From assembly GCF_015709455.1 (NCBI RefSeq), contig NZ_JADNQW010000005.1:248001-312000 (forward strand): DNA of 64,000 nucleotides, read 5' to 3'. Positions 1 through 64,000 of this stretch are shown here, one piece after another. The first letter of the stretch is position 1; each line of letters begins with the position of its first letter. The DNA is from Methylosinus sp. H3A (GTDB taxonomy: Bacteria > Pseudomonadota > Alphaproteobacteria > Rhizobiales > Beijerinckiaceae). Position numbers and translations under genes: made by a program. The notes below the pieces were generated by a model. It saw only the letters and a list, made by a program, of their open reading frames with translations, had not been told where the DNA came from and did no database searches.

Positions 1-97
1 TCTCGCGCCGAATTCCCGGTCGGGCCTTTGGCCTGCGGGAAATGACGACGCCGTTTCGGCTCGGCCGACACGCGCCCGTTCGAGTGGAAAGCGCCGT

Positions 98-204
98 CTA
101 GAGTGTTTTCGAGCGAAGTGGGAACCCGGTTCGCGTGAAGAAAACACGACAGAACAAGGAGATCTAGAGTCATTCCGGTTCAATCTGAACCGGAATGACT
201 CTAG
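98..204. repeat. Two-hairpin intergenic repeat, copy 1
   Basis: This element is nearly identical to a second one at 1298-1407. It has two palindromic parts. The first pairs GTGTTTTC with GAAAACAC around an inner GCGAA/TTCGC pair. The second is an almost perfect 17-bp stem (AGAGTCATTCCGGTTCA with its complement, roughly 166-202). The right edge supplies the TAG stop codon (201-203) of the minus-strand RlpA-like gene, so the 17-bp hairpin lies directly 3' of that gene. A REP-like dispersed element acting as a terminator or mRNA stabiliser is inferred. Confidence 0.8.
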
Positions 205-545
205 TCGTCCGCGCTCACGCGCTCGACCTTCACCCGGGCGACGCCCGCCGATCGGAAGCCGAGGCTCTGGGCGGCGTGGACCGAGACGTCGATCACCCGG
301 CCGCGAATGAAAGGGCCGCGATCATTGATCGTGACGACCACAGAACGGCCGTTGCCGAGGTTGGTCACGCGCGCCCGCGAGCCGAAGGGAAGGCTGCGAT
401 GGGCCGCCGTCAGCATCCCGACATGGCCTCCGCTCGCCGTCCGGCCGTGATAGCCGTAGTAGGAGGCCTTCCCCACCCAGGATTGGCCCGCCGCCGCCGC
501 TGTGGAACCTGCAAAAACCGCCGCTCCGATGATCCATTTTTTCAA
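201..545 (-). CDS. RlpA-like double-psi beta-barrel protein, secreted
   Basis: This is a 114-residue protein with a signal peptide ([20 protein letters not shown]) and a single RlpA-type domain. The domain is recognised from [16 protein letters not shown] near the mature N-terminus and from [17 protein letters not shown] later. Family members are cell-wall proteins, some with lytic transglycosylase activity on denuded glycan; no SPOR domain is present here. A TTG start is chosen because it gives a clean signal peptide and has GGGGGA about 7 bases upstream. A longer in-frame extension to 704 has no such signals. The stop codon lies inside the repeat at 98-204. Confidence 0.8.
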
Positions 546-766
546 TGCGCCATCCCCCAGTCGTTTTTCTCCCGATGGCCGACCGAGCTCGGACGACGCT
601 ATCGAGTAGACCCGCGCTAAGGGTGAGTTGTGATCAAATAGTGGCGAGAGCGCTAGCGGCGGATTTTGCCTAGTTCCGCGCCAGTCAGGCAAGTAGCCGC
701 CCATAATATTTCAGCATATTCTATACTAAAGCCTCAAATAAACGCTGATGTATTTTGAAATATATT

Positions 767-792
767 TGTCACATAATTACTTTTCTGTGACA
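767..792. promoter_or_regulatory. Inverted repeat, possible operator
   Basis: TGTCACA (767-773) and TGTGACA (786-792) form a perfect inverted repeat with a 12-base spacer. It lies in a distinctly AT-rich stretch (about 710-800) between the stop of the DoxX gene and the start of the RlpA-like gene, both on the minus strand. A further TGACAC follows at 797-802. It may be an operator for the RlpA-like gene or a weak hairpin behind doxX. The half-sites resemble Crp/Fnr half-sites in inverted order, which is not enough to name a regulator. Confidence 0.4.
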
Positions 793-829
793 TAAATGAC
801 ACAGACTCCGAGAATCTATGGCGAGGCTG

Positions 830-1231
830 TCAAGCCCCTTCGTGAAAAGAACGATCGATCGCGAAACGGCCGGGGCCGGCGAGCGCAAAAAGCAGAAAGA
901 CGACGCCATAGACGAACGCCAGCTCGCCGCCATTATGGATCGGCAGCGCGCCGCGTGCGGCGTGACCGATGAGATAGGCGGCGACCATTTCCGCCGCGAG
1001 GACGACGGCGGTCGGACGGGTGAAGAGGCCGAGGAGAAGCAGCAGGCCGCCGACGATCTCGATCGCGCCCGCGAGGCCGAGCAGCGAGACGAGTTTCAGC
1101 CCGTCGAACATTGCGACATGGGGAAAGCCGAACAGCTTGGCGGTCCCGTGCTGCAGGAACAGCAGAGCGACGAGAATGCGCAAGAGGCCGAGCAGCGCCT
1201 GCGTGCGGCCCGACGGCGCCAGCGAAACCAT
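830..1231 (-). CDS. DoxX family membrane protein
   Basis: This 133-residue protein has four hydrophobic segments (about residues 13-30, 45-68, 72-90 and 105-120). It shows the DoxX-family pattern of LFLQHGTAKLFGFP after the first helix and a Gly-rich second helix followed by GLFTRPTA. DoxX proteins are small inner-membrane proteins of mixed or unknown role, some linked to thiol redox or respiratory chains. The gene stands alone on the minus strand between two copies of the two-hairpin repeat. Confidence 0.85.
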   Translation of the reverse strand: MVSLAPSGRTQALLGLLRILVALLFLQHGTAKLFGFPHVAMFDGLKLVSLLGLAGAIEIVGGLLLLLGLFTRPTAVVLAAEMVAAYLIGHAARGALPIHNGGELAFVYGVVFLLFALAGPGRFAIDRSFHEGA

Positions 1232-1297
1232 GGGCGATTCCTCTCTTCGGGGCGTTTCCAGCCGAAGCGGCCCCCGCCTCGGAATTGGAAACGCGTC

Positions 1298-1407
1298 CTA
1301 GAGTGTTTTCGAGCGAAGTGGGAACCGGTTCGCGTGAAGAAAACACGACAGAACAAGGATATCTAGAGTCATTCCGGTTCAATCTGAACCGGCCGGAATG
1401 ACTCTAG
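1298..1407. repeat. Two-hairpin intergenic repeat, copy 2
   Basis: This matches the element at 98-204 in the same orientation. It differs by one lost C in the first arm, one substitution, and an extra GGCC near the loop of the second hairpin. Its right edge again supplies the TAG stop codon (1404-1406) of a minus-strand gene, here the nitroreductase. The two copies flank the RlpA-like and DoxX genes as direct repeats. Confidence 0.8.
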
Positions 1408-2015
1408 AGGATCGAGGCGACGTCCTCGAAAGTGAAACGCGGACCCCGCGGATAGAGTTTCACCGGGTCGCCATAGCCGATGTTGATCAGGAAATTCGAT
1501 TTTGTCGTCCCGCCGGGGAAAAACTCGGCGTCGACCTTGGCGTTGTCGAAGCCGCTCATCGGCCCGGCGTCGAGCCCCACCGCGCGCAGCGCCAGCAGGA
1601 AATAGGCGCCCTGCAGCGTGCCGTTGCGAAAGGCGGTCGTCTCGATCAGCGGAGCGTTGCCGACGAACCAGGCGCGCGCGTCGGTCGCCGGATAGAGCCG
1701 CGGCAAATGCTCGTAGAATTGCGTGTCATGGGCGATGATCGCCGTCGCCGGCGCGGCGAGCGTCTTCTCGAGATTGCCGGGCGCGAGCGCCGGCGCCAGC
1801 CGCGCCTTGGCCGCCGCCGAACGCACGAAGACGAAACGCGCCGGGAGGCAATTGGCGCTGGTCGGCCCCCAGAGCGCGAGACGGACCGCCTGCTGGAGCA
1901 ATGCGTCCGGAACCTCTCGATCCGCCCAGCCATTGTGGGTGCGCGCCTCGGTGAAAAGCTGGGCGAGCGCCTCCGCGCTCAGAGATTCGTGATGCGAAAA
2001 CTCGTTTTGCGCCAT
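1404..2015 (-). CDS. Nitroreductase family protein, RutE-like
   Basis: This 203-residue FMN-dependent nitroreductase-fold protein resembles RutE, the malonic semialdehyde reductase of pyrimidine degradation. Visible family signatures are ARTHNGW near residue 30, [17 protein letters not shown] near residue 50 (flavin-binding), [26 protein letters not shown] in the second half, and FLINIGYGD close to the C-terminus. No other rut genes are nearby, so the substrate is uncertain. The stop codon is contributed by the repeat at 1298-1407. Confidence 0.8.
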
Positions 2016-2066
2016 GTCGCATAGCTCCTCATCGTCTCGCTCTCGGCGGGAGAATGCGCGCCGAGC

Positions 2067-2783
2067 TCAGATGTCGCGGCCTTCGACTTCCAATTTCAGG
2101 CGTTCCTCCGCCTTTCGCCACTCCTCGCGGCGAGGGTCGAGCGCGCGGGCGCGGCGATAGGCCTCGAGCGCGCGCGCCGACGCGCCGACGCGCTCCCGCA
2201 GCGCGCCCAGCGCTCCCAGCGCGTCGAAGCGGCGCGGCTCCAGCCGCAGCGCGGAGTCGAGATCGCGCTCGGCGCCGTCGAGATCGCCGAGCGCCAGCCG
2301 GATATTGGCGCGCCCGACCAGCGCCTCCGCCCATGCGGGCTCGAGGATGACAATGCGGTCGAAGAGATCGAGCGCGAGACTGTCGGCCCCGACGCTCGCG
2401 GCCGACATCGCCCGGCGCAGCAGAAGATCGGCCGTCGGCGAGCCGGACCGCGCCCAGAGCCGGCCGATCGCCTGGGCGAGCGCGCTCTCCTCCACCTCGC
2501 TCTCGGCGAGGGTGAGCCGGCGAATGAGGTCGTCGAGGGAATCGCGCGCGATCTCCGGCGGGCGCTCGGGCGGGCGCTCTGGCTCGAGCGGCGCGGGGCG
2601 GCGCTGCGGCGAGAACACGCGCGCGCCGGGCGGCAAGGGAATCGGCACGCGTCCTATACCGGGAATGTCGAGATATTGCTGCTCGGTGAGCGGCCGCTCC
2701 GCCCCTGCGGCGAGCGCGCCGGGAGCGGCGAAAAGCGCGGCCGCGAGCGCGGCGGCGAAAAATCGAGATGGCGCGAGGCGCAT
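2067..2783 (-). CDS. Secreted tetratricopeptide-repeat protein
   Basis: The protein has 238 residues. It begins with an Ala-rich signal peptide ending near GALAAGA and continues with a Pro/Arg-rich linker (about residues 45-80). The C-terminal half contains at least three TPR-type helix pairs, for example ALVGRANIRLALGDLDGAER and ALGALRERVGASARALEAYR, each followed by a LDP/LEP turn. Family TPR domains mediate protein contacts. It is likely periplasmic, and no partner is evident from its neighbours. Confidence 0.75.
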   Translation of the reverse strand: MRLAPSRFFAAALAAALFAAPGALAAGAERPLTEQQYLDIPGIGRVPIPLPPGARVFSPQRRPAPLEPERPPERPPEIARDSLDDLIRRLTLAESEVEESALAQAIGRLWARSGSPTADLLLRRAMSAASVGADSLALDLFDRIVILEPAWAEALVGRANIRLALGDLDGAERDLDSALRLEPRRFDALGALGALRERVGASARALEAYRRARALDPRREEWRKAEERLKLEVEGRDI

Positions 2784-2828
2784 GAGCGCAACTGTAGCGC
2801 ACGCGCCGGCCGAAAGACAAGAACACTC

Positions 2829-2857
2829 GAAAAAGGGCCGCCGCAGCGCGGCGACCC
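2829..2857 (-). terminator. Rho-independent terminator of the cold-shock gene
   Basis: Read on the minus strand, a GC-rich stem (GGGTCGCCGC pairing with GCGGCGGCCC) is followed directly by TTTTTC. It lies 17 bases after the stop of the cold-shock gene. Confidence 0.75.
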
Positions 2858-2873
2858 TCTCGACTCTCGCGCC

Positions 2874-3083
2874 TCAGAGCGCCTTGAGCTGGTCCGCGGA
2901 GGACTTGCCGGTGCGGCGGTCCTGCGAAATCTCGAAGCTCACCTTCTGGCCTTCACGCAGGTCGCGCAGGCCAGCGCGCTCGACAGCGCTGATATGGACG
3001 AACACGTCCTTGTCGTCGCCATCGGGCTGGATGAAGCCATAGCCCTTCTGGGCGTTGAACCACTTAACCGTTCCAGTCGCCAT
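2874..3083 (-). CDS. Cold-shock domain protein (CspA family)
   Basis: This 69-residue protein covers exactly one cold-shock domain. Both nucleic-acid binding motifs are present: RNP1 as KGYGFIQ and RNP2 as VFVHISA. The N-terminus [11 protein letters not shown] is typical. Family members bind single-stranded RNA/DNA and melt mRNA structure. The gene has a long upstream region (3084 onward) and its own terminator, so it is probably monocistronic. Confidence 0.93.
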
Positions 3084-3460
3084 TCGTCTCTCCGAACATA
3101 GAGGAGAAGGCCCGCCTGCGCGGGGCCGGGTCGATCGATGTTAGGGAGAGGTCGTCAGCGGCTCCGTCTCCGAAGCGCGCCCAAGTCGCCGGCCGAAAAT
3201 CGATGCGGGGGAACATAGAGGGCCCGGCCGCCGCGGGCAATGGCGGATCACGCTATGGGCCATAAGTAATTACCGAGAAAGAAAGGCTTTCCTAACCTTG
3301 AAAAATAAGAGGCCGCCTGGTTCATGCCACATTCAGCCGACAGCCGCGATCTTTGCGTTGGATTCACGATCATCGAGTCAAAATATCGTCGAATGATCGT
3401 GATCTGCGAGAGCGGGGGCGCAGAGGCCCCCGCGCGCAGCCCAAGGAGCGGAGAGCAAAA
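3084..3460. other. Intergenic region between divergent csp and acp genes
   Basis: No credible gene is visible in these 377 bases. The part next to the cold-shock gene probably holds its promoter and long 5' leader. An AAGGAG ribosome-binding site lies at the right end, just before the GTG of the acyl carrier protein. Confidence 0.5.
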
Positions 3461-3706
3461 GTGATTGACCTCGTTCGGCAAGCGATCGACGAACACGCGC
3501 GCCTGCCAGTGCCGGCGCGTAATCTCGCGACCAATTCCGACCTCTATGAAATCGGCCTCACCTCATTCGCGGCGGTGCGGATCATGCTCGCGCTCGAGGA
3601 CGCTCTCGGCGTCCAATTCCCCGAACATATGCTCCGCCGCCGCAATTTCGCCTCGATTGGCGCCATCGTCGCCTGCCTGCGCGAGCTCGAGCGCAAAGCG
3701 GCCTGA
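3461..3706 (+). CDS. Stand-alone acyl carrier protein
   Basis: The 81-residue protein has an acyl-carrier fold. The phosphopantetheine site is read as DLYEIGLTSFAAVRIML, with the serine in GLTSF. It then follows helix III/IV family spacing (EDALGVQFPEHML). A GTG start is chosen because AAGGAG sits about 14 bases upstream and the longer in-frame extension has no family similarity. Variant carriers like this usually serve a dedicated ligase or polyketide/lipid pathway rather than bulk fatty-acid synthesis. No partner enzyme is adjacent, so the pathway is unknown. Confidence 0.75.
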   Translation: MIDLVRQAIDEHARLPVPARNLATNSDLYEIGLTSFAAVRIMLALEDALGVQFPEHMLRRRNFASIGAIVACLRELERKAA

Positions 3707-3716
3707 GCACGGCCTT

Positions 3717-4082
3717 TCAGAGCCGCGCGCCCGAGGGACAATAGCGCGCCTTGGGATCGGCCCCGGCGGAAAGCGCCGCCGGGAAGACGTCCTTGCGCAG
3801 GCCGAAGGCGAGCAGCCCCGGCGTCACCGGCCGAGCGGCGGCGGCAAAGCTCTGGAAGGCGGCGGAACGCCCCTCCCGCGTCACGCGCGCGGCCAGCTTT
3901 TCGGCGCCCGGCTCCGGGCCGAGACGATCGAGCCCGCATTGCGCGAAGAGCGGCAGACGATGCGCCGGAGGCGGCGCGGCGCAGGCGCGGTCCATCAGCA
4001 CGACGATGGTGAAAAAGACGAGCGCCGAGAAGGCGACGAAAAGCGCGCCGATCTGACGCGCGCCCAAATCTGCTCGAGACAT
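3717..4082 (-). CDS. Hypothetical membrane-anchored protein
   Basis: This 121-residue protein is not recognised. One transmembrane segment (about residues 9-29, ALFVAFSALVFFTIVVLM) precedes a Cys/Pro-containing extracytoplasmic part. The inner ATG at 4082 is preferred because the longer reading frame only adds an Arg/Gly-rich leader before the membrane helix. It is transcribed toward the convergent acyl carrier gene, whose stop is only 10 bases away. Confidence 0.5.
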   Translation of the reverse strand: MSRADLGARQIGALFVAFSALVFFTIVVLMDRACAAPPPAHRLPLFAQCGLDRLGPEPGAEKLAARVTREGRSAAFQSFAAAARPVTPGLLAFGLRKDVFPAALSAGADPKARYCPSGARL

Positions 4083-4199
4083 GTCTGACCCCCTTGGGCC
4101 GCGAGAACCGGCCGAGGGTGTCAAATGGAGCAGCGCCCTCGCCCCTCCAGCAGGAGCGCGGGACATGATTAGCGCGGAGTGACTGGGCGGCTGGCGCCT

Positions 4200-4814
4200 C
4201 TACCCCGCCAGCTCCTTCAGCCCGCGCCGGATCAGCGCGCCCGTGTCCGCGCCCTCGCCGATCGCCTCGAGGCTCTTGGCCACCGCCGCGGCCGCCTGCG
4301 GCCGGCCATAGCCGAGATTGACCAGCGCCGAGATCGCATCCTGCGCGGCCTGCGGAGCCTGCCCCTGCTCCTCGCCGGAGAGCCGCGCGACGGCGGGATC
4401 GAAGCCGGCGAAGGCCGGCGCCTTGTCCTTCAGCTCCGCGACGATGCGCGCCGCGAGCTTGGGGCCGACGCCCGAGGCGCGCGCCACCATCGCCTTGTCC
4501 TGCCCCGCAATGGCGGAGGCCAGCTCGCCGGGCGAAAGAATAGAGAGAATGGCCAGCGCCACTTTAGCGCCGACGCCCTGCACGCTCTGTAGCAGGCGGA
4601 ACCAGTCGCGCTCGGCGTCCGAGGAGAAGCCGAACAGGCGGATCGAATCCTCGCGCACCTGCGTCTCTATGGCGAGCGCCGCCGCCTCGCCGACGGGCGC
4701 GAGCTTCTGCAATGTGCGCGCCGAGCAATTCACCACATAGCCGACGCCATGCACGTCGAGAATGACGAAATCCTCGCCGTAGGAATCGACGATTCCTTTG
4801 AGCTTGCCGATCAT
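4200..4814 (-). CDS. ruvA: Holliday junction branch migration protein RuvA
   Basis: At 204 residues it has the normal RuvA length. The N-terminal OB fold begins [23 protein letters not shown]. Two helix-hairpin-helix motifs follow ([17 protein letters not shown] and [20 protein letters not shown]). The C-terminal helical domain ([17 protein letters not shown]) is the part that contacts RuvB. RuvA tetramers clamp four-way junctions during recombination repair. Its start overlaps the end of ruvC by 4 bases. No ruvB follows. Confidence 0.95.
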
Positions 4815-5335
4815 CGCGCCCCCGCGGCGAGCTTGCGCGCGGCGGCGCGGCTGGCGCGATGATGGGCGTGGCAGATGGCGACAGCCAGCGCATCGGCGGC
4901 GTCGGCGCTCTCGGCCCGGCTCGCGGGCAGCAGCACGCGCACCATCATGGCGATTTGCGCTTTGTCGGCGTGGCCATTGCCGACGACGGTCTTTTTGACG
5001 ACATTGGCGGCATATTCCTCCACCTCGAGGCCGGCGAGCGCCGGCGCCGCCAGCGCGACGCCGCGCGCCTGTCCGAGCTTCAAGGCCGATTGCGGATCGC
5101 GATTGACGAAGGTCTCCTCGATCGCCGCCTCATGGGGCGCGAGCTCCTCTATGACGCGCGCGAGGCCGCGCTGCAATTGTGCGAGCCGCTCGCCCATGGA
5201 GGCGCCGGAGTCCGAATGCAGCGAGCCGCAGGCGATAAAGGAGAGCCGCGAGCCGCGCGACGCCTCGACGATCCCCCAGCCCGTGTTGCGGAGGCCCGGG
5301 TCAATGCCGAGGATGCGAATCGTCTCGTCCGTCAT
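4811..5335 (-). CDS. ruvC: Crossover junction endodeoxyribonuclease RuvC
   Basis: The 174-residue resolvase has its four acidic catalytic positions: the first Asp in [14 protein letters not shown], Glu in EETFVN, and the Asp pair in [15 protein letters not shown]. RuvC cuts Holliday junctions bound by RuvAB. It is first in a ruvC-ruvA pair joined by a 4-base overlap, which implies translational coupling. Confidence 0.95.
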
Positions 5336-5674
5336 GGCGGGAGGTTAGGGGGAAAGGGCGGCGAGGGGTAGCGGCGTCTCTCTCGACGATCGCAGCGCGC
5401 GACGAGCTGGGACTGTCAGCCGGCGGTGGAACGAAGCATCCTGGAACTCCAGCATCCCGGCAGCGGCCGCCATTCGCGCCCCCGATGACCTCGACAATTC
5501 CATTCGAACCTCCGGCGACATCCGATCTCTCCGGCCTCGAACCGGACAATCGTCTGCCACGTGAGACGGACATGTCATCTGCTCTCGACAATGGTTTTTT
5601 TGAGCAACTGGACAAACATGCCACCGTGCCGTATTACTTATATTACCTGTTGATGGTCGGAAGGGCAACTGAAC
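5336..5674. other. Intergenic region at the edge of the AT-rich block
   Basis: The left part is GC-rich and probably holds the ruvC promoter. From about 5580 the composition shifts to AT-rich and stays so through the next two genes. A GGAAGGG ribosome-binding site lies just before the methyltransferase start. A 68-codon frame (5485-5691) runs through here but lacks a ribosome-binding site and family similarity. Confidence 0.45.
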
Positions 5675-6547
5675 ATGGCGCGGGAATATGATGATGTAAT
5701 TACCGAACACTATAATGCTATTGCCGATAAGTTTGGAACGTCACCTCAATCGACAATGGCTGATGACATAGTCAGAGCAAAAGAAACTGAAATAATTAAA
5801 GATTTTGTGCATGCTGCGGCCAGTTACTGGCGAGCAGAGCACATCGAAAACGGGGGGTATGCGGAGAGAGCAGGGGGTGATGCCGGATTAACGGTGTTGG
5901 ATGTCGGATGTGGGAATGGATTCACCATTAAGCAGCTTGCATCATGTATGCCGCAATATTCGTTTGTTGGCGTTGAGATGAATGACAGGCTGCGCGATCT
6001 TGCCATAAAACAGAATGACTCGGCAGATAATGTTAATATTATTCCGGGCGACATCCGCAATATAGATTCTATTGAGCTGCCAGAATGTCGCGTGGATATT
6101 TTGCTGTGCCAACGGGTTTTGATAAATATCATGTCAGACGAAGATGCAGCCAAAGCACTTGACAATATTATTTCAATTGTTAGGCCTGGGGGGCATCTTC
6201 TTTTCATTGAGTCGTTTTTAAGTGGATTGAATAACCTTAACGATGCGAGATCAGAATTCTTGCTCGCGCCAATCTCACCCGCCCATCACAACAAATATCT
6301 ATCTGACAATTTTTTCTCTCACCCGCAGTTGACGCGGTTTTGCCTGCCGCACTTCTCGTTGGAGTCAAACGCATTGTCAACACATTACTATGTCTCCAGG
6401 GTGCTGCACGCTGCACTACTCCAGCAACAGGGTGACAGCAACTTTAGGAGAAACTCCCATTTTGTACAATTGCTGTCTTCGGCCCTTCCTGATGGCGTCG
6501 GAGATTATGCCCCCCTTCAATTCCGTGCGTTCACAAAGCAAAAGTAG
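5675..6547 (+). CDS. Class I SAM-dependent methyltransferase, probably acquired
   Basis: The 290-residue protein contains a Rossmann-type SAM fold. Motif I is LTVLDVGCGNGFT (about residue 71), the acidic loop is FVGVEMNDRL, and the post-motif strand is VDILLCQRVLINI, followed by PGGHLLFIES. The substrate is unknown. The gene is much more AT-rich than its neighbours, with many AAT, ATT and ATA codons, and it lies beside a broken secreted protein and two insertion sequences. Horizontal acquisition is therefore inferred. GGAAGGG about 10 bases upstream supports the start. Confidence 0.8.
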   Translation: MAREYDDVITEHYNAIADKFGTSPQSTMADDIVRAKETEIIKDFVHAAASYWRAEHIENGGYAERAGGDAGLTVLDVGCGNGFTIKQLASCMPQYSFVGVEMNDRLRDLAIKQNDSADNVNIIPGDIRNIDSIELPECRVDILLCQRVLINIMSDEDAAKALDNIISIVRPGGHLLFIESFLSGLNNLNDARSEFLLAPISPAHHNKYLSDNFFSHPQLTRFCLPHFSLESNALSTHYYVSRVLHAALLQQQGDSNFRRNSHFVQLLSSALPDGVGDYAPLQFRAFTKQK

Positions 6548-6848
6548 AGCGACTAAGGCCGCGTATAGGCGAGCACATTTACTGCACACCTCGCAGCACC
6601 TCGAATAATGCGGTCTATTGCCGATTTTCAGTCGTGCGGCGGCCTCGCGCACCTTCGGCCCCTGCGCTATAGGATCTTCAAACGGGCGATATCTACCTGC
6701 AGTTACGTCACTACAAAATTTCCGCTATTATTGAGATCTCGTCGGTCTATTTGGCATAAAATTATAGTGTTTTCCGCTAAATCAGAACTCTGCGCCACTC
6801 CCGCCAACCTCCAACGAATTTTCTGGGCTAAACCAAGGGCTATAAGCC
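6548..6848. other. AT-rich intergenic region
   Basis: No gene or strong signal is seen in these 301 bases. AAGGGC at the right end is a plausible ribosome-binding site for the next gene. Confidence 0.4.
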
Positions 6849-8017
6849 ATGCTCTGTAAACGCACTCTGTTCTTTGGAGCGCTCGCGTTTCTGGCGTCTA
6901 CGGCGCTCGCCGATGAAAGCTGCGTCAATTCTGCCTGCGCGGTCGACAATCCATATAATTTCACGAGCGGCCTTTCCACGCCGACGCCACACCTTAGCGA
7001 TAATACGAACCCCGTAGCGACGGGCGCGATGGCCGGCGCTGTGCCGATCGCGACATTCGGTGCAACGTGCGATGATGCGGCTCTTATTACGGCGTCTACA
7101 TCCGAGCGAACAATCGTCATTCCGAGCGGCACGACATGCACGGTGTCGAATGACCTTACGCTGACAACTAAAACTCCCTGGATCGTTGAACAAGATGCAC
7201 TATTTTTAATCGATAGCGGAAAAGCTATGTGCCTTCATAATGCAATTATTGCCGGATTTTATCAAATTTTCTACGGCAACGGCGCTGTGTCTTGCCTTGA
7301 CAACCCAAATCCCACGTGGTGGGGAGCGAAAGGAGATGGCGTTGCTGACGATACAGCCGCCATAAATGCTTTTGTCGTAGCTTCAGCCGGAAAAGATGTG
7401 TTTGTCCCCCCTGGGACGTATAATACTACTGGCAGCGGCTCTGTAATAGTTAACAATGGCACGACAATTAGATGCTCAGGCACGCACGCAACAATATTCA
7501 GATCGACCACAGCGAGCCCAAACGGCGGCCAGCTATTCAATTTGTTAGGATGGGACTCTCGTATGCTCAGTTGCGGATTTTCCGCGTCTGTAACACAGAC
7601 CGGTGGCCATTACGTGGCGCTCCGTGGAAGGAATGCAATTCTCAACGATTGGTATGCCGAGAACGACTTTAATGCCGTTCTTATGACTGGCGTATTAGCT
7701 CAAACACTAAACGGCGTGCTCGGTAACGGTTCAGCAGGCGCGATTAGAGCGACACAAGCCAGCTTGTTGAGAACGTCTCCTGTCTAGCATCCACAATCTC
7801 TCCAGAGCCAGTCGCCGCTGGATTACGTGTTAGAAATTCGGCAGGGCTGCGTGTTCTGACTTTTCACTGTAGCACTAACTATATTGGATTGCTTGTCGAC
7901 CCCACTGTCGCCGGACTCACCAATAGTGCGACAGACAACACAGATCAAGGGTCCGTTTATAGTCTTTGGGTTGGGGCAGACTCTGCATTTGACGTGAACT
8001 ACTGCGCGGGTGTGATA
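6849..8017 (+). pseudogene. Secreted beta-helix (pectate-lyase-like) protein, 5' part, disrupted
   Basis: The frame opens with a signal peptide (LFFGALAFLASTALA) and reaches a pectate-lyase-superfamily motif, WWGAKGDGVADDTAAI, near residue 156. Right-handed beta-helix coils follow. It stops at 7787, but another frame continues from about 7755 with clearly coding sequence (RNSAGLRVLTFHCSTNYIG) to the insertion point at 8016-8017. At least one frameshift therefore preceded or accompanied the insertion of the IS630-family element. Such proteins often bind or cleave surface polysaccharides. The low GC matches the neighbouring methyltransferase. Confidence 0.75.
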
Positions 8018-9185
8018 CGGGTTCCGGCTGATTGACTCGGCGACGGGGATTCCCGGGGCGAATCGAAGTAGCTAAGCTGTATCGCCATGAATCGCTGGAG
8101 GCGGGTCATGGCGACGATAGCTGCGCATTTGAGCGTCGATGCGTTGCGTGAACGGTATGTTTCGAGTTCGAACGCGCGCGAGGCGCGGCATTTCCATGCG
8201 ATCTGGCTGCTCGCCAAGGGCCACACGCTCGGCGAAGTCGCCGAGATGACGTCCTTTGCCCAGCGCTGGATCGAGCAACTCGCGGCGCGCTACAACGCAG
8301 AAGGACCGGAGTCTCTCGGCGACTTGCGCCGGCGCAACGGCTCGACGGCGACGGTGTTGAAGCCCGATCTGCTCGCCGAGCTGCGCGTTCGGCTGAACGA
8401 GCCCCCCGACGACGGAGGCTTGTGGACGAGCGCGAAAGTCGCGGCTTTTCTCGCGCGCGAATTGGGGCTGGAGAAAGTTGCGGTTCAGCGCGGCTGGGAA
8501 GCGCTGAAAGCCTGCGGCATGTCGATCCAGGCTCCACGCCCCAAAAATCCGAAGGTGGCTTCGCCCGAGGAGGCGGCGGCGTTCAAAAAAACCTCGAAGA
8601 CGCCGTCGCGGAGGAAGCCGCGAAGCATCCAGAGCGATCGGTCGAGGTCTTCGCCAGCGACGAGCACAGGCTCGGCCTGAAACCGGTCACGCGGCGCGTC
8701 TGGGCGCCCGTCGGCGAGCGGCCGATCGCGCATGGCCATCATCGCTTCGACTGGCTCTATGTGACCGCCTTCGTCTCGCCGGCGAGCGGCGAGACCTTCT
8801 GGTACGTGCACGACGGCGTCTCGAAGCCGTTTTTCGCGGCGCTGCTCGAGACCTTCGCGCGCGAAGCCAAGGCCGGCGTCGATCGCACGATCGTGCTCGT
8901 CATCGACAACGCCGGCTGGCACGGCGAGGCTGGTCTGAGCGTGCCGGATGGCGTGCGACTGGTTTTTCTGCCGCCCTATACGCCGGAGCTGCAACCCGCC
9001 GAGACCTTATGGGCTCTCGTCGACGAGCCGATCGTCAACAAGCACATCGGAACGATAGAGGAACTCGACGCGATCATCGGCGAAAGATGCGCCGCGCTCG
9101 CGAGCGAGCGCGACATCATCAAAAGCCGCGCCGGCTTCCATTGGTGGCCAAAAATCGCCAAGCCGAAGTAATCAGCCGGAAACCG
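8018..9185 (+). mobile_element. IS630-family insertion sequence
   Basis: The ends are inverted repeats: CGGGTTCCGGCTGATT at the left and the complement of CGGTTTCCGGCTGATT at the right. The element is flanked by a TA duplication (8016-8017 and 9186-9187), as expected for IS630/Tc1-type elements. It is 1168 bp long and carries one transposase split over two frames. It sits inside the beta-helix gene, and element plus duplicated TA total 1170 bases, a multiple of three. Confidence 0.9.
8087..9171 (+). CDS. IS630-family transposase, made by -1 frameshift
   Basis: The first frame (8087-8680) carries the helix-turn-helix part (AREARHFHAIWLLAKGHTLGEVAEMT). The second frame (open to 9171) carries the DDE catalytic domain: FASDEHRLGLKP, VLVIDNAGWHGE and PPYTPELQPAETLWALVDE supply the acidic residues. 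The frames meet at a run of seven A (TTCAAAAAAACC, about 8581-8592). A -1 slip there gives a continuous product of about 360 residues reading AAFKKNLEDAV. Both frames are otherwise intact, so the element may be active. Confidence 0.85.
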
Positions 9186-9657
9186 TATGAGCCTGCGTCC
9201 AACAGGAACAGGAAGTGTTAGCCGCCTTAGATTTGAGGGGACGTGGGCGTCTTCAACAGGAAACGGCTGCGAAGGCCGTGGTATTAGTATACAAAATGGA
9301 GGGAGCGGTATAATAACTCATGTTGATTTCATTAATCCTCACACGCTATACAATGTCGAAGCCGGCTTAGCTACGGTAGGGGCCATGAGTTATATCACAA
9401 CTATCGGCCATATCAGCTACGGAAACTCGTTTGGGCAGTATTGGAGTAGCGGGGCAACGCATATCAAGACAATTGGCGGCTCACTTGGCGGAGCTGAAGT
9501 AGGCAACGCCGTTTATGGATTTTCGAGTGAAAGTGGCGTGGATTACATTATTCTGCAAGAAACTGATCTTTGCGGCAACACAGTCGGAGGAGCTGCAATT
9601 GGCGGCTCGCCCGCCAATACAGCAATCCCTGCCGGCTCTAATCTGTGTTACCCCTAA
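9186..9657 (+). pseudogene. Secreted beta-helix protein, 3' part
   Basis: Immediately right of the insertion the sequence codes for further beta-helix coils (GISIQNGGSGIITHVDFIN, GASYI-type turns, then a Cys-containing C-terminus ending NLCYP). Low GC and style match the 5' part. An ATG at 9187 overlaps the TA duplication but has no ribosome-binding site. Even after removing the insertion sequence, the reading frame does not match either 5' frame, so a further frameshift is present and the gene is a relic. Confidence 0.7.
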
Positions 9658-9733
9658 GGCGCATCATGACAATCACTCTGAGAATCATTTGAACGGCATC
9701 GCATGCAGGAGCATCGCCGAAGCAGACTGCTTA

Positions 9734-11030
9734 GGGACTGTCAGGAATCTTGTGTGTGGGGCCATAGTAGAACCGCAGGAGGCGGGCTATGGCGATCAAG
9801 AAGGGCACATTGGACCAATTGCTGTCGGGACGCGATCCGAAGGAGGTTTTTTCCAAGGATGGCTTGTTCGATGAGCTGAAGAAGGCGCTGGCGGAACGGG
9901 TTCTGAACGCGGAGATGGACGACCATCTCGAGAGCGAAGCGGCGGCGGGCAAGGCGAACCACCGCAACGGCTATTCGAAGAAGACCGTGCTGACCGAGAC
10001 GTCGAAGATCGACATCAGGGTCCCGCGGGACCGGGAGGGGAGCTTCGATCCCAAGCTGATCGCGCGCTATCAGCGCCGCTTTCCCGGCTTCGACGAGAAA
10101 ATCGTGTCGATGTATGCGCGCGGCATGACGGTGCGCGAGATCCAGGGCCATTTGCTCGAGCTCTACGGCCTGGAAGTCTCGCCCGATCTGATCTCGACAG
10201 TCACCGACGCCGTGCTGGAGACCGTCGCCGAATGGCAGAACCGGCCGCTCGAGGCGATGTATCCCTTGGTTTTCTTCGACGCGCTGCGCGTCAAAATCCG
10301 CGACGAAGGCCTGGTCCGCAACAAGGCCGTCTATGTGGCGCTCGGCGTCACGCCGGACGGAACGAAGGACATTCTGGGGCTTTGGATCGAGACCTCGGAG
10401 GGCGCCAAATTCTGGCTTCGGGTGATGAACGAGCTGAAGAACCGCGGCGTCGGCGACATACTGATCGCCGTGGTCGACGGCCTGAAGGGCTTTCCGGAGG
10501 CGATCAATGCGGTGTTTCCGCAGACGACCGTGCAGACCTGCATCGTGCATCTCATTCGAAACCCGATGGAATTCGCCTCATACAAGGACCGCAAGGCGAT
10601 CGCCGCCGCGCTGAAGACGATCTATCGCGCCCCGACCGCCGAGGCGGCCAAAGAGGCGTTGGAGGCCTTCGACGGCGGCCATTGGGGCAAGAAATATCCG
10701 TCGATCGCGCAGGGCTGGCGGCGCAATTGGGAGCAGGTCATCCCGTTTTTCGCCTTTCCGATCGCGGTACGGCGGATCATCTACACGACGAACGCCATAG
10801 AATCCTTGAACGCGAAGCTGCGGCGCGCCGTGCGGACGAGAGGGCATTTTCCGACTGACGATGCGGCGATGAAGCTCCTCTATCTCGTCTTGCGCCAAGT
10901 CGCCGGGGAGTGGAAAATGGCGCCGCGCGAATGGTGCGAGGCGAAAAATCAATTCGCCATCATGTTCGACGATCGCTTCGTCGCGGCGTGATGGAAACCC
11001 GGCCCCGCACACAAGATTCCTGACAGTCCC
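9734..11030 (+). mobile_element. IS256-family insertion sequence, intact
   Basis: The 1297-bp element has terminal inverted repeats beginning GGGACTGTCAGGAATCTTGT and matching for about 23 bases. A 9-bp direct duplication, GACTGCTTA, flanks it (9725-9733 and 11031-11039). The perfect duplication and open transposase gene suggest a recent insertion. It lies 76 bases after the end of the broken beta-helix gene. Confidence 0.93.
9789..10991 (+). CDS. IS256-family (mutator-type) transposase
   Basis: This 400-residue transposase is full length. Conserved blocks include the N-terminal AERVLNAEMDDHLESE, the first Asp in FFDALRVKI, the second Asp in VVDGLKGFPEAINAVFP with QTCIVHLIRN after it, and the Glu of TTNAIESLNAKLRR near the C-terminus. 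These form the DDE centre. It is the only gene in the element. Confidence 0.95.
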   Translation: MAIKKGTLDQLLSGRDPKEVFSKDGLFDELKKALAERVLNAEMDDHLESEAAAGKANHRNGYSKKTVLTETSKIDIRVPRDREGSFDPKLIARYQRRFPGFDEKIVSMYARGMTVREIQGHLLELYGLEVSPDLISTVTDAVLETVAEWQNRPLEAMYPLVFFDALRVKIRDEGLVRNKAVYVALGVTPDGTKDILGLWIETSEGAKFWLRVMNELKNRGVGDILIAVVDGLKGFPEAINAVFPQTTVQTCIVHLIRNPMEFASYKDRKAIAAALKTIYRAPTAEAAKEALEAFDGGHWGKKYPSIAQGWRRNWEQVIPFFAFPIAVRRIIYTTNAIESLNAKLRRAVRTRGHFPTDDAAMKLLYLVLRQVAGEWKMAPREWCEAKNQFAIMFDDRFVAA

Positions 11031-11116
11031 GACTGCTTACGCTGTCGATAGCTTCTGAAGATCGCCTCATATGCCGCGGCGGCTTTAATTCACCCGGCCG
11101 GCGTCGAGGCTCTCGT

Positions 11117-12246
11117 TCACCCCAAAATCCCCCTTCCCACTCCCTTCACCTCCCCCACCCCGCACAACATCATCCCCACCCGCAGATCCGCGGCGAAAAT
11201 ATCCAACATATTCTCCACGCCTGCCTGCCCCCCGCGGCCAGCGCATAGGCGTAGACGCGGCCCAGCAGCACCCCCTTGGCGCCCAGCGCCAGCAGGCGCA
11301 GAACGTCAAGGCCGGAGCGAACGCCGGAATCGGCGAAGAGCAGAAGATCGTCGCCCACCGCATCGGCGATCCGCGGCAGCATGCGCGCCACGGAGGGCGC
11401 GCCGTCGAGCTGGCGACCGCCGTGATTGGAGACGACGATCGCCTCCACGCCGCAGCGCATGGCGTCGCGCGCGTCCGTCTCGTCGAGCACGCCCTTCAAA
11501 ATAATGCGGCCCGGCCAGCGCTCGCGCACCCAGTCCAGCGTCGACCAGTCGAGCGTCGGATCAACATTGGCGGCGATGTCGCGCAAATAATTCGTCTGCT
11601 TCATCGCGCCGCCGAGATAGGCCGCGACATTGCCGAGATCATGCGGCCGGCCCAGGAGGCCGACATCGAAAGCCCAGGCGGGCCGGCTCAGCGCCTGCCA
11701 CAAGCGCCGCTGCGCCGCAAAGGGGCCGGACAGTCCCGAATGCGCGTCGCGATAGCGCAGGCCCAGCGCTGGCAGATCCACGGTGAAGACCAGCGTCTCG
11801 ACGCCCGCGGCGCTCGCGCGCGCGAGCATATTCTCCATGAAGCCGCGATCTTTCAGCATATAGAGCTGCAGCCAGATCGGCCGCTCGCTGGCGCTCGCGA
11901 CCTCCTCTATCGGGCAGACGGAAAGGGTGGAGAGAATGAAGGGCACGCCCTTTTTCGCCGCCGCTCGCGCGCCCTGAACCTCCCCGCGCCGCGCGAACAT
12001 GCCCGACATGCCGATGGGCGCGATAAGCACGGGCAGCTTCGATACGACGCCGAGCCATTGCGTCGAGAGATCGACATCGGCGACGCCCTGCATCACGCGC
12101 TGGCGCAGGGTGACGCTCGAAAGATCGGCGCTATTGGCCGCGAGCGTCCGCTCGGCGCCGGCGCCGCCATCTATATAGTCGAACAAAAAGCGCGGTAGTC
12201 TTCGCCACGCGGCGTCCCGATAGTCGGAAGCGGAGGAAATGATCAT
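11117..12246 (-). pseudogene. lldD: FMN-dependent L-lactate dehydrogenase / alpha-hydroxy-acid oxidase, frameshifted
   Basis: About 340 residues read well as the TIM-barrel FMN enzyme family: [11 protein letters not shown] near the N-terminus, [16 protein letters not shown], the active-site stretch [13 protein letters not shown], then [29 protein letters not shown]. After AYALAAGG the frame is wrong and ends at 11170. Adding one G to the run at about 11230-11235 restores [22 protein letters not shown] and a stop at 11117-11119, for 376 residues. The lesion is a one-base loss in a homopolymer, either a real inactivation or a sequencing error. lldD as a symbol is approximate because 2-hydroxy-acid oxidases look alike. 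Confidence 0.8.
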
Positions 12247-12360
12247 CGCGGCCCTCTTCGGCGCGGGCGCAGAAGCCCCACAGCGTCAAATGGCGCATTC
12301 GCCGATTCAAAGGCAAGAAGCGGAGTGATTTTCCCGCCCCGACGATCGTAAGAGAGCGAG

Positions 12361-13410
12361 ATGGAGACAAAAGCCGCAAAGCGCGATCTGCGCTGGGACA
12401 GCGTCCTCGCCCGCGACGCCGCGGCGGATGGGGCTTTCGTCTATTCGGTGACGACGACCGGAATCTATTGCCGCCCCTCCTGCCCCGCCCGTCGCCCGAA
12501 GCGCGCCAATGTACGCTTCTACGCGAGCGGGGCCGAGGCGGAGGCGGCGGGATTTCGCCCCTGCAAACGCTGCCGGCCGAACGAGGCCTCGCTCCCCGCC
12601 CGGCAGGCCGGTGCGGTGGCGCACGCCTGCCGGCTCATCGAGGCGGCGCAGACGCCGCCCTCGCTCGACGCGCTGGCGCGCAGCGTCGGGCTCGGGCCTT
12701 CGCATTTTCATCGGCTGTTCGAGGGGATCGTCGGCGTGACGCCGAAAGCCTACGCCGCCGCTTGCCGCCGAAGCCGCCTGCGCGAAAATCTCGGAAAGAG
12801 TCGGTCGGTGACGGAGGCGATCTACGAGGCCGGATTCAATTCGAGCGGGCGCTTCTACGCAGAGTCCGCGAGCGCGCTCGGCATGACTCCCAGCGCCTTC
12901 CGCCGCGGCGGCGACGGCGCCGAGATCAAATTCGCGGTCGGCGAATGCTCGCTCGGCTCCGTTCTGGTCGCCGCGAGCGACAAGGGCGTCTGCGCCATTT
13001 CTCTCGGCGACGAGCCGGAGGCGCTGGTTCGCGCGCTGCAAGACCAATTTCCCCGCGCGCGCCTGATCGGCTGCGACGCCGATTTCGAGCGGCTGATCGC
13101 CAAAGTGGTCGGCTATGTGGAGGCGCCGAAGATCGGCCTCGAGCTACCGCTCGACATTCGCGGCACCGCGTTTCAGCAACGCGTCTGGGCGGCGCTGCGC
13201 GAGATTCCGGCGGGAGCGACCATCGGCTATAGCGAGCTCGCGAGGCGCATCGGCGCGCCGAAAGCCGCGCGCGCCGTCGCGGGCGCCTGCGCCGCCAATG
13301 CGATAGCGGTGGCGATCCCCTGCCATCGCGTGGTGCGCAGCGACGGCTCGCTCTCCGGCTATCGCTGGGGCGTGGCGCGCAAGCGCGCGCTGCTCGAGCG
13401 GGAGTCATGA
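12361..13410 (+). CDS. ada: Ada: methyl-sensing regulator and O6-methylguanine-DNA methyltransferase
   Basis: The 349-residue protein has all three Ada parts. The N-terminal zinc/methyl-acceptor domain contains IYCRPSCPARRP and RPCKRCRP. The AraC-type helix-turn-helix region is at about residues 85-180. The C-terminal alkyltransferase carries the active-site Cys in VAIPCHRVVRSDGSLSGYRWG. Ada repairs methylated bases and phosphotriesters and activates repair genes when self-methylated. It is divergent from the lldD-like gene. Confidence 0.93.
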   Translation: METKAAKRDLRWDSVLARDAAADGAFVYSVTTTGIYCRPSCPARRPKRANVRFYASGAEAEAAGFRPCKRCRPNEASLPARQAGAVAHACRLIEAAQTPPSLDALARSVGLGPSHFHRLFEGIVGVTPKAYAAACRRSRLRENLGKSRSVTEAIYEAGFNSSGRFYAESASALGMTPSAFRRGGDGAEIKFAVGECSLGSVLVAASDKGVCAISLGDEPEALVRALQDQFPRARLIGCDADFERLIAKVVGYVEAPKIGLELPLDIRGTAFQQRVWAALREIPAGATIGYSELARRIGAPKAARAVAGACAANAIAVAIPCHRVVRSDGSLSGYRWGVARKRALLERES

Positions 13411-13424
13411 GTGCGCGACGACGA

Positions 13425-13447
13425 GCGCGCGCGCCGAAGCGCGCGCG
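13425..13447. terminator. GC-rich hairpin between convergent genes
   Basis: GCGCGCGCGC and its complement surround a CGAA loop, between the stop of ada and the stop of the convergent NifU-like gene. There is no U-tract, so its role as a bidirectional terminator is inferred from position. Confidence 0.4.
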
Positions 13448-13474
13448 TCATCGCCGACCAGCCGGCGCCGTCCC

Positions 13475-13909
13475 TCAGCCCTGGCGCTTCTCGATCTGAC
13501 CGATCGCGTCGACGACGGCGTCGAAGGTCAGCAGCGTCGAGGCGTGACGCGATTTGAAATCGCGTACCGGCTCGAGAATGGCGATTTCCGCCCATTTTCC
13601 CTCTGGGGGGGCGCCATTCTCCTTCAACATTTTGCGGACGGTCTCGCGCAGGGCGCGCAACTCTTGCGGCGTGGAGCCGACAATATTGCGCGCCATGATC
13701 GAGGAGGCGGCCTGACCGAGGGCGCAGGCTTTGACCTCATGTGCGAAATCCGCCACTTTTCCATCGGATAGGGTGACATCGATAGTCACGGTCGATCCGC
13801 AGAGCTTGGAATGGGCGGTGGCGCTGGCGTCTGGAGCCGCGAGACGACCGACACGCGGTATCTGCGCGGCGAGCTCCAGGATGCGCTGGTTGTAGACTTG
13901 ATCGAGCAT
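13475..13909 (-). CDS. Iron-sulfur cluster assembly scaffold (IscU/NifU N-terminal family)
   Basis: This 144-residue protein has the IscU-like fold. The scaffold cysteines are seen in HSKLCGSTVTIDV and KACALGQAASSIMA; a third conserved Cys is not evident, as ESVRDFKSRHAST-like sequence (here EPVRDFKSRHASTLL) occupies its usual place. Proteins of this subtype in alphaproteobacteria accompany folE and hisI, as here. Whether it holds clusters or does another job is unknown. Confidence 0.75.
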   Translation of the reverse strand: MLDQVYNQRILELAAQIPRVGRLAAPDASATAHSKLCGSTVTIDVTLSDGKVADFAHEVKACALGQAASSIMARNIVGSTPQELRALRETVRKMLKENGAPPEGKWAEIAILEPVRDFKSRHASTLLTFDAVVDAIGQIEKRQG

Positions 13910-14040
13910 TGTGGCCGATAAGTTGCTAGCGGGGGGGTTACGTGGAATTCTGACACTGAGTATATAATTCCGCGGGCCGCGTTGAAAGCGGCCGTCTTCC
14001 CCGAAGTGGTCGGGCCCGTATTTCTCTTTGGAGGCGCCAC

Positions 14041-14670
14041 ATGGATGCCGTGGTTAAGTCCTTGCTCGACCGTCCCGAGACGGCCGATACGCCCGTCCAA
14101 CGTCCGAGCCGCGAGGAAGCGGAAGCGGCGGTGCGCGTGCTGCTGCGCTGGGCGGGCGACAATCCCGACCGCGAGGGCCTCAAAGAGACGCCTCGCCGCG
14201 TCGTAAAGGCCTATGAGGAGTTCTTTCGCGGCTATCACGAGGACGCGGGCGAGGAGCTGGCGCGCGTCTTCGAGGAGGTCGAGGGCTATGACGACCTCGT
14301 GCTGGTGCGCGACATCCCTTTCTTCTCGCATTGCGAGCATCACGTCGTGCCTTTTGTCGGAAAGGCGCATATCGCCTATTATCCGACCGGCGGCGTCGTC
14401 GGCCTGTCCAAGCTCGCGCGCCTCGTCGACGTCTATGCGCGGCGGCTGCAGACGCAGGAAGCGATGACGGCGCAGATCGCCACCGCCATCAACCAGCATT
14501 TGACGCCGCGCGGCGTCGCCGTGCTGGTCGAGGCGGAGCATATGTGCATGTCCATGCGCGGCGTGATGAAACAGGGCTCCTCGACCGTGACGGTGCAATT
14601 CTCGGGCGTGTTCCGCGACGATCCCGCCGAGCAGGTGCATTTCTACACATTGCTGCGCGGCGCCCGCTGA
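14041..14670 (+). CDS. folE: GTP cyclohydrolase I
   Basis: At 209 residues it is normal for FolE. Zinc and active-site residues lie in [18 protein letters not shown] and in [17 protein letters not shown]. The enzyme converts GTP to dihydroneopterin triphosphate, the first step of folate and pterin synthesis in the cytoplasm. hisI follows 36 bases downstream, so the two are probably cotranscribed. Confidence 0.96.
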
Positions 14671-14706
14671 AGCGCCTCGCCCGAGCCGAACACCCGGAGA
14701 CGCGTC

Positions 14707-15102
14707 ATGTCCGCCTTGCCGCCGGCCGAGGCCCACGAGCTCGAAGAGGGCCTCGCCTTCGCGCCGCGTTATGACGCGCAGGGGCTCATCGTCTGCATCA
14801 CCGTCGAGGCGGCGACCAAGGACGTGCTCATGGTCGCCTATATGAACGAGCTCGCGCTTTCCAAGACGATCGAGACCGGGGTCGCGCATTATTGGTCGCG
14901 CTCCCGGCAGAGCCTGTGGCGCAAGGGCGACACCTCCGGCCAGGTGCAGAAAGTGGTCTCGCTCGAGGTCGATTGCGACCAGGACGCGCTGCTGTTGTCG
15001 GTGGAGCCCGGCGGCGACGGCAAAGCCTGCCACACGGGACGAAAATCCTGCTTCTATCGTCGCTTGGACCCGAGCTCCGGCCGTCTCGTCCTCGAAAACT
15101 GA
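14707..15102 (+). CDS. hisI: Phosphoribosyl-AMP cyclohydrolase
   Basis: The 131-residue enzyme opens the adenine ring of phosphoribosyl-AMP in histidine synthesis. Signatures are VAYMNELALSKTIETG, HYWSRSRQSLWRKGDTSG, the metal-binding VDCDQDALL, and the Cys pair in KACHTGRKSCFYR. It lies just after folE, which acts on a similar purine ring. Confidence 0.95.
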   Translation: MSALPPAEAHELEEGLAFAPRYDAQGLIVCITVEAATKDVLMVAYMNELALSKTIETGVAHYWSRSRQSLWRKGDTSGQVQKVVSLEVDCDQDALLLSVEPGGDGKACHTGRKSCFYRRLDPSSGRLVLEN

Positions 15103-15255
15103 CCGCCGTTGGATGGCGGCGCGCCTTCCGGCCCCTCGCGAAACCGCTCGCCCGCGCATCCGCTGCGCCGTTAACCCGGCGGCTACTTTCTGCGCGCAGC
15201 CTCCCTCCCAATATAAGAGAAAATCGCCTTGGGGAGGAACACGAGGAGCGCCTCG

Positions 15256-16293
15256 ATGACGGCCTTTTTTCGCAATCCGTTCGAGAGATGGTCAGGAGAC
15301 GGCGGCGTGATCGCGCCGCCGGTCGGCGACCCGCCGACGCCGACGAACGAGCCTGAGAAGCCGGCGGCGCGGCCGAAGATCGGCCTGGCGCTCGGCGCCG
15401 GCGCGGCGCGCGGCTGGTCGCATATCGGCGTGCTGCGCGAGCTCGCGGCGCATGGCATCGTTCCGGACGTCGTCGCGGGCACCTCCATCGGCGCCGTCGT
15501 GGGCGCCTGCTACGCCGCCGGCAAGCTTGACGCGATCGAGACCTTCGCGCGCGGGCTGACCAAGCGGCGCGTCTTTACCTTCATGGACCTGTCCTTCTCC
15601 GGCATGAGCCTCATCGGCGGCGAGCGCCTGCGGGCCGCGCTCGAGAAGGAGCTCGCCGATTTCCTGATCGAGGATCTGCCGATCGGCTTCGCCGCCGTCG
15701 CGACCGAGGTCGGCACGGGACACGAGGTCTGGCTGAAGCGCGGCGCGCTGGCGCCGGCGGTGCGCGCCTCCTATGCGCTGCCCGGCATTTTCGAGCCCGT
15801 GCGTATCGGCGACCGCTGGCTGTTCGACGGCGCGCTCGTCAATCCGATCCCGATCACGGTCTGCAGGGCGCTGGGCGCCGATTTCGTGATCGCGGTCAAT
15901 GTCACCGCCGACACGATGTATCGCTCCCATGTGATCCACGACCATCACGCCCACGCCGCCGGCGGCGCGGCGAGAGAGAGCGCGCCTTTCGGCGCCGCCT
16001 CCGAGCCCGGCCTCGCGGCGCATCTGCTGCCGCGCTATTTCCAGCGCCGTCCCGGCGCCGCGCCCAATGTCGCGGCCTCGATGATCGACGCCTTCAACAT
16101 CATTCAGGATCGCATTCTGCGCTCGCGCATGGCCGGCGACCCGCCCGACGCCACGATCCACGCGCGCCATGAGGAGGTCGGCATGTTCGATTTCCACCGC
16201 GCCGAGGAGTTGATCGAGCTCGGCCACGAAGCGACGAAACGCTCCCTGCCCAATATTTTCGCGCATATCCCGCTCATCGGCGCGACGCCGTGA
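15256..16293 (+). CDS. Patatin-like phospholipase (RssA-type)
   Basis: The protein has about 345 residues. The Ser-Asp dyad of patatins is visible: the oxyanion stretch LGAGAARGWSHIGVL, the nucleophile serine in GTSIGAVVGA, and the Asp in WLFDGALVNPIP. Patatin enzymes hydrolyse acyl chains from lipids; the substrate is unknown. The ATG at 15256 with AGGAG upstream is preferred to the TTG at 15229. A disordered Pro-rich N-terminus (about residues 18-40) precedes the domain. Confidence 0.88.
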   Translation: MTAFFRNPFERWSGDGGVIAPPVGDPPTPTNEPEKPAARPKIGLALGAGAARGWSHIGVLRELAAHGIVPDVVAGTSIGAVVGACYAAGKLDAIETFARGLTKRRVFTFMDLSFSGMSLIGGERLRAALEKELADFLIEDLPIGFAAVATEVGTGHEVWLKRGALAPAVRASYALPGIFEPVRIGDRWLFDGALVNPIPITVCRALGADFVIAVNVTADTMYRSHVIHDHHAHAAGGAARESAPFGAASEPGLAAHLLPRYFQRRPGAAPNVAASMIDAFNIIQDRILRSRMAGDPPDATIHARHEEVGMFDFHRAEELIELGHEATKRSLPNIFAHIPLIGATP

Positions 16294-16342
16294 GCGCCGC
16301 GCGCGAAGCGATCGACAGGAGGCCGTATGACGGCTCGAAGCC

Positions 16343-16774
16343 TCAGGCGGCCGCGATATAGGCGCGCAGCTCCTGGCGCTCGGCATCGATCTCGTCGATC
16401 CGGCACTTGACCACATCGCCGATCGAGACGAGGCCGGCCAGACGCCCGCCGCGCAGCACCGGCAGATGACGGCGACGCTCGATCGTCATCGCCTCCATCG
16501 TCTTTTCGAGCGTATCGTCTTCGGCGATCGACATGGGATCGGCGGTCATGAAGCGCGCGACCTCGTCGCAGAGCGCTTCGACGCCGCAACGGGCGATGGC
16601 GCCGACGATGTCCCGCTCGGTGATGAGGCCGACGACCTCGTCATCGGCGTCGACGACGACCAGCGCGCCTATGCCGCGGCGGGTCAATTCCTCCGCCACT
16701 TGGAGCAATGTCCGCCCGGGGGCGATGGTGACGACCTCCGCCCCCTTGCGGGCGAGTATTCGGGCGACGTTCAT
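16343..16774 (-). CDS. CBS-domain-pair protein
   Basis: This 143-residue protein consists of two CBS domains, the first around GIGALVVVDADDEVVGLITERDIV and the second around RRRHLPVLRGGRLAGLVSIGDVV. CBS pairs bind adenine nucleotides and act as energy sensors or tethering modules. With no other domain, it probably acts in trans on an unknown partner. It is convergent with the patatin gene. Confidence 0.9.
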   Translation of the reverse strand: MNVARILARKGAEVVTIAPGRTLLQVAEELTRRGIGALVVVDADDEVVGLITERDIVGAIARCGVEALCDEVARFMTADPMSIAEDDTLEKTMEAMTIERRRHLPVLRGGRLAGLVSIGDVVKCRIDEIDAERQELRAYIAAA

Positions 16775-16802
16775 TTCGAAATCCCTCCCCTCTCGCTATC
16801 GA

Positions 16803-16851
16803 TCGATCTGCTTCTTATCGAGCTGCTTCTTGTTATCGAGCTGCTTCTTGG
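16803..16851. repeat. 18-bp tandem repeat across the rhomboid stop codon
   Basis: On the minus strand the unit CAAGAAGCAGCTCGATAA occurs twice in full and then once in part (GAAGCAGATCGAT). The TAA of the first copy is the stop codon of the rhomboid gene, so the remaining copies lie in its 3' untranslated region, before the CBS gene. Confidence 0.8.
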
Positions 16852-17624
16852 CCTCCGTCACGCCGGCGGTCGAATGCGCCGAACAGCAGCAGGCCCGCCG
16901 CGAAGCCCCCGACATGCGCCTCCCAGGCGATCTGCTCGGTCGACCCCGCCGCCCCGGGGAACAGGCCGAAGATCAGATTGACGGCGAACCAGATCCCGAC
17001 GAAGGCGATCGCGCGCCGGTTGGACCAGAGCTCGGCGAGGCTCGACGCTCGACGCGACGCCTGCGGCGCGGCAAACTCCGCATCCTGGGCGAATGCGAAA
17101 CGCGCGCTCGCCGCCATGGTTCCCGAGATCGCCGCCGAGGCGCCGACGACGGGGCCGAGATCGAAAGGATGGATGGCGAGATGAGCCGCCGCTCCGGCGG
17201 CCGCCGTCAGCGCCAAGAAGGCCAAAAACCGAACTGCTCCGAAACGACGCGCCAAGGGCGAGCCGAAGGCCGCGAGCGTCACGCCATTCACCGCGAGATG
17301 CGTCCAATTGGCGTGCAGCAACGCATAGGTCACGAAGGTCCACCAGGGCAGGCGCTCGGCGCCGATCGCCGCCGCGACGTCGCTCGCCTCCACTCCCGGC
17401 TCCAGCTGACCGGCGATCGAGCTCATGAAGGCGTCGGGCGCAAGAACGAAGGATATCCGTCCCGGAATGAAGGCCAGCGCCGAAAAAACCTCGGCGACAG
17501 TCGCCCCCGGCAAGGCGCCGAGCGCGAATTGAATCGCCGCCAGCGCCACGAGCAACCCCGTGACCTCACGGGGCAGATTGAGGATTTTCTCCCTGCCGGG
17601 ACGCGCCTCGGACCGCTCGTTCAT
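16833..17624 (-). CDS. Rhomboid-family intramembrane serine protease
   Basis: The 263-residue protein has six or more hydrophobic segments. Rhomboid marks are HANWTHLAVNGVTLAAFG (the HxxxN-type helix), the nucleophile serine in VVGASAAISGTM, and the catalytic histidine in EAHVGGFAAGLLL near the C-terminus. Rhomboids cut membrane proteins within the bilayer. The ATG at 17624 with a GAGAG just upstream is preferred; the longer frame adds 60 unrelated residues. The stop codon lies in an 18-bp tandem repeat. Confidence 0.88.
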   Translation of the reverse strand: MNERSEARPGREKILNLPREVTGLLVALAAIQFALGALPGATVAEVFSALAFIPGRISFVLAPDAFMSSIAGQLEPGVEASDVAAAIGAERLPWWTFVTYALLHANWTHLAVNGVTLAAFGSPLARRFGAVRFLAFLALTAAAGAAAHLAIHPFDLGPVVGASAAISGTMAASARFAFAQDAEFAAPQASRRASSLAELWSNRRAIAFVGIWFAVNLIFGLFPGAAGSTEQIAWEAHVGGFAAGLLLFGAFDRRRDGGQEAAR

Positions 17625-17787
17625 CTCTCGCCAGTCTCCGCTCGCCGAAGCCGCCCGCCTTCGCGTGGTTACCGATTCCTTGCCGCTGGCATGCGGCCTG
17701 CTCTTCAGCTCTCGCCGCTCGGGGGCGGGCGGCAGGGCGCGCCGATTCGACGCAAAGTCCTCAACGATACGCCGTTTTGGAAACAAA

Positions 17788-18384
17788 ATGAGACACAAGG
17801 TCAACCAGCAACTCTACGCCTATTGGAGCCGCTTGAAAGGGGCGCGGTCGGCGCCCGAGCGGTCCGAAATCGACCCGGCGGAAATTCGCGAGGCGCTGCC
17901 CGATTCCTTCATCATCGAAATCGACGAAGCGGGCCGCTTTCCGATACGGCTGTGCGGCACGCGGCTGAACGCGCTCTGGCTCGACGAGCAGAAAGGGAAA
18001 TCCTTTCTCGATCTGTGGTCCGCCGACGACCGCCGCACGCTCGCCTCCGTCATGCTGACCGTCATAGACGGGGTGGCGCCCGTCGTGGCCGGGGTCGAGG
18101 GACGAGCCGGCGAGGAAGGCGATATGTTGGAGCTCGAACTGCTTCTTCTGCCGCTGCGTCATTTCGGCAAGACGCATTCCCGCGTTCTCGGCGCTCTCGC
18201 GCCCGCGCGCCGGCCGCGCTGGCTCGGCGTCGCGCCGGCCAATCCGTTGCGACTGAAATCCTTTCGCGTCATCGCGCCGAGCGAGGCGCGATATCGCCTG
18301 CCGGAGCCGACCGGCCGACGAGTGGTGCGCCCCGCAGCGGCGGGACGCCCGGAGCTCGTTCTCTATCGGGGCGGAAAAGCCTGA
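17788..18384 (+). CDS. PAS-domain protein of the alphaproteobacterial PAS_5 type
   Basis: This 198-residue protein is a single divergent PAS domain plus a basic C-terminal tail. Typical features are the start MRHKVNQQLYAYWSRLKGAR, PDSFIIEIDEAGRFPIRLCGTRL, and the closing ELLLLPLRHFGKTHSRVLGAL. The family is widespread in Hyphomicrobiales and its function is unknown; small-molecule sensing is usually assumed. Confidence 0.75.
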   Translation: MRHKVNQQLYAYWSRLKGARSAPERSEIDPAEIREALPDSFIIEIDEAGRFPIRLCGTRLNALWLDEQKGKSFLDLWSADDRRTLASVMLTVIDGVAPVVAGVEGRAGEEGDMLELELLLLPLRHFGKTHSRVLGALAPARRPRWLGVAPANPLRLKSFRVIAPSEARYRLPEPTGRRVVRPAAAGRPELVLYRGGKA

Positions 18385-18388
18385 CTGG

Positions 18389-18415
18389 GAGCGCGCCCCG
18401 TCGAGGGGCGCGCTC
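18389..18415. terminator. Perfect hairpin between convergent genes
   Basis: GAGCGCGCCCC and its exact complement enclose a 5-base loop between the stops of the PAS gene and the SmbP-like gene. No U-tract follows on either strand, but the position suggests a bidirectional terminator. Confidence 0.5.
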
Positions 18416-18428
18416 GAATTGGCGAAGA

Positions 18429-18764
18429 TTACGGCGCGACCTGCTTGAGCTCGGCGTCCGCGGCCGTCGCATGCTCGGCGGCCTGCGCGAGATGGTTCTG
18501 GCGGGCCTCTTCGATCGCGGCCTTCAAATGGACGATCGCAGCGGCGAGATGCGCGTCCGGCTTGAACTTCTGCAGCGATTCCGCCTTTTCCAATGAGAGA
18601 TCGGCATGATAGGCGAGCAGCCCAGTGTCCTTCAGCTTGACCTGGGTGATCGCCTCCTCCGCGTGCCGGAGGGCCTGATCGAGCCGGTCGTCGGCGCGGG
18701 CCAGGGTGGAGGCGAAAAGCGCGCCGCCGAAAGCGAGCGTGAGAGCGGCGGTTTTGAACTTCAT
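18429..18764 (-). CDS. SmbP-like small periplasmic metal-binding protein
   Basis: This 111-residue protein has a signal peptide ending near TLARA and a mature part that is entirely amphipathic helix. His recurs in HAEEAI, YHADLS, AHLAAAIVHLKAAIEEA and NHLAQAAEHATAADAE, the pattern of the copper-binding SmbP of Nitrosomonas. SmbP-type proteins bind Cu and other divalent metals in the periplasm. His density is lower here than in classical SmbP, so the metal role is probable, not proven. AGGAAAC upstream supports the inner ATG. Confidence 0.65.
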   Translation of the reverse strand: MKFKTAALTLAFGGALFASTLARADDRLDQALRHAEEAITQVKLKDTGLLAYHADLSLEKAESLQKFKPDAHLAAAIVHLKAAIEEARQNHLAQAAEHATAADAELKQVAP

Positions 18765-18913
18765 GGACCGTTTCCTCATGATCCGGCGGCCAGCCCATCG
18801 TCACTGAACGTTTCGATTTATCGCGGTCGCCGATGATCGTGTCCCGCATTTAAATGCAAGTTGGGGCGGCTTACTAGTCCATGTGTCCGATTTTCAGCCG
18901 CACCCGCCGCGAC

Positions 18914-19120
18914 TCACCAGAATTTCAACGAGGCGAGGAGGCCTTTTTGCACGGCTTGGCGATCCTGCTCCTTGAGCTCGAGGAAGATTTGCCGCGCGCT
19001 GGCCCGCAATGCGAGGAGCTGCTCGTCCGAAATCTCGAAATCGACCGCCGCCGACCGTAATTCGCGGCGCGCGCCGTCGAGCTTCTCTTGCAGAAAGGCG
19101 ATCAGGGAGTTCTTTGCCAT
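18914..19120 (-). CDS. Small helical protein of unknown function
   Basis: The 68-residue protein is not recognised. It is highly charged and predicted helical (LIAFLQEKLDGARRELRSAAVDF, then LLALRASARQIFLELKEQ), with no signal peptide. An AGAGAG precedes the ATG at 19120. It lies between the SmbP-like gene and the Met/His-rich membrane protein and may belong with them. Confidence 0.5.
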   Translation of the reverse strand: MAKNSLIAFLQEKLDGARRELRSAAVDFEISDEQLLALRASARQIFLELKEQDRQAVQKGLLASLKFW

Positions 19121-19507
19121 TTTGCTCTCTCTCACTCGCTTGGGCGAGCCTGAGAGCGGGAGCGGAAAGAGCGCTCGAATTCCCTCGAGGGGTTCCTCAA
19201 TCAGATTCGCCGGTCGGGCCTACGTCCGAGGCCCTCGGTTTTGTCGGAACGCCCACGCTCGAGCGTCTCGCCGATTATCATAGAAACTTCGTCGATCCGC
19301 AATCCGGCGGCGACGCCCACGCGGCGACTACCCGCGCAAGTCGTTCGAATTTTGTACATATGATTGACATTGTTGGGCTATCTACGCGCCTTGCTGCGCA
19401 TATCCCCCAATAGCGAGCGAATCCAGCGTCGATAAATTCGCCTCCGACGATTCAACGCGTCGCGTCGCGCTTATCGCGTTTTCGTTGCCCCCCACCAGGA
19501 TTTGCGA
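19121..19507. other. Intergenic region upstream of the Met/His-rich protein gene
   Basis: No credible gene is seen in these 387 bases. A TTGACA hexamer lies at 19364-19369 in a locally AT-rich spot, but a convincing -10 partner is absent. The promoters of both flanking divergent genes should lie here. Confidence 0.4.
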
Positions 19508-20974
19508 ATGACATCCGCTCGCCACGGCCTAGCCGCCGCGGCCGGGCTCGCGGCCTTATTGGCGACGCGAGGCGCGGCCGCCCATTGCATGATCGGGCCT
19601 CGCATGATCCCGATGACGATCACGATCGACACGCCCTGCGTCATGGATGATTTCATGCCGATGGCGATGGGGACGAGAAATGGCGATCACACCCGGGAGC
19701 TCGACGTCCCGCTGATGTTCTCGAAGCGCATCACCAAGGATTTCGGCGTCACCCTCGCCGGAACCTGGTCGCGCATGTGGATGCCGGAAAATCAGTCGTA
19801 CATGGCCATGATCATGGACATGCCGATGATGGGCATGACGATGCCGATGCTCATGCCCATGGGCATGTATATGCCGGGCATGAATATGAGCGGCTGGCAA
19901 AACCTGCAGACGACGTTCAAATATCAGCTCGTCACCGACAAGAAGAGCGAGTTCGTCCTCTCGGCCGGGCTGTTCGTGGACTGGGGCGGCGTCGGCAATC
20001 GCTCGACGGGCGCGCCGGGCTTCACGACGCTCGCTCCGACCATTTGGCTCGGCAAGGGCTTCGGCGATCTGCCGGAGGAATTCGGATGGGCGCGCGCCCT
20101 CGCCGCCACCGGACAATTCGGCCTGCGTATCCCGACATGGCGGCGCACCCTCGCCTATTCGCTGAGCGGCATGAGTCCCGCGGGCGCCGACATGTCCGGA
20201 ATGCTCAATTCGGTGATGGACATGTCCTGCATGACCATGCCGGCGCCGCTCACCTTCGACATGGCGATGCTCATGCCGAGCATAGACGAGTGCCGCCATT
20301 CGCCGACCTTCGCCTATGGCGCGAGCCTGCAATACAGCTTCTCCTATCTGAAGAAGAAGCTGAAGGTCGATCTCGGCGTCCCCGATTTCGTCTATGAGCT
20401 CAATCCGATCGTCGAGGTGCAGTTCCGCACGCCGCTCTCGGGCGTGCGCAGCACCAGCATCCCGCCCTATTACGGCGTGGAAATCAACCCGAACCAGAGG
20501 ACGTTCGCGACCTCCCCCACTTCCGCCTCGACGGTCGGAACGATCAACCCCGGCCTGATCTGGATGGGCGACAAAATGCAGATCGGCGCCGAGGCGATCA
20601 TCCCGATCAACCGGCAGAGCGGACGAGCCGTAGGCTGGATGGCCTCGATCGACTTTTCGCTCCAGCGCCTGTTTCCAGACACGCTGGGCAAGCCGCTCAT
20701 CCAATCGGCGGGCGAGGAAGAAGAGGATCACGATCACGGCGATCACGACCATGGCGACGACCATGACCATGGCGGTCACGACCATGACCACGATCACGGC
20801 GACCATGGGCATGGGCATGACCACGAGCGCCACCATGGCGGCCAAACGCAAAGCCACGGCCATGCGCAAAGCGCGGGAAGCCATCATGGACACGGCCATG
20901 GCGCTCATCTCGGACAAGGAGCCTCCGAGGCGGGGAGCAAGTCCGACCACGCCGGCCACGAGCACGCGCATTGA
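19508..20974 (+). CDS. Met-rich, His-rich outer-membrane beta-barrel protein, probable metal handling
   Basis: The 488-residue protein has a signal peptide (GLAAAAGLAALLATRGAAA). It then shows alternating strands typical of a transporter-like beta barrel (VTLAGTWSRMW, FVLSAGLFVDWGG, YGASLQYSFSYL, IGAEAIIPINR). About residues 98-128 contain 15 Met in 32, in MxM and MxxM spacing, and a second Met cluster is near 221-261. From about residue 404 a tail holds 27 His in roughly 86 residues, alternating with Asp and Gly. Met clusters favour Cu(I) and His/Asp tails favour Cu(II), Ni or Zn. The barrel resembles the family of putative phenol-pathway 'MetA' porins. Copper capture or efflux is inferred. 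Confidence 0.7.
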   Translation: MTSARHGLAAAAGLAALLATRGAAAHCMIGPRMIPMTITIDTPCVMDDFMPMAMGTRNGDHTRELDVPLMFSKRITKDFGVTLAGTWSRMWMPENQSYMAMIMDMPMMGMTMPMLMPMGMYMPGMNMSGWQNLQTTFKYQLVTDKKSEFVLSAGLFVDWGGVGNRSTGAPGFTTLAPTIWLGKGFGDLPEEFGWARALAATGQFGLRIPTWRRTLAYSLSGMSPAGADMSGMLNSVMDMSCMTMPAPLTFDMAMLMPSIDECRHSPTFAYGASLQYSFSYLKKKLKVDLGVPDFVYELNPIVEVQFRTPLSGVRSTSIPPYYGVEINPNQRTFATSPTSASTVGTINPGLIWMGDKMQIGAEAIIPINRQSGRAVGWMASIDFSLQRLFPDTLGKPLIQSAGEEEEDHDHGDHDHGDDHDHGGHDHDHDHGDHGHGHDHERHHGGQTQSHGHAQSAGSHHGHGHGAHLGQGASEAGSKSDHAGHEHAH

Positions 20975-21041
20975 CGCCCCTACCGCCGGAGCGCTCCCTC
21001 TCCCAATTAGGCGAGAAGGCCGAGCCATATCGGAGGAACAA

Positions 21042-21251
21042 ATGGGCGATCAGATCGAGCTTTCGCTCACGCTCGAGCGAGTCGACGCGGCGGTGTTGCT
21101 CGACAGCCTCGAGCGTCAGCTCGAAGCGTTGCAGCGAATCGAAAAGGAAGTCGACATCGAGCTGTTTGCGACCGCGCAACGCGAGAAGGCGGCGATCATC
21201 CCGGTCATCATGGCGCTGGAGAGCGCTCTAAAAACGAGCCGTCCGCATTGA
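21042..21251 (+). CDS. Small helical protein of unknown function
   Basis: The 69-residue protein is not recognised. It starts 67 bases after the Met/His-rich gene with GGAGGA about 6 bases upstream, so cotranscription is likely. The sequence (LERVDAAVLLDSLERQLEALQRI) suggests a helical hairpin with no signal peptide. Its stop is 7 bases from the convergent flgI stop. Confidence 0.55.
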   Translation: MGDQIELSLTLERVDAAVLLDSLERQLEALQRIEKEVDIELFATAQREKAAIIPVIMALESALKTSRPH

Positions 21252-21258
21252 AGCAGCG

Positions 21259-22353
21259 TCATTGGATGATGAGATCGGCCTGCAAGGCTCCCGCCGACTT
21301 GATCGCCTGCAGAATCGAGATGATCCCGGTCGGCTTGAGGCCGATCTGATTGAGCCCGCGCACCAGCGTGCGCAACGTCGGCCCCTCGAGCGTCGCGACG
21401 CCGCCGACCTCCTCGGTCGCGGTGATGCGCGTCTGGCTGGTCACCGTCGTCCTGCCATTGGAGAAGGGCGCCGGCTGCGAGACCTCAGGCGTCTCGTTGA
21501 TGCGAACGGTGAGGCCGCCATGCGTCAGCGCGACAGGCGATATCTTCACATCCTGGCCGATCACCACAGTGCCCGTGCGCTCGTCGATCACGACGCGCGC
21601 GGGCGTGCTCGGCTCCACGCGCAATTCGCCGATCTCGGCGAGCAGCCTCGTCGCGCCGCCGCGCGTCGCCGTCAGCGCGATGCTGCGCGCGTCGCGCTCC
21701 CGCGCGAGCCGCTGGCGATACTTTTCCTGTGTGTAACGATTGATGGCGTCGGCGATACGCACCGCTGTCTCGAAATCCGGATTGCGCAGCTCGAGCACCA
21801 AAGCGCCATTCTCGCCGGACGGTCGCGGCGCCTCACGCTCGACGGTCGCGCCATTGGGCACGCGCCCGACCGTCGCGACGCCATGGGTGAGCGTTTCGTT
21901 CTGGCCGCCGACGGCGAAGCCCGAGACCGCGATGGGCCCTTGCGAAATCGCATAGACATTGCCGTCTATGCCGGTGAGCGAGGTGAGGAGCAGCGTTCCG
22001 CCCATCAGCGACGTGGCGTCGCCCATCGCCGAAACGGTCACGTCGATCGTCGAACCCCAGCCGACGAAGGGCGGCAGCGCCGCCGTCACCATCACCGCGG
22101 CGAGATTGCGCGTGCGCAGCGCGCTATTGCGCACATTGACTCCGAGCCGGTCCAGCATGGAAGACACAGACTGCTCGGTGAATGGCGCATTGCGCAAAGT
22201 GTCGCCGGTGCCTTGCAGACCGACGACGAGCCCATAGCCGAGCAGCTGATATTCCCGCACGCCGCGCGGAAATGTAATGTCCTTTATGCGCACCGAGGCG
22301 AGCGCCGGAGCGCTCATCAGCACGAGCAGAGCGACCGCGACGATTCTGCGCAT
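21259..22353 (-). CDS. flgI: Flagellar P-ring protein FlgI
   Basis: The 364-residue protein has a signal peptide (VALLVLMSAPALASVRIKDI) and the full FlgI body: GVREYQLLGYGLVVGLQGTGDT, NLAAVMVTAALPPFVGWGSTIDVTVSAMGDA, and the C-terminal LNQIGLKPTGIISILQAIKSAGALQADLI. It forms the periplasmic ring around the rod. Its start overlaps the stop of flgA by one base. It is last in the motA-flgI operon. Confidence 0.96.
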   Translation of the reverse strand: MRRIVAVALLVLMSAPALASVRIKDITFPRGVREYQLLGYGLVVGLQGTGDTLRNAPFTEQSVSSMLDRLGVNVRNSALRTRNLAAVMVTAALPPFVGWGSTIDVTVSAMGDATSLMGGTLLLTSLTGIDGNVYAISQGPIAVSGFAVGGQNETLTHGVATVGRVPNGATVEREAPRPSGENGALVLELRNPDFETAVRIADAINRYTQEKYRQRLARERDARSIALTATRGGATRLLAEIGELRVEPSTPARVVIDERTGTVVIGQDVKISPVALTHGGLTVRINETPEVSQPAPFSNGRTTVTSQTRITATEEVGGVATLEGPTLRTLVRGLNQIGLKPTGIISILQAIKSAGALQADLIIQ

Positions 22354-22817
22354 CAGCCCTCGCTCACGCGAATGGAGCCGTCGGCCTGCACGCGGCCGTT
22401 GACGACGAGCCCGCTGTCCTGATTGCGCACGCGGATGAGGTCGCCGACCGACCCGGCCTGAAGCGCCGAGCCATAGGCGACTATGACCATGCCGCCCTCG
22501 TCGAAAACGATCTTCACCGAGGCATTGACGGAGACCACCTTCGGCGCATCGACCGCGATGACGGGAATCGGCCGTTCCGGCAGCAATGTGCGCCGCGCGA
22601 TCTTGCCGACGAGCGCGCCTCTCGTCTCGGCCACCGAGCCGTCCGCGCCGCCGCCGAGGCCGAAAGCGCGTTCGCCGAGCATGGAGTCGCGAATGACGTC
22701 GCCAGGATAGATGACGGCGAGCGGCACGGGGAGCATGCGCTCCTCCGCGCAAAGCGGCGAGAGGCCGCAGACGACCGCGGCCAGCACGAAAGCGACGAGC
22801 CGCGGAACGCGCATCAT
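22353..22817 (-). CDS. flgA: P-ring assembly chaperone FlgA
   Basis: The 154-residue periplasmic protein has a signal peptide and the SAF/ChapFlgA region ([63 protein letters not shown]). It assists FlgI ring formation. It overlaps flgG by 4 bases and flgI by one. Confidence 0.92.
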
Positions 22818-23602
22818 CTGATCCCCTTCGAGACGGTGCCTTCCATCTCGTCCACCGCCTGGATCACCTTGGAGCTGAGCTCGAAGGCGCGCTGCGCGGA
22901 GATGAGATTGACGAGCTCCTTGACCGGATCGACGTTCGAGCTCTCGAGATAATATTGGCTGAGCGTGCCGAAACCCGGATCGCCCGGCACGCCGACGACC
23001 GGCGCGCCAGAGGCGACCGTCTGGCGGAAGAGATTGCCGCCGAGCGCCTCGAGGCCCGATTCATTGGCGAAATTGGCGATCGTCAATTGGCCGAGCTGCT
23101 GCGGCGTCGTCTGGCCGCCGATCGTCGCGGAGACGATGCCCGATTGATTGACGCTGATCGCCGTGGCGTTATTCGGTATGACGATCGTCGGCGTCACCAG
23201 ATAGCCGTCGCCGGTCACCAATTGACCATTGGCGTTGGTGCTGAAAGAGCCGGCGCGCGTGTACACGGTCTCGCTGTCCGGGCCGACGATCTGGAACCAG
23301 CCGCGGCCCTGCAGCGCGAGATCGAGCTGATTGCCGGTCTGGCTGAGCGAGCCCTGCGTCTGCAGGCTGCGGATCGCCGCGAGGCGCACGCCGAGGCCGG
23401 TCTGCGATCCCTCCGGAATCGTCGCGTCGCGGCCGCGGTTGGAGACGCCTTGCAGACGGTCAGCTTGATAGAGGAGATCGGTGAATTCCGCGCGCGAGCG
23501 TTTGAACGCCGTCGTGTTGATGTTGGCGATATTGTTGGAGAGAACTTCGATATTCTGCTGCTGGGCGTTCATGCCCGTGGCCGCTATGGCGAGCGCTCGC
23601 AT
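22814..23602 (-). CDS. flgG: Flagellar distal rod protein FlgG
   Basis: The 262-residue axial protein has standard ends: [20 protein letters not shown] at the N-terminus and [34 protein letters not shown] at the C-terminus. These coil together in the rod. The middle has the typical [13 protein letters not shown]. The length matches FlgG. Confidence 0.96.
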
Positions 23603-23620
23603 GGCTTCACATATCCTTTT

Positions 23621-23941
23621 TCATATCGTCATACGGCTGATTTCCTGATAGGCGCCGACCGCCTTGTCGCGCACGGCGAGGGCCGTCTGCAGCGCGCGCT
23701 CGGCGGACATGATCTCATCCACCACCTGCTGCACCGAGGCCTTGCCCTGCACGCCGGCGATGGACGCCGCCTCGCTCGATTTCACCTTGTCGATGACGCC
23801 GGTCGTGAGTTGATCGAGCACTTGCGAAAAAGACGCTCCGTCGACAGACGAAGCGGTTGTGCTCTTCGTCGCGCCGCTCAGCGCCGAGACGCCGGCGCCG
23901 GAGGCGACCGAGGCGACGATTCCTGGGACGAGTCCGATCAT
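23621..23941 (-). CDS. fliE: Flagellar hook-basal body protein FliE
   Basis: The 106-residue protein links the MS ring to the rod. It has a variable N-terminus and the conserved half [26 protein letters not shown] through [32 protein letters not shown]. It overlaps flgC by 4 bases. Confidence 0.92.
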
Positions 23942-24357
23942 TGGCTTCCCTTCAGCAGATCGATCGTCATGGAGAGCAGCTCGCGCGTCTGCTTCATGAC
24001 CTGGAGATTGGCCTCATAGGCGCGATTGGCTTCGCGCATATCGGCGACTTCGGTGAGAATGTTCACATTCGGAAATTTCACATTGCCATTCTTGTCGGCG
24101 GCCGGATTGCCGGGATCGTGCTCGACGCGAAAGGCCGAACGATCGACGCCGACCGCTCCGACATGAACGAGCTCTGCTCCGGTGGCGCGATCGAGCTCAT
24201 TGGCGAAGGTGACGGTCTTGCGCACATAGGGATTCGCGCCCGCCGTCTGGCCCGTAGAACGGGCGTTGGCCATGTTCTCGGCGACGACCCGCAGGCGCGA
24301 CGATTGCGCCTCGAGGCCCGCGCCGGAGATCTTCATGGAGGCTTCGAGAGCGTCCAT
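23938..24357 (-). CDS. flgC: Flagellar proximal rod protein FlgC
   Basis: The 139-residue rod protein starts at the ATG at 24357, giving [35 protein letters not shown]. The C-terminus [32 protein letters not shown] is diagnostic. Longer upstream frame is shadow over flgB. It sits 8 bases after flgB. Confidence 0.95.
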
Positions 24358-24365
24358 CTTTCGTG

Positions 24366-24749
24366 TTACCCTTTCAACGTCGCCATCCACATTCCGTGGA
24401 ACGACTTCATGATGCTGGTGCTGAGCGAGAAGGCGCCGCGAATCTGTCCGGCCTTCATCATCTCCTGCTCGAGGCTGACCGAATTGCCAGACAAGCTCGT
24501 CTCCCAATTCGTCCCTTCCTTGGGCGAGGACGCGCGCGGGTCGAAGGCCGCGGTCTGAATATGCAGGCCATTGGTGCCTGCGAGCTCCAATGCGCTGCGA
24601 TCCAAGACCTTGGAGAAAGGCGCGACATCGCCCGCCTTATAGCCGGGCGTATTGGCGTTGGCGACGTTCTGGGAGACGGCCGATTGACGCGCGGAAAGCC
24701 AGCTCCGCTGCTTTTCGACGAGATCGAAGAGATAGACAGGCTCGACCAT
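24366..24749 (-). CDS. flgB: Flagellar proximal rod protein FlgB
   Basis: This 127-residue rod protein shows [28 protein letters not shown] at the N-terminus and a C-terminal helix with [27 protein letters not shown]. It precedes flgC and fliE as in most basal-body operons. Confidence 0.92.
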
Positions 24750-24821
24750 GATGCCTCGCGCGATGTTCGTATCGGAAAACTATGCGCCTGGTCTTGCGTC
24801 AGGCTGGAATTATACGCGCAT

Positions 24822-25895
24822 TCAGCGGGCAGCGCGGCCGCCATTGTGCAAGAAATGAATGAGCTCGGCGACCGGGCGATAGAATTCCTGCGGGATCATC
24901 TTGTCGACCTCGACGTGGTCATACATCGCGCGCGCGAGCGCCTGGCGCTCCAGCACGGGAACGCCATTCTCCTCGGCGATCTCCCTGATCTTGAGCGCGA
25001 TCAGATCGGTTCCCTTGGCGACGACGAGCGGCGCGCCGCCCTCCTCGCGCACATAGCGCAGCGCAATGGCGTAATGGGTGGGATTGGCGATGACGAAAGT
25101 CGCGCGCGGAACCGCCGCCATCATGCGTTTGCGCGATCGATCGAGAGCGATGGAGCGCAGACGCGCTTTCATCATGGGGTCGCCTTCCGACTGCTTGAAC
25201 TCCTCTTTGATCTCCTGCCGGCTCATGCGCATGTCGCGGCGCCACTTCGTTCGGCTCCAGGCGAAATCCGCCATGGCCAGCAGCACCACCGGAATGCAAA
25301 CGATGCTCGTCAAGCGAATGACGAGCTTCAGCAGCAGTCCTGGAACCTGGCCCGGCTCGACGCGCATCGAATCGGTGATGAGCCCGCGGTCGACATTCAG
25401 CGAAAAGATGACCGCGCCCGCGATGATGACGATCTTGACCACCGACTTCACGAGCTCGATGACGCCAGCGACGCCGAAAATGCGCTTCAACCCCTCTTGC
25501 AAAGAGATGCGCGAGAAATCCGGCTCGATGCGCTGGAAGACGAGACGCGGCGCGCCTTGGATGAATGCCGCGACGATCGCTGCGACAATGAACATCGCGA
25601 GGATCGGCGTGAGAAATCGGCTGGTCTCGAGCACCACAGTCTGCGACTGCATATAGGCGTCCGCGGCATTGGCGAGCGCGAACTGGCCGACATTGGCGAG
25701 CATCAATGCCAGCGCGCCGACGAGGCGCGGGCCGACCGTCTGGACGACAAAAGCGGCGCAGAGGAGAAATGTGAGGAAGAGCGTTGCGATCGACAGATCA
25801 CGGGAGACCGGCGTCTTGCCTTGCTCCAAGGCGTCGAGAATCTTCTTCTCTGTCGCCTCTTCTGTTCGTGATTCCTGATCTTCCGTATCGCTCAT
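24822..25895 (-). CDS. flhB: Flagellar export apparatus protein FlhB
   Basis: The 357-residue inner-membrane protein has four hydrophobic segments, then a cytoplasmic domain with the self-cleavage site NPTH in VIANPTHYAIALRY. FlhB switches export from hook to filament substrates together with FliK. The N-terminus (TEDQESRTEEATEKKILDALEQGKTP) is typical. Confidence 0.97.
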   Translation of the reverse strand: MSDTEDQESRTEEATEKKILDALEQGKTPVSRDLSIATLFLTFLLCAAFVVQTVGPRLVGALALMLANVGQFALANAADAYMQSQTVVLETSRFLTPILAMFIVAAIVAAFIQGAPRLVFQRIEPDFSRISLQEGLKRIFGVAGVIELVKSVVKIVIIAGAVIFSLNVDRGLITDSMRVEPGQVPGLLLKLVIRLTSIVCIPVVLLAMADFAWSRTKWRRDMRMSRQEIKEEFKQSEGDPMMKARLRSIALDRSRKRMMAAVPRATFVIANPTHYAIALRYVREEGGAPLVVAKGTDLIALKIREIAEENGVPVLERQALARAMYDHVEVDKMIPQEFYRPVAELIHFLHNGGRAAR

Positions 25896-25908
25896 GGCTC
25901 AGAGGCGA

Positions 25909-26931
25909 TCATTCGCTCGCCTCCGCGGACGAGCTCGACAGATCGATCTTGCCCTGTTCCGCGAGCCTCAGAACCGTGTCCGCGATAATGCGACGCGCCT
26001 CCATTATGTCGCGACGCGGCGGCGTCCCCCCGCTCGCGAGCTCCGCCTCCACCATGCGCCGGGTTCGCGCGGACAGCGCCGCCAGGACGAAATCGCGAAC
26101 ATCGACCTCGGCGCCGCGCAGGGCCATGATGACGCGGTCGGCGGGAATCGCGTCGAACAGGATCATGCGCGCGCGGACATTGAGCTTGGTGATGTCCTCG
26201 AAATTGAAGAGCATGCCCTTCAGCGCTTCGGCGTCGCGCGGACGGCGTTCGGAGAGGCTGCGTAGAACACCCTCCGCATGCTCGCGCTCCATCTTGTTGA
26301 TGATCGCCGCGAGCTTGGCGTTCTTCGCCGCAGTGGCGGTGAGCTCGGAGTTCTGCAGAAGATTCTCCTGCAATGTCGTCTCGAGCAGCCGCAGCGCTTC
26401 ATCGGTGACCGCCTTCGACGATAGCATGCGGCGCATGACGTCGTCGCGGAATTCGCCTGGCAGCGCCGACAGCGCCTTGGCGGCGCGCGCCGGATCGATC
26501 CGCGACAGCGTCAAGGCTGTCGTCTGCGGATGCTCCTTCGAGACATATTCGATGAAGACCGCCTCCGGCGCTAGCCCGACGCGATCCCAGACAGCGCTAT
26601 TCGAGCTGCCGAGCACATCCGACATGATCTCGGCGATCTGATCGGGCGGAATCACCCCGCTCAGAAGCTTCTCGGCCTCGCCCGCCGTGCCGCGAAGATC
26701 GGAGCCGCCACTCTGCAGCCGATTCATGAAATCTTCGATGAGCGGCTCGATCGTGCTCGCCGGAACCGAGCCTAGGCCGGCGGCGAATTTGGTGATCTGA
26801 CGCAGTTCGCTGCGGTCGAAGTGCTTGAGGACGCGTTGCGCCACATCCTTGTCGACCGACAGCAGCAACGCCGCCACTTTCTCGGGGCCATTGAGCGCTC
26901 GGCCGGCGTCGGCGGCAATCAGATTCGTCAT
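25909..26931 (-). CDS. fliG: Flagellar motor switch protein FliG
   Basis: The 340-residue protein has N, middle and C domains. The middle EHPQ motif appears in YVSKEHPQTTALTLSRI, and the C-terminal torque helix region contains MILFDAIPADRVIMALRGAE followed by RTRRMVEAEL. It contacts MotA and drives rotation. Confidence 0.95.
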   Translation of the reverse strand: MTNLIAADAGRALNGPEKVAALLLSVDKDVAQRVLKHFDRSELRQITKFAAGLGSVPASTIEPLIEDFMNRLQSGGSDLRGTAGEAEKLLSGVIPPDQIAEIMSDVLGSSNSAVWDRVGLAPEAVFIEYVSKEHPQTTALTLSRIDPARAAKALSALPGEFRDDVMRRMLSSKAVTDEALRLLETTLQENLLQNSELTATAAKNAKLAAIINKMEREHAEGVLRSLSERRPRDAEALKGMLFNFEDITKLNVRARMILFDAIPADRVIMALRGAEVDVRDFVLAALSARTRRMVEAELASGGTPPRRDIMEARRIIADTVLRLAEQGKIDLSSSSAEASE

Positions 26932-26949
26932 CGCGGGCTCCCGCCTCCG

Positions 26950-27336
26950 TCACATGCGCCGCGCGCCGCTCCCGGGCTCGATGATCTCCGTGAGCGAGAC
27001 ACCGAAGCGCGTATTGTCGTCCTCGACGACGACCACCTCGCCGCGCGCGATGAGCCGGCCATTGACGACGACGTCGACCGGCTCGCCGATCTTCTGGTCG
27101 AGCGGCACGATCGCGCCGCGCCCGAGCTTTAGCAGATTTGAAACCGGCATGGTCACCGAGCCGATCACCACCTGCATGACGACGGGAATACGCAAAATCG
27201 ATTCGAATTTGCGTGGATCGATCTCCGGCTCTCCGCCGCGCGGCTCCATCCTCAAATCCTCACCGATCGCGCGGGAGCCGCCGATCAGCCTTTCGAGTTC
27301 TTCGCTCTTCGAGCTCTCCAAGTCGAACTCTCCCAT
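26950..27336 (-). CDS. fliN: Flagellar motor switch protein FliN
   Basis: The 128-residue protein ends in the SpoA/FliN domain: ILRIPVVMQVVIGSVTMPVSNLLKLGRGAIVPLDQ and GRLIARGEVVVVEDDNTRFGVSLTEII. It forms the lower C-ring. The ATG at 27336 lies within a short tandem repeat and has GGAGAG 6 bases before it. Confidence 0.93.
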   Translation of the reverse strand: MGEFDLESSKSEELERLIGGSRAIGEDLRMEPRGGEPEIDPRKFESILRIPVVMQVVIGSVTMPVSNLLKLGRGAIVPLDQKIGEPVDVVVNGRLIARGEVVVVEDDNTRFGVSLTEIIEPGSGARRM

Positions 27337-27366
27337 GTCGATCTCTCCAATGTCGACCTCTCCCCG
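27313..27366. repeat. 15-bp tandem repeat at the fliN start
   Basis: On the minus strand a unit of 15 bases (GGAGAGATCGACATG-like) occurs about 3.5 times with one to three changes per copy. Each copy carries a GGAGAG that can serve as a ribosome-binding site. One copy supplies the fliN ATG. In the fliN frame it would encode GEVDIGEIDMGEFDL-type repeats. Confidence 0.75.
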
Positions 27367-27382
27367 ACGTCCCCGCCGTCGC

Positions 27383-28336
27383 TCAGCCGCGCAAGACGTC
27401 GTCGATGAATTCCTGTTGCTGGTCGACGAAATCGTCGATGCGAATCGTGTAGGAGCCGTCCTTCTGGCCGATCTCGCACCAAAATAGCGACTGCCCCTCG
27501 CACATCAGCGCGACGAGGCCCGTCGGCGACACCGGCAGCTCGATGACCTGACCGACCTCGAAACGCGCGACGTCGGCAAGCGTCAGATCGACCTTCTCCA
27601 TCACTGCGCTCAGCGTCACCTCGGTCTGCGTGACCCGCTCCTTCATCCGCTTCGCCCAATACGGATCCGCCGCGGGCGCGGCCCCAGACGCTTCCTGCGA
27701 CAGCACATCGCGCAGCGGATCGAGCGTCGCCTGCGGAATGGCGACGAACAACTCGCCTTGCGTTCCGAAGGCGCGCAGGCGGCAGCGGCAGACGACGCTG
27801 AATCCGTTCTTGCGCGGGCCGCCCGCCGGCTCGACGCGATTCTCCGCCGGCTCGAGCGTGAAGCTCACGCCGGCGAGCGAGGCTAAGGCCACCTGCAGCG
27901 ATTTTGTCACTCGCGCGAAGGCGAGCATGCCGACGCGCGTCTCGATCGCAGTGAGCTCTCGCTCTGCGTCATAGGGCGCCTCGGAGCCGTCCGAACCGAA
28001 CAAACCCTCGAGCAGAGTGAACACGAAACGGCGATCCGCGCCGATAATGGTCTTGGCGTCGGGATCGGTTTCGACCACATAGGTCGCGGCGAGCGCGACG
28101 CGATCGGCTTCGACTGCAATGTCGCTCGCGCGCGCGACAGTCGTCGCCTCGACGACGAACTGCATCGCTCCTTCGGCGAGACCCCGCATCGAATCCTGCA
28201 CATCCGCCGCCATAGCGTCGAACACTGCGCGCAACAACGGCATGCGCTCGAGCGACGGCCCGCCGCCCGAGAGCAAGCGCTCCCTCACTCCCTGCGAGGC
28301 GAAATCGGCGACGCCGTCCATGCTCATCCCTATCAC
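27383..28336 (-). CDS. fliM: Flagellar motor switch protein FliM
   Basis: The 317-residue protein has the FliM middle domain and a C-terminal SpoA domain ([33 protein letters not shown]). The usual N-terminal CheY-binding peptide of the EIDALL type is not visible; the N-terminus reads [16 protein letters not shown]. It overlaps motA by 4 bases. Confidence 0.9.
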
Positions 28337-29202
28337 GCCGCCTCGGCCGCGCCGCCGGAAAGCGTCTCGTTCTCGACCTCGTCGATCGAGGGACGCTCAT
28401 AAGAGGGAATGGACTTGCGCCCATGCTCGACTGCCACCTGCGGCATCGCGCCGTTCATGAAGGCGAGCAGCGTCTGCTTGACGATGACGTAGAGATGACA
28501 TTCCTTGCTGCGCGCGACCTTGACCTTGAAGGCGAGCGGCGTGACGATGCCGTAGGAGACGAAGATGCCGGCGAAAGTGCCGACCATGGCGGCGCCGATG
28601 AGGCCGCCGAGCAGCTCCGGCGATTGATCCAGCGCGCCCATCGCCTTGATGACGCCGAGCACCGCCGCGACGATGCCGAGCGCCGGCAGGCCGTCGCCGA
28701 CCGAGGTGAGCGCGTGATAGGGCTTCAGGCGGTCGTAGCGGATGGCTGCGATCTCTTCGTCCATCAGCGCCTCGATCTCGAAGGTGCGGACATTGCCGAT
28801 GATGAAGAGCCGACAATAGTCGCAGATGAAGGTGGTCATCTCCTTGTTGGCGAGCACCTTCGGAAAAGCCGTGAAAATCTTCGATTCCGCAGGATTGTCG
28901 ACATGCGCCTCGACCTCGTTGCGCGGCTTGCTGCGCAATTCGCGCATCAATGCGTGCAGCAGACCGAGTATATCGAGGAAGTCGCGATGCTTGGGGCCCT
29001 TGTCGAGAATCGCCTGGCCGAGCGCCTTGCCTGTGTCCATGATCACTTTCGTCGGATTGGCGACGACGAAAGTGCCGAGCGAGGAGCCCATGATGATCAC
29101 GAACTCCCATGGTTGCCAGAGCACGATCAAATGCCCGCCGAGCGCGGCGAAGCCTCCGAACATGCATCCCATCGTGATGATAAGCCCGACGAAGAATCCC
29201 AT
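28333..29202 (-). CDS. motA: Flagellar stator protein MotA
   Basis: The 289-residue membrane protein has four hydrophobic segments. The pore-facing third and fourth helices include [23 protein letters not shown] and [23 protein letters not shown]. The cytoplasmic loop has the EVEAH and [13 protein letters not shown] stretch. With MotB it conducts protons. It is first gene of the motA-fliMNG-flhB-flgBC-fliE-flgGAI operon. The inner ATG at 29202 gives the normal N-terminus [17 protein letters not shown]. Confidence 0.96.
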
Positions 29203-29358
29203 GACGCCCGTCTCTCCCGATGGAATTTCATTAGAGGGATTAGAGAGCGTCGCTTGCGCGAAGCTGACATTTTCTTTCAGCTTCACGCAAGCAAGACAGG
29301 GCACTTTGGCTCATCGCGGCGGGGTGGAGCCGTCGCGTCGGCGCACGGACATTCGAAC

Positions 29359-30081
29359 ATGCAATCGGCCTTTTACGTCTCGCTCTCGGCGCAAGTGTCC
29401 GTCGACAAGCGGATGGAGACTCTCGCCAACAACATCGCCAATGCGGCGACGCCCGGCTATCGCGCCGACGGCGTGAGCTTTCAACAGGTCGTCTCCGCAA
29501 CCGACACGAGCAAGGTCGCCTATGTGTCGGCCGGAAAGGATTTCATCTCGCGCGCCGTCGGCGAGCTCACCAAGACCGGCGATCCCTACGACATCGGCAT
29601 AGTCGGCAATGGTTTCTTCGCGATTCGCACGCCAGAGGGGACCGCCTATACGCGCGACGGACGCATGCGCATGACCGACACCGGCGATCTTCAATCCGTC
29701 GCGGGATATCCTATTCTCGACGCCGGCAATTCGGCTGTCGTGCTCGATCCCAACGGTGGTCCGCCGATGATCTCGCGCGATGGAATGATCACCCAGAGCG
29801 GTCGGCAGATCGGCGCCGTCGGCCTCTTCGCCATCGACGAGACCGCCGAGCTGACCCGCGGCCCCAACGCCAGCATCATTCCGTCCAAGCCAGCGACGGC
29901 GGTGCTCGACTTCGTGCGCAACGGCGTGCAGCAGGGCTTCATCGAAAGCTCCAACGTCAATCCGATTCACGAAATGGCCAAGCTGATCGCCACATCGCGC
30001 GCTTTCGACAGCGTGAGCTCGATGAACGACATGCTCGACAGTTCGCAGCGCGAGGCCATTCGCACGCTCGGCGGCGCATGA
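29359..30081 (+). CDS. flgF: Flagellar proximal rod protein FlgF
   Basis: The 240-residue rod protein has KRMETLANNIANAATPGYRADGV near the N-terminus and FIESSNVNPIHEMAKLIATSRAFDSVSSM near the C-terminus. The ATG at 29359 is the family start; upstream frame is a shadow of motA. It overlaps fliI by 4 bases and is divergent from motA. Confidence 0.95.
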   Translation: MQSAFYVSLSAQVSVDKRMETLANNIANAATPGYRADGVSFQQVVSATDTSKVAYVSAGKDFISRAVGELTKTGDPYDIGIVGNGFFAIRTPEGTAYTRDGRMRMTDTGDLQSVAGYPILDAGNSAVVLDPNGGPPMISRDGMITQSGRQIGAVGLFAIDETAELTRGPNASIIPSKPATAVLDFVRNGVQQGFIESSNVNPIHEMAKLIATSRAFDSVSSMNDMLDSSQREAIRTLGGA

Positions 30082-31415
30082 CATCGCTGCAACGTCTCCG
30101 CGAGGCGGTCGAGCGCCATCAGCGCCGCGCCGAGCATATTCGCGTTTTCGGCCTCGTGAGCGAAGTGACGCCGTCACATTGTCGCGTGAACGGTCTTTCG
30201 GATTTTGTCGAGCTCGGAGAATGCGTGCGTATCGGTTCGCCGCATGACGGCGCGCTGGGGCAGGTCGTGCGCGTCGGCAAGGATGGCGCGATCGTCAAAT
30301 CCTTCGACAATCGTGTGCGCATCGGCCTCAACTCGCCGGCCTATCGCGCCGGCCCGATCGCGGTATCGCCCGATGTCGACTGGGCTGGACGCGTGCTCGA
30401 CGCCTTTGGGCGTCCGATCGACGAGCGCGGCTCGCTGTCGGAAGGCGAAACGGCCTTCGACGTCGACGCTGCCGCGCCCAAGGCGATGCGCCGCGCCCGT
30501 GTCAGCGTCGCGGTGCGCACCGGCGTCAAGGCCGTCGACTGCTTCACGCCGATCTGCGCCGGGCAACGCATCGGCATTTTCGCGGGCTCGGGCGTCGGCA
30601 AATCGACTCTGCTGGCCATGCTAGCGCGCGCGCCAGGGTTCGACACTGTGGTCATCTGCCTCGTCGGCGAACGTGGTCGCGAAGTGCGGGAGTTTCTCGA
30701 CGACGTGCTCGCCGGGCAGGCGAGCGAGTCGATCGTCGTCGTCGCGACCGGCGACGAGAGCCCGATGATGCGTCGCCTCGCGCCGCTCACCGCGACCACG
30801 ATCGCGGAGTTTTTTCGAGACATCGGGCGCAATGTGCTGCTCATCGTCGATTCCGTCACGCGTTTCGCACATGCCTCGCGTGAAGTGGCGCTGGCCGCAG
30901 GCGAGCCGCCGGTCGCGCATGGCTACACGCCGAGCATATTCGCCGATATTCCGCGGCTGCTCGAGCGCGCCGGCCCGGGTGAGGAAGGGCGCGGATCGAT
31001 CACCGGCGTCTATTCGGTCCTCGTCGACGGCGACAATCACAATGATCCGATCGCCGATTGCGTGCGCGGCACGCTCGACGGCCATATCGTGCTCGACCGC
31101 GCCATCGCCGAGCAGGGCCGCTATCCTGCGATCGATCTCAAAGCGTCGATCTCCCGCCTCGCCCATCACGCCTGGAAGCCCGAGCAGAGGCATCTCATTC
31201 AAAAGCTGCGCGCGCTCGTGTCGCGATACGAGGACACGCGCGACCTGCGCATGCTCGGCGGCTATCAGCGGGGAACCGACATCGAGCTGGATCAGGCGGT
31301 CCAGCTCGTTCCCAAGCTCTATGAGGCGCTGAGCCAGTCGCCGCAATCGCCGCCGAGCGTCGATCCGTTCCGCGAGGTCGCCGACAAGCTGCAAGGCGCC
31401 GCGGCGCACGGCTGA
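30078..31415 (+). CDS. fliI: Flagellar export ATPase FliI
   Basis: The 445-residue F1-type ATPase has Walker A in IFAGSGVGKSTLLAML and Walker B in NVLLIVDSVTRFAHASREVALAAGEPP. The glutamate of GERGREVREFLDD is also present. It energises unfolding of export substrates with FliH and FliJ. Confidence 0.97.
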   Translation: MTSLQRLREAVERHQRRAEHIRVFGLVSEVTPSHCRVNGLSDFVELGECVRIGSPHDGALGQVVRVGKDGAIVKSFDNRVRIGLNSPAYRAGPIAVSPDVDWAGRVLDAFGRPIDERGSLSEGETAFDVDAAAPKAMRRARVSVAVRTGVKAVDCFTPICAGQRIGIFAGSGVGKSTLLAMLARAPGFDTVVICLVGERGREVREFLDDVLAGQASESIVVVATGDESPMMRRLAPLTATTIAEFFRDIGRNVLLIVDSVTRFAHASREVALAAGEPPVAHGYTPSIFADIPRLLERAGPGEEGRGSITGVYSVLVDGDNHNDPIADCVRGTLDGHIVLDRAIAEQGRYPAIDLKASISRLAHHAWKPEQRHLIQKLRALVSRYEDTRDLRMLGGYQRGTDIELDQAVQLVPKLYEALSQSPQSPPSVDPFREVADKLQGAAAHG

Positions 31416-31517
31416 ACGGGAGGCGGCTCCCGGCGCCGAAATCGCCGCCGGACTCCGGTCAACCAATCTTTCACTCCTTCGCGGTCATGATCCCGCCTCT
31501 GCCCTCGGCGCGGAACT

Positions 31518-31964
31518 ATGACAGATTTTGCGACCATTCTCGACTGCCTGGAAAAAGCGTCCCGGCCAACGGAGCGCAACGCCGGGCCTTTGCGTCCCCC
31601 GCCTCTCGGGGCGATTTTGCGCGACGCGTCGCCTCCGGCGCCGCCGTCCGACGAAGATCGCGCGGCTCGTGTCTGCCGCGCCTATGGCGTCGATCACGCA
31701 AACGCGCAAGAGCGGCGGCCGGCGGAGCCGGAGCCGAAAGCGCCGCGGCTGCCGGACCGGGAGGACGTCCTCGCCGAGCTTTTGCGCGCCGAAGGCTCGC
31801 TCACGAAACTCGGCGCGCTGCGGCGGCGGCTCGCCTGGGCCTGCCACCCAGATCGACAAGAAAAGCTCCGCGCCAGACAGGCCGAACGATTGCTGGCGGA
31901 ATTCAACGCCCAGATCGACCAGGCGGTCGCACGCGCGAAACCATACGCCAAAGGTCGGCGGTGA
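31518..31964 (+). CDS. Small J-domain-like protein of unknown function
   Basis: The 148-residue protein has a Pro-rich N-terminal half. Its C-terminal helical part (residues about 80-140) contains LRRRLAWACHPDRQEK, with an HPD triad flanked by basic helices as in J-domains, then AERLLAEFNAQIDQAVARAK. It is shorter than a standard J-domain. It follows fliI by 102 bases and might be a flagellar co-chaperone; this is inference. Confidence 0.55.
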   Translation: MTDFATILDCLEKASRPTERNAGPLRPPPLGAILRDASPPAPPSDEDRAARVCRAYGVDHANAQERRPAEPEPKAPRLPDREDVLAELLRAEGSLTKLGALRRRLAWACHPDRQEKLRARQAERLLAEFNAQIDQAVARAKPYAKGRR

Positions 31965-31991
31965 GCCGCCCCGATCAGCGCCCCGCCCCGA

Positions 31992-32540
31992 TCAATTGCC
32001 GATGACGACGCCGCCTGCAGTGACGAGCGCCCATTTCTCGCCGCGACGCTCGAGCGCCATGACGCGGCCGAGCCCATCGACGAGATCGCCCGGCGAGACT
32101 TTGACGATCGCATTCGGCGTCTGCAGCAGAGCGACTCCGGATCGCACGCTGAGCAATGAAAAGCCTGGAACGCTCGCCTCCGATTGCGGCTCGCCGATCG
32201 AGCCGACGGGAGTGAAGTCGACCTTGCCGCGCTGATCGGCGATCTGGGTTTGAATGCGCTTGGCCGCGATGACCGTCGGGCGGCTATAGATCGCGAGATG
32301 CTCGAGCCCGGCGAATTGCGGACGGCGCTCCGCATCAGAGATCATATAGGCGGCAAACGCCGTGGAGACCACGGCGAGACCGACGCCGGCCGTGCGCAGC
32401 GCCGTCTCGCCGATCGCGCGCGCAGGGCGCGAGGGCGGCGTGCGGCGATCCGCGACGAGCGGCGGCGGCGCCATCCTCGGCGTCTTGATCGGCGGCGTGC
32501 GGCGCGTCGCATCGGGGCGAGATGTCGGAGCGTCAACCAT
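31992..32540 (-). CDS. Hypothetical single-pass membrane protein in the flagellar cluster
   Basis: The 182-residue protein has a Pro/Arg-rich cytoplasmic N-terminus (to about residue 45), one transmembrane helix (GVGLAVVSTAFAAYMI), and an extracytoplasmic part ending PGDLVDGLGRVMALERRGEKWALVTAGGVV. The ending looks like a small beta module. It is convergent with the J-like gene and divergent from the ATP-grasp-like gene. No function can be named. Confidence 0.6.
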   Translation of the reverse strand: MVDAPTSRPDATRRTPPIKTPRMAPPPLVADRRTPPSRPARAIGETALRTAGVGLAVVSTAFAAYMISDAERRPQFAGLEHLAIYSRPTVIAAKRIQTQIADQRGKVDFTPVGSIGEPQSEASVPGFSLLSVRSGVALLQTPNAIVKVSPGDLVDGLGRVMALERRGEKWALVTAGGVVIGN

Positions 32541-32763
32541 GCGAACGTTCCTCGAATCGATGAACGAGAAATGAATAGCTCAAATTCGCACAAAGTTGAA
32601 TCGCGGCGCGAAATTTAGACAAGCTTCGGGAAACGTTGAGTCGTTAGCTATCTCAACCGACGCGAGGCGCGCGTCGACGGCCGAGGTTCGTCGCCGGAGA
32701 GCGAGACAACGAACGAAATGGTCGAGTTCCGTTCGGCAATCGGAGCGGGCAGACGGTGAATTG

Positions 32764-33975
32764 ATGCGTATCGACCGATCGTCGGATCCCATGAACACGT
32801 TACCGATCGGCCTGGCGAAACTGACGAGGCTCGCCTTCGCAGGCGTCGATCTGAGCCGCGTCGCCGGCCGCCTGCTCGGCATGTGCGAGCGCGACCCGAA
32901 TCATGCGGGCGCGCTGATGGATCTCGCAGTCATCGACCAGCTCGAAGGAAATCTCGCGACCGGGTTGAAGCGCCAGGCGATGGCGCTGAGCAAGCAGCGC
33001 GTGTTTCGCAGCACCTGCTGCGGCGCCAATCCACGGCTACGCGTGCTCGCCTTCGTCGCCGCCGCGGACATCGGCGCCAACACGCCGCTCGAATTTCTTC
33101 TCGAAGGCTCCGACATCGCCTTGACGATGGTCTATGTGCTGCCGGGCCGCGACCTGCCGACCGAGCTGCCGGACCATGATCTCGCCTTTGTCGCGATCGC
33201 TGCGACGAGTTCGAACCGACGCTTGCTCGCCGAGCTCGAAGATATGCTCGCCTATTGGCCGACGCCGGTCGTCAATCTTCCGGGCCGCGTCTCCATGCTA
33301 GAGCCGATCGAGCTCGCCGCCAATCTGACGGAGGCGGGCCTGCGCACGCCCCATCTGCGGCGCGTGTTGCGCGGCGAGCTGGGCCTCGCCGCGAGATCGG
33401 AGGCCCTGGACTGGCGCTTTCCGCTCGTCGTCCGCCCCGTCGAACAACGCAATGAGCGCGGCGCAGAGAAGATCGACACGCCCGTAGGCCTCGGCCTCTA
33501 CCTCGAAAAGCGATTGGATCGCTCCTATCTCGTATCGCCCTTCGTCGATTGCAGAGGGCAAGATGGCCTCTATCGAAAAATCCGCCTGCTCTTCATCGAT
33601 CGCCGCCCCTACGCCTGTCACCTCGCCGTGTCGGAAGGCTGGAGCGGCTCCTATGTCGAAGCCCGAATGGAGGTCGACATGCGGCGGCGACTGGAGGAGG
33701 AACGCTTCTTTGCGACCTTCGACACCGAATTCGTGACGCGCCACTCCGATACATTCGAGACGCTCGTCGAATGCGTGGGCCTGACTTATTTCGGCGTCGA
33801 TTGCGCGGAGACAGAGAGCGGCGAGCTGATCGTCTTCAAGGTCGATCATACGCTGCTGGTCCATGACATGGATCCGGTCGACGTCTTTCCCTACAAGCCT
33901 CCGCAGATGCGCAAGATCTTCGACGCTTTCGCATCCTATCTGCATCGCGCCGCGGGCGAGGTCGAACGACGCTGA
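32764..33975 (+). CDS. TPR-like/ATP-grasp-like protein inside the flagellar cluster
   Basis: The protein has about 403 residues if started at the ATG at 32764; the ATG at 32791 is equally possible. After a TPR-like opening (CERDPNHAGALMDLAVIDQLEGN) comes a domain resembling ATP-grasp folds: FPLVVRPVEQRNERG, KIRLLFIDRRPYACHLAV, then GVDCAETESGELIVFKVDHTLLVHDM. In active ATP-grasp enzymes a Glu and Asn usually stand where FKVD is seen, so metal binding may be impaired. Related proteins in methylotrophs and rhizobia are uncharacterised. Confidence 0.6.
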   Translation: MRIDRSSDPMNTLPIGLAKLTRLAFAGVDLSRVAGRLLGMCERDPNHAGALMDLAVIDQLEGNLATGLKRQAMALSKQRVFRSTCCGANPRLRVLAFVAAADIGANTPLEFLLEGSDIALTMVYVLPGRDLPTELPDHDLAFVAIAATSSNRRLLAELEDMLAYWPTPVVNLPGRVSMLEPIELAANLTEAGLRTPHLRRVLRGELGLAARSEALDWRFPLVVRPVEQRNERGAEKIDTPVGLGLYLEKRLDRSYLVSPFVDCRGQDGLYRKIRLLFIDRRPYACHLAVSEGWSGSYVEARMEVDMRRRLEEERFFATFDTEFVTRHSDTFETLVECVGLTYFGVDCAETESGELIVFKVDHTLLVHDMDPVDVFPYKPPQMRKIFDAFASYLHRAAGEVERR

Positions 33976-33988
33976 CCGCCCGCCGCGC

Positions 33989-34579
33989 TCAGCGCGACGC
34001 GGCCTCCCGGCGCGGACGGCAGAATTCCCGCGAGGCGTCGGTCCAGGCGCCGAAGCCGCTGGCGATCATATTCGCGATGACCGAGCACACATAGGTTTTT
34101 TGCGCCAGCGCATTGTTGGGCCCGGCGTGATAGCGCGCGACGGCGGCCGTCCAGGTTCCCTCCCGCTTATGCAGATCCTTGAGGAAACGCGCCGCGTAAT
34201 CGACATTGGCGCGTGGATCGAACATCGCCTCCACGCTCGCGAATCTCGCGCCGTGATAATGATGATTGACCTGCATGCAGCCGATGTCGATGAGCACGGC
34301 GCCGGATCGCCTCGCCGCGAGAAAGCGCATCATCGCCTCGCGAAAATCCGAGCTGAAGACCGCGCGTCCTTGCACATTCATCGCGAAGGCGTTGAGCGCG
34401 CCCTTCTGCCCCGTCTCGGTGAGCGCCACGGCATAGAGCACCGCGAGAGGGACCGCATTCTCATTCGCAGCGCGGATCATCTCCCTTTCGCAAATATTGG
34501 AGGTCCGCCCGCCCTCGGCTCGCGCCTCACAGATAGACGTCGCCGCCACGACGATCAGCGACCCGCCGAGTCTCGCCAT
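33989..34579 (-). CDS. Lytic transglycosylase (SLT domain)
   Basis: The protein has about 196 residues when started at the ATG at 34579, which gives a signal peptide (RLGGSLIVVAATSICEARA). The ATG at 34642 (217 residues) has a better ribosome-binding site. The catalytic Glu lies in YAVALTETGQ, with DIGCMQVNHHYHG and VARYHAGPNN as the rest of the SLT motif. It probably opens peptidoglycan for the rod, as FlgJ here lacks such a domain. Its start overlaps the end of fliK by 53 bases or more in another frame. Confidence 0.85.
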   Translation of the reverse strand: MARLGGSLIVVAATSICEARAEGGRTSNICEREMIRAANENAVPLAVLYAVALTETGQKGALNAFAMNVQGRAVFSSDFREAMMRFLAARRSGAVLIDIGCMQVNHHYHGARFASVEAMFDPRANVDYAARFLKDLHKREGTWTAAVARYHAGPNNALAQKTYVCSVIANMIASGFGAWTDASREFCRPRREAASR

Positions 34580-37500
34580 TCGACCCAGGCTCGTTGGTCT
34601 CGCCGCCGGCGCCTTGCCTGCGATCTCCCCCCTGTCCGCCATAGCCCGCTCCCTGTCGACCGACGCTTTGCTCGTCGCGACCGGCTCCCGCTCCGCCCGA
34701 TTGCGCAAAGCCAGCTCCGCTATCGGGCGTCGCTTGCGCATTGCCGCCGTCCGCAGCGTTCTGTGCGATCTGGATCGTGCAGGAATCGACGGAACAGCCG
34801 GACGATTGCATCGCCTCGACGAGCTGATCCCGCGTCGAGTCGAGGCGCCGGAGCGCCTCCGTCGATGCGACGCTGATGTGCATATCGATGCCCGAATGCG
34901 CCAGCTTCATTTTGACGACGACCGCGCCGAGCGTCGCCGGCTCGAGCTCGATCGTCAGAATTTTTGGCGCGACGCTCTGACGTTGCGCTTCGACGCCGGG
35001 AGCCGTGATGGCGGCCGCGGACGGCGCAGCGCGCGTCATGGAAGCGGTGGCGATGAGGCTTCGCGCCTGCGGCGCGAGTAGTTCCGCGAAAGCCGACGGC
35101 AATTGCGTCGGAGGAGCGAGAATGGCGAGCGTTCCGATCGGCTCCGGCGCGGCTTCCGTTCTCGACGCCTCGTTCGCCGAAGCGTCGCTCGCCGCCGCGG
35201 AGATATTCATAGCGTCGAGCGGCGCGTCCGCAGGAGCGCGGACATTGTCCCGCGTCTCGAAAATCGCGGGCGTCGCGTCGATAGAGGACGCTTGTCGTCC
35301 ACCCGTCTGCGCGACAGGGTGGCTGTCCGATCCGCGAACGCCATTCGACAAAGAAGCGACGTCGACGCCGCGAGCGACCGCTGGCGGTTCGGCGATAGCG
35401 GGAAACGAATCGAAAGACCCCGCAGCTGCGCGATCTCGAGTCGGCGCGGCGACAACCGTCGCCGCAACCGAGGCGTCGATGGAGCGCTCAGTCGCCCGCG
35501 GCGTGTTGTCGAGGGCGACGTTCGAGGCCGCCACGGCTGACTCCGAAACCCGGAGGGCCGATTGCTGTCGCGCGAACTCCTGCGCCGTGCTCGACTCCAC
35601 GACACTCGGAGCGCTAGGAGGCTCGGCGCGTGATGCGGAGGAGATGCGTCGCCCGTTATCGCCGCCTGGCGCCGACGGCCCCCATCCATTCGATGGCTGC
35701 GGATCGGACATGGCGACGGCGATCGAAGACTCCGTGAGTGGTGGACGCCGTTCGTCCGCAGAGCGGACGACGGTCTCGACGAAAGAGGATCGGTTGATCG
35801 GCGCGATCGGATCGGACACCGCGCTCGCAGACGCTCCGCCTCGCGTCGGTATCGTAAACGCCTCCGATACCGGCGGCGTCTCGATCGGCGCCGAGCGTCG
35901 AGTAGCGACGCCGGAATCCGTCGACGCCGGATCGTCGATCCTGGCGCGTTCCGCGACAGCAGCCGGACGCGCCGATGCTTCCCATTGCGGCTCCGCGGAG
36001 ACCGCATCCTCTGGCGCAGCGATCGCCGCACCCGCGACCGCATCTGCGAATGAAAGACCCGGCCGCGCTTCGTCTGCAGCCGATCGCGCATAATCCCCCG
36101 TCGACGCGCGAATGGCGCCGCTCGATGCGCCACGCAGATCGAAAGGCGCCGGCGCCGATCCGGCGCGAGCTGTTGCGGCATAGGGCGTCGAAGAGCCGAC
36201 GTCGTATTGCGCTGCCGGCGCGACAAAGTCCTGCCTCTGAGCGGGAGCCGATCCCGCGTTGGCCGATACGCTCCGCGGCTCGAAGGTCGAGCTCTGGCGC
36301 TCCTCACGAGCAGCGGCTGCATCGGGCGTGGAAGCCGCCGCCGCGCCAGCGCGCAGCGTCGATGAGCGATCATCAGTCGAAATCCCAGAGCTCGCAGCGA
36401 CGCGAGTCTGCGCCGATGCGTCGCTCCGCAGGTCATAGGGCGAGAATCCGTCTCCGCCCGCAGCCGCTTCGGCGCGCAGAATCGAAATACGTTCATCACG
36501 CGAGATCGCAGGGCTCACAGCGGTCTGCGTCGGCGCCGATGCAGGCGCGGTCGCAGCGCTTCCACCGCTCCGCAGATCGAACGGCAAGAACGCGCTTGCC
36601 CCTTGGTCGAAGTTCGCGCGCCCTATGGTCTCTGGAACGTCGAGCGAAGGCGTCGGATTTCCTGAATCCCGCATCTGCGCCCAATCAGGAACCGACGAAG
36701 ACGAGAGGCTCCGCAAATCGAATGGAGTGAATGCGCTTTCCTCATGAACCATATCGGCGCGCCGCGTCGACGACCAAGGCTCGGGCGAACCCGCCGGGCT
36801 CGCACGTTCCTGCGTCTGAACCGAAGATGGCGCAACTTGCGACGCAGCGACGCGCTGCGCCATAGCCGCGGCGTCAGCCTCTGGGGCGGACGCCCGAAAA
36901 TCCTGGCTCTGCGTCGGAGCCGCGACCATCGTTGTCGACGCATTCTGCAGATCGAATGAAGCAATTGTGTTTCGTTCGCGAGAAGCGTTCATATTATTCG
37001 CCGAGGACGCGACATCGGCCGGGATCGCTGCGCTCGTCGCCGCCAGTGTCCGAGGCGGGACGGCGGAGGTCGTTGGCGCGGATGCTTCGCTAGCCGGATT
37101 GGCTGACCAGACTACGCCATCGAATGACGGTATGGAAGGCTCGACAGTCTGCGCTCGAGCCGCAGCCGATATGCTCCGCCGGTCGACTGCGGAGACCAGT
37201 CCTCCGTCATCCAATTGCGCTGCACGCAGCGTCGAAGGCGCTGCATCGAACTCCTGTCGAGGAGCCGAAGCGGAAACCGTCGCTGGTGACACGCTTTGCA
37301 GTTCGAACGAGGAGACCGCGCGGTCTCGTGTTGTCGCCGCGAAAGTCGCCTCGCTGGACGATATCCGATCCGATGGCGACCTTTCGAGCGCTTTCGCCGG
37401 CGTCGGCGAATTCGTCTCGGTCGTTCGTCGATCGTCGTATGACACTGCGGATGTCCGATCGGCGCCGTCGACGCTCGACGCAACTCCGCGATCGACCGTG

Positions 37501-38873
37501 AACGCCGCGCTCTGCCCGCCACCGGACGGCATTCCACCACGCGCATCGGCGTTCGAACGGCCGCTCGGAACAACTACGACTTCAGAGTGAGCGACAGGAT
37601 CGCTGAAGGCGGCGGCAGACGCTCTGGAGGTTCCGACCTCGACATGGACGTCGCTCGCGCGTGATGACGTCGAACCTTGCGCCGACGGATCGGCGGACGC
37701 CGGGATCGCCGTGACCCATGCCGATTGCCGCGCGACGTCGGCGCTCCGATCGACGGTCTCGATCGGCGACGACTCGGCTTCGTCGATATCAGGCGCGCGC
37801 CAAATCGCAGCATCGCCGATGAATGCCGTCGCTGCGAGCGGCTCTCGCGCCGCCGTGCTCGAAGACGGCAGAGCCGCGACCTGCGCGACCGAAGCGCCGC
37901 CCAAATCCGCGGTCGTGGCGACATCGACTTCTTCGACGCCAGTCGAAGCAGAGTCGCGCTCTCTCGAGCTTGCGATGTTCGTCGAGGGCGCGACTGCGAT
38001 CCGAGCGAATGCCGAATCGTTCTCACGTCTCGAAAGCGTCGTCGCGGAAAACGTCGAAGTCGCAGACTCGGGCGAAGGCCTATTCGACCTCGGCGGCTCG
38101 GTCGAGGGTTGCGCCGATGCGACAGGTGATCGTCTCGAGGCGACGTAGGAAATCACACCCGGCGCCTGCGCCGAGCGTGTCGTTGCATTCGACGTCGAAG
38201 CCACGGATAGGCCGACGCTCGAAGGGAGAGTCTGTCCGCTGACGTCGTGAGTGGATTGCCGCGACGAAGCTAGATCTGGCGTCGTCGCCTGCGGAGCGTC
38301 GAGCGACGATCGTGACGTAGCCGCCGTCGTCCCAGTCGAGCCACGGCGATCATCGTCGACGGCGCCCATATTGCTCGCAAATGTGGACGGCGAAGGCGAG
38401 ATCGCGGCGGCCGACGGAGCGTATCCATCGGCGACCTGCGCGCCGCCTTCGATTTGCATCGCGCTCCCCTGGCCGCCATTCGGCGCAGGATCGCCCGTCG
38501 AGGCAACGGATTCGATTCGGGATGGGGCCGGGCGCGGATTCGTGGATGGCGGCCAATTCAAGTCGAAGACCGGGACAGCGACGAAAGCTTGCATCGTGGA
38601 CGGCGGATTGCTCGTCGCGTCGGCGACGGCCGCATCATCGGCGGCCGGCCGCTGGTGGGGATGTTCGTCGGAGGCGGCGATCGTCGCGGCCGAGGAAGCG
38701 GCGGACGCGGCGCGAGCGGTGGGAGCGCTCCGATCGTCGAGATCGGAGAGAAGCGAAGCGAATTGGCGTCCATCCGCGCCGTCCGAGTCGCGTTGGCCCT
38801 GCGAAGCCGCGTCGGTCTGATGGCCGAGCAGACGCCCAGTCGCCAGATTGGAGAAAAGTGCGTCGAGTGTCAT
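34527..38873 (-). CDS. fliK: Giant flagellar hook-length control protein FliK
   Basis: This is a 1448-residue protein; typical FliK is about 400-650. The C-terminal substrate-switch domain is at about residues 1310-1380 (ILTIELEPATLGAVVVKMKLAHSGI and HISVASTEALRRLDSTRDQLVEAMQ). A Gly-rich tail follows. The rest is Ser/Ala/Thr-rich and probably disordered. From about residue 520 to 915 a motif F-x-P-[FY]-[DE]-L-R-S recurs, with five copies spaced about 48 residues. FliK acts as a ruler and triggers FlhB. It follows motC with a 4-base overlap. GC-rich codon use fits one real gene. Confidence 0.9.
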   Translation of the reverse strand: MTLDALFSNLATGRLLGHQTDAASQGQRDSDGADGRQFASLLSDLDDRSAPTARAASAASSAATIAASDEHPHQRPAADDAAVADATSNPPSTMQAFVAVPVFDLNWPPSTNPRPAPSRIESVASTGDPAPNGGQGSAMQIEGGAQVADGYAPSAAAISPSPSTFASNMGAVDDDRRGSTGTTAATSRSSLDAPQATTPDLASSRQSTHDVSGQTLPSSVGLSVASTSNATTRSAQAPGVISYVASRRSPVASAQPSTEPPRSNRPSPESATSTFSATTLSRRENDSAFARIAVAPSTNIASSRERDSASTGVEEVDVATTADLGGASVAQVAALPSSSTAAREPLAATAFIGDAAIWRAPDIDEAESSPIETVDRSADVARQSAWVTAIPASADPSAQGSTSSRASDVHVEVGTSRASAAAFSDPVAHSEVVVVPSGRSNADARGGMPSGGGQSAAFTVDRGVASSVDGADRTSAVSYDDRRTTETNSPTPAKALERSPSDRISSSEATFAATTRDRAVSSFELQSVSPATVSASAPRQEFDAAPSTLRAAQLDDGGLVSAVDRRSISAAARAQTVEPSIPSFDGVVWSANPASEASAPTTSAVPPRTLAATSAAIPADVASSANNMNASRERNTIASFDLQNASTTMVAAPTQSQDFRASAPEADAAAMAQRVAASQVAPSSVQTQERASPAGSPEPWSSTRRADMVHEESAFTPFDLRSLSSSSVPDWAQMRDSGNPTPSLDVPETIGRANFDQGASAFLPFDLRSGGSAATAPASAPTQTAVSPAISRDERISILRAEAAAGGDGFSPYDLRSDASAQTRVAASSGISTDDRSSTLRAGAAAASTPDAAAAREERQSSTFEPRSVSANAGSAPAQRQDFVAPAAQYDVGSSTPYAATARAGSAPAPFDLRGASSGAIRASTGDYARSAADEARPGLSFADAVAGAAIAAPEDAVSAEPQWEASARPAAVAERARIDDPASTDSGVATRRSAPIETPPVSEAFTIPTRGGASASAVSDPIAPINRSSFVETVVRSADERRPPLTESSIAVAMSDPQPSNGWGPSAPGGDNGRRISSASRAEPPSAPSVVESSTAQEFARQQSALRVSESAVAASNVALDNTPRATERSIDASVAATVVAAPTRDRAAAGSFDSFPAIAEPPAVARGVDVASLSNGVRGSDSHPVAQTGGRQASSIDATPAIFETRDNVRAPADAPLDAMNISAAASDASANEASRTEAAPEPIGTLAILAPPTQLPSAFAELLAPQARSLIATASMTRAAPSAAAITAPGVEAQRQSVAPKILTIELEPATLGAVVVKMKLAHSGIDMHISVASTEALRRLDSTRDQLVEAMQSSGCSVDSCTIQIAQNAADGGNAQATPDSGAGFAQSGGAGAGRDEQSVGRQGAGYGGQGGDRRQGAGGETNEPGSNGETRRVADRRGGDVYL

Positions 38874-40030
38874 CGGCGCGTCGCCCGCTGAAGCAGCGCG
38901 TCGGCGTCGCCCAACGCCTGACGTGCGGAACGCTCGACCGTCGAATCGGATCGCGCCTCCTCGGACTCTGGCGTCGCTGGCGCGGCGGAAGACACTCCGT
39001 CCGAGGCGCCCTGAAGACGGCCGATCGCGGCGATCACGATATTGCGCACCTCGATGTCGGCCGAAGGCAAAATCCGCGAGTCGATTTTTTGAAACTCCGC
39101 CTCGGCCGTCTCGAAGTCGCCGGAAAGACCGGCGAGCGCGGCGCGATAGAGCTCGACGCGCGCGCGCCCGGCAGGGGAATCGACGAGCGGTCCGGCATAT
39201 TGCGTTTCAGTCGTCGCCAAAGCGACACGGCCATTGAGAATGGCGTTACGGGCGACGCTCATATGTGTCTCGAAGCGCAGGCCTGGCGACGCGCCCTTCA
39301 GCATCGCTCGAAATTCTCCGAGGCGAGGATTGTCGCCGATAGCGGCGGCGCGCAAAGTCGCGGCGCGCATTTCATCCCAATAATTTCGAGAGAAAGGCGA
39401 CTTTGCGTATTGCGCCCCATAGCGGCGACCGAGCACCAGAAATTTATTCGGATCCTGGCCCACGTCGACGATCGACATCTCGCGACGCAAGGCCGCCTCC
39501 TCGACGAGCGAACTCGGCATCAGCAGACGCGCGAGATCGAACAAATCGCGCGCCTTCGCCTTATCGGAGGCAATCAGCAATCCGCCCTGTATCAGCGCCA
39601 GATGCGCAGCGAGCGTGTCGGTGAGGGCTCGCGCGTCGATCGGCGCCAGCAGCTTGGCGGCGTCTTCGCTACGTCCTTCGGCATAGGCGACAGCGCCCGC
39701 GACGAGCCGCGTGTCGGTTTCTGGAATGAGATGCGCATCGAGGACTTTGCGGATGGAGCGGGACGGGCCGCCGCAGAACAAAAAGATCGCCGCAGCCGCG
39801 GAGTTGCTCTTTTCTTTCCACGCCTCGCCGTCGAGGGACGCCACGATCTGCTCGATGCGCTCGATCTGCGCGGGGATCGCGCCGCGCGCGCCCGCAGCGC
39901 CTTGCACCATCGACCCTTGCAGCGTGTTGAGCGCCCTCACCTGCTCGGTGAGCTCTCCCGCTTCGGCGCCGGACGCGAGACGAATAATCAGGCCGATCGC
40001 CAAAATGACGACTTGCGCGGAATTCCTCAA
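38870..40030 (-). CDS. motC: Periplasmic motility protein MotC
   Basis: The protein has 386 residues with a TTG start at 40030. That start gives the signal peptide VVILAIGLIIRLASGAEA and has AGGAG 7 bases upstream; TTG overlaps the motB TGA as TTGA. The body is helical (RALTDTLAAHLALIQGGLLIASDKAKARDLFDLARLLMPSSLVEEAALRREM). In Sinorhizobium MotC binds MotB in the periplasm and is needed for rotation. Position between motB and fliK is the rhizobial order. Confidence 0.88.
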   Translation of the reverse strand: MRNSAQVVILAIGLIIRLASGAEAGELTEQVRALNTLQGSMVQGAAGARGAIPAQIERIEQIVASLDGEAWKEKSNSAAAAIFLFCGGPSRSIRKVLDAHLIPETDTRLVAGAVAYAEGRSEDAAKLLAPIDARALTDTLAAHLALIQGGLLIASDKAKARDLFDLARLLMPSSLVEEAALRREMSIVDVGQDPNKFLVLGRRYGAQYAKSPFSRNYWDEMRAATLRAAAIGDNPRLGEFRAMLKGASPGLRFETHMSVARNAILNGRVALATTETQYAGPLVDSPAGRARVELYRAALAGLSGDFETAEAEFQKIDSRILPSADIEVRNIVIAAIGRLQGASDGVSSAAPATPESEEARSDSTVERSARQALGDADALLQRATRR

Positions 40031-41136
40031 CGTTCGCTCCTGCGCAGCAAGATTTCGATGCGGCGATTGACCGCTCCGAGCGGCTCCTTTGGCGTCTTCA
40101 AGCGCCGGTCGGCGTAGCCCGCGATCTTCACCACGCGCTTTTCCGGAAAGCCGCCGCGCACGAGCATGTAATAAGCCATGTTGGCGCGATCCGAGGAGAG
40201 GCGCCAATTGTCGTAGGTCGCCGATTTATAGGAGCGTCCGTCCGTATGTCCCCGCAGTTCGATCTCGCCGCTCTGCTTGGCCAAGAGCTGGCCGATCTGA
40301 CCGATGATGCGCACCGCCTGCGGCCGCGGTTCGACGGAGCCGACCGCGAACATGGAGAAATTGGCGTCGTCGGTGAGGCTGATCAGCAACCCCTCCGAGG
40401 TCTCCGCGACTTCGACATGGGGCGCGGCGCGCAATGCGCCGCTCTCGGCCTTGACGAGCTTCTCCACCGCAGTCTTCATGCTCGCGGACGAAATGTCGCC
40501 CTTCTTGTCCTCGACGGACGGCGGAGCCGCGAGCGCCGAACGCGGGGGTTGCGCCGAAGCTTTGCCGTTGCTCTGCGGGGTCGACGGCGCCGGCTTGGCG
40601 CGCGGGCCCTCCACCTGCTCCACCGACGTCGCTTTGTCGGGCGAGCCATTGTCCTCGATGCGCTCGTCCACATAGCCGACGCCATGAGCGCTGCGATCGA
40701 AAGGATCGCCGAAAGACGAAGGTTGCGCAGATTTTCTGTCGATCTCGTCGAGCGTCGTCATCGGATCATAGAGAAGCGCGGCCTCGCGCTGCGGACTGTC
40801 CTTCTCCGAAGGGGTGGGCGGCGCAACGGCCGTCGCGCCCTTGTCCGGAGCCGTGCTGGGTTGTTGGCTCTTGCCCTGGCCGGCCTCCGCCGGATCACGC
40901 AGCCCCTTATGCGCGGGATTGGAGTCGATGAGCTGAACCGGGTTGAAATATTGGACGATCGCCGCCTTGGTTTCTTTCGACGTCGAATTGATGAGCCACA
41001 TCACCAGAAAAAAGGCCATCATAGCCGTCATGAAGTCCGCGAATGCGAGCTTCCAGACGCCGCCGTGATGACCCTCCTCCTCCTCGCCGTGCTTCTTGCG
41101 GATGAAGATGATCTCGCTTTCCTCGTGATCGCTCAT
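40027..41136 (-). CDS. motB: Flagellar stator protein MotB
   Basis: The 369-residue protein has one transmembrane helix with the proton-binding Asp in KLAFADFMTAMMAFFLVMWL. A Pro/Ser-rich linker (about residues 85-220) is followed by an OmpA-type peptidoglycan-binding domain (IELRGHTDGRSYKSATYDNWRLSSDRAN). The N-terminus is unusually acidic and His-rich (KHGEEEEGHHGG). It overlaps fliH by 4 bases. Confidence 0.95.
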   Translation of the reverse strand: MSDHEESEIIFIRKKHGEEEEGHHGGVWKLAFADFMTAMMAFFLVMWLINSTSKETKAAIVQYFNPVQLIDSNPAHKGLRDPAEAGQGKSQQPSTAPDKGATAVAPPTPSEKDSPQREAALLYDPMTTLDEIDRKSAQPSSFGDPFDRSAHGVGYVDERIEDNGSPDKATSVEQVEGPRAKPAPSTPQSNGKASAQPPRSALAAPPSVEDKKGDISSASMKTAVEKLVKAESGALRAAPHVEVAETSEGLLISLTDDANFSMFAVGSVEPRPQAVRIIGQIGQLLAKQSGEIELRGHTDGRSYKSATYDNWRLSSDRANMAYYMLVRGGFPEKRVVKIAGYADRRLKTPKEPLGAVNRRIEILLRRSER

Positions 41137-41786
41137 GCGGCGTCATCTCCTTCGCGCAGCTGCGCCATCCATTCGCCGAGGCGCGTTTCGATCGTCGTCG
41201 CGTCGAGTCGTGCGCGCACATCGGCGCCTCCGACATCGTCGATCCTGGTGGCGATATCCTCGCCATGCAATTTCGTGCAGATCGCTTCGAGCAGATCCAC
41301 CGGCCCACTCAAGTGAACGACGGGATTTTCGTGATCGACGAGCAGGATCCGCAAAGTCTCGAGGAGGCCGACGAGCATCTGCTCGCGAATTTCGCGCACG
41401 ACGAATGGCTCGAGGATTTTTTCGACATCGTCGCCGATGCGCGCGGAAAAGCGGCCGAGCGCATCGCGAAAGTCGCGACCTAGCCGCTCCCCTTCCTCGC
41501 GCGCCCAACGCCGGCGCTCCTCCTCCAGCCTCTGCGCGAAGGCTGCGCGCTCTCGCTCGATCTTCGCGTCACATTCGGCTTTCGCCGAGTCGCGTCCTTC
41601 CTCGAGCAATTGCTCGCGCAGCTCATCTGTGAGGGCCGGCAGCGGGTCTTCCGCGGGCTCGGCCGCCACAATCTCGGGCTCGAGCTCCGGCTCATCGAAA
41701 GCGATTGGAAGCGGGAGCGGCTCCGGCGCGATGATCTTCGGCCCTTCGTCGAAGCGTGGCAGATAGAAGGCGACCGAGCGCGCCAT
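41133..41786 (-). CDS. fliH: FliH-like flagellar export ATPase regulator
   Basis: The 217-residue protein has a Pro/Glu-rich N-terminus, a long charged coiled coil (LREQLLEEGRDSAKAECDAKIERERAAFAQRLEEERRRW), and a C-terminal domain compatible with FliH. Its ATG overlaps the stop of fliF by one base and its stop overlaps motB by 4. Position and architecture support FliH; sequence similarity is weak. Confidence 0.75.
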   Translation of the reverse strand: MARSVAFYLPRFDEGPKIIAPEPLPLPIAFDEPELEPEIVAAEPAEDPLPALTDELREQLLEEGRDSAKAECDAKIERERAAFAQRLEEERRRWAREEGERLGRDFRDALGRFSARIGDDVEKILEPFVVREIREQMLVGLLETLRILLVDHENPVVHLSGPVDLLEAICTKLHGEDIATRIDDVGGADVRARLDATTIETRLGEWMAQLREGDDAA

Positions 41787-43432
41787 CAGACGCGTCCCTC
41801 CGCATACATCCACTGCTTCAGTATGGCCACGGCCTGCATCTCATCGGCTTCGATCAATTGCTCTAGCCGCTTCTGCTGGGTGAACTTCTCTTGATTTGCG
41901 ATATCTTCGATGAGCCCAGTGTCGACGGCCGCCGCCATGGTGAACTCCGGCGCTTCGAGCGGCGTGAAGGGCAATTCGACGGCGTTGTCGATGTCGAGCA
42001 TCGATGCGGTGTCATCGGCAATGGCGGTCGGCGCCTCGGCGAGCAAGGCGCGCGTCGCCGGACGCAGGCCGAAAATGACGAGCATCACGGTGACGGCGAT
42101 CAGCGCGAGGGCGTTGATAACGGAGCCGAGCTGATGGGTGAGCGCGTCGGCCCAGCCCGGCGCCTCGACCGGGCCCATGTCGTTCTCGTTCGGCATGAAT
42201 TCGACGGCGGAGACCTTGACTGTATCGCCGCGCTCCTTGTGCAGCCCCGCGGCCGTGGAGACCAATTGCTCGATCTCCTTGATCTGGCGCTCGACGGCTT
42301 CGGACTTCGGCGCATCCTTGCCGACGCCGCCGAGGCTCGCGCGATTGACCAGCACGGCGATCGAAATATTCTCGACCGTATAGCCGCCGCTGACCGTGGT
42401 GATGGTCTTGGACGACAACTCGAAGTTGGTGAGCTCTTCGTTCTTCTTGTTCTCGTCGTTGGACTGCTTGCCCTCGGAGGCGGCCGGCTTATTGTCCTGC
42501 GGGATGTTGCGGTCCGCGCCAGCGGCGCCGGTCGTGCTGTTGTTCTGCGAGGTGGAGTTCTCTTTGACGACGCGCACCGATCGTTCGACCCGCGATTCCG
42601 GATCGAAAATCGTCTCATTGGTCTGCTTGCGATCGGTGTTGATGCGCGTTCGCACGCTGACCTGGAAATTCGACAAGCGAAGATAAGGCGTGAGCGTCCG
42701 GCGTATATTGTCCTGTATGTCCTTGGCGACTGTGCGCTCGAGCGTCAGCGTCTTGCCGGGAACGGCGTCGTTCTCGTCTCCTTCGGACGTGGTCAGCAGC
42801 ATGCCGTCGGTGTTGAGTACGGTCACCTGATCGACATTCATTCCGGGAATAGAGGCGGCGACGAGATGCCGAATGGCGTGAGCCGCTTTCGAATCATCCG
42901 GGCTCTCGGTGCGAATGACGACCGAGGCGGACGGCGGCTGCTTGGCGCGACGAAACGAACCCTCGTCGGCGAGCACGATATGGACTCGCGCCGCCTTCAC
43001 GCCGCGAATCAGCTGGATGGTGCGGGCGAGTTCGCCTTCGAGCGCGCGTATGCGCGTCACCTCCTGCATGAACGACGTGAGGCCCAGCGATCCGACCTTG
43101 TCGAAGAGCTCGTAGCCGGCGTTGGAGCTCTGCGGCAGCCCTCGTTCGGCGAGCATCATGCGGGCTTGCGCCGTCTGGCCATAATGTACCGAGACGGCGT
43201 TGCCCTCTGGATTGATATCGAAGGGAGTGCCGCTCGATTTCAATGCGGCGCCGATGCGACTCACATCTTCGCGATCGAGGCCCGCGTAGAGCACTTCGAA
43301 ATTCGGCCGCGAAAGATAATAGGCCCCGACCCCGGTTACCGCCAGGACGAGGACAAAGATCATAGCGAGGGCGGCGAGCTTGCGGGGACCAAGTCCGAGC
43401 AGATTGTCTCGCAGCTGATTCAGGCGGTCCAT
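41786..43432 (-). CDS. fliF: Flagellar MS-ring protein FliF
   Basis: The 548-residue protein has two transmembrane helices (about residues 20-40 and 440-460) and periplasmic ring-building motifs. YCSRPNFEVLYAGLDREDVSRI-like start (here LSRPNFEVLYAGL) and GALKSSGTPFDI lead into ARVHIVLADEGSF. The C-terminal tail for FliG is DIANQEKFTQQKRLEQLIEADEMQAVAILKQWM. It is first in fliF-fliH-motB-motC-fliK. Confidence 0.96.
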   Translation of the reverse strand: MDRLNQLRDNLLGLGPRKLAALAMIFVLVLAVTGVGAYYLSRPNFEVLYAGLDREDVSRIGAALKSSGTPFDINPEGNAVSVHYGQTAQARMMLAERGLPQSSNAGYELFDKVGSLGLTSFMQEVTRIRALEGELARTIQLIRGVKAARVHIVLADEGSFRRAKQPPSASVVIRTESPDDSKAAHAIRHLVAASIPGMNVDQVTVLNTDGMLLTTSEGDENDAVPGKTLTLERTVAKDIQDNIRRTLTPYLRLSNFQVSVRTRINTDRKQTNETIFDPESRVERSVRVVKENSTSQNNSTTGAAGADRNIPQDNKPAASEGKQSNDENKKNEELTNFELSSKTITTVSGGYTVENISIAVLVNRASLGGVGKDAPKSEAVERQIKEIEQLVSTAAGLHKERGDTVKVSAVEFMPNENDMGPVEAPGWADALTHQLGSVINALALIAVTVMLVIFGLRPATRALLAEAPTAIADDTASMLDIDNAVELPFTPLEAPEFTMAAAVDTGLIEDIANQEKFTQQKRLEQLIEADEMQAVAILKQWMYAEGRV

Positions 43433-43524
43433 AGGGGGCGTTTCATCGGGTTGACGCGATGTGGAGCCCCAATGTGCCTGCGGTGGCTTGCGCGAACTTT
43501 GCCGTCGCTCTCAATTCACATAAT

Positions 43525-43556
43525 CGAGGGTCTCGCCGCCAGCGGCGAAACCCTCG
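43525..43556 (-). terminator. Hairpin after flagellin 1
   Basis: Two arms of about 15 bases (CGAGGGTTTCGCCGC and its complement, one mismatch) lie 19 bases after the flagellin stop. The U-tract is weak (ATTATG), so it may stabilise mRNA rather than end transcription. Confidence 0.5.
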
Positions 43557-43574
43557 CTCGGATCACCGACTGGC

Positions 43575-44486
43575 TCACTGGAAGAGCTTGAGGATGATCT
43601 GGCTGTTCTGATTGGCGATCGACAGGGACTGGACGCCGAGCTGCTGCTGCGTCTGCAGCGCCTGCAACCGCGTCGAGGCCTCGTTCATATCTGCGTCGAC
43701 CAGCGAGCTCACGCCATTGGTGAGCGCTTCGTTCAACGTCTTCACAAAAGCGGCCTGACCCGTGAGCGTCGTCTGCGTCGCTCCGATCTGCGCGGCGTAT
43801 TTGGTGAGGTCGGAGATCGCCTTGTCTGCGTTGGTCAGCGAGTCTGTGATGACCGCAGTCGAGGCGACATCGGTAGCCGACAAATTGGTCAAATCGGTCG
43901 CGGCCGTTGCGCCCGTGCCCTGAGCGACTTCGAGAATGCCGGCTCCGGCGGCGACGGCCGGCGACGCGCCGCCACCGCCGATCAATGCGGTCGCGGTGAG
44001 ATTGATCGTGTTCAGAGCGGACGCCGTGGAGCCGCCTCCGTCGGTGTAGGAGGCGATAAAAGCGAAGGACGCCTGCGAACCATCCAGAATATTGAGGCCG
44101 TTGAAACTCGCGGAGGCGACGATGCTCTTGAGCTGATTGCTCAATCCGGTGAGACTCGTGCCGATCTTGGCGGTGTCGGCGCCGGGCTGCGCCGCTTGCG
44201 CGACGGCCGATTTGATGTTGTTGAGCACCGAGATCGCATTGGTGACTGCGGTCTGGGCGATGTTGAGAAGGGACGAGCTCACCGCCATCGAATCGCCGAT
44301 CGTCGACAGCACGCCCTGATCGGACTTCATCGTCTCGGCGATCGACCAAGTGGAAGCGTTGTCGGTGGCGCTCGAAATCTTGAGACCCGTCGAGACTTCC
44401 TTCTGCGTGGTCGCAAGCGCATGCTGCGTCGACCGAAGCGATTGAAGGGCCGTGATAGCCGAGGGGTTAGTGAGAATGCTGGACAT
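43575..44486 (-). CDS. Flagellin 1
   Basis: This 303-residue flagellin has conserved ends: MSSILTNPSAITALQSLRST and NEASTRLQALQTQQQLGVQSLSIANQNSQIILKLFQ. These form the filament core. The middle is short and Gly/Ala-rich. It is nearly the same as flagellin 2; by eye about five in six residues match. Its leader shares a block with flagellin 2 (44528-44595). Confidence 0.96.
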   Translation of the reverse strand: MSSILTNPSAITALQSLRSTQHALATTQKEVSTGLKISSATDNASTWSIAETMKSDQGVLSTIGDSMAVSSSLLNIAQTAVTNAISVLNNIKSAVAQAAQPGADTAKIGTSLTGLSNQLKSIVASASFNGLNILDGSQASFAFIASYTDGGGSTASALNTINLTATALIGGGGASPAVAAGAGILEVAQGTGATAATDLTNLSATDVASTAVITDSLTNADKAISDLTKYAAQIGATQTTLTGQAAFVKTLNEALTNGVSSLVDADMNEASTRLQALQTQQQLGVQSLSIANQNSQIILKLFQ

Positions 44487-44527
44487 GACTCATCGATCCC
44501 TTTTGGGGTGAAACTAGTGACGAAAGG

Positions 44528-44595
44528 CATCCCGGAATTTCACCGGCTCGACGGAAACGGCATCATGCCTTTGGGCTGTGAAGCCCTATCCGAAG
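44528..44595 (-). promoter_or_regulatory. Conserved flagellin leader, copy 1
   Basis: On the minus strand this block runs from CTTCGGATAGGGC through GGCATGATGCCG (a palindrome) to GAGCCGGTGAAATTCCGGGATG. It matches the block 45761-45826 before flagellin 2 at most positions while the sequences around it differ. It may hold a promoter or a 5' mRNA element recognised by a regulator such as FlbT; both are inferred. Confidence 0.6.
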
Positions 44596-44761
44596 CAATC
44601 ATCGGCGGAGCGCCGCCACATCGCGGGAGCCAATCCACTCGACGACCCGTCGAAGTCCATCGGGACTCGACGGCTACAGCACAGCCTGCATGGTGGTTAA
44701 CCTAACTAGATAACCTTAATAAAGGTCTAAACGAGCAAAGCCTTCGCGGCGCGCGAACAAC

Positions 44762-44796
44762 AAAAAAGCCGCGCCCCGAAGGGCGCGGCTTCTTTC
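44762..44796 (-). terminator. Rho-independent terminator of flagellin 2
   Basis: On the minus strand AAGCCGCGCCC pairs perfectly with its complement around a TTCG loop and is followed by six T. It lies 26 bases after the stop of flagellin 2. Confidence 0.9.
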
Positions 44797-44816
44797 CGAA
44801 ATCGGGGAGTGGCGGA

Positions 44817-45728
44817 TTACTGGAACAGGCGCAGGATGATCTGGCTGTTCTGATTGGCGATCGACAGCGACTGGACGCCGAGCTGCTGTTGCGTCTGCAA
44901 CGCCTGCAGGCGCGTCGAAGCTTCGTTCATGTCGGCGTCGACGAGCGAGCTGACGCCGGCCGTCAGACTTTCATTCAGTGTCTTGACGAAGGCGGCCTGT
45001 CCATTGACGCTGGTTTGCGTCGCGCCGATCTTCGACGCATATTGCGTCAGATCCGCGATCACCTTATCGGCGTTCGACAGTGTGTCGGTGATCGTCGCGC
45101 TCGAGGCGACATCGGCGGAGGAGAGGCTGGTGAAGTTCGTCGCCGCAGTGGCGCCGGTGCCCTGAGCCACCTCCAATATGCCGGCGCCGGCAGCAACCGC
45201 CGGAGAGGCGCCGCCGCCGCCGATCAGCGCGGTCGCGTTGAGATTGATTGTGTTGAGCGCCGAGGCCGCGGTGCCGCCTCCGTCGCTATAGGACGCGATG
45301 GAGTTGAAGGTGCTGCGAGAACCGTCGAGCAGATTCAACCCATTGAAATTCGCCGAGCTGACGATGCTCTTGAGCTGATCGCTGAGGCCCGTGAGGCTGG
45401 TGCCGATCTTCGCCGTGTCCGCGCCGGGCTGAGCGGCCTGCGCGACGGCGGACTTGATGTTGTTGATGACCGAAATGGCGTTGGTCACCGCCGCCGTGGC
45501 GACGTTGAGCACCGAGGAGCTGACCGACAGAGAGTCGCTGATCGTCGAGAGAACTCCCTGGTCGGATTTCATCGTCTGAGCGATCGACCAGGTGGAGGCA
45601 TTGTCGGTGGCCGATGAAATCTTCAGGCCCGTCGAAATCTCCTTCTGGGTGGAAGCGAGAGACGACTGGACCGAGCGCAGCGACTGCAGAGCGGTGATGG
45701 CGGAGGCGTTGGTCAAGATGCTGGACAT
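44817..45728 (-). CDS. Flagellin 2
   Basis: The 303-residue flagellin has the same ends as flagellin 1 (MSSILTNASAITALQSLRSV and SLSIANQNSQIILRLFQ). The inner ATG at 45728 matches the flagellin 1 start; the longer frame is only leader. It has its own terminator and shares a leader block with flagellin 1, pointing to a tandem duplication that kept control signals. Confidence 0.96.
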   Translation of the reverse strand: MSSILTNASAITALQSLRSVQSSLASTQKEISTGLKISSATDNASTWSIAQTMKSDQGVLSTISDSLSVSSSVLNVATAAVTNAISVINNIKSAVAQAAQPGADTAKIGTSLTGLSDQLKSIVSSANFNGLNLLDGSRSTFNSIASYSDGGGTAASALNTINLNATALIGGGGASPAVAAGAGILEVAQGTGATAATNFTSLSSADVASSATITDTLSNADKVIADLTQYASKIGATQTSVNGQAAFVKTLNESLTAGVSSLVDADMNEASTRLQALQTQQQLGVQSLSIANQNSQIILRLFQ

Positions 45729-45760
45729 GACTCGTCGATCCTTGGATGAGGTGAACGCGA

Positions 45761-45826
45761 CATCCCGGAAATTCACCGGCTCGACGGAAACGGCATCATG
45801 CCTTGGGCGCCCTGCCCTATCCGAAG
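45761..45826 (-). promoter_or_regulatory. Conserved flagellin leader, copy 2
   Basis: This is the counterpart of 44528-44595, with the same CTTCGGATAGGGC, GGCATGATGCC palindrome and GAGCCGGTGAA stretches at the same distance class from the start codon (about 32-98 bases). Conservation beyond coding DNA suggests function. Confidence 0.6.
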
Positions 45827-45908
45827 AACTCTGTCGACGGCGCGCCTGCGGTCTCGCGTAGCCGCGCCGGACAATCGGATATTACACTGAGGGCGAAGGA
45901 ACGCCACA

Positions 45909-45949
45909 AATCGCAGAAAATGCGATTAATGAAGGCCTAACAGGGCCTT
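45909..45949. other. Two short hairpins downstream of fliP
   Basis: AATCGCA/TGCGATT around a 5-base loop (45909-45927) and AAGGCC/GGCCTT around a 6-base loop (45932-45949) lie between the fliP stop and the flagellin 2 leader. They may end the motE-flgH-fliL-fliP transcript. Confidence 0.4.
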
Positions 45950-45991
45950 GGAGCCGCGATACGCGGCTTCGGGCGCCGTCTCGAAACGTGG

Positions 45992-46723
45992 TCAGGAGTA
46001 GGATCGAATGAGACTGCCGACGAGCAGATTCCAGCCGTCGATGAGAATGAAGAACAATACTTTTATGGGCAGCGAAATGGCCGTGGGCGGCAGCATCATC
46101 ATGCCCATCGACATGGTGATCACGGCGACGATCATGTCGATGACGAGGAACGGCAGGACAATGAGAAATCCTATCTCGAATCCGCGGCGCAGCTCGGAGA
46201 TCATGAAGGCCGGGGCGAGCACCTGAAGACCGAGCTTGTCATAGTCTCCGGTCGTCGCTTTGTCCTTCACGAGGTTCTCGAACAGCTTGATGTCCTTGTC
46301 GCGCACATTGGCGATCATGAAGCGCCGAAACGGCTGCGAAATCTTCTCGAACGCCTCGACCTCGGTGATTTTATTGTCCATCAATGGCCTCAGCCCGTCC
46401 TTCCAGGCCGCGTCGAAGGTCGGCGCCATGACATAGAAGGTCATGAACAAGGCGAGGCTGATCAAAACGAGATTGGCCGGCGTGCTCTGCAACCCCAATC
46501 CGCTGCGCAGGAACGATAGCGCGATGGCGAAACGAGTGAAGCTCGTCACCATGATGAGCAGCCCCGGCGCGATGGAGAGGACCGTCAATATGACGACAAG
46601 CTGAACGATCCTCCCGCTCGCCGCCCCCCCTCCGGAGGGCAGCAGAGCATTCAGGTCGAACCCCTGCGCGACCGCGGCGGTCGGCAGCAGCAAGAGAAGG
46701 ACGATTGCGGCCCAGCGCTTCAT
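45992..46723 (-). CDS. fliP: Flagellar export apparatus protein FliP
   Basis: The 243-residue membrane protein has a cleavable signal (AAIVLLLLLPTAAVAQG) and four further hydrophobic segments, including MVTSFTRFAIALSFLRSGLGLQSTP and FLIVLPFLVIDMIVAVITMSMGMMMLPP. The ATG overlaps the fliL stop as ATGA. Confidence 0.96.
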   Translation of the reverse strand: MKRWAAIVLLLLLPTAAVAQGFDLNALLPSGGGAASGRIVQLVVILTVLSIAPGLLIMVTSFTRFAIALSFLRSGLGLQSTPANLVLISLALFMTFYVMAPTFDAAWKDGLRPLMDNKITEVEAFEKISQPFRRFMIANVRDKDIKLFENLVKDKATTGDYDKLGLQVLAPAFMISELRRGFEIGFLIVLPFLVIDMIVAVITMSMGMMMLPPTAISLPIKVLFFILIDGWNLLVGSLIRSYS

Positions 46724-47298
46724 TGAACGACCAGCGCTTGAATGATGACCTCCTGAATATGCCCCTCGGAACGGATCGACGCCCGATCGGTCAGATCTTC
46801 GTGCAGACGCCGCAGACCGTCGGAACCCTCGAGAGACGCGAGCGTCATCGTCCGCAGGAAAGCGACGATGTCGGCGGTCACCTGCGAGATCAATATGTCT
46901 GGTTGCGGCACCGCCTGAGAATCGTAAACGATCGAGGCCTGAAGTCGCACCCATCCGGTCTCCGGGGTGGCGAGATTAGTGACGATCGGCGCGAGCTCCT
47001 TGAGCTTCATCTTCGCCTGGGGGCCCTCCTTCGCAGCGCCCTCGCCGGGCGCCGCGGCACCATGTCCGCCATGTCCTTTGTCGGCCTGCTCCGCGCCCTT
47101 TTTCGGCGCCATGCTCTCATGCTGCAGCGGCTCGACGGCCGGCGGCTTGCCGGCGGCGGCCGGGTCGCCCGTCAATGTGAAGCCCAGGAAGCCGCCGCCG
47201 CCGGCGCCCATCGCCGTCGCGACGATGAGCGCGAGCGCCAGCTGCCCAGAGGACGAAGCTTGCGGTTCGGCGGCGGTGGAGCCAGGCGGCGCGGCCAC
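46720..47298 (-). CDS. fliL: Flagellar basal body protein FliL
   Basis: The 192-residue protein has one transmembrane helix (LALALIVATAMGAGGGGFLGFTL), a Lys/Glu/His-rich linker, and a periplasmic domain with ELAPIVTNLATPETGWVRLQASIVYD. FliL surrounds the stator. A GTG start at 47298 is chosen because GGAAGG lies just upstream and it begins after the flgH stop at 47319. Confidence 0.85.
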   Translation of the reverse strand: MAAPPGSTAAEPQASSSGQLALALIVATAMGAGGGGFLGFTLTGDPAAAGKPPAVEPLQHESMAPKKGAEQADKGHGGHGAAAPGEGAAKEGPQAKMKLKELAPIVTNLATPETGWVRLQASIVYDSQAVPQPDILISQVTADIVAFLRTMTLASLEGSDGLRRLHEDLTDRASIRSEGHIQEVIIQALVVQ

Positions 47299-47318
47299 GA
47301 TCCCTTCCTCTCCCTGTC

Positions 47319-48044
47319 TCAGAACGGCGCGAATATGTCGTAGGCCTGCTGGCCCCACGCCGGCTGCTGCACCTCCGACAATCTCCCGCGTCCCCCATAG
47401 GAGACGCGCGCCTCGGCGATCTTGTCGTAGGAGATCATATTGTCCTTGCCGATGTCCCGTGGCCGCGCGATGCCAGCGATCGTCAGCACGCGCAGCTCGT
47501 AATTGACGCGGATCTCCTGCGATCCGCGCAACATCAGATTGCCGTTGGGCAGAACCGCGGTGACGACCGCCGCGACAGACAAGCGAATCTGCTCGGATCG
47601 ATTGATCGACCCCTGCCCCTGCGTCGAGCTGCTGGACTGCAGATCATTGTTGACGGAGCCCGTCCACTTCCGCTCGGGCGGAGCGGAGGAGGCCCCGGCG
47701 AGAAAATCGAAAAGGAACGACCATGTGGTCTTGATCTTGGAATCGCGCGAGCGATCCGTCGAATTGCCCAGAACGGCCTTGTCGTCCATAGATATATTGA
47801 CCGTGACGACATCGCCCACCGTCATCGCCCGCACGTCGCGGTAGAGATTCACTCGGTTCTCGTCGAGCCGCATCTGCGGCCCGAGCGCAGGAGGCCGCGT
47901 CGACCCGGTCGGCAGTTGGTCGTCATAAGTCGACAAGCCACTACCCACAGGACTCATGTGCGGCTCTCGCCCGATGTCGCGCGGGTCCGCCGCGCATCCG
48001 GACAGCGCCAAGATAGAACCGACCGCAATGCCGATTTTCTTCAT
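47319..48044 (-). CDS. flgH: Flagellar L-ring lipoprotein FlgH
   Basis: The 241-residue protein has a lipobox (LALSGCAAD) and FlgH motifs VNLYRDVRAMTVGDVVTVNI, NGNLMLRGSQEIRVNYELRVLTIAGIARPRDI and GGRGRLSEVQQPAWGQQAYDIFAPF. It forms the outer-membrane ring. It overlaps motE by 4 bases. Confidence 0.96.
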   Translation of the reverse strand: MKKIGIAVGSILALSGCAADPRDIGREPHMSPVGSGLSTYDDQLPTGSTRPPALGPQMRLDENRVNLYRDVRAMTVGDVVTVNISMDDKAVLGNSTDRSRDSKIKTTWSFLFDFLAGASSAPPERKWTGSVNNDLQSSSSTQGQGSINRSEQIRLSVAAVVTAVLPNGNLMLRGSQEIRVNYELRVLTIAGIARPRDIGKDNMISYDKIAEARVSYGGRGRLSEVQQPAWGQQAYDIFAPF

Positions 48045-48589
48045 TGCTTCTTTCCGCCGCCGACGAGACTCGACAATGCGGCCACCTTCTTCGTCAACAC
48101 GACGGCGCGGGAGGCCTCCATCTCATTGAGGATCGCGCTGGACTGCTTAGGCTGGAGCCGCATCAACATGGCCGCGGCCATGTCCTCCTCCATACTCGCG
48201 AATTGCGCGGCCGCCGCCTCGGGCCGCATGCGTCCATAGATGGAAACGAGCCTTTCGTCCGTCTGCTTCAGAAGGGTGTCGTAGCGATCGAGCACATCCT
48301 GCAGCTCCGCTCGCTTCGCTTCGAGTTCGACGGTGCGTTTGGCGATTCTCTGCTCTATATCGAGCAGCTCCTTCTCCTGACGCGCGTTACGGGCCGCGCC
48401 CGCGGCGGCCGCGACATCGGCGCAATATTGGCGCGCATCGGGCGGCGGCGCAGCGCGCGCTTCGCGCAGGCGCGGCGCCTCCTCCCGGGAGATCGGCTCC
48501 GCCTTCTTCTGCTCCGCGCCGACGGCGAAGGCGCAGGAAACGAACGCCGCCGCGGCGACGAGCGGGAACGCCTTTCGCAAATTTGACAT
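48041..48589 (-). CDS. motE: MotE-like periplasmic motility chaperone
   Basis: The 182-residue protein has a signal peptide (AFPLVAAAAFVSCAFAVGA), a long coiled coil (EKELLDIEQRIAKRTVELEAKRAELQDVLDRYD) and a C-terminal helical part (AAAQFASMEEDMAAAMLMRLQPKQSSAILNEM) related to the MgtE N-domain. In Sinorhizobium MotE folds and stabilises MotC. Here it starts the operon with flgH-fliL-fliP. Confidence 0.8.
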   Translation of the reverse strand: MSNLRKAFPLVAAAAFVSCAFAVGAEQKKAEPISREEAPRLREARAAPPPDARQYCADVAAAAGAARNARQEKELLDIEQRIAKRTVELEAKRAELQDVLDRYDTLLKQTDERLVSIYGRMRPEAAAAQFASMEEDMAAAMLMRLQPKQSSAILNEMEASRAVVLTKKVAALSSLVGGGKKQ

Positions 48590-48820
48590 GGGATCTGGCT
48601 CAAGGTCGATCTTTGACATCGCACAGGCTGCCCGATCCGCCTTGCGTGTGGCTTGCACGGAGACAGAATCGGCGGCCGCGGCGCGAACACGAACCTCGTG
48701 AATGAAGCATTACTTTATTTGGTTACTATTTCATTGACGCCGCGGAATCGATGCGGCTAAGTAGTCTCGATAGTGATTCGCGCAGATTGCCAGGGCGAGA
48801 CGGATGTCAAGGGGACGGCA

Positions 48821-49489
48821 ATGTTCATAATCGTCGACGAGCGTGAACTGGTGACGAGTGGGTATGCGCGCCACTTCGGCCAGGAGGGAATCTCCTCGGC
48901 GGGATTCTGTTCCGGGCAGTTCATCGATTGGGTCGACTCCGCCGTCGAGACGGATATGCTCGCTGTGGAGGCCTTTTTGATCGGCGAATGCCCGGAGCGC
49001 GAAGAGCTGCCGAAGCTCATTCGCAAACGTTCGCAGGCGCCGGTCATCGCGATGAACGAGGCGCCATCGCTCGAGCAGACGCTGGGGCTGTTCACCGCGG
49101 GCGTCGACGATGTGGTCCGCAAGCCGATTCATGTGAAGGAAATACTCGCGCGCGTCTACGCCATTCGGCGCCGCGCGGAGACCCGCCGAGATCATGCCGT
49201 CGTCGGGCCGATGCAGGTGTTCTTCGACGGCCGCGATCCGCTGGTGCGCGGAGAAGCGTTCAACCTGCCGCGCCGCGAGCGCAGAATTCTCGAATATTTC
49301 GTGATGAACCGCGGCCGCCGTCTGACCAAGTCGCAAATATTCAACGCGGTCTACGGCCTGTTCGACGACGTCGTCGAAGAGAATGTCGTCGAGAGCCATG
49401 TGAGCAAGCTGCGTAAGAAGCTGCGCGCCCGCCTCGGCTATGATCCAATCGATTCCCAGCGTTTCCTCGGCTATATGCTGATCGGCTGA
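48821..49489 (+). CDS. ftcR: FtcR/Rem-type flagellar transcription regulator
   Basis: The 222-residue protein pairs an atypical receiver with an OmpR-type winged helix ([34 protein letters not shown] and [17 protein letters not shown]). This type controls flagellar genes in Brucella (FtcR) and Sinorhizobium (Rem). The expected phosphoacceptor Asp appears to be Glu ([11 protein letters not shown]). The KP pair (VRKPIH) is kept. The ATG at 48821 has AAGGGGA upstream. It is divergent from motE. Confidence 0.85.
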
Positions 49490-49572
49490 ACCTCGTTTCC
49501 ATCCACCTTCGATTAAAACCCGATCCCCGCAATGATTCCGGCCGGCGGTCTTTTCCGTCGGTCGAGCTTTTT

Positions 49573-50037
49573 TCAGTGCGGGATATCGTCTTTCGGAACG
49601 AAGGTGAAGCTCTTGACCAATGTCTCCCTCACGAGTTCCGCGCCGAGCCTCTGGTTGATGCTCTTCGTGAGTTCCTTCGTAAGCGAATTGAGGTCATATT
49701 TCTCGATCCGGCGGAAATCGAGACTATTGTCCGCATAGAGACGCCGAAACGCCTCGTCCATCACATAGCTGTCCGTGTCGACAGCGGCGCCTCCGCCGCC
49801 ATGTGATTTGTTCGACGCTTCGACGACATAGGCGAACTCCGCCGAAATATAGCCTTTCAGCGTTCCTTCGGAGATGATCGGGACGGTGATCGGCTTCACC
49901 TTCTTGACTTCGAGCTTTTCAACATGCGGAGCCGCCTCCGACGGCGTGCTCCGATGTGATTTCCAATAGGACGCGCCGAAGGTCGAGGCCAGCGTCACCA
50001 CGCAAGCCCAGATACCGATCAAAACCATTCGCAACAT
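49573..50037 (-). CDS. Membrane-anchored protein of unknown function, flagellar operon
   Basis: The 154-residue protein is not recognised. It has one N-terminal transmembrane helix (LIGIWACVVTLASTFGASYW) and a periplasmic part with a beta-rich half (VPIISEGTLKGYISAEFAYVVEA) and a helix-rich end (LTKELTKSINQRLGAELVRETLVKSFTFV). The layout is reminiscent of FliL, but no FliL motif is clear. It is last in the flgE operon. Confidence 0.6.
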   Translation of the reverse strand: MLRMVLIGIWACVVTLASTFGASYWKSHRSTPSEAAPHVEKLEVKKVKPITVPIISEGTLKGYISAEFAYVVEASNKSHGGGGAAVDTDSYVMDEAFRRLYADNSLDFRRIEKYDLNSLTKELTKSINQRLGAELVRETLVKSFTFVPKDDIPH

Positions 50038-50053
50038 CGGCTCGGCTCCAAAG

Positions 50054-50473
50054 TCAACGTTCCGCTGACGACCGTGTGGAATAGGTTCCGTCGGATTCCG
50101 CCATTTCGATCGTGCAGATCATTATGCCGGCAATCTCCCTCATCGCCTGAAGGCGCCGCTCCAACAGCTTTCCATTCTCGAAGAGCGTGGCGCGTAAACA
50201 TTCGATTTTCGATTCGATCGCCGCAGAGCGTGGCGCGGCATAGGCGCGAGAGGCGCGGGAGAATTCCAGCAGCGCATGTGTCTTGCGTGCGTTAAACTCC
50301 TCGAAGTCGACATTGGCGCGCGCCCTCAGCGCCTCGCTCTCACGCTCGATGAGCCGGGTCAGCCGATCGACGCAACCGACGAAGGCGGCGCGCCGGGCCT
50401 CCTGAGCGTGATCCCCCCTAAACGTCGCCCCACTCACAGTTTCATCGCCATGTCGTTGCGCGGCCATGTCCAA
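50054..50473 (-). CDS. Helical FlgN-like protein
   Basis: The 139-residue protein is a long helix-forming chain (FVGCVDRLTRLIERESEALRARANVDFEEFNARKTHALLEFSRASRA). The LIERESEALR and K-x-x-L-L spacing recalls FlgN-type chaperones for FlgK/FlgL. Its position after a rod-binding gene and a FliJ-like gene supports that. Similarity is weak. Confidence 0.5.
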   Translation of the reverse strand: MDMAAQRHGDETVSGATFRGDHAQEARRAAFVGCVDRLTRLIERESEALRARANVDFEEFNARKTHALLEFSRASRAYAAPRSAAIESKIECLRATLFENGKLLERRLQAMREIAGIMICTIEMAESDGTYSTRSSAER

Positions 50474-50522
50474 ATTCCGTTCAAACCGAGTCCAATCGCG
50501 ATTGAAGAGATATCCGAGCGGC

Positions 50523-50993
50523 TCACGACGTCGTCGAGAGCTTCGCGCGGGTCGTCAAATCATGCTCGAGAAGCTTACGCAGCCCAAGGCCGCCCGATTT
50601 CGCGATCTGATCGCCGATCTGCTCCGCCACCATCGATCGCCACACCTCTCCCGCCGTGCCGTGACCAAAAGATCCGCCTTCCGTCTTCGGAAGCATCGTC
50701 TCGAGGCAGGACTGAATTATGAACGCCTCGAACTTCTGCGCCGCATCGACCGGACGAGCGCTCGGCGAAGCCGCGGCGGCGGAGCGGCTGGTCGCTATGG
50801 GCGAAGCGACGACCGTGGGTCTGACCGCCGGTAGCGGCTTGCGATTGTCCGCCACAAGATTCGCAAAGCCGTCGACAGAGCCGGGCGACGTGTTCGACAT
50901 CTCGCTCAGTCGCACGACCGCCGCGTTGCGACGGCTCGGATCGGCGGCCTTGGCGACTTCAGTGACGAGATCGGTAGCGGGAAAGATCGACAT
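50523..50993 (-). CDS. Rod-binding protein (FlgJ N-domain only)
   Basis: The 156-residue protein ends in the rod-binding domain of FlgJ: AQKFEAFIIQSCLETMLPK and FGHGTAGEVWRSMVAEQIGDQIAKSGGLGLRKLL. The muramidase half of enterobacterial FlgJ is absent; a separate transglycosylase gene (33989-34579) may replace it. The inner ATG at 50993 is preferred. Confidence 0.85.
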   Translation of the reverse strand: MSIFPATDLVTEVAKAADPSRRNAAVVRLSEMSNTSPGSVDGFANLVADNRKPLPAVRPTVVASPIATSRSAAAASPSARPVDAAQKFEAFIIQSCLETMLPKTEGGSFGHGTAGEVWRSMVAEQIGDQIAKSGGLGLRKLLEHDLTTRAKLSTTS

Positions 50994-51039
50994 GCGTCTC
51001 CAATCCTTCGACAGCGACTCTTCTTCTAGACGAAGAGAC

Positions 51040-51441
51040 TTACGGCGCGCTGAAGTCCTGACGCGTTGCGCAATGGTCGATGATTTCCCGAAGCGCCTCC
51101 AACTCCGAGATTCTCTCTCGCTCGATCTCCGCATCGGCGACAAGTCGCTCCGCCTGCTTGACACGCTTGGCTTGCTCGAGAGTCACATTCGTCTGGCGCT
51201 CGACCTCCTTATGCAGCTCTTGCTGCTGCCGGATGTTGGCCTTCAAACGTCGGAGAACCACTTCGGGAAAAAGCGTGATCATCTCGCGACTGCCATCGAG
51301 ACATTCGACAATGCGCGATTCCTCCTCCTTCAACTCTCGCGCCTTGCGTTCAAGACGCGACAATCGTCCGACTTCGATACGATGCAACTGCTCATGCACC
51401 GCGAGAATGCGCTTTTGATTTTTCCAATTCATCGCCATCAT
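51040..51441 (-). CDS. FliJ-like coiled-coil protein
   Basis: The 133-residue protein is a two-stranded coiled coil (HEQLHRIEVGRLSRLERKARELKEEES and RQQQELHKEVERQTNVTLEQAKRVKQAERL), as in FliJ, the export chaperone that works with FliI/FlhA. Its ATG overlaps the fliR stop as ATGA. FliJ assignment rests on size, position and coil. Confidence 0.65.
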   Translation of the reverse strand: MMAMNWKNQKRILAVHEQLHRIEVGRLSRLERKARELKEEESRIVECLDGSREMITLFPEVVLRRLKANIRQQQELHKEVERQTNVTLEQAKRVKQAERLVADAEIERERISELEALREIIDHCATRQDFSAP

Positions 51442-52193
51442 CCGGACAAGAGCCAGGCGCCGAACGCCGAGGCGAAAGCCGTGAAGAAATCATCGGCCAT
51501 GACATAAAACCAATAGATTCCGAGCCCGATAAGCAGCGGTGTCGACACGAAATACACAGGTATCGAGGGTGACATGCGATTGAGGAAGCCAAAGGCGAGA
51601 TTGACGATGAATCCAAAAAGGAGAAACGGGCTGCTGATGCGCAGCGCGAGCAAAAAAGCCTGCGAGAGCACCTTCATATACTCGCGTAGAATTCCATCGG
51701 CCCGCATACCGTCGCTCACCGGGATAGCGGAGTAGGATGCGAACAGCCCGCGAATCATTTCCCAATGCTGATCGAGCACGAAAACGAGCGTGGTAGCGCC
51801 GAGCATGATAAAGGAACTCATCGCGGGAAGCGGCTCCGCCTCTTCCACCGCAGCGCCCAATATGTTGCCGAGCCCCGTCGTCATCGCAGCAGCGGTCGTC
51901 ATGGTCTCGAGAGCGAAGAAAAACAGCCGCGCCATCGACCCGATCAGCACACCGATCAGAAGCTCGCCGAGCAGCACGAAAACTATGCCGCCAGGAGTAG
52001 CCTCCGCCACGACGGGCGCGACGACATCGGCGAGCGCCGGCGCCAGCGCGATCGTCACGCCAATCGCAATATAGAGCCGCGCGCGCATCGGCACCCTCTG
52101 GCTCGAAAAGCCAGGAATTGTCATGATGCAGGCGCCGATCCTGCAAAATAGCACGAAGAGCGTCGTAAGGACGCCCGGCAAGCCCATCGTCAC
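51438..52193 (-). CDS. fliR: Flagellar export apparatus protein FliR
   Basis: The 251-residue protein has six hydrophobic segments. Family stretches are [27 protein letters not shown] and [44 protein letters not shown]. It forms the export gate with FliP and FliQ. It overlaps flhA by 4 bases. Confidence 0.95.
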
Positions 52194-54274
52194 GAGATCG
52201 TCCCGAGCGATTTGATCTCGACTCCGCGGGCGATCTCGAGATGCGATAGAATGGGAAGCGCCGAGAAGAGCCGACCCACGATCATTTTCACATAAGGACG
52301 CGCCTCTGGCGTCGTTACGACTGCAAATACGTCGCCGCGCTCGATACGCTCACGAATCGCCACGCCCGCTTCTTGACCGAACTGCTCGATGAGCGAAGGA
52401 TCCGCGTTGAATTCCACGATCTCGCCTTTCGCGTCGCGACGCAGGCTCTCGTGGAAAAACAAATCCCAACGAGCGCCGAGACGCAGAACGCTCAACACGC
52501 CGGTCACGGCGATTTCGCCACATATTTGCGGCGCGAGCCGCGTTCGCACATGTTCGACGATCGGCTCGGCGCGACGCGCATAGGGAACCACTTCACTCAC
52601 CGCCTCGAGAATGAGATCGAGATTGCGGATCGACACGCGCTCGGCCAGCAGCAGCTTCAGCACGGAATGGAGACCCGAGTTGGAGATGAGATTGGGCACC
52701 ATCTCATCGATGAGCTTACGATACTCGGGCTCGAGACGATCGAGAAGCATGCGCGCGTCTCGATAGGATAGCAGCTGCGAAAGATTATTGCGCAGCACTT
52801 CCGAAAGATGTGTGAGCAACACAGAGATCGGATCGACGGGCTCGAATCCCTCACGGCGCGCTTCCGCGACCAATGCGTCTGGAATCCAAAAGGATTTGAG
52901 ACCAAAGGCCGGATCGACCGTCTCGTCGCCCGGAAGATCGGGCTGTCGGCCCTGGCCGACGATAATGAGATGTTGGCCGAGCCGCAATTCTTGCGTGGTC
53001 ACGACCGTGCCATGGATCTTGATCTGATAGCTCTTCTGCTTCAGCGCGAGATCGTCCGTGAGCTTGATCTCCGGAATCACGAAGCCATATTGACGGGCGA
53101 AGTTGCGGCGCATCTTTCCGACGCGATGCGCCAGCTCGTCTTGCGACATCAACAGACGCGCCGATAGCTGCTTGCCGAGACAGAGCTCGACTCCGGGCGT
53201 TTTCAAATATTCGCGGATCGAGTCCTTGGCTTCCGCTTGCGCGCGTCGTTCGTCCTCGACCTTTTTGGCTTCTTCGGTTGCGCGGAGCTTTGCCGCTTGC
53301 TTCGGCGTCGAATAAGCGACGAAGGCCATCGCGCCGCCGAGCATCATGAATGGAGTCAGCGGCAGTCCCGGCATCATTGCGAGCACGAACAACAAAGACG
53401 AGGCGACATATAGCGCCTTTGGATAATTGCCGAGCTGACGCACGATGTTCTGCTCGGTCGATCCCCGCGTACCACCCTTCGAGACGAGAAGACCAGCCGC
53501 GAGCGAGACGATGAGCGCGGGGATCTGAGAAACGAGGCCTTCGCCGACAGAGAGCTTGGTGAACACATCGGCAGCATTCGACAATGGCATGCCATGTCGC
53601 GTGACGCCGATGACGATTCCGCCGAAGATATTGACGGCGAGAATGACGAGGCCCGCAATGGCGTCACCTCGAACGAATTTCGACGCACCGTCCATGGAGC
53701 CGAAGAAAGAGCTCTCCTCCTCGAGCTCACGGCGCCGCAGCTGCGCCTGCTTCTCGTCGATCAGTCCCGCGGAAAGGTCGGCGTCGATCGCCATTTGCTT
53801 TCCGGGGATCGAGTCGAGAGTGAAGCGCGCGCCGACTTCCGCGATACGCGTGGCGCCTTTGGTGATGACGAGAAAATTGACCGTGACGATGATTGCGAAG
53901 ACGGTCAAGCCGATGACGAAATCTCCGCTCATCACCAGCTTCGAGAAGCCGGCGATGATATAGCCGGCCGCCGCAGTTCCCTCCGCGCCATGTCCGAGAA
54001 TGAGCCGCGTCGTCGCAATATTGAGCGACAGACGCAGGATCGTCGCGACGAGAAGAATAGTCGGGAAAGCCGAGAACTCGAGCGGCTTCTGGATCCAGAG
54101 CGACACCATCAATATGAGCACGGCGAGCGCGATGGAGAAAGCGAGGCCGATGTCGATGAGAAAGGGCGGAATCGGGAGGAAAAAGATGCAGAGGATGAAG
54201 ATGATCGCCAGAGCAAATCCGACGTCCTTCGCCCGCGCCTCGGGTGGGCCTCCAGCCAGTGCGGCGTCGGTCAT
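52190..54274 (-). CDS. flhA: Flagellar export apparatus protein FlhA
   Basis: The 694-residue protein has about eight N-terminal transmembrane segments and a large cytoplasmic ring domain. The FHIPEP-region is [61 protein letters not shown]. The C-terminus carries [21 protein letters not shown]. It receives chaperone-bound substrates. Confidence 0.97.
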
Positions 54275-54325
54275 TGCTTTGCTCCCAGCGGCGTCGTGCG
54301 CTCCGCGACGTCGCGGGCGCCGCCC

Positions 54326-54592
54326 TCAGAATCCCTTTTCGATACGCGAATACGCATAGTCGGTGAACGCCTGGATCTGCGCGCCGAGGAATGGCGCGGA
54401 AAGCCCGAGCGCGACGAAGATCACGACGATCTTCGGCACGAACGTCAACGTCATTTCCTGAACTTGTGTCAGGGCCTGTAGCAATGCGATCACGATGCCG
54501 ACCGCCATCGCCGCGCCGACGACCGGGCTCGAGACGACGAGCACGGTGAAGATAGCGCGCTGCATGATCTCGAGCGCGTCGGCCTCGTTCAT
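54326..54592 (-). CDS. fliQ: Flagellar export apparatus protein FliQ
   Basis: The 88-residue protein has two transmembrane helices (FTVLVVSSPVVGAAMAVGIVIALLQA and FVPKIVVIFVALGLSAPFLGAQI) and the typical LTQVQEMTLTFVPK link. It overlaps flgD by 4 bases. Confidence 0.95.
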   Translation of the reverse strand: MNEADALEIMQRAIFTVLVVSSPVVGAAMAVGIVIALLQALTQVQEMTLTFVPKIVVIFVALGLSAPFLGAQIQAFTDYAYSRIEKGF

Positions 54593-55005
54593 TGGCTTAC
54601 CGTGACGCCCGAACCGAGAGAAATGGTCGAACCGTTGGTGAGCGTCGCTGTCGCGCCGGAGCTCGTTGTCGACACCGAGGCGACGACACCGGAGACCTTG
54701 CCATCAGAGGACGATATGGTCTTTCCGATGAATGAGCTCGCCTGGGTGAGCAAATTCGAATTCAGGATCGACGTCAGCGTGGAATTCGTCTTGACCGCCT
54801 GCTCCACCGATGAAAATGACGCGAGCTGGGACACGGTTTGGGTCGGGTCCATCGGCTTCGTCGGATCCTGATATTTCATCTCCGTGACCAGCAGCGTCAA
54901 AAACTGATCATAGCCGAGCGTCTGCGTGGAGCTGCTAGATGACGTTGCGCTCGAATTCGTCGTCGCCGTCGCGTTGGTAACGGCCGTCGTTGAAGTCACG
55001 GTCAC
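54589..55005 (-). CDS. flgD: Flagellar hook cap protein FlgD
   Basis: The 138-residue protein is short for FlgD but has its core: LGYDQFLTLLVTEMKYQDPTKPMDPTQTVSQLASFSSVEQAVKTNSTL. The N-terminus is Thr/Ser-rich. It caps the growing hook. Confidence 0.93.
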   Translation of the reverse strand: MTVTSTTAVTNATATTNSSATSSSSSTQTLGYDQFLTLLVTEMKYQDPTKPMDPTQTVSQLASFSSVEQAVKTNSTLTSILNSNLLTQASSFIGKTISSSDGKVSGVVASVSTTSSGATATLTNGSTISLGSGVTVSQ

Positions 55006-55017
55006 AGTATCGCCTCC

Positions 55018-55428
55018 TCAGGCTGCTTTGCCGCTGTCCTGCGCCGAACTCGGGACCAATATCTCCGATTCGAATGGGAACAGCGTGCGGATCGTCTTCA
55101 ACGCGTCGAACATGCGCTTATCGTCTACATATTTCGCAACCAGCGCCAGTCCATTGAGAATTCGCGGATCTGGAAAGGCGGTATCGAACGAGGCGAGCAT
55201 GCTGCGGCACATATCCAACGCCGCCGTAGTATCATTTGGCGACATCAGCATCAGCTGCACGACGAAATAGAGTTGCTTCAACGGCGAGGTTGCGTCCTTC
55301 GCCTGCATCACGTGGTTTTCGAGCAGAAAGGTCACGTCGTTGAGCAGCTCGATGCAGACTTTGCGATCAGCGCGGATGACCGCGCCGTTGAGATAGAGCT
55401 TTTCGCCCCGCCGTAACGAAATGTTCAT
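55018..55428 (-). CDS. flbT: Flagellin synthesis repressor FlbT
   Basis: The 136-residue protein starts MNISLRRGEKLYLNGAVIRADRKVCIELLNDVTFLLENHVMQ, typical of FlbT. In Caulobacter and Brucella FlbT controls flagellin mRNA through its 5' leader. A conserved leader is present on both flagellin genes here. Confidence 0.92.
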   Translation of the reverse strand: MNISLRRGEKLYLNGAVIRADRKVCIELLNDVTFLLENHVMQAKDATSPLKQLYFVVQLMLMSPNDTTAALDMCRSMLASFDTAFPDPRILNGLALVAKYVDDKRMFDALKTIRTLFPFESEILVPSSAQDSGKAA

Positions 55429-55435
55429 GCCGCCC

Positions 55436-55783
55436 TCAGCTCAGTCCATCGGCGATCATCTGATTGATCTCGATGACGCCGTCGAAATTGTCGGACCTAC
55501 CACAGTCGATCGCCTCGAGCTCACGAAGAATCCAAAGACCGATCGATATGAGCGATGCACGGAGCGCCTCGGGAAGCGCATTGCCATCGCTGCCGAGGTC
55601 TTCGACGAACACCGTCCAGATTCGTCGCATGTTCGCGGTCGCCTCGAACGACTCGCTGCTTCTCACCCCTTTCACCTTCGCGACGGCGAGAAGCCGGATC
55701 GCACGCTCGAGCAAGGCGCGCTCTCGCAAGCGAGCCGCGGCGGGGGAGTCTTCTACCGTCTGCGCATAGACATTACGATACAT
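55436..55783 (-). CDS. flaF: Flagellin regulator FlaF
   Basis: The 115-residue helical protein matches FlaF (YAQTVEDSPAAARLRERALLERAIRLLAVAKV and IWTVFVEDLGSDGNALPEALRASLISIGLWILRELEAI). FlaF acts with or against FlbT in flagellin synthesis. It sits directly upstream of flbT. Confidence 0.92.
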   Translation of the reverse strand: MYRNVYAQTVEDSPAAARLRERALLERAIRLLAVAKVKGVRSSESFEATANMRRIWTVFVEDLGSDGNALPEALRASLISIGLWILRELEAIDCGRSDNFDGVIEINQMIADGLS

Positions 55784-55810
55784 GCGGTTCTCTTCGAGTC
55801 ATTCGTGCGC

Positions 55811-56860
55811 TCAGATATATTTCGACAGCGTCAGCTGTTGAATCTTTCCGGTCAGCGTATACGAGGTCTCGAGCTGAGTGGTGAGATTGTTCAGCCGCGT
55901 CGAGGCCTCGAAAGGATCGACATTTTCGAGAGAGCCGATCTGCGTCGCGATCATATCGCGTTGCGCCGAAAGCGCTTCGTTCGCATCTGAAACGCCGTTC
56001 TGCATCACGCCGACCTTTGCTCGCAGCGTCGTCAACCCCGATATCGCATCAGACATTGTCGCCGATGCAGTCTTGAGAATCTGTTGATAGGCGGAGTCGC
56101 TCAGCGATTCGGCGCCGAGATCGGCGACCATCGTATAGGCTTGCGCGAGCTGCCGGAGCGCCGCTTCATTCGCGGAGACCGAGGTATCGGAGGTCTGCGA
56201 CAAGGAAATTCGATTAGTCGTCGTTTCATCCGTCGCGCTCGACCAGTCGCTGCCCCAGCCCGTCGCGGAGAACAGATCGGCGAATGATCCAGACAGGAAA
56301 GTCTGCATCTGCTGGTCGGTTATGGACGTATTCCCGGAATCTCCCTGCGCTGTCCCGAAGGTGCTGAAGAACGCCTGATCGACAGCCTGCTTGGCCGCCG
56401 ACGGAGGATTGGAGAAATAATCGGCCAGCGGCGCGACGCCCGTGTTCACGCCGCCAAAGAGGTGTACGCCGTCGACGCTGGTGTCGAGCGCCGAAATCAA
56501 CGACTTCAATCCGGTCTCCGCATAGCCGCGAATGGCGCCCGGATCGCTGCCCGCCCCAGACTGCGCGCTGATCAACGTCTGCAAGAATTCCTGCGCCGTG
56601 CTCGCAAGCGAGCCCAACGCCGTATCCGTCGCGCTCAGGCGCGCGGTGACGATATTGTTGCTCGCGGCGAGCGCTGCGAGATCGTCGGCATGAAAGCCGT
56701 AGGAATAGTCCTGCTGAATTGCGGCCCCGAGGCCGAGTCCGAGATCGGCTATGCGCCCGGTGGAGACCTCGGACTGAGCCTTCGACAGTTGCGTTTGAAC
56801 GTCGAGAACGGATCGTCGGAGCGCATTGGTGAGCGACTGGGTCGAAGTGATCGAGACCAT
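55811..56860 (-). CDS. flgL: Hook-filament junction protein FlgL
   Basis: The 349-residue flagellin-like protein has QTQLSKAQSEVSTGRIADLGLGLG near the N-terminus and FEASTRLNNLTTQLETSYTLTGKIQQLTLSKYI at the end. It joins hook to filament with FlgK, encoded next upstream. Confidence 0.93.
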   Translation of the reverse strand: MVSITSTQSLTNALRRSVLDVQTQLSKAQSEVSTGRIADLGLGLGAAIQQDYSYGFHADDLAALAASNNIVTARLSATDTALGSLASTAQEFLQTLISAQSGAGSDPGAIRGYAETGLKSLISALDTSVDGVHLFGGVNTGVAPLADYFSNPPSAAKQAVDQAFFSTFGTAQGDSGNTSITDQQMQTFLSGSFADLFSATGWGSDWSSATDETTTNRISLSQTSDTSVSANEAALRQLAQAYTMVADLGAESLSDSAYQQILKTASATMSDAISGLTTLRAKVGVMQNGVSDANEALSAQRDMIATQIGSLENVDPFEASTRLNNLTTQLETSYTLTGKIQQLTLSKYI

Positions 56861-56875
56861 TTGTCCGTCCGTCCG

Positions 56876-58363
56876 TCAGAGCGCCTGGAAAAGCGCGGTA
56901 TACATAGCGTCGATCGCCGCAATGAGCTTCGCCGAGGCTTGATAGGAGTTTTCGAGGTCGAGCATTTTCGACATCTGCTCGTCGAGATTGACGCCCGTCG
57001 CATTCGAGAGCGCATCGGTGGTCTGGGACAGCAGCGTCGACTGATAGGACTCGGTTTCCGTGGCCTGCTGGCGCTGCGCCTCGAACCATCCGAGGGACGA
57101 CGTCGTATAATCCATCAGAGAGGCGCTGGAGCCGAGGCCGGCGGAAGGATCGAAACTCTGCGACGTCGTGAAGGAGGCGACAAGCTGGTTTATGCGATCC
57201 GTGAACCCGGCGGCGCCCGTCGTGTTATAGCTATAGGCGGAATTGGTCGGGTCGGAAATTCCGCCGTCGCGCAGGCGATCGAGATCGCCGCCCTGGCTCG
57301 GATCGGCATTGGGATTGACGATGATCTGACCGGCAAGTCCAGGAACGACGCTGGCCCCGGGCACGGAGGTCGCTCCAGCATAGGTGAACAATCCCGGCGC
57401 CGCGGTGCCCAATCCCGACTGATCTGTTTCGGCGAAGGCGGCGATCAGCCCGCGCGCAGTCTCGTCCAGCTGATTCTGATATTGAGGAGCCACCACGTCT
57501 CGAAGCTGAGTGAGGCCCTGCAATTTGCCGGATTGGATGGCCATGGAGGCGGAAGCGCCCGTCACTGGAACGCCATCCACATAGACTGCGTTTCCAGTGG
57601 TCGACGCAGTATAGGAGCTGGTCGCCTGAAATGTGACGGCGCGCGGCGATGTCTCGAATAGCGTCGCGCCGCCATCGGCGTAGATCACCATGTCATTGTT
57701 GGCGCGCGTGACCGTGGTGACGCCGATTTCGGAAGAGAGTGATTTGAGCAGAGCGTCGCGCTGATCGAGCGCGGAGGTCACGTCGCGTCCGGTCTGCGTG
57801 CCCGCGACGATCTCTGAATTCACCTGCTGGAATTGTGTGAGAATCGAGTTGATGTTGGCGACGGAAGAGGCGATTTCTCCGTCGGCCTGCGCGCGCAGCT
57901 GTTGCACAGTCGCATCGGCGGTGTTGAGCGCCTGCGCCACCGCCTTGGCGCTCGAGAGAACGGTCTGCGCGACAGTCGTATCGGAAGGCGAGGCGCTATA
58001 GCTTTGTAGCGCGCTCTTGAGCGCGGAGAGTAGCGCCGCCGGCGATCGGTTGGTGGATGTGTCGGTCGCTGAGCCGGACGAGAGGCCGAGAGCCTGATCG
58101 ATCTGATCGAATCCAGACGACAGCGCCGCGGCCGCCGCTTGCGTGGCGGACGCCTGCAGGGAATTTTGGAAAAGCGCGGCGTTGGTCGCTCGCGCCACAC
58201 CGTCGATCTGCGCTGCGCCGTTGGAACTCGTCGAGACGAGCGCCGTTTTCGTCGCATAGCCGGAAACATTCACTCCGGCTATGTTGCGCGAAACGACATT
58301 TATTTGAGCGGCGATCGTTCCGAGCGACTGATTGGCGATCGCTCCGGCATTAGTGAGTGACAT
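56876..58363 (-). CDS. flgK: Hook-filament junction protein FlgK
   Basis: The 495-residue protein has the axial N-terminus LGTIAAQINVVSRNIAGVNVSGYATKTALV and C-terminus VNLDEQMSKMLDLENSYQASAKLIAAIDAMYTALFQAL. It lies between flgE and flgL, the usual order. Confidence 0.95.
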   Translation of the reverse strand: MSLTNAGAIANQSLGTIAAQINVVSRNIAGVNVSGYATKTALVSTSSNGAAQIDGVARATNAALFQNSLQASATQAAAAALSSGFDQIDQALGLSSGSATDTSTNRSPAALLSALKSALQSYSASPSDTTVAQTVLSSAKAVAQALNTADATVQQLRAQADGEIASSVANINSILTQFQQVNSEIVAGTQTGRDVTSALDQRDALLKSLSSEIGVTTVTRANNDMVIYADGGATLFETSPRAVTFQATSSYTASTTGNAVYVDGVPVTGASASMAIQSGKLQGLTQLRDVVAPQYQNQLDETARGLIAAFAETDQSGLGTAAPGLFTYAGATSVPGASVVPGLAGQIIVNPNADPSQGGDLDRLRDGGISDPTNSAYSYNTTGAAGFTDRINQLVASFTTSQSFDPSAGLGSSASLMDYTTSSLGWFEAQRQQATETESYQSTLLSQTTDALSNATGVNLDEQMSKMLDLENSYQASAKLIAAIDAMYTALFQAL

Positions 58364-58387
58364 GGCGACCGCCCATCAATAGTTCGC

Positions 58388-59626
58388 TTACTTCAGATTG
58401 TTCAGCACTTGCATCACTTCGGACGCGACCTGGAACACTTGGCTGTTCGCGGTGAAGGAGCGTTGGGCGACAATCATGTTCGACAATTGAGTTGCGAGAT
58501 CGACCGTCGAACCCTCGAGCTGATCCGAGGCGATTGCGCCCATGCTTCCGGAATTCGCGTCGCCGAGATAGGCGGCGCCAGATTCCTTGGTGACGGCGAA
58601 TGTGTTGCCGGAGAGCGCTTGCAAATTGGTCGGGCTCGCCACCGTGCCGAGCGGGATCTTGTAGGCCGACACAGTCTGCTTATTGCCGAGCACATAACTC
58701 AGCGTGCCGTCCTTGTCGATGCTGACGCTGCTGACCTGGGAAGCTGCATTGCCGTTGATCGTCGGATTGGAGACCGAGAAAGACGACCCGAGCTGCGTCA
58801 ATCCGGTGAGATCGAGCGTGAGCGTGGAGCCATTGGGCACTGCGATCGAAGCGCTGGAGCCGCTCGTGATGCTGCCGTCAGTGGCCGAGAATGTCAGGGA
58901 CTGCGTCGTGAGCGCGCCGGACGAATAAGGGAAGCCGCCATTGGTCGCGGTCGAAGCGTCGAAGACCGACGCTTCCCAAGTGTTTGACGACGTCTTGGAA
59001 AAGTAGACGTCGAGCGTCACCGGATTGCCCAGATTGTCGTAGGCAGTGACGGATGTCTTCTTGGAATAGGTCGACGTCGACGCATTTGCGGAGGGAAGGT
59101 CCGCGGCCGCTATCGTCGCGGCGGTGGACGGAAGATTGGCTGTCAGCGAGCCTTCGGTGGAGGGGTTGCCGATTTCCTTGCCATAGGGAATGGTGATCGC
59201 TTGGAGACCCGACGGATCGGTAGGCGCGGCGGCGGCGGAAGAGCTGTAGCCCATGAGATAGTAGCCGGCCGTGTTGACGAGTCGGCCTTGCGTATCTCGA
59301 AGGAAGGAGCCCGCGCGAGTCAGATAGGTGTTGCCGGTCGAATCGGCGACGACGAAAAAACCGTCGCCTTGAATGGCGAGGTCCGTGGCCGACGTCGTGT
59401 TGAGCGTGGTGCCGGATTTGGTGACCTCGATGACATTGCTCGCGGCGACGCCGCCATCGGCATCGTTGCCGCCTTGAAAGCTCGTCAAGAGGGTCTGAAA
59501 ATGCGTGGTGGCTTCTTTATAGCCGACCGTGTTCGAATTCGAGATGTTTTCCGCGACCGCGCTGAGCGCCGTGGTCTGCGCCGACATGCCCATCACCGAC
59601 GTGTTGAAAAGCGCGCTCGCCGTCAT
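58388..59626 (-). CDS. flgE: Flagellar hook protein FlgE
   Basis: The 412-residue hook protein has MGMSAQTTALSAVAENISNSNTVGYKEATTHF at the N-terminus, LAIQGDGFFVVADSTGNTYLTRAGSF next, and DLATQLSNMIVAQRSFTANSQVFQVASEVMQVLNNLK at the end. GAAGGAACC precedes the ATG at 59626. It leads the long flgE-to-49573 operon. Confidence 0.96.
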   Translation of the reverse strand: MTASALFNTSVMGMSAQTTALSAVAENISNSNTVGYKEATTHFQTLLTSFQGGNDADGGVAASNVIEVTKSGTTLNTTSATDLAIQGDGFFVVADSTGNTYLTRAGSFLRDTQGRLVNTAGYYLMGYSSSAAAAPTDPSGLQAITIPYGKEIGNPSTEGSLTANLPSTAATIAAADLPSANASTSTYSKKTSVTAYDNLGNPVTLDVYFSKTSSNTWEASVFDASTATNGGFPYSSGALTTQSLTFSATDGSITSGSSASIAVPNGSTLTLDLTGLTQLGSSFSVSNPTINGNAASQVSSVSIDKDGTLSYVLGNKQTVSAYKIPLGTVASPTNLQALSGNTFAVTKESGAAYLGDANSGSMGAIASDQLEGSTVDLATQLSNMIVAQRSFTANSQVFQVASEVMQVLNNLK

Positions 59627-59826
59627 CTGTGGTTCCTTCATATCCGTGAGACTGGGGGATTAGAAGTCTCAAAGCTTGCGTGAGGCTGTCGGCTGCGCGC
59701 GAATGGGGCTTACGATGAAAACGGTTAACCTTGAAATAATCTCGTTCTCATATCTTACGCCTGCCGACGCGATGTTCGTGTTTTCGAGATTGGTCGGCGC
59801 AACCTGTCGATAGAGGGGCGTTCGCG

Positions 59827-60288
59827 TTGACGAGACGAGATCGGATCAAGCCGCTGCTGCATGGAACGAAAGCCAGAGACATCGGCGCGGGCGCCTGGAT
59901 CCGCTCGGTCGCCTCGCGAATGCTTCCACGCGAGGGCGTCGTCACCTATTCGGTCGTCGTCGAAGCGCCATCGTCCGCCGTCGAACGTCGACGTGAGGCG
60001 AGACGACCTGTGCATCTGCAATCAGGCAAGATTCTCGACGGCGGTGAGCGGTTTCTGACCGAGTTTATATATAAAAACCGCACCCAAGGCGGCATCAGGC
60101 TGCGATTGGCGCAACGCATGCCGCTCCCACGATCGATCCTTCTCTACGACGATCAACAGGGAGCGCTACTGGCCGCGAATGTAATATGGCAGAACGGCGT
60201 CGACGCCGGTTGCCGAATGAAGGGCCGCTGGCCGCACAATGAGAAATTGCTCCTGCGCATGGGCGGCCCGTACTATGCGGTTCAATGA
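59827..60288 (+). CDS. PilZ-domain protein
   Basis: The 153-residue protein has a PilZ-type region: RxxxR in VERRREARRPVHL, then FIYKNRTQGGIRLRLAQRMPLPRSILLYDD. PilZ domains bind cyclic di-GMP and often slow flagellar motors. The second motif is looser than the consensus, so ligand binding is uncertain. The TTG start is preferred because GAGGGG lies 8 bases upstream. It is divergent from flgE. Confidence 0.65.
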   Translation: MTRRDRIKPLLHGTKARDIGAGAWIRSVASRMLPREGVVTYSVVVEAPSSAVERRREARRPVHLQSGKILDGGERFLTEFIYKNRTQGGIRLRLAQRMPLPRSILLYDDQQGALLAANVIWQNGVDAGCRMKGRWPHNEKLLLRMGGPYYAVQ

Positions 60289-60369
60289 GTAGCGAGGAGT
60301 CGACGCAAGGCTCGCACCAGATTTGATTACTAATTTCTTAACGACCCGCCGTTCCTGGGAGACCTCCAT

Positions 60370-60633
60370 ATGCATCCGATCAATGAATTGAAGCAACTTC
60401 GCGAGCAGATGATCGAACAGCTCACTCAGATACCCGAGTATCAGGCGTTGAAAGCCATGGAGCGATTCATCGGCGAACTGTCCAGCATATATGAGAGCTC
60501 GAGCGCTCCGGCGCAGAACGATGGTCCTCTTCACAAGCCCACAGTGGCGGCGCTCGACAATCGGCATAAGAGCGATCTCGGAGCCTCGTCTCCGCGCGTC
60601 ACTCCGTATATTCCGGCGCATCGCGTCGCTTGA
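60370..60633 (+). CDS. Small hypothetical protein
   Basis: The 87-residue protein is not recognised. The N-terminal half is helical (INELKQLREQMIEQLTQIPEYQALKAMERFIGEL) and the rest is polar. It starts 81 bases after the PilZ gene with GGGAGA upstream. Confidence 0.5.
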   Translation: MHPINELKQLREQMIEQLTQIPEYQALKAMERFIGELSSIYESSSAPAQNDGPLHKPTVAALDNRHKSDLGASSPRVTPYIPAHRVA

Positions 60634-61021
60634 TCTGGTCGATGGAGTGATGCGTCGATTGTCGGCGCAGCGGCGTGTCCGATATCTCGAATCACGGCGT
60701 CCGCCCTCGGCGGACGCCCCATGCCCCGCTAATGAAGATTTAACCGCCCACCGCTAGGCTGAAAGCATATCGGGTTGACCGCACGCGATTGGACGGCGGT
60801 TAAAAGCATGAAGCTGCCTCGATATGCCGGCGATCCGGTATGTCCCCGTCGGGGGGCGCCTCCTTCCGCACTGTCAGTCGAACCAGCGTGCCGCCGCTCT
60901 TTGCACAGGAGCCGCGCGCATGCGACGAGGCCTCTCGTCCTTTTCGCCTGTCTGAGCGATCGTCAGGTCCCTCGCTGCGGCGGAGCCCGGTCGTCTTTAC
61001 ATCAGCAGCGAGGGCAGAGCG
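60634..61021. other. Intergenic region before the chemotaxis operon
   Basis: No credible gene is seen in these 388 bases. A perfect 10-bp stem (GGCGTCCGCC with its complement, 3-base loop) lies at 60696-60718 and may end the preceding transcript, though no U-tract follows. The MCP promoter should lie in the right half. Confidence 0.45.
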
Positions 61022-62500
61022 GTGAAATTCTACGCGACACTTCTTCCGCCCGTTATCGGGATCGCGATCGGACCTCTCGTTCTGTTGGGACCACGCGTGC
61101 TGCAGGGCGGCGCGACGTTCGACCCCGTTTGGGGAGCCGCCGGAGCGAGCATCGCCCTTCTGAGCGCCGTAGCTGCTTATCGCGCGATCACGAGCCGCGT
61201 GTCGCGCCCGACTGCGACGCTCGTCTCGACGCTCGAGCGCATTCGCAGCGGCGATTTCGAGACGCCAGTCGCGGGCTGCGGCAAGTGCGGCGAGCTCGAG
61301 ACAGCCTTCGATGCGCTGGAGAAGCTTCGGGCCGCGCTGCAGAGCGAAGCGCGTCACCGAGCTGACGCGCAGATCGCCGAGCAGCGGGCGACCGATGAAC
61401 GCCGCGCCGCGCGCGACGCCGAGTCTCGCGGCTATATCGAGGCGCATGAATTCTTCATGAGATCCTTCACCGAAGGTCTCGAGCGCCTCGCCGCCGGCAA
61501 TCTCAAGCATCGACTGAACGATCCCTTCTCGACGGATTACGAGAAGATCCGCCATTGCTACAATATGGCGATCGACAAGCTGCGCGGCGCTTTCGCGGAC
61601 ATTATCGGCCATATCGACGGACTGACCTCGCGGACGCGGGAGATCGCCGGCGCCGCCGACGCGCTCGCGCAGCGCACGGAACAACAAGCGGCGAGCCTCG
61701 AGCAAACCTCCGCGGCGCTCGAAGAGATCACCTCGACCGTCCACAAGACGTCGGACGGCGCGCAGCGCGCCGCAGGCGTGGTCTCGGAAGCGCAGGCCGA
61801 CGCCACGCGCAGCAGCGAGATCGTGCGCAATGCGATCGAGGCGATGGGACGGATCGAGACCTCGTCCCGCCAGATCGGCCAGATCATCGGCGTGATCGAC
61901 GAGATCGCCTTCCAAACCAACCTTCTCGCGTTGAACGCCGGCGTCGAGGCGGCGCGCGCGGGCGAAGCGGGACGCGGCTTCGCCGTCGTGGCGTCCGAGG
62001 TGCGCGCGCTCGCGCAGCGCTCCGCGGAAGCCGCGCGCGAAATCAAGAGTTTGATTTCGACGTCCTCCTCGCAAGTCGAAGATGGCGTGGCCCTCGTCGC
62101 GCAGACCGGCAAGTCGCTCGATCGAATTGTCGATCAGGTGGTGGAGGCGAACAAGGTCGTCGTCGAGATCGCCAATGGCGCGCGTGAGCAGGCGACGGGC
62201 CTCGCCGAAGTCAATACGGCCGTCGCGCAAATGGATCAGTTCACGCAGCAGAACGCCGCCATGGTCGAAGAGACGACGGCGGCGAGCCATGGGCTGAAAA
62301 GCGACATAGAGCGGCTCTCGATGTCCGTCGACGCCTTCGATCTCGGCGAGCGGCCGGAAGTCGTGGCGTCGGCCGGCAAGCGGACGAAGCCGCCATCGAC
62401 GACAAAGGCGCCGCAGCAGCAGCGGCGCGTCACGACGCGCGGCGGAGCGCTTGCGAAGGAGCAGGTCGCGCGGATCGAAGAGGGCTGGGAGGAGTTCTGA
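61022..62500 (+). CDS. Methyl-accepting chemotaxis protein
   Basis: The 492-residue receptor has two N-terminal hydrophobic segments with a very short loop, so no large periplasmic sensor. HAMP-like helices follow, with CGKC in the first. The signalling hairpin is GVIDEIAFQTNLLALNAGVEAARAGEAGRGFAVVASEVRALAQRSAEAAREI. The C-terminus ends GWEEF, like the CheR/CheB docking pentapeptide. A GTG start with GAGGG upstream is used. Confidence 0.92.
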   Translation: MKFYATLLPPVIGIAIGPLVLLGPRVLQGGATFDPVWGAAGASIALLSAVAAYRAITSRVSRPTATLVSTLERIRSGDFETPVAGCGKCGELETAFDALEKLRAALQSEARHRADAQIAEQRATDERRAARDAESRGYIEAHEFFMRSFTEGLERLAAGNLKHRLNDPFSTDYEKIRHCYNMAIDKLRGAFADIIGHIDGLTSRTREIAGAADALAQRTEQQAASLEQTSAALEEITSTVHKTSDGAQRAAGVVSEAQADATRSSEIVRNAIEAMGRIETSSRQIGQIIGVIDEIAFQTNLLALNAGVEAARAGEAGRGFAVVASEVRALAQRSAEAAREIKSLISTSSSQVEDGVALVAQTGKSLDRIVDQVVEANKVVVEIANGAREQATGLAEVNTAVAQMDQFTQQNAAMVEETTAASHGLKSDIERLSMSVDAFDLGERPEVVASAGKRTKPPSTTKAPQQQRRVTTRGGALAKEQVARIEEGWEEF

Positions 62501-62502
62501 TC

Positions 62503-62973
62503 ATGGCCGAGACGATTTCCCGCGTGGCGACGAACGAGGCGAAGGAGTTCATCGCCTTTCATATCGGCGCGCAGACGTTCTGCATCGACATAATGGCGGT
62601 GCGTGAAATCCGCGGTTGGACTCCCGCGACGCCGCTGCCTCATTCGCCGAGCTTCGTGCGCGGTGTCATCAATCTTCGCGGCGCCGTGCTGCCGGTCATC
62701 GATCTCGCCACACGTCTCGGGCTCATGCAGAGCGAGCCCACGGCCCGCCATGCGGTCATCGTCGTGCAATCGGCCGGCCAGGTCGTCGGACTTCTCGTCG
62801 ACGCAGTGTCGAATATTCTAACGCTTACGCCTGACGCGATCCAGCCGACTCCCGAAGTCGCCTCGGACATCGCGCGGACCTTCGTGAAGGGCGTCGTCGC
62901 CGCGGGGGACGAGATGATCAGCGTGCTGACCATCCAAAATCTGCTGCCGGAGCCGGTTCTCGACGCGGCTTGA
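62503..62973 (+). CDS. cheW: Chemotaxis coupling protein CheW
   Basis: The 156-residue protein has the CheW fold: FIAFHIGAQTFCIDIMAVREIRGW, FVRGVINLRGAVLPVIDLATRLGL and GLLVDAVSNILTL. It links the receptor to CheA. It starts 2 bases after the MCP stop. Confidence 0.95.
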   Translation: MAETISRVATNEAKEFIAFHIGAQTFCIDIMAVREIRGWTPATPLPHSPSFVRGVINLRGAVLPVIDLATRLGLMQSEPTARHAVIVVQSAGQVVGLLVDAVSNILTLTPDAIQPTPEVASDIARTFVKGVVAAGDEMISVLTIQNLLPEPVLDAA

Positions 62974-63014
62974 GCGAAGCGACCTTTCTCCCGCAACGAG
63001 AATGAGATGAGCCG

Positions 63015-63293
63015 ATGGTCACTGTCCGTCTACCCGATATCCTCGACATTCGCGCGGCCCTTCCGCTCGCCACGGAGCTTCTGCATGCGCGCGGCAATCC
63101 TCTGACGATCGACGCTTCGAATGTCGCCAAGGTCGGCACACAATGCATTCAGGTGCTGCTGTCGGCGCATGCGACATGGACCACGGACGGATTGTCCCTG
63201 AATGTCGTCCATCCATCCGACACCCTCCTCGAGGCCCTGGATACGCTCGGCATTCCCTTCACCGAAATTTCCGAACAGGAAAGCGCGAAATGA
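63015..63293 (+). CDS. STAS-domain protein in the chemotaxis operon
   Basis: The 92-residue protein is a single STAS domain (LTIDASNVAKVGTQCIQVLLSAHATW). In canonical anti-sigma antagonists a Ser/Thr stands where TQC is read here. Similar small proteins lie at the same place in rhizobial che operons; their role is unclear. Its stop overlaps the cheY start as ATGA. Confidence 0.8.
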   Translation: MVTVRLPDILDIRAALPLATELLHARGNPLTIDASNVAKVGTQCIQVLLSAHATWTTDGLSLNVVHPSDTLLEALDTLGIPFTEISEQESAK

Positions 63294-63655
63294 GCAAGAC
63301 TATTCTGACCGTCGACGATTCCCGGACCATGCGCGAAATGTTGATGCTCGCGCTCTCCGAAGCGGGCTTCAGCGTCGTGCAGGCCGAAGACGGCGTGCAT
63401 GGACTCGAAGTTCTCGAGAAGGAGACGCCCGATGTCATCGTCACCGACATCAACATGCCCCGCATGGACGGCTTCGGATTCATCGAAGGCGTGCGTCGAC
63501 ACGAGAAGCATCGCGCAGTGCCGATCCTCGTGCTGACGACCGAGAGCGACGGCGAGAAAAAGGATCGCGCGCGCCGCGCCGGAGCCACGGGCTGGATCGT
63601 CAAGCCGTTCAACCCCGTGAAGCTCGTGGACGCCATTCGTCGCGTGGCCGTGTAA
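63290..63655 (+). CDS. cheY: Chemotaxis response regulator CheY
   Basis: The 121-residue single receiver domain has VDDSRTMREM, the phosphoacceptor Asp in VIVTDINMPRMDG, the Thr of LVLTTESDG and the Lys of WIVKPFNP. It binds the motor switch when phosphorylated by CheA. Confidence 0.95.
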   Translation: MSKTILTVDDSRTMREMLMLALSEAGFSVVQAEDGVHGLEVLEKETPDVIVTDINMPRMDGFGFIEGVRRHEKHRAVPILVLTTESDGEKKDRARRAGATGWIVKPFNPVKLVDAIRRVAV

Positions 63656-63674
63656 GCGTCGAAGGAGATCGCCC

Positions 63675-64000
63675 GTGGACCCGATGGCCGCCATCAAGCA
63701 GACATTCTTTCAAGAATGTGAGGAACAGCTCGTCGAGCTGGAGAGCGGACTGCTCAGAATGGAGGATGGCGACGACGATCTCGAGACCGTCAACGCCGTT
63801 TTTCGGGCCGTTCATTCGATCAAAGGGGGAGCGGGCGCATTCGGATTCGACGAGCTCGTCGAATTCGTCCATGTCTTCGAGACCACGCTCGATCTCATCA
63901 GATCCGCCAAGCTCGCCGCGACCCCGGCGGTGACCAAGACGCTGCTGCGCGCCTCGGACGTGCTCGCCGATCTCGTTCGCGCAGCGCGCGAAGGCGGCAG
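63675..64000 (+). CDS. cheA: Chemotaxis histidine kinase CheA, 5' part
   Basis: The gene runs off the window. About 108 residues are visible, all from the HPt domain: FFQECEEQLVELESGLLRME and the phosphorylated His in AVHSIKGGAGAFGF. A GTG start with AAGGAGAT 7 bases upstream is preferred; the ATG at 63684 is an alternative. Confidence 0.93.
   Translation, partial: MDPMAAIKQTFFQECEEQLVELESGLLRMEDGDDDLETVNAVFRAVHSIKGGAGAFGFDELVEFVHVFETTLDLIRSAKLAATPAVTKTLLRASDVLADLVRAAREGG

Follow-up and report, generated by a model that had tools for sequence, protein, structure and literature searches.

What does a flagellar hook ruler do with 1448 residues, and how did it come by them? The question is raised by a fliK gene in a 64,000-nucleotide stretch of DNA from the genus Methylosinus, which was analyzed as a whole and is called the window below.

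Identity and domain plan of the giant FliK

The gene and the parts of its product are as follows.

34527..38873, minus strand: fliK (motD under the older names for Alphaproteobacteria), 1448 aa, ruler of the flagellar hook and switch for export, from Pfam, the open reading frame and orthologues
38736..38873, minus strand: conserved N-terminal export region with a hydrophobic start (residues 1-46), from conservation of the first 50 residues; function by resemblance
38748..38762, minus strand: FASLL, candidate gate recognition motif (residues 38-42), by resemblance to FlgD 36-FLTLL-40 (PMC8983047)
35169..38723, minus strand: hypervariable ruler spacer, poor in lysine and cysteine and rich in A, S, P, T, R and D (residues 51-1235)
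34758..34964, minus strand: core of Flg_hook (PF02120), the substrate-specificity switch domain (residues 1304-1372), from Pfam, the model and a fold match

The frame runs from an ATG start without an internal stop, and the preliminary description had already assigned it to FliK at this position and length. The assignment was confirmed by a match of the product to PF02120 above the cut-off (E value of 1.3e-10; 41.4 bits, against 29.8). Flg_hook is the sole Pfam domain found in the protein, and fliK is the single match to PF02120 in the whole genome at E ≤ 0.001. The C-terminal 213 residues were modeled with AlphaFold2 from 26 sequences; the model had an overall mean pLDDT of 66.6 and a confident core (block means of 84 to 92 over model residues 81 to 130). 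Foldseek comparison of this model with solved structures gave as top match the switch domain of PscP (5cuk; E 1.4e-3, probability 1.00), followed by FliK-C (2rrl; E 1.1e-2, probability 0.99); no PDB match reached E ≤ 0.001. A sequence search with the whole protein against solved structures returned nothing at E ≤ 1. A relative retrieved by sequence came from Methylosinus sp. Ce-a6 (L032).

The flagellar neighbors that matter most to the argument are listed here.

24822..25895, minus strand: flhB, the export-gate protein that the C-terminal domain of FliK would be expected to switch, found in the window
33989..34741, minus strand: lytic transglycosylase (SLT) gene downstream of fliK; taken at its longest, the frame runs into the 3′ end of fliK
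38870..40207, minus strand: motC, matched by NCBIfam PRK12798 models (best E 8.7e-62, below curated cut-offs); longest frame, with a provisional start
58388..59641, minus strand: flgE, encoding the hook protein, whose assembly FliK would measure; the size is ordinary, about 412 aa with the start placed, as is probable, at the sixth codon

The start of fliK and the stop of motC overlap as ATGA, as they do for all 8 of the remaining full-length Methylosinus orthologues, and an SLT match lies downstream of fliK at 9 of 9 other genus loci. Upstream of fliK are fliF, a gene at the position of fliH, motB and motC; the gene in place of fliH gave no significant Pfam match and is named by place only. 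The window also contains flgK, flgL, flgD, flbT, flaF, flhA, fliR, fliP, flgI, flgA, flgG, fliE, fliG, fliN, fliM and flgH, where names such as flgG and flgL come from domain content and place. The open frame of flgE measures 423 to 479 aa in all 10 genomes. An in-frame TGA in flgE of three relatives (G002, G005 and G008) was dismissed, as it is located before the likely true start. fliK is therefore encoded together with hook, rod and export genes. The Flg_hook match, the C-terminal fold match and the flagellar gene cluster show that positions 34527 to 38873 encode a true FliK, a member of a known family.

In Salmonella, early export substrates are reported to need a hydrophobic N terminus, followed after 30 residues or more by a gate recognition motif, as with FLTLL at residues 36 to 40 of FlgD (PMC8983047). 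A hydrophobic start followed by F-x-x-x-L, with the Phe at residue 37, 38 or 41, is present in 9/9 full-length FliK orthologues of Methylosinus and in G045, an order-mate from another family. By resemblance, this N-terminal layout fits a hook-type export signal. The composition of the spacer and a poor single-sequence model (mean pLDDT of 46.5 over residues 700 to 960) suggest that the spacer is probably disordered rather than helical. The protein is a three-part FliK: a short putative signal for export comes first (residues 1 to about 46), followed by the spacer (about 51 to 1235) and the switch domain (about 1240 to 1448).

FliK length in Methylosinus and beyond

The size of the protein was compared with that of other FliKs by means of stop-to-stop frames, which exceed true lengths, more so in GC-rich genomes. 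In a sample of Alphaproteobacteria with a FliK match in 65 of 123 genomes, including that of the window, the 64 other frames had a median of 590.5, an interquartile range of 505.5 to 665 and a maximum of 1201, against 1559 for the window. The FliK of the window is about 2.5 times the median for the class, in line with the earlier estimate of two to three times normal size. A sample of the phylum gave a match in 123 of 150 genomes, and among the roughly 150 rows listed for it no other frame was longer than 856. In a family sample (295 of 397 genomes), the matches listed, which did not include those of the genus itself, reached 1071. Among 60 relatives, 46 of them with a match, G045 had a frame of 2167, or 2048 aa from its likely start.

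A comparison of FliK length among relatives, which the preliminary description had proposed, revealed a wide series. The nine full-length orthologues of the genus, counted from the start that overlaps motC, span 472 to 2091 aa: 472 (G007, a value to be taken with caution as the assembly is fragmented, with 460 contigs and 86% completeness), 931 (G004), 981 (G001), 1309 (G005), 1372 (G002), 1448 (window), 1526 (G008), 1946 (G009) and 2091 (G003). A tenth, G006, is cut by a contig end and was left out. The spread is 4.4-fold in the genus and 1.6-fold among close species. FliF of the 8 other genomes is 80 to 95% identical to that of the window, and in a FliF tree the window groups with G001, G002, G004, G005 and G008 (100/99), with G007, G009 and G003 outside; the tree supports the six-member clade but no firm branching order within it.

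Within this clade, the first 50 residues of FliK are 55 to 80% identical to those of the window in 5/5 close orthologues, and the last 200 residues 63 to 88%. The middle shows 31 to 53% pairwise identity by global alignment, mostly 15 to 40% per 50-residue block, and the middles of the close orthologues are 33 to 38% identical to that of the window. By these alignments, the ends of FliK are conserved and its A/S/P-rich middle is fast-evolving, while FliF remains 80 to 95% identical. G008 carries 171 extra residues at one point, within a single block of 50 residues of the window's protein. Between G002 and G008, the two closest orthologues, the C terminus gave a dN of 0.047 and a dS of 0.207 (dN/dS of 0.23), and the middle a dN of 0.348 and a dS of 0.516 (dN/dS of about 0.67, a rough value from a poor alignment). 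The latter value makes the middle of fliK look coding.

Repeats and the FxPFDLR motif

The preliminary description had reported internal 48-residue repeats, with five copies of a motif near residues 714 to 908 and weaker copies near 520 and 638. The corresponding elements are the following.

37293..37310, minus strand: weak copy, SFELQS (residues 522-527)
36942..36959, minus strand: weak copy, SFDLQN (residues 639-644)
36708..36731, minus strand: motif copy 1, FTPFDLRS (residues 715-722)
36567..36590, minus strand: motif copy 2, FLPFDLRS (residues 762-769)
36423..36446, minus strand: motif copy 3, FSPYDLRS (residues 810-817)
36270..36293, minus strand: degenerate copy 4, SSTFEPRS (residues 861-868)
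36129..36152, minus strand: copy 5, lacking the first F, APAPFDLRG region (residues 908-915)
36335-36419 and 36458-36542, minus strand: two 85-nt stretches, 73% identical, a probable duplication remnant around copies 2 and 3

The pattern FxP[FY]DLR occurs at residues 715, 762 and 810, with 0 occurrences in 300 shuffles, and the looser [FY][DE][LIMP][RQ] occurs 7 times (residues 523, 640, 718, 765, 813, 864 and 911), against 0.08 expected; both patterns were devised after the window's gene had been seen. The recurrence of the motif thus stood, with a spacing of 47, 48, 51 and 47 residues in the strong region that agrees with the preliminary description, but the full motif is present in three copies only, the fourth (STFEPRS) and fifth (APAPFDLRG) being degenerate. 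The repeats as such held up in part. Mean identity among the five units is 33%, against 24 ± 3% (maximum 30%) in 60 shuffles, and that of their DNA is 49.8%, against 42.4 ± 2.5% (maximum 49.1%) in 40 codon shuffles. Outside the motif, however, the units show no excess (27%, against 23 ± 4% with a maximum of 35% in shuffles), and Tandem Repeats Finder detected no array of about 48 residues in the window's fliK.

The best ungapped self-match of the protein, at an offset of 146 residues, scored 97, against a mean of 62 and a maximum of 90 in 60 local shuffles. The window's gene contains a recurring conserved motif and at least one recognizable old duplication, and no clean repeat array. We read the motif region as an old expansion that would have decayed to its motif. 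This region (about residues 705 to 945) makes up only about one fifth of the roughly 1,180-residue spacer, and therefore the visible repeats account for only part of the size of the protein. The spacer outside it is non-repetitive, fast-evolving and of low complexity.

Clear arrays were found in 3/9 full-length orthologues of the genus, with periods of 144 to 165 nt: 147 nt (49 aa) in 9 to 10 copies with 85 to 88% matches in G003, 144 nt (48 aa) in 4.0 copies with 83% matches in G008, and 165 nt (55 aa) in 2.6 copies with 73% matches in G009. Outside the genus, G045 has an array of 117 nt (39 aa) in 2.8 copies with 90% matches. By eye, the array units of these relatives are unlike one another and unlike the window's motif. 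Self-similarity reached 1337 in G003, against 272 in 25 shuffles; among the rows listed, it did not exceed shuffles in G001 (57, against a maximum of 69) or G002 (63, against a maximum of 84). The arrays and the G008 insertion support growth of Methylosinus rulers by in-frame tandem duplication. The earlier proposal that repeat expansion enlarged the ruler, to be checked by comparing repeat number among relatives, is thus borne out by some members of the genus and only in part by the window's own gene.

Forty other long FliKs, selected for length, were searched for arrays with a period of 36 nt or more and a score of 100 or more. Five had them, with main periods of 39 to 123 nt (13 to 41 aa) and some longer multiples, the strongest being those of G668 (123 nt, 7.5 copies, 95%) and G635. 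Repeat growth of FliK is therefore not limited to Methylosinus. The notion that all such arrays share a period of about 48 residues, which might match the hook lattice, was dropped in view of the 55 residues in G009, 39 in G045 and 13 to 41 in the five others.

FxPF[DE]LR or close forms occur in four of the five close orthologues, in one to three copies each (two in G002, one in G004, two in G005 and three in G008). FxPFDLR was found in none of G001, G003, G007 and G045, the last being the outgroup. The looser pattern has a lone hit in G009 (residue 94), seemingly an unrelated one. In six further members of the family, the fliK frame lacks the motif save for one FDIR inside one switch domain. 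When 9-residue words of the window's middle were scanned against the five close orthologues with weighting for rarity, the motif took the top three places (127, 126 and 120), above a maximum of 97 over 20 shuffles. Without weighting it still came first, with a best score of 32 against a shuffled maximum of 31, barely above low-complexity words. The FxPFDLR words are the best-conserved of the FliK middle. As a gate recognition motif (F-x-x-x-hydrophobic), FxPFDLR was ruled out by its letters.

In Salmonella, FlgD and FlgE are described as binding partners of the N-terminal part of FliK, one stretch of which is required for good length control (PMC6972891). By analogy, FxPFDLR may make a similar contact. 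The motif might instead be an old remnant inherited in the clade and devoid of function, multiplied in the window's gene by duplication and slow decay, a possibility that we hold to be real if the less probable one. Its absence from G001, a member of the same clade, as well as from G003, G007 and G045, would agree with this, as would the degeneration of two of the five regular copies and of both upstream copies. Yet the window's best words match 8, 6, 6 and 7 of 9 letters in G002, G004, G005 and G008 (4 or 5 in G001) despite middles of such low identity, and they exceed shuffles once rare residues are weighted, if marginally without weighting.

Ruler length and predicted hook length

In the mechanism that we propose, FliK would be exported intermittently while the hook grows, and its C-terminal domain could act on FlhB only once the spacer reaches across the channel of the hook; the number of spacer residues would thereby determine where growth stops. 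The Methylosinus spacer would gain or lose units of about 48 to 55 residues by in-frame tandem duplication or deletion. The units would then diverge fast because selection preserves little besides their length, their composition and some short motifs for contact, such as FxPFDLR in the window's clade. Salmonella FliK variants of 363 to 785 aa gave tightly controlled hooks of 42 to 135 nm, with a linear increase of 0.2 nm per added residue (PMC6126814). Applied to Methylosinus, and thus extrapolated past 785 aa, this calibration predicts a hook of about 264 nm for the window's species and of 68 to 392 nm across the genus. With moderate confidence, we favor this reading of a three-part FliK whose duplication-grown spacer would set a hook far longer than usual.

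Some observations speak against this reading, the chief doubts being the distance that a disordered spacer covers per residue and whether such long hooks could function. The calibration ends at 785 aa and used helical insertions, and a disordered spacer may differ in nanometers per residue; the window's own gene is without a clear array, its repeats being at chance level outside the motif. Lengthening the linker by 40 residues is reported to impair the switch in Salmonella (PMC6972891), where long hooks also carry a motility cost (PMC6126814). Given this cost, long hooks should be counterselected, unless another flagellar arrangement relaxes it. Hook length is also expected to alter buckling and flicking in polarly flagellated cells (PMC6126814).

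The extra length could also be neutral padding: FliK would still trigger the switch, but with a spacer that is compact in transit, or with the hook set by the kinetics of the switch or the amount of hook protein, and the hooks would then be ordinary. The apparent disorder of the spacer is consistent with this, as are the steadiness of the flgE frame and a length spread, both among close species and in the genus, that is larger than expected of a tuned trait. The hook channel, however, is about 2 nm wide, which leaves little space for compaction. Moreover, Salmonella hooks did rise linearly with FliK length over the range covered (PMC6126814). Overall, we regard padding as unlikely.

Quite improbable, in our opinion, is a graduated ruler in which FxPFDLR sites 47 to 51 residues apart, a distance of about 9.6 nm if each residue adds 0.2 nm, would contact the hook protein or cap one after another as FliK is exported, and in which duplication of spacer and site would have given natural length-controlled hooks of about 160 to 390 nm. 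Such hooks would lie beyond the controlled lengths of 42 to 135 nm obtained with engineered Salmonella (PMC6126814). A sequencing or gene-calling artifact in the middle of the frame, which the GC3 of fliK (0.69, below that of most neighboring genes) and a weak codon-position contrast might suggest, is contradicted by 1448 codons without a stop, by a start, ends, composition and in-frame motifs that recur in independent genomes, and by a dN/dS below 1 for the middle, and it can be set aside.

The motB-motC-fliK neighborhood of the window is shared with rhizobia, and the FliK (MotD) of Sinorhizobium and Caulobacter is of ordinary size. Like the window's protein, the latter has a Flg_hook C terminus, and no comparable length series was found described in the accessible text of PMC8545394. 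Salmonella FliK, of 405 aa and with engineered variants of 310 to 785 aa (PMC6126814, PMC6972891), has an N-terminal export signal that the window's protein resembles in layout, together with a ruler or spacer and a C-terminal switch core of the same family, and there insertions lengthen hooks. In contrast, the window's protein is natural, 3.6 times as long and beyond the tested range, with an A/S/P-rich spacer that is probably disordered.

The closest precedent for repeat-built growth is YscP of Yersinia, in which the number of internal repeats (14, 25 and 46 aa) is reported to differ between strains and with it the size of the protein, to which needle length is linearly related (PMC3469391). 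Growth of a ruler by repeats is thus already known, although the window's own gene retains only a decayed remnant of it. YscP belongs to an injectisome and measures 452 to 538 aa in the strains named (PMC3469391), whereas the Methylosinus rulers are flagellar, vary from 472 to 2091 aa between species and have arrays that differ in sequence from species to species. The giant FliK of G045 shares with the window's protein a very long low-complexity spacer and F-x-x-x-L, at residue 38, and has an array of its own; unlike the window, it lacks FxPFDLR, and it has probably grown independently of Methylosinus. Among the titles listed by searches of open-licence literature, none dealt with giant FliK proteins, with repeat arrays in FliK or with the hooks of Methylosinus and their length, and the accessible text gave no hook length for this genus. 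What seems to be new is how far a flagellar ruler has expanded, how widely its size varies between species of a single genus, and the conserved motif.

Why hook length is controlled and how rulers change length have so far been studied with engineered Salmonella variants. Methylosinus offers a natural length series with conserved ends, a near-constant hook protein and visible duplications. With this series, the ruler model can be put to the test well beyond the lengths for which it was calibrated, with hooks predicted to differ several-fold in length between species, and it raises the question of why these methanotrophs would tolerate, or need, such hooks.

Composition of the FliK spacer

Composition counts revealed a nearly lysine-free spacer in the window's FliK (35169-38723, minus strand), with a single lysine among 1158 residues. 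The same counts gave 3 lysines per 1236 residues in a full-length orthologue from another Methylosinus genome (G008), and 2 per 1758 in the FliK of G045; among the spacers counted, the highest number was found in another Methylosinus orthologue, from G009 (19 per 1656 residues). Cysteine is also nearly absent from the spacers of the window's protein and its orthologues. In contrast, lysine makes up 1.4-6.5% of ten flagellar neighbour proteins, and its median content in the middles of 38 other long FliKs is 3.6%.

Other frames in the window

43575-45776, tandem pair of flagellin-like genes resembling each other, products of 303 and 319 aa
16533-18596, 687-aa frame, 20% arginine
54589-55005, flgD (hook cap), short (138 aa), domain match
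58388-59641, minus strand, flgE, longest frame

The first flagellin-like gene was confirmed by Pfam. The arginine-rich frame had no Pfam match and is probably not a gene. The only domain matched in FlgD was the N-terminal FlgD domain. The longest flgE frame probably opens five codons early: since it is interrupted by a stop at codon 4 in three sister species, the sixth codon is the likely true start.

FliK outside the genus

G045, from a different family of the same order, encodes a second giant FliK of approximately 2048 aa, with 32% alanine and five aromatic residues in its 1758-residue middle. Strong arrays were present in the fliK frames of two proteobacterial, non-Methylosinus genomes, G668 (locus L087; 123 nt, 7.5 copies, 95% match) and G635 (L085; approximately 90 nt, 8.5 copies).
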